Shown piece after piece: positions 1 through 32,454 of a stretch of 32,454 bases of DNA. A program made the translations under genes and the position numbers. Where the stretch lies: contig JAIKVL010000037.1 in assembly GCA_024685775.1 (NCBI GenBank), positions 1 to 32,454 of the forward strand, read 5' to 3'. The notes below the pieces were generated by a model. That model saw only the letters and a list, made by a program, of their open reading frames with translations. It was not told the origin of the DNA and ran no database searches. This DNA comes from Clostridia bacterium (lineage in GTDB: Bacteria; Bacillota; Clostridia; Christensenellales; CAG-1252). Numbering within the stretch: the first letter of the stretch is position 1; every line of letters begins with the position of its first letter.

Positions 1-284
1 AACAGATCTTTAAAGTCGATCTTCTTGTCGCCGCGCGCGACTTTGACTTCGAGGCGCGAAAGTCCGTACGCCATCGGCCCCGCGATGACGATGGATGCGA
101 TGGAGAAGATCCAGCCGATCGCGAATTTCGCCTTTCCGGGAAGCAGCCCTCCGACGGTTCCGGGGATCCCGACGATCGCGCTGTAAATGACGGAAGCGAG
201 GATCAACATGATCCAGACGTTTCCGAACAGTCTGTGTTCGAGCGTGTCGCGCGCTTTTGCTCTGATATCTCTGTTTTCAATCAT
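1..284 (-). CDS. DUF975-like integral membrane protein (N-terminal part, cut by window edge)
   Basis: The frame reads leftward from an ATG at 284 and leaves the window at base 1, so only about 94 residues are visible. An AGGAGA Shine-Dalgarno lies 6-8 nt upstream. The protein begins MIENRDIRAKARDTLE, then has a hydrophobic helix (about residues 23-41), a Gly/Pro-rich turn, a second hydrophobic helix (about 55-75) and a charged segment containing RLEVKVARGDKK. The early R-x-x-A-R-x-x-L pattern, the aromatic segment near FGNVW and the two helices resemble DUF975, a Bacillota membrane family of unknown function. It is transcribed divergently from the nucleoside phosphorylase. Family assignment is by pattern only; another small multi-pass membrane protein is possible. 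Confidence 0.6.
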   Translation of the reverse strand, partial: MIENRDIRAKARDTLEHRLFGNVWIMLILASVIYSAIVGIPGTVGGLLPGKAKFAIGWIFSIASIVIAGPMAYGLSRLEVKVARGDKKIDFKDL

Positions 285-348
285 GGTTTTTCTCCTTTCG
301 CGCGCGTATTTCTTCGGCGCGCGTAAAATCTTTATATGTATATGATGT

Positions 349-378
349 ATTATATAATGCAGTACTTTGTTTTGTCAA
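349..378 (-). promoter_or_regulatory. sigma-A-type promoter for the DUF975-like gene
   Basis: Read on the minus strand: TTGACA (373-378), an 18-nt spacer, then TATAAT (349-354). Both hexamers are perfect. The predicted transcript has a leader of about 58 nt. That leader contains GCGCGC-rich arms either side of a short A-rich stretch (about 301-323) that could form a hairpin. Confidence 0.8.
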
Positions 379-389
379 GGCGACGGGTG

Positions 390-418
390 TTGAAAAAACG
401 GGTGCGCCGTGTTACAAT
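390..418 (+). promoter_or_regulatory. sigma-A-type promoter for the nucleoside phosphorylase
   Basis: TTGAAA (390-395), a 17-nt spacer and TACAAT (413-418), with the Shine-Dalgarno and ATG starting 7 and 17 nt further on. It is back-to-back with the leftward promoter; the two -35 boxes are only 11 bp apart. Confidence 0.75.
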
Positions 419-434
419 AAAAGCGGAGGATCTT

Positions 435-1712
435 ATGGAAGAAATCGTTGAAAAGGTCAAACGCGGGGAAGCGCTCGGAGAAACGCTCTTGAAAGAATGG
501 GTCGAAGGTTTTTTGGCGGGAAAGGTTTCCCGCGAAGCGATGACGGATTTTCTGAAAGCCGTTTGCGAATTCTCGATTTCGGAAGCCGACGCGATCGCGC
601 TTACGAAAGTTATGCTCGAATCGGGCGAAGTCCTCTCTTTCAAAAAGCGCGCGTATCCGTATGCGGATAAGCATTCGACGGGCGGGTTGGCGGACAGCAC
701 GACTCTAATCGTCGCGCCGCTCGTGGCGGCGGCGGGCGTTCCTTTCCTAAAAATGAGCGGCAGAAAACTCGGGCATACGGGCGGGACGATCGATAAACTC
801 GAAAAATTCAAGGGTTTGCGCCCCGAAATGAGCGTAGCCGAAGCGGAAAAGGTCGTGGACGAAGTAGGCGCGGCGGTCATCGCGCAATCCAAAGAACTCG
901 TCCCCGCGGATAAAGCGCTGTACAAGCTGCGCGACGAGACGGGGACGGTCCGAAGCCTGCCGTTGATCGCGTCTTCCGTTGTCTCCAAAAAGCTCGCGAG
1001 CGGCGCGGAAGTCTTTTGTTTGGACGTAAAGACGGGGAACGGCGCGTTTATGGAGAAGGTCGAGGACGCCGTCGCGCTTGCGAAACTTATGGTCGGGATC
1101 TTGAACGCGCACGGTAAAAAAGCCGTCGCGGTCATCAGCGATATGAATTCTCCGCTCGGCTCGTATATCGGCGGAGAAACGGAAGTGTTGGACGCGTTGG
1201 ACGCGCTTTCGGGTAAAAAATCCCGTCTGTCCGAACTTTCTCTCTTGATCGCCGCCAAGCTGATCGCTCTTGCGAAAAACGTTTCCGAAGAAAAGGCGTT
1301 TTCCGAAGCGGAATTGCTTTTGCGAAGCGGAAAAGCGCGGGAAAAATTAAAAGAGATCGTCCGCGCGGAAGGGGGCGAAACGTCGCTGTTCGAAGCGGAA
1401 AACAGGGAGAAGATTCTGCGCGCGGAATCGGGGGCGGTTTTTGCCGAAAAGAGCGGATATCTCGGGAGAATCGACTGTGTTCGTCTCGGGGGTCTCGCGC
1501 GCCGTTACGAAGAGATCGGAGGAAACGGGATCTTCGTCCCGTTCAAGGTCGGCGACGCGGTCGTGAAGGGCGACGCGCTCGCCGTTTTGAAAGGATCGGC
1601 GAAAGCGGGCGACGCCTTTTTGAGAGAGCTTCGCGAATGCTTCGAATTGAGCGAAAAAAAGGTTCCGTCTTTTCCGCTCGTCTTCGAGATCGTGACGGGG
1701 AAAAACGCGTAG
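435..1712 (+). CDS. pdp: pyrimidine-nucleoside phosphorylase / thymidine phosphorylase
   Basis: This enzyme cleaves pyrimidine (deoxy)nucleosides with phosphate to free base and (deoxy)ribose-1-phosphate in the cytosolic salvage pathway. The 425-residue product matches the usual length of about 430. KHSTGG (from residue 79) is the phosphate-binding loop. It is followed by SGRKLGHTGGTIDKLE, the family signature, and by LRDETGTV with SSVVSKK, which line the nucleoside site. The C-terminal third (VGDAVVKGDALAVL) is the usual alpha/beta domain. ATG 435 is chosen because GGAGG lies just upstream; longer frames reach back to 336 but cross the promoter. Pdp versus DeoA cannot be separated by eye, and the symbol is given in that sense. 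It is probably monocistronic. Confidence 0.92.
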   Translation: MEEIVEKVKRGEALGETLLKEWVEGFLAGKVSREAMTDFLKAVCEFSISEADAIALTKVMLESGEVLSFKKRAYPYADKHSTGGLADSTTLIVAPLVAAAGVPFLKMSGRKLGHTGGTIDKLEKFKGLRPEMSVAEAEKVVDEVGAAVIAQSKELVPADKALYKLRDETGTVRSLPLIASSVVSKKLASGAEVFCLDVKTGNGAFMEKVEDAVALAKLMVGILNAHGKKAVAVISDMNSPLGSYIGGETEVLDALDALSGKKSRLSELSLLIAAKLIALAKNVSEEKAFSEAELLLRSGKAREKLKEIVRAEGGETSLFEAENREKILRAESGAVFAEKSGYLGRIDCVRLGGLARRYEEIGGNGIFVPFKVGDAVVKGDALAVLKGSAKAGDAFLRELRECFELSEKKVPSFPLVFEIVTGKNA

Positions 1713-1745
1713 CGACAGGCGGCGGAGAGCTTTTTCCGTTCGCGT

Positions 1746-1767
1746 GCGGATGATTCCGTCTTTTTTT
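1746..1767 (+). terminator. weak candidate terminator after pdp
   Basis: GCGGA, a 4-nt loop, TCCG, then C and seven T residues. The stem is only 4-5 bp, so this is a weak call. It is the only candidate before the next promoter. Confidence 0.3.
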
Positions 1768-1791
1768 GGGTCGACTCGAAATTTTTCCGTA

Positions 1792-1820
1792 TTGACAATC
1801 GTGCGCGCACGTTGTAATAT
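1792..1820 (+). promoter_or_regulatory. promoter of the giant lipoprotein gene, with a 12-bp palindrome in the spacer
   Basis: TTGACA (1792-1797), a 17-nt spacer and TAATAT (1815-1820). The spacer holds a perfect palindrome, CGTGCGCGCACG (1800-1811), which could be an operator. The predicted start of transcription falls at or within a base or two of the ATG (1827). There is no Shine-Dalgarno, so the mRNA may be leaderless. Confidence 0.6.
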
Positions 1821-1826
1821 ATTATT

Positions 1827-4800
1827 ATGCGCAAAAAGACTCTTTTTATTGTATCCGTTATATTCGTTTTGGTTTTGGCGTCTTTGACGCTGTTTTCTTG
1901 CCAAAAAATCAAAAAGCACGGCTCCTCTCTCGGGGGCAGAGTTATGCCCGTTTCCACGGCGATGGACACGGTCTACGCCGCGATGCTCAAAGCGGACGGT
2001 TCCGAGAACGTCAATTTCTTTACGCTCCGTTGCGACGGAACGGTTCAAAACGGCGAAACGCTGTACGACTTTTCGTTCGCGGGTTCCTTCGATATTACGC
2101 AAAACAACCGCGAGAACGACACGCGCTCCGTCCTTTCTTTCGAAGTGAAGCAGGGCGGGATCGAGAAACTCGCGTTTTATTACAAAGAGGGCAAAGCGTA
2201 TCTGCATTTCCCGCCCTATGCGCTCTCTTCCGAAATTCGGGATTTCAACCTCGCCGAAGTTGTGTTCGACATCTATGCGGAAAAGAAAAACGGCGTGATC
2301 AAACACGCGGGCGAGTTTCTCCCCGCGATCGCGAGCCGCATTTGCAACGGTTGCCGCTATTTCTCCGAGAACGGGGTGGATTCCTACCGCTTCCTTCTTT
2401 CTTACGAACAGCTTTTCTCCTCCGTGACCTCTCTCGTCACGCAGGCGGATATCGGGCTTACCCCCGCGGATTTCTCCGCGCTTTTCGGGTTCACTTCGTC
2501 CGAGATGGAAAAACTCGTAAGCGAAGAACCCGAGACGACGATCACGTTCTTCGTCTCCGACGGCGTCTTCGTCTCCGCGCGCGCCGAGAAGGCGGGCAGC
2601 GGCGCGATCACGATCTCGCGTTTCTCCTGCAAGAGCGGGACGGAAGAGATCGAAATGACGCCTTCGCTTTCCGCGTTCAAGCCTTTCGACCCCCGCAACT
2701 TCTCGCTTTCCGGTAGAGCGAAGATCTCCACCGTCGTCGCGAACGGGGATAAATCGGTTCGCTACGGGACGACCGTGAACAGCGAATTCGACGCGATCGA
2801 ATATCCCTTCCTTTACGATATCAAATCGAATTACGTCGCCGGGCAAGGGCTGGAATTCACCGTCAAACTGACGGATCCGAACGATAAAGATTCTCTCTTT
2901 GCCGTCCGCGGCGATTATCTGTACGTCGACCTTTCCGACTACGGGATCGCGAAATTCAAAACCAAGACGGAGGATCTCTCGAAGAAACTCGGCGCCGCCG
3001 GTTTCAAAGACACGGACGAATTCGATTTCAAGGATAAAATTCGATTCCTGACCCTTCTCTTCTCGGGGCGGACGACGGATCGCGATAAAGTGACCTACAC
3101 GCTCGGCGCGGACTTCTTTGATCTTTTCGCGGAGAAGATCGGCTTCCTCGGCTTGTTCGGCGTGGACGGCGCGACCTTCTCTTGGGACACGAGAAACAAC
3201 CGTCTGCAAGACCTTTCCGCTTCGGTGACCGTCGGCTCGATCACGTTCTCTTTGACCGCACCGACCTTCGCCTTCGGATTACCCGTCACCCTTCCCGCCA
3301 TCGAAGGGGAGAGCGATTTTACCGATCTGACGACGCGCACTTCGACGCGGATCAAGACGGCGGGGACGATGGGCGAACAGACCGCCTTCAAATCGGACGG
3401 CGAGTTCTTCTCCGCGCTTCTCTCTTCGCTTTCCGGTGAAGAAGTAAACCTTTCCGTCTCGGGCGGCGTCTCGTACGCTTCCGATTTTACTTACGCCGCG
3501 AACGGCGATCTTTCGCGCGCGCTCATCGAGCTCTTCGCGTCTTCGGGCGAAGAGGTCGTCAAATTGTACTTCACGGATGAGAGCAAGGAGCAGTTCTATT
3601 TGATCTATCCCGAGGAAGCGGGCGTTCGCCCCGTTCGGACGCTGACGCTTGCGGAAGAACCGCTCGCCGCGTTCAATGCGATGAACGGGATCGTAAAAGC
3701 GACGGGAGGGGAGAATCGAATCAACCTGAAAGCGAGAGACGACTCCTTTACGATCGAGCTGAACGCCGCCTTTATCTCCTTTATGAAAGAACGCTTGCAA
3801 GCGGTGTTCCCCGATCTTTCCCTGTTCTGGACCGACGCGCTCGCGTTCCGCAGGATCGGCGTCCGGATGACGAAAGACGCGATGAACGGAACCGTCGTCT
3901 TTAACTCGGATAACGAATTTTATATCAACGCGACGACGTTCTCCGTCGCTTTCAACGAATCTTTCTCTCTGCTCTCCTTGACCGCGGCGGCTCCCGCAAG
4001 AGTCGAGCTTTTGGCGGAGAACGATATGCCCGTTTTCGCGGATGCGTCCTTTACGGGCGATCGAAATTATAAGCTCTCGCTCTTTGCGTTCGGTACGAAC
4101 GACCGAATTTGGGAGTATTCGGGGATCCCGACGCAGACGGGGCTTCGCGGCGCCGAAACGACGGTCGTCGCTTCCGCGGCTCTTCTCGGCAAGACCCTCG
4201 TTCGGACGATCAAAGTGGACGTCTCTCCCGCGACGGCGGTCTCGCTGTCCGGCGGGTCGGCTTACGCGAGAAAGTACGATGTAACGGATCGCAAATTCTC
4301 GTTTGATTTTTATAACGACGTAACGCCTTCCACCGTCCTCGCGACCTACGATTTGATGATCGTGGATATCGAAAGCAAATCTTACGTTAAAGACATAACG
4401 TGGGACACGACGGGCGTCAGCACGAAGGCGGAGAATCGAAACTTTACGATTCGCCCCCGCGTAAAAACCTATTTCGGAAACGAGATCTATCTCGGTTCCG
4501 TCGCGAACTTTACTCTCGCGTTTGTCGGAGAAAAGGCGATCTCCACCGATTACACGGTGACTTTCGCCGCATACGACGGCAGAGATCCTTTGAACGAGGC
4601 GGTTTATTCCGACGTCCTGAACGTCCGCACGTCGGACGGAAGGCGCGTAACGGTCGAGCGCGTCGCTTGGGATCTGACGAATGCGAACGTCGAAGAGAAG
4701 CGCGCGGCGGGAACGCTTTACGAGTACAAGACGAATCCTTACGCGCCCGACAAGATGAAAGCCAAGGTCTACGACACGATGGGGAACTACGAAGTTATCG

Positions 4801-7800
4801 AGGTCCCGATCTTCTTCGAGCCGAAGATCGTCCGCGACGCGAGTTTCGACGTCTCGGATCTGGACGGCGTCTCGTACGACTCCGTGAACAAGCGGTTTAT
4901 GTACGACGTTTTGAAAGTTCACACGTTTACTTCGTCGCAATCCGAAAAGATCTTGCCGACCGCGCTCGTCGCGAACCCCGGTCAGGCGGATGAGTTTTCG
5001 ATCAAAGGCGTTAAATGGGAATTCGAAACGATCGAAGGGATCGTCAACACCGCGGGCGCCACGGGATTTTTGAATCTTATCGTCGGCGATTCGATCAGCG
5101 GATATCAGACCAAACGCTTCGAGTATGCGTTTACTCCGATCCAAATCACCGAAGTCGCGCTTTTGGACGAAGAAGGCGAGACTATCGTCAGCAAGACGAG
5201 CGATATGTTCACCTACGAATTCACGGGATTGAATTCGTATACCTATCGCTATCCGAAATCCTTGAAGATTTCCTTTACGACCAAGAACGGCTCCGGAAGC
5301 GAGATCATTCCCGCGAAATGGGAGTTTGACAAAGCGTATCGGGAGAACGAGCTCGCCGCGGGCGGCGTCTATAACGGGACGGGCTTTGCGGGCAGCGAGA
5401 AGATCTCTCTGACGCTGTCGTTCGATCAAATTTTGATCACGGGCTATTCGTTCGGTACCGAAGATTTGAAGATCGGCGGGAAGACGATTCCCTTGGAAGA
5501 TCATCAAAACAAGAGTTGCCTTTCCTACGCCGTCCTCGCCGCGCTCGATCCGTCCGTCGGATTCGATTACACTTCGACGGAGAGCTATCCATCGAAAATG
5601 CAGGCTTTCTTCAATAACGGCGCGGGGTCTTTCCCCGTCGACGTAACGTGGGATCTCTCTGCGTTCGACGAAAAAACGGATATTATCGGAAACGGTTTCT
5701 TCGGGACGGTCAGCGCCGTCGCGAAAGGGCAGATCATCCCCGTCTACGTCTACGTCGCTCCCGCGATCGGCGATCACGACGAGGTCTACACGAAGCAGGA
5801 TAAGAGCAGCAAGAACGTCACTTTCCGCCTGCTTACTCCCGCGGAACACGGGTTTACGGTCACCGACCCGCGCGATGTAAAGAACTTCCCGAATAAGTTG
5901 TACGTCGAGAGCGGTCTGACCTCTTCTTTCTATCCCGTGAGCGTCGTCTCTTGGAATATCGGCGACGGGATCACCAAGATGTACACCCAAGGCTTGGCGG
6001 CGGGAACGAGCGTAAATGAGATCAGCGGAAGCGTCGGCGTAACGGCGCGCATCGGAAACGATAAAGTCGGATATAAAGATATTTTGATGGAAGTCTCCGT
6101 CGTGGCGTGTCCGATCCAAAACATAACGGTCAGCGGGTTGCCGTTCGCCGCAAGCTCCGATCTGACGGGCGGGTCTTCTTTGTATGCGATCGACGTCGAC
6201 TACACCGCCGGCGCGCACGGCTCGGCGTTCTCTTACGATATGAGCCTGAACGTCAATCCGTACTACGTTTTGCCGACTTCGCCCGCATCCTATCCGAAAT
6301 ATATCAATTTCTATCTCGGCGGCGTCTTCGTCCAAGCGGAGGCGGCTTGGGATCTTTCCCGTATTCCCGCGGACGCGGCGTTGACCGGGAACACCAAGAC
6401 CTATAACGGAGAAGAGGGCACGTTCGGCTTCCCGACCTACGCGATGATCGATCTCGGTTCGGCGTTCCCGAATATCGCGATCGGCGTCGAAGTGAATGTC
6501 ATTCGCCGCGCGATCGACAAAGTCTGGATCAACGGAAGCAGTCAGCCGTATATCGATATAGACGGTTACGCGGCGGATCCGTTCGGGACGGACGTTTCGG
6601 GCTCGACCGTAACGATGGACGTCCTCGTCCAATTCAAAGGGGACAGCCGCAAATATCCCTTGAAACTCAAATACGACAATTCGGGCGTCGTCCTTTCCTT
6701 TGACGGCAGCGAAGTCATAAACGACGTCCCCGTGCGCGTCGGAAACGAGAACGGCGGGTATCAGACCATCGAAGGTTACGGACTCCGCGTCTTCTCCAAT
6801 ATCGTTTCCGCGATCACGCTTTCTGCGGCGGATCGCCTGTCCGGAACGGACGGCAAGTTCTTCGAGACGACCTACGAAAGCGCGACCAGCGAGAACCTCG
6901 TCTACACCTATAAGCCCGTTATGGATATGGGCAAAGAGCTTCCCGCCTCGCTTTCGATCGAATTCGGTATGGGCGCGGGCGTTAAGACCGTCTATCAGTA
7001 CGATCCGACCGTCGCGCAAAAAGGCGTCGTCTTCAAATGGGTGCGTAACGCCGAGGATTCTATCGGTATCGAGCTTTGGAATGCGTCCGTCTCCGCCGAA
7101 GTCGGGGGCGCGCATCAATCCGTCTTCAACGCCACGCAGTCCGATTTCAATTCGCCGCGTTACGAGATGTTCTTCGGAAGCGACGTTTGGACCGAAGTCT
7201 TCCGCGATTCGGAGGACGAAGCGGGCTATATTACGCCTTCGACGGCGATCGCCTTCTACGCGCCGCATATCTCGACCGCGCGCGTTTCGGAAGAGTATCA
7301 AGACCGTTACGTTACGATCGACGAAGACAACGCGCCTCGCCTTTCGGAAAGTCAACGGCTCTCGGGCGGAACGTACAGGCTTTACGTCGCGATCGGCACG
7401 CACGCGCATTACAGAGGCTCCGTCTATAAGACCTTTGCGATCACGAAGAAAGACGTCTCCGCCTTCGTCTCGATGTGCGTGGACGGCGCGCGCCATGCGA
7501 GCGGCTATTCCGCGATCTATCGTCCGAGCAATCCCTATATCCTGACTGCGATCGCGGGCGATTACGAAATCGAAGTCCCGTTCGTCTTGAACGGCGAATC
7601 CTCGCAGAGCGTTTCGGACGTCCGTTACAACGGCGCGAACCAGGAGATCGCGTACTCCTTCAACGTAAGCGTCGATCCCGCCAACACCGATTACACTGCG
7701 ACCGCGGTGGTCGAGTTCACCGTCCGCGAGCTCGTTATCTCGAACGCGCAGGATCTGATCGCGACCGTGACTTGGAATTCTTCGACGCATACGTTCGACG

Positions 7801-8000
7801 CCGTCGTCCTCTTCAAGGGTGCGCAGCTCGAACCCGACGCAGGCTTGACAAACGGCTATTCAATCGAGTATTATAGACCTAACGACACGGAGCATCAAGT
7901 GACTTCGTTCGTCGACGGTGAGACCTATCTTTACTTCGTTGACGTAAAGATCCCGAACTACACCACTGCGGAAAGACATGGAAACGCCACCGCGCGTTAA
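1827..8000 (+). CDS. giant surface lipoprotein (2057 aa) with Ig-like repeats
   Basis: I do not recognise a named family for the whole protein. Residues 1-25 form a lipoprotein signal peptide (RKK, hydrophobic core, L-F-S-C with Cys25), so the product should be lipid-anchored outside the membrane. Residues from about 30 to 800 are beta-rich, Phe/Asp/Ser-rich and without obvious motifs. From about 800 to 1740 a Trp-centred motif (V-x-W-D/E-L/F) recurs, with Trp at 859, 948, 1064, 1165, 1275, 1376 (WN), 1508 and perhaps 1738. The spacing of 90-130 residues is typical of Ig-like modules. The last 250 residues (GGTYRLYVAIG..., FAITKKDVSA, YNGANQEIAYSF) resemble MBG-type Ig-like domains. There is no LPXTG sorting signal. 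The start at 1827 is fixed by the signal peptide, although no Shine-Dalgarno precedes it. It is followed 14 nt later by a membrane protein, probably co-transcribed. A role in adhesion or glycan contact is a guess. Confidence 0.85.
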   Translation: MRKKTLFIVSVIFVLVLASLTLFSCQKIKKHGSSLGGRVMPVSTAMDTVYAAMLKADGSENVNFFTLRCDGTVQNGETLYDFSFAGSFDITQNNRENDTRSVLSFEVKQGGIEKLAFYYKEGKAYLHFPPYALSSEIRDFNLAEVVFDIYAEKKNGVIKHAGEFLPAIASRICNGCRYFSENGVDSYRFLLSYEQLFSSVTSLVTQADIGLTPADFSALFGFTSSEMEKLVSEEPETTITFFVSDGVFVSARAEKAGSGAITISRFSCKSGTEEIEMTPSLSAFKPFDPRNFSLSGRAKISTVVANGDKSVRYGTTVNSEFDAIEYPFLYDIKSNYVAGQGLEFTVKLTDPNDKDSLFAVRGDYLYVDLSDYGIAKFKTKTEDLSKKLGAAGFKDTDEFDFKDKIRFLTLLFSGRTTDRDKVTYTLGADFFDLFAEKIGFLGLFGVDGATFSWDTRNNRLQDLSASVTVGSITFSLTAPTFAFGLPVTLPAIEGESDFTDLTTRTSTRIKTAGTMGEQTAFKSDGEFFSALLSSLSGEEVNLSVSGGVSYASDFTYAANGDLSRALIELFASSGEEVVKLYFTDESKEQFYLIYPEEAGVRPVRTLTLAEEPLAAFNAMNGIVKATGGENRINLKARDDSFTIELNAAFISFMKERLQAVFPDLSLFWTDALAFRRIGVRMTKDAMNGTVVFNSDNEFYINATTFSVAFNESFSLLSLTAAAPARVELLAENDMPVFADASFTGDRNYKLSLFAFGTNDRIWEYSGIPTQTGLRGAETTVVASAALLGKTLVRTIKVDVSPATAVSLSGGSAYARKYDVTDRKFSFDFYNDVTPSTVLATYDLMIVDIESKSYVKDITWDTTGVSTKAENRNFTIRPRVKTYFGNEIYLGSVANFTLAFVGEKAISTDYTVTFAAYDGRDPLNEAVYSDVLNVRTSDGRRVTVERVAWDLTNANVEEKRAAGTLYEYKTNPYAPDKMKAKVYDTMGNYEVIEVPIFFEPKIVRDASFDVSDLDGVSYDSVNKRFMYDVLKVHTFTSSQSEKILPTALVANPGQADEFSIKGVKWEFETIEGIVNTAGATGFLNLIVGDSISGYQTKRFEYAFTPIQITEVALLDEEGETIVSKTSDMFTYEFTGLNSYTYRYPKSLKISFTTKNGSGSEIIPAKWEFDKAYRENELAAGGVYNGTGFAGSEKISLTLSFDQILITGYSFGTEDLKIGGKTIPLEDHQNKSCLSYAVLAALDPSVGFDYTSTESYPSKMQAFFNNGAGSFPVDVTWDLSAFDEKTDIIGNGFFGTVSAVAKGQIIPVYVYVAPAIGDHDEVYTKQDKSSKNVTFRLLTPAEHGFTVTDPRDVKNFPNKLYVESGLTSSFYPVSVVSWNIGDGITKMYTQGLAAGTSVNEISGSVGVTARIGNDKVGYKDILMEVSVVACPIQNITVSGLPFAASSDLTGGSSLYAIDVDYTAGAHGSAFSYDMSLNVNPYYVLPTSPASYPKYINFYLGGVFVQAEAAWDLSRIPADAALTGNTKTYNGEEGTFGFPTYAMIDLGSAFPNIAIGVEVNVIRRAIDKVWINGSSQPYIDIDGYAADPFGTDVSGSTVTMDVLVQFKGDSRKYPLKLKYDNSGVVLSFDGSEVINDVPVRVGNENGGYQTIEGYGLRVFSNIVSAITLSAADRLSGTDGKFFETTYESATSENLVYTYKPVMDMGKELPASLSIEFGMGAGVKTVYQYDPTVAQKGVVFKWVRNAEDSIGIELWNASVSAEVGGAHQSVFNATQSDFNSPRYEMFFGSDVWTEVFRDSEDEAGYITPSTAIAFYAPHISTARVSEEYQDRYVTIDEDNAPRLSESQRLSGGTYRLYVAIGTHAHYRGSVYKTFAITKKDVSAFVSMCVDGARHASGYSAIYRPSNPYILTAIAGDYEIEVPFVLNGESSQSVSDVRYNGANQEIAYSFNVSVDPANTDYTATAVVEFTVRELVISNAQDLIATVTWNSSTHTFDAVVLFKGAQLEPDAGLTNGYSIEYYRPNDTEHQVTSFVDGETYLYFVDVKIPNYTTAERHGNATAR

Positions 8001-8014
8001 TTTAAGGAGGAAAT

Positions 8015-9319
8015 ATGGAAGAGAACAAGAAAGATTTGACGGAAACTCCGGAAACCGAAGAAACGGCGCAAGCTTCGACGCAGGAAGAGCGTGAAGAAGC
8101 TGAGAAATTCGAAGAAGAAGTCAAAGAACACTTCGACGAAGTGATCGAGAAAAACGAGAAAAAGATGGGCAAAGCGGCGAAAAAGAAAAAGCTGAAAGCT
8201 TGGCAGATCGTCTTGATCGTTATCGGCGCGATCATCGTCGCGGCGGGCATCGGCGTCGGATTATTCTTCCTGATCGGTGAGCTGACCTATAAAGAGTACG
8301 TCCCCGTCGACGTCGAACTCGACAGCGCGCGTCCGAACGTCGCTTCGACGTTTACCGCGGAAGAGCAGCAGAAGATCGACCTCGCGCTCGCGAATAACGC
8401 GACCGAAGATCAAGTCAAAGAGGCGATCGCTCTCATTTATCAAAAAGCCAACCAAAATAAGATCGGCGCGGATAAGGCGATCGCGATCGCTCGCGGCAAC
8501 GGAACCGCTTCGGTCGATATCAATTTCCTCGGAAAGGTCGTTACGGCGGACGGTGGTATGGCGGTTCGCGGCTTCAAGGTCCAATCGGGTGACGCGTTCT
8601 ATTATCAAAAGGGCGCGAAAGTCGTCGACTGCTCGATCAAGGGCGCGACGAGCATCGTCGCGAACATTTTGAACCAACAGGAAAGAGCGTACGAATCGGG
8701 AACGGGCGTCTATAAGATCGTCAAACTCAAAGGTTCGGACGCGAAAGTCGGCAAGAACGAAACCGCAACGCTTCCGTACTTTACGCTCGGCGATCCGAAG
8801 TCGGTCACGACTTGCGCCGATCGCGACGAATTTATGGAGAAAGGTTATTATCTCGACGATCCGCGCGAGCTTTGCAACTTCCGCATCAATAAATCCACGA
8901 TCGTCTTGAAAGAACTCGCGGAAGGCGAAAAGTACATCGAGTACGATGCGACCAAGAAGTTCTACAAACTGAGATTCTCTCTCTTGATCGAGGGCGAGAA
9001 TCGCGGCGAATGCGTCGGCAAGGCGCGCCAGTATCTCCGCGATTCGAGCGGCAGCGAAAACCTCGAATTCGCGAAGTACGATCTCCAACTCGAAGTTTGG
9101 GATAACGGCTACGCGAAATTTATGCACGACGACGAGATCTGGTCCGGCGAGATGAATATGGCGGGCACGAAGAGCACGACCTCTTCCAACTCCTGGTACG
9201 AATGCACTTTCTACTATGATTTCGACGCAAGCCTCTTCACCGAAGAAGACGCGGCGGAATATCAGGAAGGCGACTGGGCGAAGAAGATCATCGACGACTA
9301 TTCGGCGGCTTTGAACTGA
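8015..9319 (+). CDS. single-pass membrane protein of unknown function, partner of the giant lipoprotein
   Basis: The family is not recognised. The 434-residue product starts with a very acidic, Glu-rich, coiled-coil-prone cytoplasmic tail (residues 1-50). A basic patch (KAAKKKKLK, 53-61) follows, then one transmembrane helix (about 63-87). The remaining roughly 345 residues should be extracellular. This outer part is charged, beta/alpha mixed, and has a WYECTFYYDF segment near the C-terminus. There is no cleavable signal, so orientation is inferred from the positive-inside rule. AAGGAGG lies 5 nt before the ATG. The gene begins 14 nt after the lipoprotein stop and is closed by a strong terminator, so the two genes appear to form one transcription unit and may act together at the surface. 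Confidence 0.8.
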   Translation: MEENKKDLTETPETEETAQASTQEEREEAEKFEEEVKEHFDEVIEKNEKKMGKAAKKKKLKAWQIVLIVIGAIIVAAGIGVGLFFLIGELTYKEYVPVDVELDSARPNVASTFTAEEQQKIDLALANNATEDQVKEAIALIYQKANQNKIGADKAIAIARGNGTASVDINFLGKVVTADGGMAVRGFKVQSGDAFYYQKGAKVVDCSIKGATSIVANILNQQERAYESGTGVYKIVKLKGSDAKVGKNETATLPYFTLGDPKSVTTCADRDEFMEKGYYLDDPRELCNFRINKSTIVLKELAEGEKYIEYDATKKFYKLRFSLLIEGENRGECVGKARQYLRDSSGSENLEFAKYDLQLEVWDNGYAKFMHDDEIWSGEMNMAGTKSTTSSNSWYECTFYYDFDASLFTEEDAAEYQEGDWAKKIIDDYSAALN

Positions 9320-9339
9320 GCGATTCCGACAAGCGTTTT

Positions 9340-9372
9340 GGGGATCCCGATTTCGGGATCCCCTGTTTTTTT
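9340..9372 (+). terminator. strong rho-independent terminator of the surface module
   Basis: GGGGATCCCGA, TT, TCGGGATCCCC is a perfect 11-bp inverted repeat (a 10-bp stem with a tetraloop). TG and seven T residues follow. Confidence 0.93.
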
Positions 9373-9428
9373 ATCTTTCCGATAGAATTTCTCGATAACG
9401 ATAAATAGACAAATGAAAATCAATTTAC

Positions 9429-9458
9429 TTGACGGCGGTTTTCCCCGAATAGTATAAT
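9429..9458 (+). promoter_or_regulatory. promoter of typA
   Basis: TTGACG (9429-9434), an 18-nt spacer and a perfect TATAAT (9453-9458). This leaves a leader of about 55 nt before the typA start. Confidence 0.8.
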
Positions 9459-9518
9459 TTTACTTTGTTAAAGTTATAACCGTTATGCGCGCGCCGTGAG
9501 GCGCAAGGAAGGGGAAAA

Positions 9519-11348
9519 ATGATAAGGAAAGATTTGAGAAACATAGCGATTATCGCGCACGTCGACCACGGCAAGACCACCCTTGTGGACGAAATGTTGA
9601 AGCAGGGCGGTATTTTCCGCTCCAATCAGCACGTGGACGAGCGCGTAATGGACTCGGGCGATTTGGAGCGCGAGCGCGGGATCACGATCCTCGCGAAGAA
9701 CACCGCGGCGTACTATAAGGACGTAAAGATCAATATCATCGACACGCCGGGACACGCCGATTTTTCGGGCGAAGTCGAGCGCGTTCTTAAAATGGTTTCG
9801 GGCGTCTTGCTTCTCGTGGACGCGGTCGAAGGCCCGATGCCGCAGACCCGTTTCGTCCTTCAAAAGGCGTTGGAACTCGGGCATAAGATCATTATTTGCG
9901 TCAATAAAGTCGACCGCCCGGATGCGGAACCCAAGCGCGTCGTGGACGAAGTCTTGAATTTGATGATCGATCTGGACGCGGGCTACGAGCAGCTCGATTC
10001 CCCCGTCGTCTATTGCAGCGGCAGAAACGGGACGAGCTCGATGACCGTCGAGCAAAAGCCCGATTTGACCGATCTTTTCGAGACGATCGTCAATTATATC
10101 GACCCGCCCGAGGGCGATGAAAACGCGCCTCTGCAAGTCCTAGTTTCTTCGATCGACTATAACGACTACGTCGGCAGGATCGGCATCGGAAGAGTGGAGC
10201 GCGGCAGCGTCAAGACCGGGCAGGAAGCGGTGATTTGCAATTATCACGGCGATTTCGAGCCCTATAAGACCCGCGTCGTCACCTTGATGCAGATCGACGG
10301 ATTGAAAAGGGTGAACGTGGACAGCGCGACGGTCGGCGACATCATTTGTTTCAGCGGAAGCGAGAAAGTAACGATCGGCGACACCCTTTGCGCGGTGGAC
10401 ACCGTCGAACCCATCCCCTTCGTCAAGATCGGCGAACCCACCCTCGAAATGCGCTTTATGGTAAACGATTCTCCGTTCGCGGGGCGCGAGGGTAAATTCG
10501 TGACGACCCGTCACCTGCGCGAAAGATTGTACAGAGAGCTGTTAAAAGACGTCTCTCTCCGCGTCGAAGACACGGAAAACACCGATACCTTCCTCGTAAA
10601 AGGGCGCGGCGAAATGCACCTTTCGGTTTTGATCGAGACAATGCGCCGCGAGGGCTACGAATTTGCGGTCTCGATGCCCAAAGTCTTGTTCCAATACGTC
10701 GACGGGAAGAAGCAGGAGCCGATCGAGCAGGTCATCGTGGACGTCCCCGAAGGGAGCGTCGGCGCGGTGATGGAAAAGCTCGGATCCCGCAGGGGCGAGC
10801 TCGTGACGATGACGCCGATGGGAAGCCGCATCCGCCTCGAATTCAAAATGCCCGCGCGCGGTATGATCGGATATAAGAACGAGTTTTTGACCGATACCAA
10901 GGGCGAAGGCGTCTTGAACACGATCTTCCTCGGTTACGAGGATTATAAAGGCGATATCCAAATGCGTTCGTTCGGTTCTCTCGTCGCGTACGAGACGGGC
11001 GAAGCCGTTACCTACGGTCTTTTCAACGCGCAGGACAGAGGTCCTTTGTTCGTCGAGCCGGGAACGCAGGTCTATGAAGGAATGGTCGTCGGCTATACGC
11101 CGAAGTCGGAAGATATCGTCGTCAACGTCTGCAAGAAAAAGCATATCACGAATATGCGCGCCGCGGGAAGCGACGAAGCCTTGCGCCTGACCCCCGTCAA
11201 GAGGATGAGCCTCGAAGAGTATATCGAGTTTTTGGGCGAGGACGAGCTTCTCGAAGTTACCCCGAAATCTCTGCGCGTTCGTAAGGTCATTATGAGCAAT
11301 ATGTACCGCGCGAAGGATAACTTCAAAAAGAAGAACGCGACCGAATAA
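9519..11348 (+). CDS. typA: ribosome-associated translational GTPase TypA/BipA
   Basis: TypA is an EF-G-like GTPase that binds the ribosome and helps 50S assembly and stress adaptation. The 609-residue length is normal for the family. G1 is AHVDHGKT (residues 13-20). The switch region contains [13 protein letters not shown]3 is DTPGHADF, and G4 is NKVDRPDA. Domain II, the EF-G-like domains III and V (with [11 protein letters not shown] and the C-terminal TypA-specific part ending in KSLRVRK) follow in order. A purine-rich GGAAGGGG Shine-Dalgarno precedes ATG 9519. The next gene begins 2 nt after its stop, suggesting translational coupling. Confidence 0.96.
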
Positions 11349-11350
11349 CC

Positions 11351-12040
11351 GTGAAAAAGATCTTTATTCCGATCGGCGGCGGCGAGCTGAAAAACAAGAC
11401 GACCGCGCCGATCGACGGCTATATCGCAAAACTCGCGCGGGAGCGCGCCGAAGAGGGAAAACGTCCCTACGCGCTTTTCTTTCCGACCGCGAGCCACGAC
11501 AGCAATCCCTATTTCAATTCTTTTCGAAAGACCTATACGTCTCTGTTCGACGTCAAAGCCGACGTCGCGATCCTGACGAAAGGTTTAATGACCGTCGAGC
11601 ATATCGAAGAAAAAATCGATAAGGCGGATATTTTGTACTTCGGCGGCGGCGACACGCTGTTTCTGATGAAGGTTTTGTCCGAAACCGGGGTCAAAGAAAA
11701 GGTCCTCGCGGCGTACGAGCGCGGCGCGATCCTGACAGGGCTTTCCGCAGGGGCGATCTGCTGGTTCGAGGATATTTACACCGACTCTTTGGTCGAGGGC
11801 GAATATATGCCGTATAAGGGGTACGGCGTCTTCAAGGGCGCGATGACCCCGCATTTCAACCTCCGCCCCGAATTCGCGTCGGTCGCAAAAGAGCAGGGCT
11901 ACCCCCTTTCCTACGCGATCGAGGATAACGCCGCGTTGCTCTTTGAGGACGGCGAACCGAAAGGCGCGCTCTCCGCAGGCGGCAAAGCCTTTACCTTAGA
12001 CGCGCAAGGCGTCCTTACCGAAATTCCTTTGCTCGATTAA
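11351..12040 (+). CDS. peptidase E-like protein (family S51, class-I glutamine amidotransferase fold)
   Basis: S51 enzymes cleave N-terminal Asp-X dipeptides or, in relatives, cyanophycin. The 229-residue product has the expected parts. FIPIGGGE is near the N-terminus. FFPTASHDSNPYF follows, as in the Clostridia branch, then YFGGGDTLFLM. GLSAGAICWF is the nucleophile elbow, whose Ser is the expected catalytic residue. MTPHFN supplies the His typical of the site. The start is GTG (11351), only 2 nt after the typA stop, and no clear Shine-Dalgarno is visible; coupling to typA translation is likely. Substrate specificity cannot be decided from sequence. It ends at a strong terminator. Confidence 0.85.
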   Translation: MKKIFIPIGGGELKNKTTAPIDGYIAKLARERAEEGKRPYALFFPTASHDSNPYFNSFRKTYTSLFDVKADVAILTKGLMTVEHIEEKIDKADILYFGGGDTLFLMKVLSETGVKEKVLAAYERGAILTGLSAGAICWFEDIYTDSLVEGEYMPYKGYGVFKGAMTPHFNLRPEFASVAKEQGYPLSYAIEDNAALLFEDGEPKGALSAGGKAFTLDAQGVLTEIPLLD

Positions 12041-12062
12041 TGAAAATGAAATCGACGCAAAC

Positions 12063-12091
12063 GCCGCGAAATCGTTCGCGGCTTTTTTTTT
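12063..12091 (+). terminator. terminator of the typA-peptidase E unit
   Basis: GCCGCGAA (12063-12070), ATCG loop, TTCGCGGC (12075-12082), then nine T residues. The 8-bp stem is perfect. Confidence 0.93.
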
Positions 12092-12161
12092 GCGCGATAA
12101 CTTCCCTTGCGAGAACGGAAAGGGAAAGGATGCGGGAAGAAGTGATCCCGAAAACGTCCCT

Positions 12162-12414
12162 CGCGAACGCAAAGAACGATGCAATTTCGAGGCACGATGA
12201 AAAACGCGCAAGTTTTATTATGTCTCGCGAACGCGGAGAAGGGTTGCAGATGCGAGGCACGATGAAAAAATATCGCAGTTGATTATTCCCAATCGAACGC
12301 AAAGAACGAGGCAAATTCGAGGCACGATGAAAAACGCGCAGGCGCGTACTATTTGTACGTAACTGCGCGTTTTGAAATCAAGAAATAAAGAATTTGCCCG
12401 TTATCTGCGTTCGA
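12162..12414. repeat. three degenerate ~65-bp tandem repeats plus a terminal inverted partial copy
   Basis: This 325-bp gap between convergent genes carries no credible gene. Three copies start with GAACGC at 12165, 12229 and 12295 (period 64 and 66 bp). Each contains an identical 14-base core, GAGGCACGATGAAA, followed by more A residues. Copies 1 and 3 also share GAACGCAAAGAACGA and AAAACGCGCA; copy 2 is diverged. After copy 3 an inverted version of the repeat's left part lies at 12390-12414 (GAATTTGCCCGTTATCTGCG), directly abutting the stop codon of the leftward gene. Copy 3 and the inverted copy therefore form the outer arms of a ~122-bp nested palindrome. This looks like a REP/MITE-like genomic repeat family; the identity is unknown. 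Confidence 0.75.
12331..12373 (-). terminator. strong hairpin at the centre of the repeat, probable terminator of the SDR gene
   Basis: AAAACGCGCAG (12331-12341) pairs with CTGCGCGTTTT (12363-12373). Inside, CGTAC (12345-12349) pairs with GTACG (12355-12359) around a TATTT loop. Read on the minus strand, the hairpin ends in a run of U residues, 42 nt after the SDR stop, so it can terminate that gene. Read on the plus strand it also ends in TTTT. Confidence 0.75.
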
Positions 12415-13212
12415 TTATTTGGGTTGTTTGCCGATATAAGCCAAGATGCCGCCGTCAACGTAGAGAATATGTCCGTTGACGAAGTTCGAAGCGTCGGACG
12501 CGAGGAACACCGCGGGGCCTTGCAGATCTTCCGCGTTACCCCAGCGAGCGGCGGGCGTCTTCGCGATGATGAATTGATCGAAAGGATGGCGGGAGCCGTC
12601 GGGTTGGATCTCGCGGAGCGGAGCGGTTTGCGGGGTCGCGATATAACCGGGTCCGATGCCGTTGCATTGAATGTTGAATTCGCCGTACTCCGAAGCGATG
12701 TTTCTGGTCAGCATTTTGAGACCGCCCTTCGCCGCCGCGTACGCGCTGACGGTTTCTCTTCCGAGCTCGCTCATCATCGAGCAGATATTGATGATCTTGC
12801 CGTGACCTTTCTTGATCATCGAGGGGATGACCGCTTTGGAGACGATGAACGGCGCGTTGAGGTCGACGTCGATGACCTGACGGAATTGCTCCGCCGTCAT
12901 TTCGCACATCGGAATCCTCTTGATGATACCGGCGTTATTGACCAAAATATCGATCACGCCGACTTCCTTTTCGATTTTTCGAACGAGCTCGTTGACCGCG
13001 GTTTCGTTCGTAACGTCGCAAACGTAGCCGTGGGCTTCGATGCCGAGTTCTTTGTAAGAGGCGAGCCCTTTATCCACAAGCTCTTGCTTGATATCGTTAA
13101 AGACGATGGTCGCGCCCGCTTTTGCGTACGCCGTCGCGATCGCGAAACCGATGCCGTAGCTCGCGCCGGTGATCAAAGCGACTTTTCCTTTCAAACTGAA
13201 CATATTTTCCAT
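12415..13212 (-). CDS. gluconate 5-dehydrogenase-like short-chain dehydrogenase/reductase
   Basis: This is a classical NAD(P)-dependent SDR of 265 residues with a Rossmann fold. TGASYGIG (near residue 15) is the cofactor glycine motif. The NNAG motif is present as LVNNAGI. The catalytic Ser lies in ICSMMSE and the Y-x-x-x-K pair in YAAAKGG. The middle and end (IKRIPMCEMT, GPGYIATPQTAPLRE, DGSRHPFDQFII, HILYVDGGILAYIGKQP) are what I associate with gluconate 5-dehydrogenase (IdnO/Gno), which interconverts gluconate and 5-ketogluconate. KduD-type 2-deoxy-D-gluconate 3-dehydrogenase is the main alternative. AGAGG lies 6 nt before ATG 13212. No sugar-acid genes flank it, so its pathway is unclear. 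Confidence 0.85.
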   Translation of the reverse strand: MENMFSLKGKVALITGASYGIGFAIATAYAKAGATIVFNDIKQELVDKGLASYKELGIEAHGYVCDVTNETAVNELVRKIEKEVGVIDILVNNAGIIKRIPMCEMTAEQFRQVIDVDLNAPFIVSKAVIPSMIKKGHGKIINICSMMSELGRETVSAYAAAKGGLKMLTRNIASEYGEFNIQCNGIGPGYIATPQTAPLREIQPDGSRHPFDQFIIAKTPAARWGNAEDLQGPAVFLASDASNFVNGHILYVDGGILAYIGKQPK

Positions 13213-13275
13213 AAAAAACCTCTTATAGACCGTATTTTCCGTCGGCTTGCTTCTGACAAAGCTCGGAATAAAGCT

Positions 13276-13281
13276 ATTATA
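13276..13281 (-). promoter_or_regulatory. -10 element of the SDR gene promoter
   Basis: A perfect TATAAT on the minus strand about 64 nt upstream of the SDR start. The region 17 nt further upstream (TTCCCT, 13299-13304) is a poor -35 and lies inside a GGGAAA/TTTCCC inverted repeat. The promoter may therefore need an activator. Confidence 0.5.
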
Positions 13282-13299
13282 TCATATTTCGGACGAAAA

Positions 13300-13314
13300 G
13301 GGAAAGAGTTTCCC
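13300..13314. repeat. inverted repeat GGGAAA-gag-TTTCCC at the SDR promoter
   Basis: A perfect 6-bp inverted repeat with a 3-nt spacer. On the minus strand it is followed by TTTT, so it may be a weak terminator of the lipoprotein gene at 13355-14227. It also sits at the expected -35 position of the SDR promoter, so an operator is equally possible. Confidence 0.4.
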
Positions 13315-13354
13315 GAAATCTTTCGCCGCCGAAACGCGAAAAATCCCCCGCGGC

Positions 13355-14227
13355 TTATCCGTTTTCCGCATTCGCGACCCGAAGAGTGCCGGAGGTCATA
13401 TGGAATTCGATGCGGCTTTCTCCCTTGCCGAAGAGATATTCGCTACCGTCTTTTTCGTAGTCGAGGCTCGTTTTGATCTCTCCCGTGGTCTTGCGGACGT
13501 CGATCGTCGCGCCTCCCGAGGGGAGTCCGATGCGGACGGTTCCGCTCGTCATCCTCATATCCGCGCTATCCAAGGAAAGGAAGTCGACGTCGAGTTCGCC
13601 GCTCGTCAGATCGGAAGAGAAATTTTCCGCGGCGCATTTGCGGATCGCGAATTTGCCCGAACTCGATTGGACGGTCGCTTCTTTTGCGGTGAGAGAGCGG
13701 ACCGAAGTCGCGCCGCTCGTCTTGATCAGCGTGATCTCGTCCGCCGAGAGATCTCCGACGGTCGCCGAGCCGGACGTCATCGTGAGGTGAATGACTTTCG
13801 CGGTGAGTTTCTCGGCGGAAAATTTGCCGCTCGTGAGTTTGAGATTCAAGTATCGGACGGAAGGCAAGGTGATGACGAGGTCTTTATCGCAGTCTTTCGT
13901 CGTCGAGCGATATCCCGATTTCCAAAATTTGACGTCGAGGACGCCTTCGCTCAGGTAGCTTCGCATTTTCGTCTTGTCGGAAAGCTTCGATCCCGTTTCT
14001 TTTAATGTGATCTCGGTCGCGTCTTCTTTTTCGATCAAGGTCAGCGAGCCGCACAGCCAATCCACGTTCAAAGTCGTGACTTCGGACTTGTAGGTTTGGT
14101 CTCCGACGGCGTACGCGTCGGCGTTTTCGTATTTTTGTTGCGTAACGTAATCGGCGCAGCCCGTAAAGCAGAAACCGATCGAAAGGATCAAAAACAGAAC
14201 GAGCGAAACGAGCGGGGTTTTTTTCAT
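13355..14227 (-). CDS. lipoprotein with DUF4097-like beta-helix repeats
   Basis: The 290-residue product has a lipoprotein signal ending in F-T-G-C (Cys24), so it should be anchored outside the membrane. Residues 50-280 consist of short beta-strands with a recurring T-S-G turn (LTSGKFSAEKL, MTSGSATVGDL, KTSGATSVRSL, SSSGKFAIRK, LTSGELDVDFL, MTSGTVRIGL, KTTGEIKTSL, MTSGTLRVA). This is the pattern of the DUF4097 'putative adhesin' beta-helix family, common in Bacillota next to membrane-stress regulators. No such regulator is adjacent here. AGGAGA lies 7 nt before ATG 14227. Function unknown. Confidence 0.85.
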   Translation of the reverse strand: MKKTPLVSLVLFLILSIGFCFTGCADYVTQQKYENADAYAVGDQTYKSEVTTLNVDWLCGSLTLIEKEDATEITLKETGSKLSDKTKMRSYLSEGVLDVKFWKSGYRSTTKDCDKDLVITLPSVRYLNLKLTSGKFSAEKLTAKVIHLTMTSGSATVGDLSADEITLIKTSGATSVRSLTAKEATVQSSSGKFAIRKCAAENFSSDLTSGELDVDFLSLDSADMRMTSGTVRIGLPSGGATIDVRKTTGEIKTSLDYEKDGSEYLFGKGESRIEFHMTSGTLRVANAENG

Positions 14228-14267
14228 AGGGGTTCTCCTTTGCGCGCCGACGCGCGCCCTTATCTCT

Positions 14268-14273
14268 ATTATA
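14268..14273 (-). promoter_or_regulatory. -10 element of the DUF4097-like lipoprotein gene
   Basis: A perfect TATAAT on the minus strand, 41 nt upstream of ATG 14227. No good -35 is seen 16-18 nt upstream. GC-rich alternating CGCG tracts flank it on both sides. Confidence 0.5.
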
Positions 14274-14300
14274 ACACGCGCGTGCGCAAAAGGGGAAGAG

Positions 14301-14327
14301 CCCGATCCGTTGTTTTTTCGGATCGGG
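14301..14327. repeat. perfect 9-bp inverted repeat in the divergent intergenic region
   Basis: CCCGATCCG (14301-14309), a 9-nt T-rich loop, CGGATCGGG (14319-14327). No T-run follows on either strand, so it is not an obvious terminator. It lies upstream of both the DUF4097-like gene and the arginine operon. Confidence 0.5.
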
Positions 14328-14352
14328 GCGAGAGTACAGATTCGGTATTTTT

Positions 14353-14398
14353 TGCATAAAGTGAGTATTATGCAGAAAATAATGAATAAAAATAAAAA
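14353..14398 (+). promoter_or_regulatory. candidate ArgR operator region of the arginine operon
   Basis: AATGAATAAAAATAAAAA (14381-14398) agrees at about 14 of 18 positions with the Bacillus-type ARG box (CATGAATAAAAATKCAAK). Just upstream, TGCATAA and TTATGCA (14353-14359 and 14368-14374) form an inverted repeat. A perfect TATGCATA (14443-14450) lies between the -35 and -10 boxes. TGNAT/ATNCA are ARG half-site forms. Arginine repression through ArgR is inferred; the argR gene is not in the window. Confidence 0.55.
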
Positions 14399-14434
14399 TA
14401 TTTAGAAAAAACCCAAAAATTATTCAAAAAATAT

Positions 14435-14463
14435 TTGACGAGTATGCATAAAGGGCGTATAAT
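14435..14463 (+). promoter_or_regulatory. promoter of the arginine operon
   Basis: TTGACG (14435-14440), a 17-nt spacer, TATAAT (14458-14463). It stands 29 nt upstream of argG and follows an AT-rich tract unlike the surrounding DNA. Confidence 0.85.
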
Positions 14464-14492
14464 CAAGGTATCAAGCTCAAAGGAGAGAGTTT

Positions 14493-15716
14493 ATGAATAA
14501 AAAAGAGATCAAAAAAGTGGTTCTTGCCTATTCGGGCGGTTTGGATACGTCGATCATCATTCCTTGGTTGAAAGAGAATTACAATAATCCCGAGATCATC
14601 GCGGTCGCGGCGAACGTCGGTCAGGCGGACGAGCTCGAAGGACTCGAAGAAAAAGCCCTGAAAACCGGCGCGAGCAAGATCTACATTTTGGATTTGACGG
14701 ATGAGTACGTCAACGATTATATCATCCCGACGATGCAAGCCGGCGCGCTGTACGAAGAGTACTACCTCGGCACGTCGCACGCTCGCCCCTTGATCGCGAA
14801 AGCGCTCGTCGAAGTCGCGAAGAAAGAAGGCGCGGACGCGATCTGCCACGGCTGCACCGGAAAAGGAAACGACCAAGTTCGTTTCGAGCTCGGCATCAAG
14901 CATTTCGCTCCCGAAATGGCGGTCATCGCTCCGTGGCGCGAATGGTCGATCAAATCGCGTGAAGAGGAGATCGAGTACGCCGAAGCGCATAACGTCCCCC
15001 TCAAAATCAACAAAGAGACCAATTACAGCAAGGATAAGAACCTCTGGCACCTTTCTCACGAAGGCTTGGATCTCGAAGATACCGGCAACGAGCCGCAGTA
15101 CGAGAAGCCCGGCTTTCTCGAAATGGGCGTTTCTCCGATCGACGCACCCGATAAGCCGACCTATATCGAGCTGACCTTCGAAAAGGGCTTCCCGACCGAA
15201 TTCAACGGCAAGAAGATGAGCGCGAAAGAGATCGTCCTCGCGCTGAATAAAGTCGGCGGCGAGAACGGTATCGGTATCATCGACATCGTCGAGAACCGTT
15301 TGGTCGGGATGAAGTGCCGCGGCGTCTACGAGACCCCGGGCGGCGCGATTCTCTACAAAGCGCACCAGACGTTGGAGAGCCTGACCCTCGATAAGCTCAC
15401 GATGCACGAAAAGCAAAAGCTTTCGATCACCTTCGGCGAGCTCGTCTATAACGGGCAATGGTTCAGCCCGCTTCGCGAAGCGCTTTCCGCTTTCGTGACG
15501 AAGACGCAAGAGTGCGTGACCGGTAAAGTCCGCTTGAAGCTCTATAAGGGCAACATCATCAAGGCGGGCGTTTGGAGCGATTATTCCCTTTACAGCGAAG
15601 AGATCGCGACCTTCGGCGAGAGCGATTACGATCAAACCGATTCCAAGGGCTTTATCACGCTGTACGGCTTGCCGACCAAGGTTCAGGCGATCGTTCAAAG
15701 TAAGGTGAAAAAATAA
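14493..15716 (+). CDS. argG: argininosuccinate synthase
   Basis: ArgG joins citrulline and aspartate using ATP to give argininosuccinate, the seventh step of arginine synthesis. The 407-residue product shows the N-type ATP pyrophosphatase loop [10 protein letters not shown] near residue 12. Further family blocks are [15 protein letters not shown] with [14 protein letters not shown], and [38 protein letters not shown] and [16 protein letters not shown] are also present. AAAGGAGAG lies upstream of ATG 14493. It is the first gene of an eight-gene operon, and its stop overlaps the argH start (TAATG). Confidence 0.97.
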
Positions 15717-17095
15717 TGTCGAAATTATGGGAAGGGCTGGCGAGCGGCGAGATCAACGAGGCGGCGGAAAGCTTTAATCGGTCGATCTCGTTCGACAAGC
15801 GGCTGATCTTCGAGGATATCGAAGGTTCGGTGGCGCACGTCAAGATGCTCGGCAAACAAGGAATTATCGAAGAAGCGGAAGCGAAAGAGATCGCGTCCGC
15901 TCTTCTCTCCATAAAGGAAGACCTTTTATCGGGCGCTCTCGAAGTCGACGAGACGGCGGAAGACGTCCATACGTTCGTCGAGCAGACGTTGACCGAAAGG
16001 ATCGGCGTCCTCGGGAAGAAACTCCACACGGCGCGCAGCAGAAACGACCAAGTCGCGCTCGATATGAGGATGTTCGCCCGCAAGACGGCGGAAGAAGTCA
16101 AAGGGCTCGTCCTTTCTCTCGTCGCCGCGCTGACGGACAAAGCGGAAGAATATAAGGGGGCGGTGATGAGCGGTTACACGCATTTGCAGCGCGCGCAACC
16201 CATTACGTTCGGGCATCATCTTTGCTCGTATGCGTTCGCTTTTCTGCGCGACGCGGGTCGCCTTTCGGACGCGAAAAAGAGGCTCAATTATTCGCCGATC
16301 GGTTGCGCCGCGCTCGCGGGGACGACCTATCCGACCGATCGCAGGTTCGAAGCCTCGCTCCTCGGATTCGACGGGATCACGGAAAACAGCCTCGACGGCG
16401 TCTCGGACAGGGATTATCTCGTGGAGCTTCTCTCCGCGTTTTCGCTTCTCTCCGTCCACCTTTCGCGCCTTTCGGAAGAGCTCGTCCTGTGGAGCAGTTG
16501 GGAGTTCAAGTACGTCGAACTCTCTTCGGACTTTACGACGGGGTCTTCGATCATGCCGCAAAAGAAGAATCCCGATCTCGCGGAACTTACCCGCGGCAAG
16601 ACGGGCAGGGTGGTCGGCTCGCTCGTCGCGATGCTGACGATGCTGAAATCTCTTCCGCTTGCGTACAACAAAGATATGCAGGAAGACAAGGAAATCTTCT
16701 TCGACGCCGTGGACACCGTTACGGCGTGCTTGACCGTTATGGCGCCGATGATCGCGTCTATGAAGGCGCGGACGGATAAAATGATCCAAGCGGCGAAAGA
16801 GGGCTTTATCAACGCGACCGATCTCGCGGATTATCTGACGAAGAAGGGCGTTCCCTTCCGCGAGTCGTATAAGACGACGGGCGAGATCGTCCGCTACGCG
16901 GCGAAAAAAGGCGCGACGCTCGAAGATCTTTCGCTCGAAGAATATAAATCGTACTCGCCGCTTTTCGAGAAGGATCTGTATGACGCGATCTCGCTCGAAA
17001 CCTGCGTGAATAAGCGGACCAGCGAGGGCGGGACGGCGGTCTCGGAAGTGGAAAAACAAATCGCGATCCTTCGCGAAAAGGTGAAAAATGTTTAA
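15716..17095 (+). CDS. argH: argininosuccinate lyase
   Basis: ArgH splits argininosuccinate to arginine and fumarate, the last biosynthetic step. The 459-residue length is standard for this fumarase/aspartase superfamily. The first conserved region is TARSRNDQVALDMRMF. YTHLQRAQPITFGHH carries the general-acid region, and GSSIMPQKKNPD (from residue 276) is the flexible catalytic-serine loop. The start overlaps the argG stop by one base and the end overlaps argC by 8 nt, so translation is coupled on both sides. Confidence 0.97.
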   Translation: MSKLWEGLASGEINEAAESFNRSISFDKRLIFEDIEGSVAHVKMLGKQGIIEEAEAKEIASALLSIKEDLLSGALEVDETAEDVHTFVEQTLTERIGVLGKKLHTARSRNDQVALDMRMFARKTAEEVKGLVLSLVAALTDKAEEYKGAVMSGYTHLQRAQPITFGHHLCSYAFAFLRDAGRLSDAKKRLNYSPIGCAALAGTTYPTDRRFEASLLGFDGITENSLDGVSDRDYLVELLSAFSLLSVHLSRLSEELVLWSSWEFKYVELSSDFTTGSSIMPQKKNPDLAELTRGKTGRVVGSLVAMLTMLKSLPLAYNKDMQEDKEIFFDAVDTVTACLTVMAPMIASMKARTDKMIQAAKEGFINATDLADYLTKKGVPFRESYKTTGEIVRYAAKKGATLEDLSLEEYKSYSPLFEKDLYDAISLETCVNKRTSEGGTAVSEVEKQIAILREKVKNV

Positions 17096-18008
17096 GATAT
17101 TCGTGGATGGGAAAAACGGAACGACGGGGCTTGAAATCGCTTCTCGTTTGGAAGAAAGGAAAGACGTCTCTTTGATCGTTTTGAAAGAAGAAGAGCGCAA
17201 AGAGCTTTCCGCAAGGCTCGATGCGATCGCGTCTTCCGACGTCACGATCCTTTGCCTGCCCGACGCGGCGGCGAAAGAGATCGTCCTTGCGGCGAAAGAG
17301 AAAAAGATCGCGTCGAAGATCATCGACGCGTCCACCGCGCATCGCGTGGATCCCTCCTTCGCTTACGGATTCCCCGAGCTCAGCGGGCAGCGGGAAAAGA
17401 TCCGGGAAGCGCAATTCGTCGCGAATCCGGGGTGTCACGCCGGCGGATTTATCGCGCTCGTCAGACCGCTCGTCGAAGCGGGTGTGATCAAGAAAGACGC
17501 TTGCCTTTCCGCTTATTCTCTGACGGGATATACGGGCGGCGGCAAAAAGATGATCGCGGAGTACGAAGCGGACGAAACGGACGCGCTTCTCGCGCCGCGT
17601 CCCTACGGGCTTACGCAAAATCATAAGCACTTGCCCGAGATGAAAGCGCTTTCGGGGCTTTCGGTCGCTCCGGCGTTTATTCCCGTCGTGTCGTCCTATC
17701 CGCGGGGGATGCTCGTCAGCGTTCCGCTTTTCGCAAGCGAGATCGAAGGCGACCTCGGCTCGGTCAAGGCGATCTATAAAGGCTACTATCAAAGCGGCGT
17801 CGTCCGCTATGAGGACACGGAAGAAGCTTTCTTGTCCTCGTCCGCGCTCGCGGGGAGAGACGATATGGTGATCTCCGCGTTCGGAAACGAAGAAAGGATC
17901 TTGCTGACCGCGACGTTCGATAACCTCGGAAAGGGCGCGAGCGGCGCGGCGGTGCAAAATATGAATCTGATGCTCGGGATCGAAGAGACGACCGGGCTGA
18001 AACTGTAA
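17088..18008 (+). CDS. argC: N-acetyl-gamma-glutamyl-phosphate reductase (short, type-2 form)
   Basis: ArgC reduces N-acetylglutamyl phosphate to the semialdehyde with NADPH. The 306-residue product is the shorter type; the longer type is about 345 residues. It starts FVDGKNGTTGLEI, a variant dinucleotide-binding loop. The catalytic cysteine is Cys116 in VANPGCHAGG. SAYSLTGYTGGGKKMI and the late QNHKHLPEM block with a conserved His also fit. The start lies inside the end of argH, with AAGGTG as ribosome-binding site. Confidence 0.95.
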   Translation: MFKIFVDGKNGTTGLEIASRLEERKDVSLIVLKEEERKELSARLDAIASSDVTILCLPDAAAKEIVLAAKEKKIASKIIDASTAHRVDPSFAYGFPELSGQREKIREAQFVANPGCHAGGFIALVRPLVEAGVIKKDACLSAYSLTGYTGGGKKMIAEYEADETDALLAPRPYGLTQNHKHLPEMKALSGLSVAPAFIPVVSSYPRGMLVSVPLFASEIEGDLGSVKAIYKGYYQSGVVRYEDTEEAFLSSSALAGRDDMVISAFGNEERILLTATFDNLGKGASGAAVQNMNLMLGIEETTGLKL

Positions 18009-18020
18009 CGGAGGAAAGCT

Positions 18021-19235
18021 ATGAAGATTATTGAAGGCGGCGTTACCGCGGCGAAAGGATTTTCGGCAAGCGGCGTTCACGCGGGCATTCGGAAAAGCAA
18101 AAAGAAACGCGATCTCGGACTCATCTATTCCGAGAAGAGAGCGGCTGCCGCCGCGCTTTACACGACGAACCTTGTAAAAGGCGCGCCTCTCGCGGTCACG
18201 AAAGAGCATATCAAGGACGGTTTCGCGCAAGCGATCATCGTAAACAGCGGAAACGCGAACACCTGCAACGCGAACGGAATCGAAATCGCGGAGCAAACCG
18301 CGCTTCTCCTTTCGAAAGAGCTTAAAATCGCGAAAGAGGACGTCGTCGTCGCGTCCACGGGCGTGATCGGTCAGCAGATGACGATCGAACCCTTCGCGGA
18401 AGGGATCCCGCCCCTCGTCGGGTCGCTCTCGAACGAAGGCTCTTCCCTCGCCGCGGAAGCGATGATGACGACGGATACCGTCAAAAAGGAAGTCGCCGTC
18501 AGCTTTACGGTCGGCGGAAAAGAGGCGAAGCTCGGCGGGATCGCGAAAGGTAGCGGAATGATCCATCCGAATATGGCGACGATGCTCGTCTTTTTGACGA
18601 CGGACTGCGCGATTTCTCCGAAGATGCTTCAAAAGGCGCTTTCGAACGACGTGCAAAACAGCTTTAATATGGTCAGCGTGGACGGCGACACTTCGACGAA
18701 CGATATGGTCGTCATTCTCGCGAACGGACTCGCGGGGAACGCTTCGATCGAAGAAGAAGGCGAAGACTTCACCGCGTTTATGACCGCGCTCAACACCGTT
18801 ACGGTCGCGCTGTGCAAGGCGCTCGCGGCGGACGGCGAAGGCGCCACGAAATTCTTGGAATGCCGCGTCAGCGGAGCGAAGACCCTTGCGGACGCGAAAA
18901 AAGCGGCGAAAGCCGTGATTTGCAGCAGCCTCGTCAAAGCCGCGATGTTCGGCTCGGACGCGAACTGGGGCAGGGTCCTTTGCGCGGTCGGCTACTCGGG
19001 CGCGGACGTGGACGTAACGAAGATCGGCGTGACGTTCAAGAGCAAGAAAGGCGAGATCACGGTTTGCGAAAACGGCGCGGGCGTGGATTTCTCGGAAGAG
19101 AAAGCGAAAGAGATCCTTCTCGAAAGCGAGATCACGATCGACGTGACCTTCGCGGACGGCGACGCTTCCGCGACGGCTTGGGGCTCGGATCTGACCTACG
19201 ATTACGTTAAGATAAACGGCGATTATCGCACTTGA
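18021..19235 (+). CDS. argJ: bifunctional glutamate N-acetyltransferase / ornithine acetyltransferase
   Basis: ArgJ moves the acetyl group from N-acetylornithine to glutamate, making the pathway cyclic, and can also prime it from acetyl-CoA if bifunctional. The proenzyme cleaves itself before a threonine: here Ala-Thr187-Met-Leu in GMIHPNMATMLVFLTTD gives alpha and beta chains. Other family blocks are IVNSGNANTCN, VASTGVIGQQM and SVDGDTSTNDM, and the C-terminus carries the usual SDLTYDYVKINGDY ending. Length 404 is typical. GGAGGAAAG precedes ATG 18021. Its presence explains why no argE is needed here; mono- versus bifunctional cannot be decided by sight. Confidence 0.96.
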   Translation: MKIIEGGVTAAKGFSASGVHAGIRKSKKKRDLGLIYSEKRAAAAALYTTNLVKGAPLAVTKEHIKDGFAQAIIVNSGNANTCNANGIEIAEQTALLLSKELKIAKEDVVVASTGVIGQQMTIEPFAEGIPPLVGSLSNEGSSLAAEAMMTTDTVKKEVAVSFTVGGKEAKLGGIAKGSGMIHPNMATMLVFLTTDCAISPKMLQKALSNDVQNSFNMVSVDGDTSTNDMVVILANGLAGNASIEEEGEDFTAFMTALNTVTVALCKALAADGEGATKFLECRVSGAKTLADAKKAAKAVICSSLVKAAMFGSDANWGRVLCAVGYSGADVDVTKIGVTFKSKKGEITVCENGAGVDFSEEKAKEILLESEITIDVTFADGDASATAWGSDLTYDYVKINGDYRT

Positions 19236-19252
19236 TCGCCGCGGGAGGAAGT

Positions 19253-20110
19253 ATGCAAAACTTATCGAATTACGAAAGGGCGGAAGTCTTAACGCAGGCT
19301 CTTCCCTATATCAAGAAGTACACGGGAAAGATCGTCGTCGTCAAGTACGGCGGCAACGCGATGATCAACGAGAACCTTAAAGAGCAGGTCATGCAGGACG
19401 TCGTCTTGCTGTCGTTGATCGGCGTGAAGGTCGTCCTCGTCCACGGCGGCGGCCCCGAGATCTCCTCTTTGATGGATAAGCTCGGGAAGAAACCCGTCTT
19501 CGTCAACGGACTCCGCGTTACGGATAAAGAGACGGTGGACGTCGTCCAGATGGTCCTTGCCGGAAAGATCAATAAATCCCTCGTTTCTCATCTCGAATCC
19601 AAGGGCGGGAAAGCGATGGGCATCTCGGGTATCGACGGGAAACTTATCGTCGCGAAGCAAAAGGACGAGAAACTCGGTTACGTCGGCGAGGTCGTTAAGA
19701 TCAATATCAAACCCGTCCACGATCTCCTCGAAAAGGGGTATATCCCCGTCGTCTCCACCGTCGCGATCGGCGAGGACGGCGAAACGTATAATATCAACGG
19801 AGACACCGCCGCGGCGTATCTCGCGGGCGCGTTGAACGCGAAAAGGCTCATTATGATGACGGATATCGCGGGCGTTCTTCGCGATCAAAAAGATCCTTCG
19901 ACCTTGATCCCCGAGATCAATCTGAAAGAAGCGGAAGCGCTTCAAAAAGAGGGCGTCATCTCGGGCGGGATGATCCCGAAGGTAGAGTGTTGCACGCTTG
20001 CGATCAAGAGCGGCGTTCAAAAGGCGATCATTATGGACGGGCGCGTTCCGCATTCGATTTTGATGGAGCTTTTGACGGACGAAGGCAGCGGCACGATGTT
20101 TGTGGAGTGA
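19253..20110 (+). CDS. argB: acetylglutamate kinase, probably arginine-sensitive form
   Basis: ArgB phosphorylates N-acetylglutamate. The 285-residue product has KYGGNAM (Lys31), HGGGPEISSLM (from residue 64) and YNINGDTAAAYLAGAL near the ATP site. Before the kinase core stands a helix, LSNYERAEVLTQALPYIKKYTGK. In characterised hexameric kinases this N-terminal helix goes with arginine feedback inhibition. ATG 19253 is chosen over an in-frame TTG at 19232 because GGGAGG lies 4-9 nt before it and the TTG overlaps the argJ stop without a ribosome-binding site. Confidence 0.96.
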   Translation: MQNLSNYERAEVLTQALPYIKKYTGKIVVVKYGGNAMINENLKEQVMQDVVLLSLIGVKVVLVHGGGPEISSLMDKLGKKPVFVNGLRVTDKETVDVVQMVLAGKINKSLVSHLESKGGKAMGISGIDGKLIVAKQKDEKLGYVGEVVKINIKPVHDLLEKGYIPVVSTVAIGEDGETYNINGDTAAAYLAGALNAKRLIMMTDIAGVLRDQKDPSTLIPEINLKEAEALQKEGVISGGMIPKVECCTLAIKSGVQKAIIMDGRVPHSILMELLTDEGSGTMFVE

Positions 20111-20112
20111 AT

Positions 20113-21270
20113 ATGAACACCTTTGAAAAAGATAAAAAATACGTCGCGGGAACCTACGCGCGTTTCCCGATCGAGATCGTTTCGGGAAAAGGCTCGATCG
20201 CGGTCGGGTCGGACGGAAAGAGCTATCTCGATATGGGTTCCGGAATCGCCGTGAACGCGTTCGGGATTGCGGACGAAGTTTGGGCAAAAGCGGTCAAAGA
20301 GCAGATCGACCGCTTCCAACACACCTCGAATTTGTACTACGCTTCTCCCTGCGCATCCCTTGCCGAGGCGCTTTGCGAGAAGACGGGCTATAAGAAAGTC
20401 TTCTTCGGAAACTCGGGCGCGGAAGCGAACGAATGCGCGATCAAGATCGCCCGCAAGTGGGGTGAAGAGAAGGGAAAGAGCGAGATCGTAACGCTCGTCT
20501 CGTCTTTCCACGGGCGCACGATCACGACCCTCGCCGCAACGGGACAAGACGTTTTCCACAAGCATTTCGGTCCTTTCCCCGAGGGCTTTTCGTATACGCC
20601 GGCGAACGATATCTCCGCGCTTCGCGCCGCCGTCTCGGATAAGACCGCGGCGATCATGCTCGAATTCATTCAGGGCGAAGGCGGCGTCAACGTCCTCGAC
20701 GCGGCGTTCGTCGAAGAAGCGTTCCGCCTTGCGAAAGAAAAAGATTTTTTGGTAATCGCGGACGAAGTCCAGACAGGCAACGGCAGGACGGGCAAATACT
20801 TCGCAAGCGAATATTACGGCGTAAAACCCGATATCACGACGACGGCGAAAGGGCTCGGCGGCGGGCTTCCGATCGGCGCTTGCCTGATCGGGGAAAAAGC
20901 GGAATCCGTCCTCGGGGCGGGCGACCACGGCTCGACCTTCGGCGGAAACCCCGTCGTCTGCGCGGGCGCGCTTTCCGTCGTTGATCGCATCGACGAGGCT
21001 CTTCTCACTTCCGTTCGGGAGAAAGGGGAATACATTAAAAACAAACTCGAAGGGCAGGAAGGCATTCTGTCGGTCTCCGGAAGGGGGCTTATGCTCGGCG
21101 TCAAGACGGCGTTCGACAGCCGCGCGGTCGTAAACGCTTGTCTCAAAAAGGGCGTTCTGTTCCTGACCGCAAAGGATAAAGTCCGCTTACTTCCCGCGTT
21201 GAACGTCCCTTACGAGGTCGTCGATCAAGCGATCGAGGTTTTGCTCTCGGTCGTAAAGGAGGGCGTATGA
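20113..21270 (+). CDS. argD: acetylornithine aminotransferase
   Basis: ArgD is a PLP class-III aminotransferase converting N-acetylglutamate semialdehyde to N-acetylornithine with glutamate as donor. The 385-residue product has FGNSGAEANECAIKIAR at the phosphate-binding site. The substrate-side block is SFHGRTITTLAATGQ and the PLP-ring contact is VIADEVQTGNGRTG. The Schiff-base lysine is Lys246 in TTAKGLGGGLPIGA. ATG 20113 stands 2 nt after the argB stop, with GGAGTG as ribosome-binding site; in-frame sequence further upstream belongs to argB. Its last four bases (ATGA) overlap the start of argF. Confidence 0.95.
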   Translation: MNTFEKDKKYVAGTYARFPIEIVSGKGSIAVGSDGKSYLDMGSGIAVNAFGIADEVWAKAVKEQIDRFQHTSNLYYASPCASLAEALCEKTGYKKVFFGNSGAEANECAIKIARKWGEEKGKSEIVTLVSSFHGRTITTLAATGQDVFHKHFGPFPEGFSYTPANDISALRAAVSDKTAAIMLEFIQGEGGVNVLDAAFVEEAFRLAKEKDFLVIADEVQTGNGRTGKYFASEYYGVKPDITTTAKGLGGGLPIGACLIGEKAESVLGAGDHGSTFGGNPVVCAGALSVVDRIDEALLTSVREKGEYIKNKLEGQEGILSVSGRGLMLGVKTAFDSRAVVNACLKKGVLFLTAKDKVRLLPALNVPYEVVDQAIEVLLSVVKEGV

Positions 21271-22268
21271 GCGCGGCGCTGTACGGAAAGAATTTTTTGA
21301 AACTGCTCGATTTCTCGAAAACGGAGATCGAAGAATTTTTGCGGATCGCGGCGCTTCTCAAAACCTATAAGAAGACGGGCGTCCCGCATCGCCTTGCCGA
21401 GGGAAAGAATATCGCCCTCGTCTTCGAAAAGACCAGCACCCGCACCCGTTGCGCGTTCGAAGTCGCGGCGGCGGATCTCGGAATGAACGCCGTCTATCTC
21501 GACCCGAAAAGCTCGCAGATTGGGAAAAAGGAAAGTCTTCCCGATACGGCGAAAGTCCTCGGGCGTATGTTCGACGCGATCGAATACAGGGGCTACGGGC
21601 AACAGATCGTCGAGGATATCGCGCGCTATTCGGGCGTTCCGACGTATAACGGTCTCACGAACGAATTCCATCCGACGCAGATCCTCGCGGACTTCTTGAC
21701 TTTGAAAGAAAAATTCGGGACGCTCGAAGGGCTGTCCCTCGCTTATTACGGCGACGCGCGCTACAATATGGGGAATTCCTTAATGGTCGGCGCGGCGAAA
21801 ATGGGGATGCGCTTTACGGCGTGTTGCCCCGAAAAGTATCGCCCCGATCCCGCGCTCGTAAAGACCTGCGAAGCGATCGCGAAGAAGAGCGGCGGCGAGA
21901 TCCGCTTCGAGACCGATCCCGAAAAGGGCAGCAAAGGCGCGAACGCCGTCTATACGGACGTTTGGGTCTCGATGGGCGAACCGCAAGAGGTCTGGAAAGA
22001 AAGAATCGAGGAGCTTTCTCCCTATCGCGTAACGAAGAACGTGATGAAGAACGGAGCGAAAGGAGCGGTCTTCCTCCATTGCCTGCCCGCGTTTCACGAT
22101 CTCGGAACGGAGATCGGGCGCGAGATCCACGAGAAGTTCGGGCTGACGGAAATGGAAGTTTCGGACGAAGTGTTTTTAAGCGACGCATCCGTCGTCTTCG
22201 ACGAGGCGGAAAACCGCTTGCACACGATCAAAGCGGTCATGGCAGCCACGCTGTCCGAGGGGGTCTGA
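21267..22268 (+). CDS. argF: ornithine carbamoyltransferase
   Basis: ArgF makes citrulline from ornithine and carbamoyl phosphate. The 333-residue length is normal. The carbamoyl-phosphate loop S-T-R-T-R is at residues 57-61 (EKTSTRTRCAFE). EFHPTQILADFLT and YGDARYNMGNSLM follow, and the ornithine-site cysteine is in HCLPAFHD (271-278). A catabolic (ArcB) enzyme has the same signatures, but the operon context is biosynthetic. GGAGGG precedes the ATG, which overlaps argD by four bases. Confidence 0.95.
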   Translation: MSAALYGKNFLKLLDFSKTEIEEFLRIAALLKTYKKTGVPHRLAEGKNIALVFEKTSTRTRCAFEVAAADLGMNAVYLDPKSSQIGKKESLPDTAKVLGRMFDAIEYRGYGQQIVEDIARYSGVPTYNGLTNEFHPTQILADFLTLKEKFGTLEGLSLAYYGDARYNMGNSLMVGAAKMGMRFTACCPEKYRPDPALVKTCEAIAKKSGGEIRFETDPEKGSKGANAVYTDVWVSMGEPQEVWKERIEELSPYRVTKNVMKNGAKGAVFLHCLPAFHDLGTEIGREIHEKFGLTEMEVSDEVFLSDASVVFDEAENRLHTIKAVMAATLSEGV

Positions 22269-22269
22269 T

Positions 22270-25200
22270 ATGAAGCGCACGGATCTGAAAAAAATAATGA
22301 TCATCGGATCGGGGCCGATCGTCATCGGACAAGCCGCCGAATTCGACTACGCGGGCACGCAGGCTTGTATCGCGTTGCGCGAGGAAGGCTATAACGTCCT
22401 TCTCGTCAATTCCAACCCCGCGACGATCATGACCGATCCGCAAATGGCGGACGAAGTCTATATGGAGCCTTTGACCGTTTCTTATATCGAAAAGGTCATC
22501 GAGAAGGAAAGACCCGACGCGCTCCTCCCCGGCATCGGCGGGCAGACGGGGCTGAACCTCGCGATCGAGCTTGAAAAGAGCGGCGTCTTGAAAAAGTACG
22601 GCGTCGAACTTCTCGGGACGAAGAGCGAAAGCATCAAGAAAGCCGAAGACAGAGAACTCTTCAAAGAGATGTGCGAAAAGATCGGCGAGCCGGTCATCCC
22701 CTCGCTCGTGACCTACTCGGTCGAAGAAGCGAAAGCCGCGGCGAAAGAGATCGGGTATCCGGTCGTCCTTCGCCCCGCGTTTACTCTCGGCGGAACGGGC
22801 GGCGGCTTCGCGGATAACGAGGAAGAACTCGTCGAAGTCGCGGAGCAGGGTTTCCGCCTTTCTCCCGTCCGTCAGGTTCTCGTCGAAAAGAGCGTAAAGG
22901 GCTATAAAGAGATCGAATTCGAAGTGATGCGCGACGGGGAGAATAACGCGATCACCGTCTGCGGAATGGAGAACGTCGATCCCGTCGGCGTGCATACCGG
23001 CGATTCGATCGTCGTCGCGCCGATCCTGACGCTGACGAAAAAACAACTCAAAACTTTGAACGACAGCGCGATCAAGATCATCAAAGAGCTTGAAATCTCG
23101 GGCGGTTGCAACGTCCAGTTCGCGCTCTCTCCGACTTCGGACGATTACTATCTGATCGAGGTCAATCCGAGGGTCTCGCGTTCGTCCGCGCTTGCTTCCA
23201 AAGCGAGCGGTTATCCGATCGCCCGCGTTACGGCGAAAGTCGCGGTCGGGATGCTCCTCTCCGAGATCGAAGTCGCGGGAGGAACGGCGGCGATCGAGCC
23301 TTCTCTCGATTATATCGTCGCGAAATTCCCGCGTTTCCCGTTCGATAAGTTTACGACGGCGTCCAACCTTCTCGGAACGCAGATGAAGGCGACGGGCGAA
23401 GTCATGGGCATCGGGAGCAACCTCGAAGAATGCATGTTGAAATCCGTTCGTTCTCTCGAAGTCAAGGTCTCCCACCTTTATCACCCGAAGTTCGACGATA
23501 TGACGGAGGAAGAACTCTTCGAGTATATTCGCGTCTTCCGCGCCGATAACTTCTTCGCGATCGCGGAGCTTTTGTCGCGCGGAGCGACCGTCGAAGCCGT
23601 CTCGAAAGTAACGATGATCACGCCTTATTTCATTCGCTCGATCCAAAAGATCATCGAGGAAGAAGAGCGTTTGAAAGAAGCGAAGTTCGAAAAGGCGGAA
23701 CTCCTCGCCGCGAAAAAGATGGGCTTCTCGGATAAGTACGTCGCGAAGCTTTGGGATTCGACCGAAAAGGAAGTCTCCGCTTTCCGCAAGGCGCAGGGCG
23801 TCGTCCCCGCGTTCCGTATGGTGGATACCCTTCACACGGGCAAATATATCCCGTATTTCTATTCGTCTTACACGGGGAAGAACGATTCCGTCCACACCGA
23901 TCAAAAGAAGATCGTCGTCCTCGGCGCGGGTCCGATCCGCATCGGGCAGGGTATCGAATTCGACTATTCGACCGTCCACGCCGTGCAGACCATCAAAGCT
24001 TCGGGCTACGAGTCGATCATCATCAACAATAACCCCGAAACCGTCTCCACCGATTACACGACGGCGGATAAACTCTATTTCGAGCCGTTGACCCCCGAAG
24101 ACGTGTCGAGCGTCTTGGATTTCGAGAAAGCGGCGGGCGTCGTCACCTCGCTCGGCGGACAAACGGCGATCAATCTCGCCGCGCCTCTCGCGGCAATGGG
24201 CGCGCCTTTGATCGGGACGAGTAAAGAAGCGATCGATCGAGCGGAAGACCGCGATCTGTTCGATAAACTTTTGTCGGAGATCGACGTCCCCCGTCCGAAG
24301 GGCGTCGCGGTCAAGAGCGTCGAAGAAGGCGTCAAGGCGGCGGAAGCGCTCGGTTATCCCTTGCTCGTTCGCCCGAGTTTCGTCCTCGGCGGCAGGGCGA
24401 TGATGATCGTCTCCAAAAAAGCGGAGCTCCTCTCTTATCTGACCGAAGCGGTCGAGATCGGCGAGGATAAGCCCGTCTTGATCGACAAGTATATCAAAGG
24501 AAAAGAAGTCGAGACCGACGCGATCTCGGACGGAAAAACCGTCTTCGTCCCCGGCATTATGGAGCTCGTCGAGCGGACGGGCGTCCACTCCGGCGACAGC
24601 ATTTCCGTCTTCCCCGCGCTTTCGCTTTCGGAAACCGTGAAGCAAAAGATCTTGGATTACACCGAGAAACTCGGGCTTGCCGTCGGCATCCGCGGATTGT
24701 TCAACGTCCAGTATATCGTAAAGGACGAGGACGTCTACGTCATCGAGGTGAATCCGCGTTCGTCGAGGACGGTCCCCTTCCTCTCCAAGGCGACGGGGAT
24801 CCCGATCGCGGACGTCGCGACCAAAGTTATTCTCGGGGAAAGTCTCGAAGATCTCGGCTACGTGGGTTACTCCGAAAAAGACCGCGGCTATTTCGTCAAA
24901 GTCCCCGTGTTCTCCTTCTTGAAGCTCTCGGGACTTGATTCCTATCTTTCTCCCGAAATGAAATCCACGGGCGAAGCGATCGGCGTCGGAAAGACGGCGG
25001 ACGAAGCCTTTGAAAAAGCCTTTATCGCTTCGGGAATGAAGCTCGAAAGAAGCGGCGTCGTCTTCGTCAGTTTGGCGGACGAGGATAAGGACGAAGCCTT
25101 CCCGCTCCTCGTGAAACTCGCGAAAATGGGCTTTACTTTCGCTACGACGGGTCTTACGACCAAGTATCTCCTCGAAAAAGGCTACGAGACGAAGCATCTC

Positions 25201-25410
25201 GGCAAGGCGAGCGAGGGCAAGAGCGAAGCCGTCGATTTCATTAAAGAGGGCAAAGCGGCATACGTCGTCAACACGCGCGCGATCCTTTCCGGCGTCCACT
25301 ACGCGGACGGCGCGCTGATCCGCCGCGCGGCGATCGAAGCGGGCAGACAGCCGATCACTTCGCTCGACACCTTGAAAGCGCTCGTCTCCGTCTTGGAAAA
25401 CCGCAGATAA
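22270..25410 (+). CDS. carB: carbamoyl-phosphate synthase large subunit
   Basis: CarB makes carbamoyl phosphate from ammonia (delivered by CarA from glutamine), bicarbonate and two ATP, feeding argF. The 1046-residue product is slightly short of the usual 1060-1075. Domains in order: first ATP-grasp half (about 1-400, with IGSGPIVIGQAAEFDYAGTQ and RPAFTLGGTGGG), oligomerisation region (400-545), second ATP-grasp half (545-925, with LGAGPIRIGQGIEFDYSTVH and RPSFVLGGRAMMIV), and a C-terminal methylglyoxal-synthase-like allosteric domain (about 930-1046). It begins one base after the argF stop and ends the operon. The small subunit carA is not adjacent and is not in this window. Confidence 0.97.
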   Translation: MKRTDLKKIMIIGSGPIVIGQAAEFDYAGTQACIALREEGYNVLLVNSNPATIMTDPQMADEVYMEPLTVSYIEKVIEKERPDALLPGIGGQTGLNLAIELEKSGVLKKYGVELLGTKSESIKKAEDRELFKEMCEKIGEPVIPSLVTYSVEEAKAAAKEIGYPVVLRPAFTLGGTGGGFADNEEELVEVAEQGFRLSPVRQVLVEKSVKGYKEIEFEVMRDGENNAITVCGMENVDPVGVHTGDSIVVAPILTLTKKQLKTLNDSAIKIIKELEISGGCNVQFALSPTSDDYYLIEVNPRVSRSSALASKASGYPIARVTAKVAVGMLLSEIEVAGGTAAIEPSLDYIVAKFPRFPFDKFTTASNLLGTQMKATGEVMGIGSNLEECMLKSVRSLEVKVSHLYHPKFDDMTEEELFEYIRVFRADNFFAIAELLSRGATVEAVSKVTMITPYFIRSIQKIIEEEERLKEAKFEKAELLAAKKMGFSDKYVAKLWDSTEKEVSAFRKAQGVVPAFRMVDTLHTGKYIPYFYSSYTGKNDSVHTDQKKIVVLGAGPIRIGQGIEFDYSTVHAVQTIKASGYESIIINNNPETVSTDYTTADKLYFEPLTPEDVSSVLDFEKAAGVVTSLGGQTAINLAAPLAAMGAPLIGTSKEAIDRAEDRDLFDKLLSEIDVPRPKGVAVKSVEEGVKAAEALGYPLLVRPSFVLGGRAMMIVSKKAELLSYLTEAVEIGEDKPVLIDKYIKGKEVETDAISDGKTVFVPGIMELVERTGVHSGDSISVFPALSLSETVKQKILDYTEKLGLAVGIRGLFNVQYIVKDEDVYVIEVNPRSSRTVPFLSKATGIPIADVATKVILGESLEDLGYVGYSEKDRGYFVKVPVFSFLKLSGLDSYLSPEMKSTGEAIGVGKTADEAFEKAFIASGMKLERSGVVFVSLADEDKDEAFPLLVKLAKMGFTFATTGLTTKYLLEKGYETKHLGKASEGKSEAVDFIKEGKAAYVVNTRAILSGVHYADGALIRRAAIEAGRQPITSLDTLKALVSVLENRR

Positions 25411-25413
25411 AAA

Positions 25414-25432
25414 ATCGCAAAGCGCTTGCGAT
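25414..25432 (+). other. small hairpin after carB
   Basis: ATCGCAA, AGCGC loop, TTGCGAT: a perfect 7-bp stem starting 4 nt after the carB stop. No T-run follows. It may protect the mRNA 3' end upstream of the real terminator. Confidence 0.5.
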
Positions 25433-25470
25433 CGGAAGAAGCGCGGCGCATCAAATAATTTTACTCGGCG

Positions 25471-25509
25471 AAAAGCCCGTTTTCGAATCATTCGGAAGCG
25501 GGCTTTTTT
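25471..25509 (+). terminator. terminator of the arginine operon
   Basis: AAAAGCCCG (25471-25479) and CGGGCTTTT (25499-25507) form the outer arms. The inner TTTTCGAA and TTCGGAAG pair with two G-T wobbles around a TCA loop, giving a ~17-bp stem that ends in six T residues. Confidence 0.93.
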
Positions 25510-25542
25510 ACCGTCTTTTCAAAAATTTTTCATTTGTCGCTA

Positions 25543-25567
25543 TCAACCTATTGACAAGGTAGGTTGA
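25543..25567 (+). promoter_or_regulatory. operator of iscS-iscU: 25-bp inverted repeat around the -35 box
   Basis: TCAACCTA (25543-25550), 9 nt, TAGGTTGA (25560-25567): perfect 8-bp arms. The 9-nt centre contains the TTGACA -35 hexamer, so a bound protein would block RNA polymerase. The same arms and spacing recur before metY. Size and placement match Rrf2/IscR-type sites. Binding by the regulator at 30277-30708 is inferred. Confidence 0.75.
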
Positions 25568-25579
25568 AGATGGTATAAT
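25551..25579 (+). promoter_or_regulatory. promoter of iscS-iscU
   Basis: Perfect TTGACA (25551-25556), a 17-nt spacer, perfect TATAAT (25574-25579). A consensus promoter of this strength is usually held down by a repressor, which fits the overlapping operator. Confidence 0.9.
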
Positions 25580-25608
25580 GCTTCCGAATTACGAACGAGG
25601 GAGCTTTT

Positions 25609-26799
25609 ATGAAGGTATATTTGGATAACGCGTCCACAACGAAAATGAGCAAAGCGGCGATCGAAGCGATGATCCCGTTTTTCGAGGAGTACTACGCGAA
25701 TCCGTCGAGTTTGCATTCGATGGGGCAGGAAGTCAAAGAGAAGCTCGAAGAGGCGCGCGCCGCGGTCGCAAAGGCGCTCGGCGCGAATCCCGAGGAGATC
25801 TATTTTACGTCGGGCGGGAGCGAAGCGGATAATCAAGCGATCCTGTCCGCCGCGAAGATCGGCGAGAGAAAGGGGAAAAAGCATATCGTGACGACGGCGT
25901 TTGAGCATCACGCTGTCCTGCATACCCTCGCGAAACTCGAAAAGCAAGGCTTCGAGGTGACCTATCTTCCCGTCGGGAGCGAAGGGAACGTGACCGCCGC
26001 CGAAGTCGCCGCCGCGATCCGCGAGGATACTTGTCTCGTAACCGCGATGAGCGCGAATAACGAGATCGGATCGGTGCTTCCGATCGCGGAGATCGGCGCG
26101 GTGTGCAGAGAAAAGAAAGTTCTGTTCCACACGGACGCCGTGCAAGCGGTCGGGCATATCCCGATGAACGTTTCGGAGATGAAGATCGATCTTTTATCCC
26201 TGTCCGCGCATAAGTTCCACGGTCCCAAAGGCGTCGGCGTTTTGTTCGCGCGAAAGGGCGTCGCTTTGTCGAACCTGATCGAAGGCGGCGCGCAGGAGAA
26301 AGGTCGCCGCGCGGGAACGGAGAACCTATCGGGTATCGCGGGGCTTGCCGCCGCGCTGACGGAGGCGACGGAGCATTTGAACGAGAACGCGAAGCGGGTC
26401 GCGAGACTGCGCGATAAACTCATAAGCGGGCTCAGCGCGATCCCCCACAGCGTCTTGAACGGCGATAAAGAAAACCGCCTGCCCGGGAACGTGCATTTCT
26501 GCTTCGAAGGGATCGAGGGAGAAAGCCTGCTCCTTTTGTTGGACGAATTCGGGATTGAAGCGTCCTCGGGGTCGGCGTGCACGTCGGGTTCGTTGGATCC
26601 GTCCCACGTCCTTCTCGCGATCGGGCATCCGCACGAGATCGCGCACGGATCGCTTCGCTTGACGCTTTCCGAGTACACGACCGAAGAGGAGATCGATCTC
26701 GCGCTCGAAGCAATCCCGAAAGTCGTGGCGAGACTTCGCGCGATGTCGCCGATTTGGAGAGATAAGACGCAAGGAAAGAAACCTTTTATATTGGAATAA
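25609..26799 (+). CDS. iscS: cysteine desulfurase (NifS/IscS type)
   Basis: This PLP enzyme takes sulfur from cysteine and hands it as persulfide to the Fe-S scaffold encoded next. The 396-residue product begins YLDNASTTKMS. TSGGSEADNQAIL and FEHHAVLHTL (His stacking on PLP) follow. The Schiff-base lysine is Lys202 in LSAHKFHGPKG. The active-site cysteine is Cys324 in SSGSACTSGS, on the long, flexible loop of the class-I (IscS/NifS) group; this argues against SufS. GAGGGAG precedes ATG 25609. It is followed 11 nt later by the scaffold gene. NifS and IscS cannot be separated by sequence alone. Confidence 0.93.
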   Translation: MKVYLDNASTTKMSKAAIEAMIPFFEEYYANPSSLHSMGQEVKEKLEEARAAVAKALGANPEEIYFTSGGSEADNQAILSAAKIGERKGKKHIVTTAFEHHAVLHTLAKLEKQGFEVTYLPVGSEGNVTAAEVAAAIREDTCLVTAMSANNEIGSVLPIAEIGAVCREKKVLFHTDAVQAVGHIPMNVSEMKIDLLSLSAHKFHGPKGVGVLFARKGVALSNLIEGGAQEKGRRAGTENLSGIAGLAAALTEATEHLNENAKRVARLRDKLISGLSAIPHSVLNGDKENRLPGNVHFCFEGIEGESLLLLLDEFGIEASSGSACTSGSLDPSHVLLAIGHPHEIAHGSLRLTLSEYTTEEEIDLALEAIPKVVARLRAMSPIWRDKTQGKKPFILE

Positions 26800-26810
26800 G
26801 GAGAAAGACG

Positions 26811-27239
26811 ATGGCTTTATACAGTGAAAAAGTAATGGACCATTTCAGAAATCCCCGTAACGTCGGCGTGATCGAAGACGCGAACGGAATCGGTGAAGTC
26901 GGAAACGCCAAATGCGGCGATATTATGAAGATCTATTTGAAGATCAAAGACGGGATCATCGAGGACGTAAAGTTCGAGACGTTCGGATGCGGCTCCGCGA
27001 TCGCGTCGAGCTCGATGGCGACCGAACTTATCAAGGGGAAACCGCTTTCCGACGCGCTCACTTTGACGAATCAAGCGGTCACGGAAGCGCTGGACGGGCT
27101 TCCCGCGCATAAGATCCACTGCTCGGTTCTCGCGGAAGAGGCGATCAAAAACGCGATCCTCGATTATTATCAAAGGGAAAATATCCCCTACGATGAAGAG
27201 ACCTTCCGCGGCGCGGGGCACGTTTGTTGCCACGAATAA
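26811..27239 (+). CDS. iscU: Fe-S cluster assembly scaffold, IscU/NifU N-terminal type
   Basis: The 142-residue product is a U-type scaffold on which [2Fe-2S] and [4Fe-4S] clusters are built from IscS-derived sulfur. The ligands are all present: Cys35 with Asp37 (NAKCGD), Cys60 (FGCGSAIASSS) and Cys104 (KIHCSVLAEEA). It has HFRNPRNVG at the start, as in the Clostridia NifU-like proteins that occur as NifS-NifU pairs. The C-terminus has an extra Cys pair (HVCCHE). The LPPVK chaperone motif of proteobacterial IscU is not seen; LPAHK stands in its place. AAGGAG precedes the ATG. Confidence 0.94.
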   Translation: MALYSEKVMDHFRNPRNVGVIEDANGIGEVGNAKCGDIMKIYLKIKDGIIEDVKFETFGCGSAIASSSMATELIKGKPLSDALTLTNQAVTEALDGLPAHKIHCSVLAEEAIKNAILDYYQRENIPYDEETFRGAGHVCCHE

Positions 27240-27270
27240 CGAATAAAAGAATCCGAAAACGATTCAAGCG

Positions 27271-27296
27271 AAACGGCGAAGCGATTCGCCGTTTTT
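27271..27296 (+). terminator. terminator of iscS-iscU
   Basis: AAACGGCGAA (27271-27280), GCGA loop, TTCGCCGTTT (27285-27294) with five T residues in total, then CCG and another five T residues. Confidence 0.9.
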
Positions 27297-27353
27297 CCGT
27301 TTTTAAGGGAAACGGATTTTTTGAGAAGTATTGAAAAAAGTTTGTAAAAACCC

Positions 27354-27382
27354 TTGACAGGCAGGAATTCCTATGGTATTAT
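27354..27382 (+). promoter_or_regulatory. promoter of the leader-metY-cysK-ridA-iscR operon
   Basis: TTGACA (27354-27359), a 17-nt spacer, TATTAT (27377-27382). The spacer contains a perfect palindrome, AGGAATTCCT (27363-27372), a possible additional protein site. Confidence 0.85.
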
Positions 27383-27386
27383 CAAA

Positions 27387-27411
27387 TCAACCTACGAGGT
27401 TAGTGGGTAGA
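27387..27411 (+). promoter_or_regulatory. operator before metY, matching the iscS operator
   Basis: TCAACCTA (27387-27394), 9 nt, TGGGTAGA (27404-27411). The left arm is identical to that of the iscS site, the right arm agrees at 6 of 8 positions, and the spacer length is the same. It starts 4 nt after the -10 box, over the start of transcription, a repressing position. An alternative smaller palindrome, AACCT-ACG-AGGTT, lies at 27389-27401. Confidence 0.65.
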
Positions 27412-27424
27412 AAGGAGAAACGCC

Positions 27425-27499
27425 ATGACTGAATTACTGATCGCGCTTGTTCGCAAAAATTTCCGTTTCGGACGAATGTGTTGTCGATGTTGCAGATAG
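27425..27499 (+). CDS. 24-residue Cys-rich leader peptide of the cysteine operon
   Basis: An ATG at 27425, with AAAGGAG placed 8 nt before it, opens a 24-codon frame ending in TAG at 27499. The product starts MTELLIALVRKN and ends M-C-C-R-C-C-R: four cysteine codons in the last six sense codons. It lies between the promoter/operator and metY, whose ATG is 51 nt further on. By analogy with amino-acid leader peptides, slow translation of Cys codons at low cysteine would let the ribosome change expression of metY-cysK. I see no terminator hairpin with a T-run between it and metY, so classical attenuation is not obvious. A weak pairing between 27485-27493 and 27513-27519 would be opened by a ribosome stalled on the Cys codons. 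The function is inferred. Confidence 0.75.
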   Translation: MTELLIALVRKNFRFGRMCCRCCR

Positions 27500-27550
27500 G
27501 AACTTCGCAGACGCAATCGTTTAATGAAAATAAAAAGGAGATTTTATATT

Positions 27551-28834
27551 ATGGCTAACTACAAATTCGAAACGTTACAAATTCACGTCGGGCAAGAGCA
27601 GCCCGATCCGGCGACCGACGCGAGAGCGGTGCCGATCTACGCGACGACGTCTTACGTCTTTAAGGATTCCGCGCAAGCGGCGGGCAGATTCGGCTTGACC
27701 GAAGGCGGCAATATTTACACCAGACTTATGAACCCGACGAGCGACGTCTTTGAAAAGAGGATCGCCGCTTTGGAAGGGGGCGCCGCGGCGCTCGCGACGG
27801 CTTCCGGTTCCGCAGCGATCACCTATGCGATTCAGAATATCGCGACGGCGGGCGACCATATCGTCGCTTCGAGCAACCTGTACGGCGGCTCCTACAACTT
27901 GCTGGCGCACACCTTGAAAGAGCAGGGGCTTTCGGTTACCTTCGTCGACCCCTCGGATCCCGAAAACTTCGCGAAAGCGGTTCAACCGAATACCAAACTT
28001 TTCTACGCGGAGACGCTCGGCAACCCCAACTCGGACGTTATCGACCTCGAAGCGATCTCGTCCGTCGCGCATAAAAACGGAGTTCCGCTTATCGTGGATA
28101 ACACCTTTGCGACTCCGTATTACCTGCGTCCGATCGAGCACGGCGCGGACGTCGTCGTCCACTCGGCGACCAAGTTTATCGGCGGGCACGGGACGGTGAT
28201 GGGCGGCGTCGTCGTGGACGGCGGCAATTTCGACTGGGCGCAAAACGACAAGTTCCCCGGGCTCAGCAAACCCAATCCGTCCTATCACGGCGTCGTGTTT
28301 ACCGAGGCGGTCGGAAACCTCGCCTATATCATCAAACTCAGGACGACCCTTTTGAGAGATCAAGGCGCGGCGATCTCGCCCTTTAACTCGTTCCTTCTTC
28401 TGCAAGGTCTCGAAACGCTTTCGCTTCGCTTGGAGCGCCACGTCGAGAACGCGCTGAAAGTCGTGGAATTCTTAAAGAAGCATCCGCAGGTCGAGAAGGT
28501 CAATCACCCCTCTCTCGAAAAAGGGAAGCAGAAAGCGCTGTACGATCGCTATTTCCCGAACGGCGCGGCTTCGATCTTTACCTTCGAGATCAAAGGCGAC
28601 GCAGAAAAAGCGAAAAAGTTCACCGAGAGTTTGGAACTTTTCAGTTTGCTCGCGAACGTGGCGGACGTCAAATCTCTCGTCATTCATCCGGCTTCCACGA
28701 CGCATTCGCAGCTCAGTGAAGAAGAGTTGCTCGGCGCGGGCATTAAACCGAATACCGTGCGCCTTTCCATCGGAACGGAACACATCGACGATATCCTCGC
28801 GGATCTCGAAAGAGGCTTCGCGGCAGTAAAATAA
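27551..28834 (+). CDS. metY: O-acetylhomoserine sulfhydrylase / O-acetylhomoserine aminocarboxypropyltransferase
   Basis: MetY is a PLP enzyme of the Cys/Met-metabolism family that makes homocysteine from O-acetylhomoserine and sulfide. The 427-residue length and the [25 protein letters not shown] start are typical of MetY rather than MetB/MetC, which are about 380-400. [14 protein letters not shown] is near the PLP phosphate. DNTFATPY and the Schiff-base Lys208 in [11 protein letters not shown] follow, with [12 protein letters not shown] and [14 protein letters not shown] at the C-terminus. ATG 27551 is preferred to an in-frame ATG at 27524 because AAGGAG lies between them. Some family members also accept O-acetylserine. 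Confidence 0.94.
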
Positions 28835-28859
28835 CAGAATCGAAAAGGAGAATAAAACA

Positions 28860-29792
28860 ATGGCTAAAATCTACACTTCGGCGGATCAACTCGTCGGCAA
28901 AACTCCGCTTTTGGAGCTTACGCATATCGAAAAGGAACTGAATTTGGAAGCGAAAATTTTCGCGAAACTCGAATACTTCAACCCCGCGGGGTCGGTCAAA
29001 GACCGCATCGCGAAAGCGATGATCGAAGACGCGGAAGAAAAAGGCTTGTTGAAATCGGACTCGGTCATCATCGAACCGACTTCGGGCAACACGGGGATCG
29101 GACTTGCGGCGATCGCGGCGGCGAAAGGGTATAAGATCATCATCGTTATGCCCGAGACGATGTCGGTCGAGCGCAGGCAACTGATGAAAGCCTACGGCGC
29201 GGAACTCGTCCTGACGGACGGCGCGAAGGGAATGAAAGGCGCGATCGCGAAAGCCGCGGAACTCGCCGCCGAAACCCCGAACAGCTTTATCCCCGGGCAA
29301 TTCGTCAATCCCGCGAACCCGAAGATCCATAGGGAGACGACGGGCCCCGAGATCTTCGAGGACACGGACGGGCAGGTCGATTTCTTGGTCGCGGGCGTCG
29401 GAACGGGCGGAACGATCACGGGGGCGGGCGAGTACTTGAAGAGCAAGAAACCGAGCGTAAAGGTCGTCGCGGTCGAACCCAAGACGAGCGCGGTCCTCTC
29501 CACGGGCGTCGCGGGCCCGCATAAGATCCAAGGCATCGGCGCGGGCTTCGTCCCGGACGTCCTCAACACGAAGGTTTACGACGAGATCATCCCCGTCCAA
29601 AACGAAGACGCGTTCGCCGTCGGAAAACTCATCGGAAAGAAAGAAGGCGTCCTCGTCGGGATCTCTTCCGGCGCGGCGACTTGGGCGGCGATCGAGCTTG
29701 CGAAGCGCCCCGAGAACAAAGGGAAGAATATCGTCGTCATCCTGCCGGATACGGGCGATCGTTATCTTTCGACGGCGCTCTTCCAAGACTGA
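28860..29792 (+). CDS. cysK: cysteine synthase (O-acetylserine sulfhydrylase)
   Basis: CysK forms cysteine from O-acetylserine and sulfide using PLP. The 310-residue product has the Schiff-base lysine Lys47 in [22 protein letters not shown] is the substrate loop, [14 protein letters not shown] is the PLP-phosphate loop, and the ending is [14 protein letters not shown]. Length and motifs point to CysK; cystathionine beta-synthase-like and CysM forms are less likely. It follows metY by 25 nt with its own GGAG site. Making sulfide acceptors for both Cys and Met, metY and cysK are a natural pair under cysteine control. No cysE (serine acetyltransferase) is present here. Confidence 0.95.
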
Positions 29793-29816
29793 AAAAACAA
29801 TTCGAAAATTTTTTCC

Positions 29817-29841
29817 ACCCCACGGTTTCAAGCCGTGGGGT
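29817..29841 (+). other. 9-bp hairpin between cysK and ridA overlapping a possible promoter
   Basis: ACCCCACGG, TTTCAAG loop, CCGTGGGGT: a perfect 9-bp stem 24 nt after cysK. No T-run follows, so it is not a standard terminator. Hairpins of the form CCCCACGGCT...AGCCGTGGGG are common at ends of IS200/IS605-family elements, so it may be a relic; an operator or mRNA-processing stem is also possible. Confidence 0.5.
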
Positions 29842-29848
29842 AATGTTG

Positions 29849-29854
29849 TATACT
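29849..29854 (+). promoter_or_regulatory. possible internal promoter (-10) before ridA-iscR
   Basis: TATACT at 29849-29854, 41 nt before ridA. The -35 position falls in the loop of the neighbouring hairpin (TTTCAA, 29826-29831, 17-nt spacer), which is a poor match. It would let ridA and iscR be made independently of metY. Confidence 0.35.
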
Positions 29855-29895
29855 GGAAAGAGAACGCTTGACTTAAAGCGGGAAAGGGGGGTACT

Positions 29896-30264
29896 ATGAA
29901 ACAGGTCCAAACGGAAAAAGCGCCAAAAGCGGTGGGTCCGTATTCGCAGGCGATCGTCAGCGGCGGTTTCGCGTTTTGCTCCGGTCAGCTCGGGATCGGC
30001 GCGGACGGCGCGCTCGGAAGCGGGATCGAAAGCCAAACGAAAAATGCGATCGAGAACCTTTCCGCAGTCCTTCTCGCCGCGGGCAGCTCGCTTGACCGCG
30101 TCGTCAAGACGACGTGTTTCCTCGCGAACATTTCGGACTTCGCGTCGTTCAACGAGATCTACGGGAAGTATTTTACGGGGAGACCCGCGAGAAGTTTGAT
30201 CGAGGCGGCGGCATTGCCGAAAGGGGCTTTGGTCGAAATCGAAGCGATCGCGGAAATTCGATAA
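29896..30264 (+). CDS. ridA: RidA (YjgF/YER057c/UK114) enamine/imine deaminase
   Basis: RidA hydrolyses reactive 2-aminoacrylate and related imines released by PLP enzymes acting on serine and cysteine. The 122-residue length is slightly short of the usual 125-130. Motifs: KAPKAVGPYSQAIVSGGFAFCSGQ at the N-terminus and GRPARSLIEAAALPKGALVEIEAIA at the C-terminus. The latter contains the conserved substrate-carboxylate Arg and the Glu of RidA-type proteins. GGAAAGGGGGG precedes ATG 29896. Its place behind metY and cysK fits a role in protecting against by-products of their chemistry. It begins 103 nt after cysK and 12 nt before the regulator gene. Confidence 0.92.
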   Translation: MKQVQTEKAPKAVGPYSQAIVSGGFAFCSGQLGIGADGALGSGIESQTKNAIENLSAVLLAAGSSLDRVVKTTCFLANISDFASFNEIYGKYFTGRPARSLIEAAALPKGALVEIEAIAEIR

Positions 30265-30276
30265 AAGGAGAACGGT

Positions 30277-30708
30277 ATGAAGATTTCAACAAGAGGCAGA
30301 TACGCGCTGCGCGTTATGATCGACCTCGCGGAGCACGCGAGCGAGAATTATATTCCCTTAAAGGATATCGTCGCGAGGCAGAACATCTCGCAAAAGTATC
30401 TCGAAGGGATCATGACCGACCTTTCCAAGGCGGGAATGTTGGACGCGCAACACGGTAAAGGCGGCGGATATAAGCTTAATCGCAGCCCCGATCTCGTGAC
30501 CATTCTCGAAGTCTTGCAGACGACCGAAGGCGATCTCGCGCCGATCTCCTGTTTGGACGCTTCGGCGAAACCTTGTTCGCGCGCTTCCGAATGCAGGACG
30601 CTTCCGATGTGGGAAAAGCTGTACGCCTTGATCCGCGAATATCTCGGGAGCGTGACCCTCGCGGACTTGATGTCGGGCGATAACGGCGGCGACAATTACG
30701 TTATTTGA
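30277..30708 (+). CDS. iscR: Rrf2-family transcriptional regulator, IscR-type with three cysteines
   Basis: Rrf2 proteins are dimeric winged-helix repressors. The 143-residue product begins MKISTRGRYALRVMIDLA, the family signature. The recognition helix (NISQKYLEGIMTDLSKAGML) and wing (GKGGGYKL) follow. Three cysteines, Cys92, Cys100 and Cys106, lie in the dimerisation segment, as in IscR (E. coli Cys92, 98, 104), where they hold a [2Fe-2S] cluster. The spacing here is C-x7-C-x5-C instead of C-x5-C-x5-C. CymR-type cysteine regulators of the same family lack these cysteines. It is the last gene of the cysteine operon and the most likely ligand of the two matching operators, which would make it autoregulated. 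The symbol denotes type only. Confidence 0.9.
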   Translation: MKISTRGRYALRVMIDLAEHASENYIPLKDIVARQNISQKYLEGIMTDLSKAGMLDAQHGKGGGYKLNRSPDLVTILEVLQTTEGDLAPISCLDASAKPCSRASECRTLPMWEKLYALIREYLGSVTLADLMSGDNGGDNYVI

Positions 30709-30724
30709 AAATAAAATCTTATGT

Positions 30725-30753
30725 AAAAGGTCGGTTCGAGCCGACCTTTTTTT
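30725..30753 (+). terminator. terminator of the cysteine operon, possibly shared by the convergent gene
   Basis: AAAAGGTCGG (30725-30734), 6-nt loop, CCGACC, then seven T residues (30747-30753). The AAAA on the left means it may also work on the minus strand for the gene ending at 30758. Confidence 0.92.
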
Positions 30754-30757
30754 ACGC

Positions 30758-31225
30758 TCACAGAAACTTTTTCAACGCTTCGACCGAGCCCGAGAACATC
30801 GCGAGCGTGTCTTTGACGATCGAGGCGGTCTCGTCGCTGACCGAGATCGCGTTTTCGTTTAAGCAATGCGTCAGGTCGGTGATCCCCATATTCGTCCCTT
30901 TGATGAGTTTTTCCGCGATATGCTCGTTACTCTTGTCGCCGAAGATCGAAAGTTTGACCATCTTTTTTTGCCATTTTTGTTTCATCGTTCCGTAGACTTC
31001 GGGATCCACGTCCAGCTTCTTCATCTGATCGCTGACTCTTTCGCAAAGCGCGCCGTATTCGCCGATGAGCTGTTTGACGTAGGAGTTCAGTTCGCCGATC
31101 GCCGTCTCCTTGACGACGTCCAACGACTGGATCCCGTAGACGAGGGATTTCATACATTCGTTCAAAAGTTCCTCTTCGTTTTCCGCGAATACGCGTTTGT
31201 TTTGGTTTTCGATAACTGCGTCCAT
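30758..31225 (-). CDS. conserved-looking hypothetical helical protein (155 aa)
   Basis: I do not recognise this protein. It is soluble, without signal peptide or membrane segment, and looks almost wholly alpha-helical. There is an acidic helix (AENEEELLNECMKSLVYGIQ) and a long helical stretch near residues 40-75. A basic segment (KQKWQKKMVKL) and a C-terminal helix end the chain. GGAGGAAAC lies just before ATG 31225, so it is a real gene. It is convergent with iscR and divergent from the antiporter. Helical-bundle DUFs of this sort occur in Clostridia; no function is proposed. Confidence 0.75.
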   Translation of the reverse strand: MDAVIENQNKRVFAENEEELLNECMKSLVYGIQSLDVVKETAIGELNSYVKQLIGEYGALCERVSDQMKKLDVDPEVYGTMKQKWQKKMVKLSIFGDKSNEHIAEKLIKGTNMGITDLTHCLNENAISVSDETASIVKDTLAMFSGSVEALKKFL

Positions 31226-31266
31226 AGTTTCCTCCGTTTTTCGTTAGTTTGGACGGATTTTCGGGA

Positions 31267-31272
31267 ATTATA
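31267..31272 (-). promoter_or_regulatory. -10 element of the 155-aa protein gene
   Basis: A perfect TATAAT on the minus strand, 41 nt upstream of ATG 31225. No convincing -35 is seen at 16-18 nt. Confidence 0.45.
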
Positions 31273-31304
31273 ACGCGCGGGAGAAAGCAATCGGGAGCGA
31301 ACGT

Positions 31305-31333
31305 TTGACAAGGAAAGATTTGAGGACTAAACT
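31305..31333 (+). promoter_or_regulatory. promoter of the antiporter gene
   Basis: TTGACA (31305-31310), a 17-nt spacer, TAAACT (31328-31333), 51 nt before the antiporter ATG. Confidence 0.75.
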
Positions 31334-31370
31334 GTAAGCGTCGATAAAAAAGAAAAGGAGGTGCGCGGTT

Positions 31371-31397
31371 TTGCGCGATAGGGTATGGATTTTCTGA
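31371..31397 (+). CDS. possible 8-codon TTG-started peptide overlapping the antiporter start
   Basis: The strong AAAGGAGGT (31354-31362) is 22 nt from the antiporter ATG, too far for direct use. It is spaced 8-9 nt from a TTG at 31371 that opens an 8-codon frame (M-R-D-R-V-W-I-F) ending at TGA 31397, past the antiporter ATG at 31385. Coupled re-initiation would explain the spacing. A GCGC/GCGC hairpin (31363-31366 with 31373-31376) that shortens the gap is an alternative. Confidence 0.2.
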   Translation: MRDRVWIF

Positions 31398-32454
31398 CGA
31401 GTCTTGCTTTGATTCTTCTTTCTTCCGTCATCCTCGGATCGATCTTCCGCGCGATCAAGCTTCCGCCTCTTCTCGGAATGCTTCTCGTCGGCATCATTTT
31501 GGGTCCGCATCTTTTGAACCTGATCGCGTCGCCGCTTCTCGAAGTCAGCGCGTCTCTTCGCGAAACCGCGCTCATCATTATTTTGACCCGCGCGGGTCTT
31601 TCTCTGAACTTAAAGGATCTGAAAATCGTCGGCCGCCCCGCGATCATGCTCTGCATGGTTCCGGCATTGACCGAGATCCTCGGCTATATGCTGTTCGCGA
31701 CGCTCCTTATCAAGACTTCTCTTCTCGAAAGCGCGATCATCGGAACGGTCATCGCCGCCGTCTCTCCCGCGGTCGTCGTCCCCCGAATGATCGCTTTGCA
31801 GGAAGGCGGCTACGGGACGCTTCATTCCGTCCCGCAGATGGTGAACGCAGGTTCTTCGATGGATGATATCTTCGTCATCGTCGCCTTTACCGCCCTCGTC
31901 GGAATGGCGAAGACGGGGACGTTCGAATTCGGAATCTTTTGGCAAGTCCCCGTTTCCATCGTCCTCGGCATCGCGGTCGGCGCGCTCGTCGGATGGGGCT
32001 TGGTCTTTTTGTTCCGCCATATCCACACGCGCGACACCGTCAAGATCATCGTTATGATCTCTTTCGCCTTCCTGTTCGTGACGCTGGAAAACGCGGTCGG
32101 GAAGTACGTTCCTTTTTCCGCGATGCTCGCGGTCGTTACGGTCGGCGTTACTTATAACGCGATGGATCCGATCCGCTCGGGGCGTTTGTCCAAAAAGTAC
32201 GAAAAGATTTGGGTTCTCGCCGAGATCATTTTGTTCGTCCTCGTCGGCGCGGAAGTCGATCTGTCCTACGTCGCGAAGAGCGGCGGGATCGTCGCCGCCG
32301 TCATTTTGCTTTCGCTCGTCTTCCGTATGGGCGGCGTCTTCCTCTCTTTGATCAAGACTCCCTTGGATCTCAAAGAACGCCTGTTTTGCGCGATCGCCTA
32401 TATCCCGAAAGCGACGGTGCAAGCCGCGCTCGGCGCGATCCCTCTTTCGATGGG
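31385..32454 (+). CDS. cation:proton antiporter, CPA family (N-terminal 356 residues, cut by window edge)
   Basis: A polytopic membrane protein of the Na+/H+ exchanger superfamily, which trades a monovalent cation for protons. About ten hydrophobic helices are visible. The first runs from about residue 3 to 22 and is followed by IKLPPLLGMLLVGIILGPH, the usual start of helices 1-2. ILTRAGLSLNLKDLK is the family's 'R-A-G-L-x-L' turn. SPAVVVPRMIAL is the unwound helix-4 type segment. Asp160-Asp161 in SSMDDIFVIVAF is the ion-binding acidic pair, D-D as in CPA2-like or electrogenic members. GAEVDLSYV is the later symmetric motif. An in-frame stop at 31379 makes ATG 31385 the first possible start. 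Ion specificity is unknown. Confidence 0.88.
   Translation, partial: MDFLTSLALILLSSVILGSIFRAIKLPPLLGMLLVGIILGPHLLNLIASPLLEVSASLRETALIIILTRAGLSLNLKDLKIVGRPAIMLCMVPALTEILGYMLFATLLIKTSLLESAIIGTVIAAVSPAVVVPRMIALQEGGYGTLHSVPQMVNAGSSMDDIFVIVAFTALVGMAKTGTFEFGIFWQVPVSIVLGIAVGALVGWGLVFLFRHIHTRDTVKIIVMISFAFLFVTLENAVGKYVPFSAMLAVVTVGVTYNAMDPIRSGRLSKKYEKIWVLAEIILFVLVGAEVDLSYVAKSGGIVAAVILLSLVFRMGGVFLSLIKTPLDLKERLFCAIAYIPKATVQAALGAIPLSM

Follow-up and report, generated by a model that had tools for sequence, protein, structure and literature searches.

In translational attenuators of the ermC/cat type, the ribosome-binding site (RBS) of the next gene is hidden in a helix, which opens when a ribosome pauses in the leader frame. 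Nascent-peptide control also operates in the methionine synthesis of Arabidopsis, where CGS1/MTO1 undergoes SAM-induced arrest. For mycobacteria, polycysteine leaderless uORFs were reportedly described by Canestrari et al. in 2020. Cysteine-codon uORFs precede mycobacterial cys operons (PMC1262725, PMC4633059), and the polycysteine uORFs have been described as translation attenuation in an article that also summarises the ermC/cat principle (PMC13236596). In Rhodobacterales, the uORFC-8-2 motif lies before cysS, and ribosome-mediated attenuation was proposed for it (PMC8632094). Amino-acid leader peptides have been considered rare in Firmicutes, in which T-boxes and riboswitches dominate, and their presence there was found noteworthy (PMC2965389).

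Here we analysed a short frame before metY and cysK in a 32,454-nucleotide stretch of DNA from a Clostridia bacterium (the window). Rfam covariance models for T-boxes, SAM riboswitches and all other families gave no match to the leader, and a known riboswitch or T-box was discarded as its identity on this basis. A SAM riboswitch is absent from the genome, which carries two T-boxes above the cut-off and one below it (contigs C15, C7 and C4; L215-L217), none of them in the window. No known leader or small-protein family in Pfam, NCBIfam or PDB matched either. The peptide is not described in any of the articles on Cys-codon uORFs and Firmicutes leaders cited above, and FRFGRMC was not found in the literature searched; most subscription papers and all preprints lay outside that search, and an earlier description is possible.

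The leader frame and its operon

The first-pass annotation had described a 24-codon frame with a good Shine-Dalgarno sequence (SD) and four cysteine codons among its last six sense codons (C-C-R-C-C-R), and this was confirmed on the sequence. It had placed the frame between the operon promoter and metY with no terminator behind it, in agreement with the promoter at 27354-27382 and the start of metY at 27551, 51 nt from the leader; no terminator was found between the frame and metY in the window. The elements of the locus, on the + strand throughout, are the following.

27354-27382, + strand: sigma-70-type promoter, TTGACA-17-TATTAT with TG extension (11/12 matches; predicted start at about 27389)
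27390-27408, + strand: 19-bp palindrome ACCTAC-N7-GTGGGT at the predicted transcript start (second copy at 25546-25564; 0.1 by chance in the window)
27411-27417, + strand: SD of the leader ORF, AAAGGAG, read from the sequence, 7 nt 5' of the ATG
27425-27499, + strand: leader ORF, ATG to TAG, 24 sense codons, MTELLIALVRKNFRFGRMCCRCCR and stop; core kept in 154 distinct leaders
27452-27478, + strand: conserved core, codons 10-18, R-K-N-F-R-F-G-R-M; residues kept, codons 10, 14 and 16 synonymously variable
27456-27464, + strand: anti-SD arm AAAAUUUCC, codons 11-14, pairing with 27537-27545 in the MFE fold
27473-27481, + strand: CGA17-AUG18 pair followed by codon 19 (UGU, Cys), the proposed pause site; CGA-ATG in 154/154
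27479-27496, + strand: Cys-rich tail C-C-R-C-C-R, lineage-specific, with in-frame Cys enrichment; missing from members that stop directly after Arg-Met (RM-stop members)
27510-27520, + strand: spacer arm GACGCAAUCGU, pairing with the CGAAUGUGUU region of the leader (folding and duplex comparison)
27534-27545, + strand: metY SD AAAGGAG and flank; sequestered part GGAGAUUUU, 27537-27545
27551-28834, + strand: metY, O-acetylhomoserine/O-acetylserine sulfhydrylase, the putative controlled gene (Pfam PF01053 and TIGR01326 above cut-off)
28860-29792, + strand: cysK, PLP-dependent cysteine synthase, second gene of the operon (PF00291; named from family and context)

Downstream of metY, cysK is followed by genes for a RidA-type protein and an Rrf2-family regulator, and terminator-like hairpins lie at 27270-27316, upstream of the leader promoter. 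Proteins encoded 3' of the leaders contain very little Cys (0.19%) and Met (0.49%), a composition to be expected of enzymes that must be made under sulfur scarcity.

The 19-bp palindrome, with the consensus ACCTAY-N7-RTRGGT, occurs at three places only in the 1.7-Mb genome: before iscS (25546-25564), before metY (27390-27408) and on a further contig (C28:35382-35400). It is probably the operator of the Rrf2-family (CymR/IscR-like) regulator encoded at 30277-30708. The metY copy could also form a small 5' hairpin; a DNA operator was preferred to an RNA switch in view of the copy before iscS and of the relatives L045 and L046, in which the palindrome overlaps the -35 box.

A conserved peptide core and a variable tail

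Relatives carry the same core 40-65 nt 5' of metY (orthologues from the genus, family and order), for example in the frames MTSLLIELVRKNFRFGRMCCRC and MKLKMITLIRNNFRFGRMCSSAFCLY. With all codons allowed, the pattern FRFGRMC matched 17/396 genomes of the order and 6/391 of the class, and the reversed control pattern matched 0/396 and 1 of 391, respectively; all nine order-search loci inspected precede metY. A one-genome-per-species scan, for which the CGA codon was fixed in the pattern, returned at least 119 matching stretches, mostly from Clostridia; about 6 of the 119 listed are chance matches in unrelated frames, and carriers among the matches listed include Eubacterium coprostanoligenes (L119) and Pseudoflavonifractor phocaeensis (L125). 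With a profile built from 40 peptides, the leader was detected at E <= 0.01 in 31/381 genomes of the class, of which one is probably a spurious match; divergent leaders that stop right at Met18 were among those recovered. The phylum-wide HMM search gave the window plus weak single matches only, and the single match among viral contigs lies in an unrelated frame. By sequence comparison, the leader frame of the window is confirmed as real and far from chance, and its family seems confined to the class Clostridia as sampled.

The core is present in at least 154 distinct Clostridia leaders, nearly all of them 30-90 nt upstream of metY. Most of the others precede metQ/metN transporter genes, and the downstream genes include MetQ lipoprotein genes, one MetN gene, a polar amino acid permease gene and cysK. 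In one genome, metQ and metY each have a copy of their own (L191, L212), and a second genome carries a pair of copies, both in front of a metY (L195, L211); separate copies per operon within one genome argue for action in cis. The leader is missing from the one member of the genus in which a nifU-like gene immediately precedes metY (L014), as would be expected if it serves only transcripts that start at metY.

Across the leaders compared, what stays constant is a peptide, R-x-N-[FWY]-R-x-G-R-M, with CGA-AUG as its last two codons. Among 127 unique leaders, the distance from the start to Phe13 is exactly 12 codons in 114, and Arg10 is kept in 126, with all six Arg codons in use; this combination of codon freedom and fixed length indicates selection at the level of the peptide. 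In the same set, Asn12-Phe13-Arg14-Phe15-Gly16 is retained despite synonymous variation, which at Arg10, Arg14 and Gly16 marks conservation at the amino acid level. Codons 17 and 18 are CGA and ATG in each of 154 unique leaders and also in 48/48 leaders retrieved without a codon constraint; CGA makes up 3.5% of the Arg codons in the genes downstream of the leaders. A single CGTATG case was met in a looser scan.

The part behind this pair is far less uniform. Codon 19 encodes Cys in 136 of the 154 unique leaders, is a stop in 13 (TGA 10, TAA 3) and specifies another residue (Y, W, P, Q or R) in five; stop at this position requires at least five changes on the metY tree. The tail ranges from 0 to 32 codons (127 unique leaders), and several members end in MC-stop or MCR-stop. 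Where a tail is present, its TGY codons lie in frame (148/581, 25%, vs 7/460 and 12/460, about 2%, in the other frames), which implies that the Cys tail is selected. The Cys-codon run beside the stop that characterises the mycobacterial polycysteine uORFs is not general here, as 13/154 leaders end after Met18. Of the initial claim of a Cys-rich sensing leader, a conserved regulatory leader and the in-frame selection of tail Cys codons are supported, and the cluster as a defining feature was ruled out by the RM-stop members. In the sequences compared, the Cys cluster is the variable part, and the conserved part of the window leader is NFRFGRM.

The CGA-AUG pair extends beyond leaders with the full core. 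An unbiased class-wide sample of metY upstream regions comprised 14 with and 82 without a core leader. CGAATGTG occurs in 9 of the 82 core-less regions vs 0.3 expected by shuffling and was not found on their opposite strand; all nine cases are in frame, within an SD-led frame reading RM-C or RM-stop. This suggests that CGA-AUG-UGN is the innermost element and that NFRxG was added in one large branch. In L020 and L024, from the window's order, the in-frame CGA-ATG-TG alone is kept (...FYRRMC... and ...TAKRM-stop). Met and Cys codons abound in several core-less metY frames, such as MIIELVISMDMCMCSMDMHAKKCMSAVF; the metY leaders L230, L243 and L295, with many such codons, resemble classical amino-acid attenuator leaders. 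A second recurring short frame before metY starts with MKPGN(R/Q)H or a close variant and in many cases contains Cys at later positions (L264, L271, L277, L280, L311, L312 and L314), and is possibly a separate leader family.

Pairing with the metY ribosome-binding site

In the predicted fold of the window leader, AAAAUUUCC (27456-27464) pairs with GGAGAUUUU of the metY RBS (27537-27545), and CGAAUGUGUU pairs with the spacer; the overall stability of this leader is not unusual (z -0.48). Across 103 loci, duplexes between leader and spacer reached -16.1 kcal/mol for a leader's own spacer, -13.6 with swapped leaders and -11.0 with shuffled spacers. When the test was limited to the 24-nt core with constant amino acids in 64 cluster representatives, own pairing remained at -13.5 vs -11.9 kcal/mol for permuted combinations (z = -6.8), which, on a core of constant residues, indicates that synonymous positions covary with the RBS region. 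Dinucleotide-shuffled spacers gave a mean z of about -0.6, reversed spacers -1.7 and another part of the leader 0.2, and coding sequence in place of the spacer showed no significant pairing excess (p = 0.24). GC content was rejected as the source of the covariation, because shuffled and reversed spacers keep the composition and lose most of the signal. A consensus fold from a MAFFT alignment of the spacers was abandoned in favor of the duplex permutation, since its non-coding part was misaligned. By eye, the spacers are C-rich and G-poor, which might point to Rho control.

According to folding, the accessibility of the metY SD in the window would rise from 0.32 in the free leader to 0.69 with a ribosome at codons 18-19, and the mean over the leaders from 0.31 to 0.56 with a ribosome at codon 18. 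Part of this rise is seen with shuffled spacers too (0.39 to 0.56), as the SD flank itself pairs with UUUCC. The anti-SD sequence TTCCG is present at codons 12-14 in 104/141 members with a sense codon 19 and in 0/13 RM-stop members, and the latter show no excess pairing with the spacer. The window leader shares with translational attenuators of the ermC/cat type an SD-led leader ORF, a covarying pairing with the RBS and, by folding, a pause position that opens the helix. The covariation between leader and metY RBS agrees with an earlier suggestion that control may act on translation rather than through a terminator.

The terminator between leader and gene that marks a classical transcription attenuator is absent from the window, and four family leaders carry an intrinsic terminator instead; L243, a metY leader outside the core family, has one too. 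In L080 and L109, the antiterminator is the sequence just 3' of codon 19, and a ribosome at codon 18 favours termination in the fold prediction. This modelling predicts a polarity opposite to that of the SD-pairing branch. In L055, the terminator is kept in every modelled state. L055, L080, L109, L113 and L243 share a (U)CCCGG 6 nt after CGA-AUG that is complementary to the 5' arm of the terminator, at a spacing that looks conserved. The terminator-bearing members were not accepted as proof of polarity, given their sign opposite to the SD branch. If the models are right, either the groups do not share one polarity or simple starvation is not what the pause responds to.

Proposed mechanism and relation to known systems

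We somewhat favor the reading that the window leader is a cis-acting translational attenuator that responds to a shortage of sulfur amino acids and whose conserved peptide possibly promotes arrest; the signal and the polarity given here are inferred. Under such a shortage, the ribosome would pause at CGA17-AUG18-UGY19 and the following Cys codons, owing to low Cys-tRNA and probably also low Met-tRNA, and the pause would be made sharper by the nascent chain and by CGA being a slow codon. By covering codons 13-24, the paused ribosome would keep them from pairing with the spacer and the metY SD, so that the helix opens and metY-cysK is translated; a ribosome that runs to the stop would let the helix re-form and switch metY off. 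Methionine is as likely a signal as cysteine, based on the placement before metNIQ and on the Met- and Cys-rich metY leaders. The RM-stop members lack Cys from codon 19 onwards and do not pair with the spacer more than expected, which implies that neither a Cys signal nor the SD platform is universal. A conserved peptide is unnecessary for simple starvation pausing, which counts against the attenuator reading.

A rival reading is a TnaC-like, ligand-induced arrest: while Met18 occupies the P site, the NFRxGRM nascent chain would bind a free metabolite in the exit tunnel (Met, SAM, Cys or a precursor), and elongation or termination would be blocked; codon 19 could then be either Cys or stop. 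Such an arrest would explain the conservation at the amino acid level, the fixed length, the invariant Met18 and the repeated (at least fivefold) exchange of Cys and stop at codon 19, and the terminator-bearing members predict that a pause means off, as product feedback would. However, another nine to ten metY leaders have lost or never had NFRxG and retain just RM-C or RM-stop, the strong in-frame Cys enrichment of the tails fits codon sensing, and the SD-pairing branch would be turned on at sufficiency unless the ligand is a precursor. We consider this explanation possible but rather unlikely.

The in-frame Cys tails would suit an attenuator in which the Cys run alone senses Cys-tRNA and the remaining peptide is filler, as has precedent in mycobacteria and Rhodobacterales. 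This is improbable in light of the retention of NFRxGRM while the tail ranges from none to about 32 codons, the existence of RM-stop members and the five members in which Cys19 is replaced. If, on the other hand, the leader were conserved for its pairing with the RBS and were translated only incidentally, one would predict the observed covariation, and CGAAUGUG indeed finds complements in many spacers; but codons 10, 14 and 16 change synonymously while their residues stay fixed, RM-stop members without pairing still keep CGA-AUG, and the frame has a good SD and a fixed length, so that such an RNA-only element is very improbable. A trans-acting small protein placed before metY by chance, such as a metal- or regulator-binding Cys peptide, would account for a small peptide with Cys pairs, but it is hardly credible: the frame stands strictly ahead of either of two operon types, each operon having a single copy, some tails shrink to MC-stop or RM-stop, and synonymous sites covary with the neighbouring RBS.

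Returning to the sulfur-responsive attenuator, we give even weight for and against a broader proposal, namely that CGA-AUG-(UGY or UGA) and the nascent chain R-x-N-[FWY]-R-x-G-R-M form an undescribed pausing element that senses sulfur amino acid status and replaces SAM riboswitches and T-boxes before metY and metNIQ in Clostridia, with interchangeable sense or stop codons in the A site and interchangeable platforms (RBS pairing, terminator or unknown). If true, the leader family would represent a new sensor that reads sulfur amino acids through the nascent chain and recurs across families of Clostridia, and it would offer a tractable case of how a regulated pause is set up by a codon pair together with a peptide.

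With the ermC/cat attenuators, the proposed metY leader shares a pause that opens a helix over the RBS of the next gene; their signal is an antibiotic, whereas that of the metY leader would be nutritional, and the peptides are unrelated. CGS1/MTO1 likewise represents nascent-peptide control and belongs to the same PLP enzyme family of Cys/Met metabolism, but it is eukaryotic and acts within the enzyme's own frame, and we claim no sequence similarity. As far as the accessible parts of the accounts of TnaC and related arrest peptides go (PMC8429421, PMC10941005), a short leader and a conserved C-terminal peptide are common to both, and TnaC-like pausing just before the Cys or stop codon is conceivable in the metY leader; unlike in these accounts, codon 19 is mostly sense and the RBS helix is part of the element. 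The uORFC-8-2 motif is also a conserved uORF with Cys codons at a fixed position (14-15 there), but its hallmark is tandem Cys with an intrinsic terminator, it belongs to another phylum and gene, and it lacks the NFRxGRM peptide. The mycobacterial polycysteine uORFs share a short frame, Cys codons near the stop, sulfur genes, the lack of an obvious terminator and a proposed SD occlusion. Their signature is the Cys run and they are leaderless, whereas in the Clostridia leader the nine-residue core and CGA-AUG are invariant and Cys may be missing, and the frame has its own SD and stands before metY and metNIQ.
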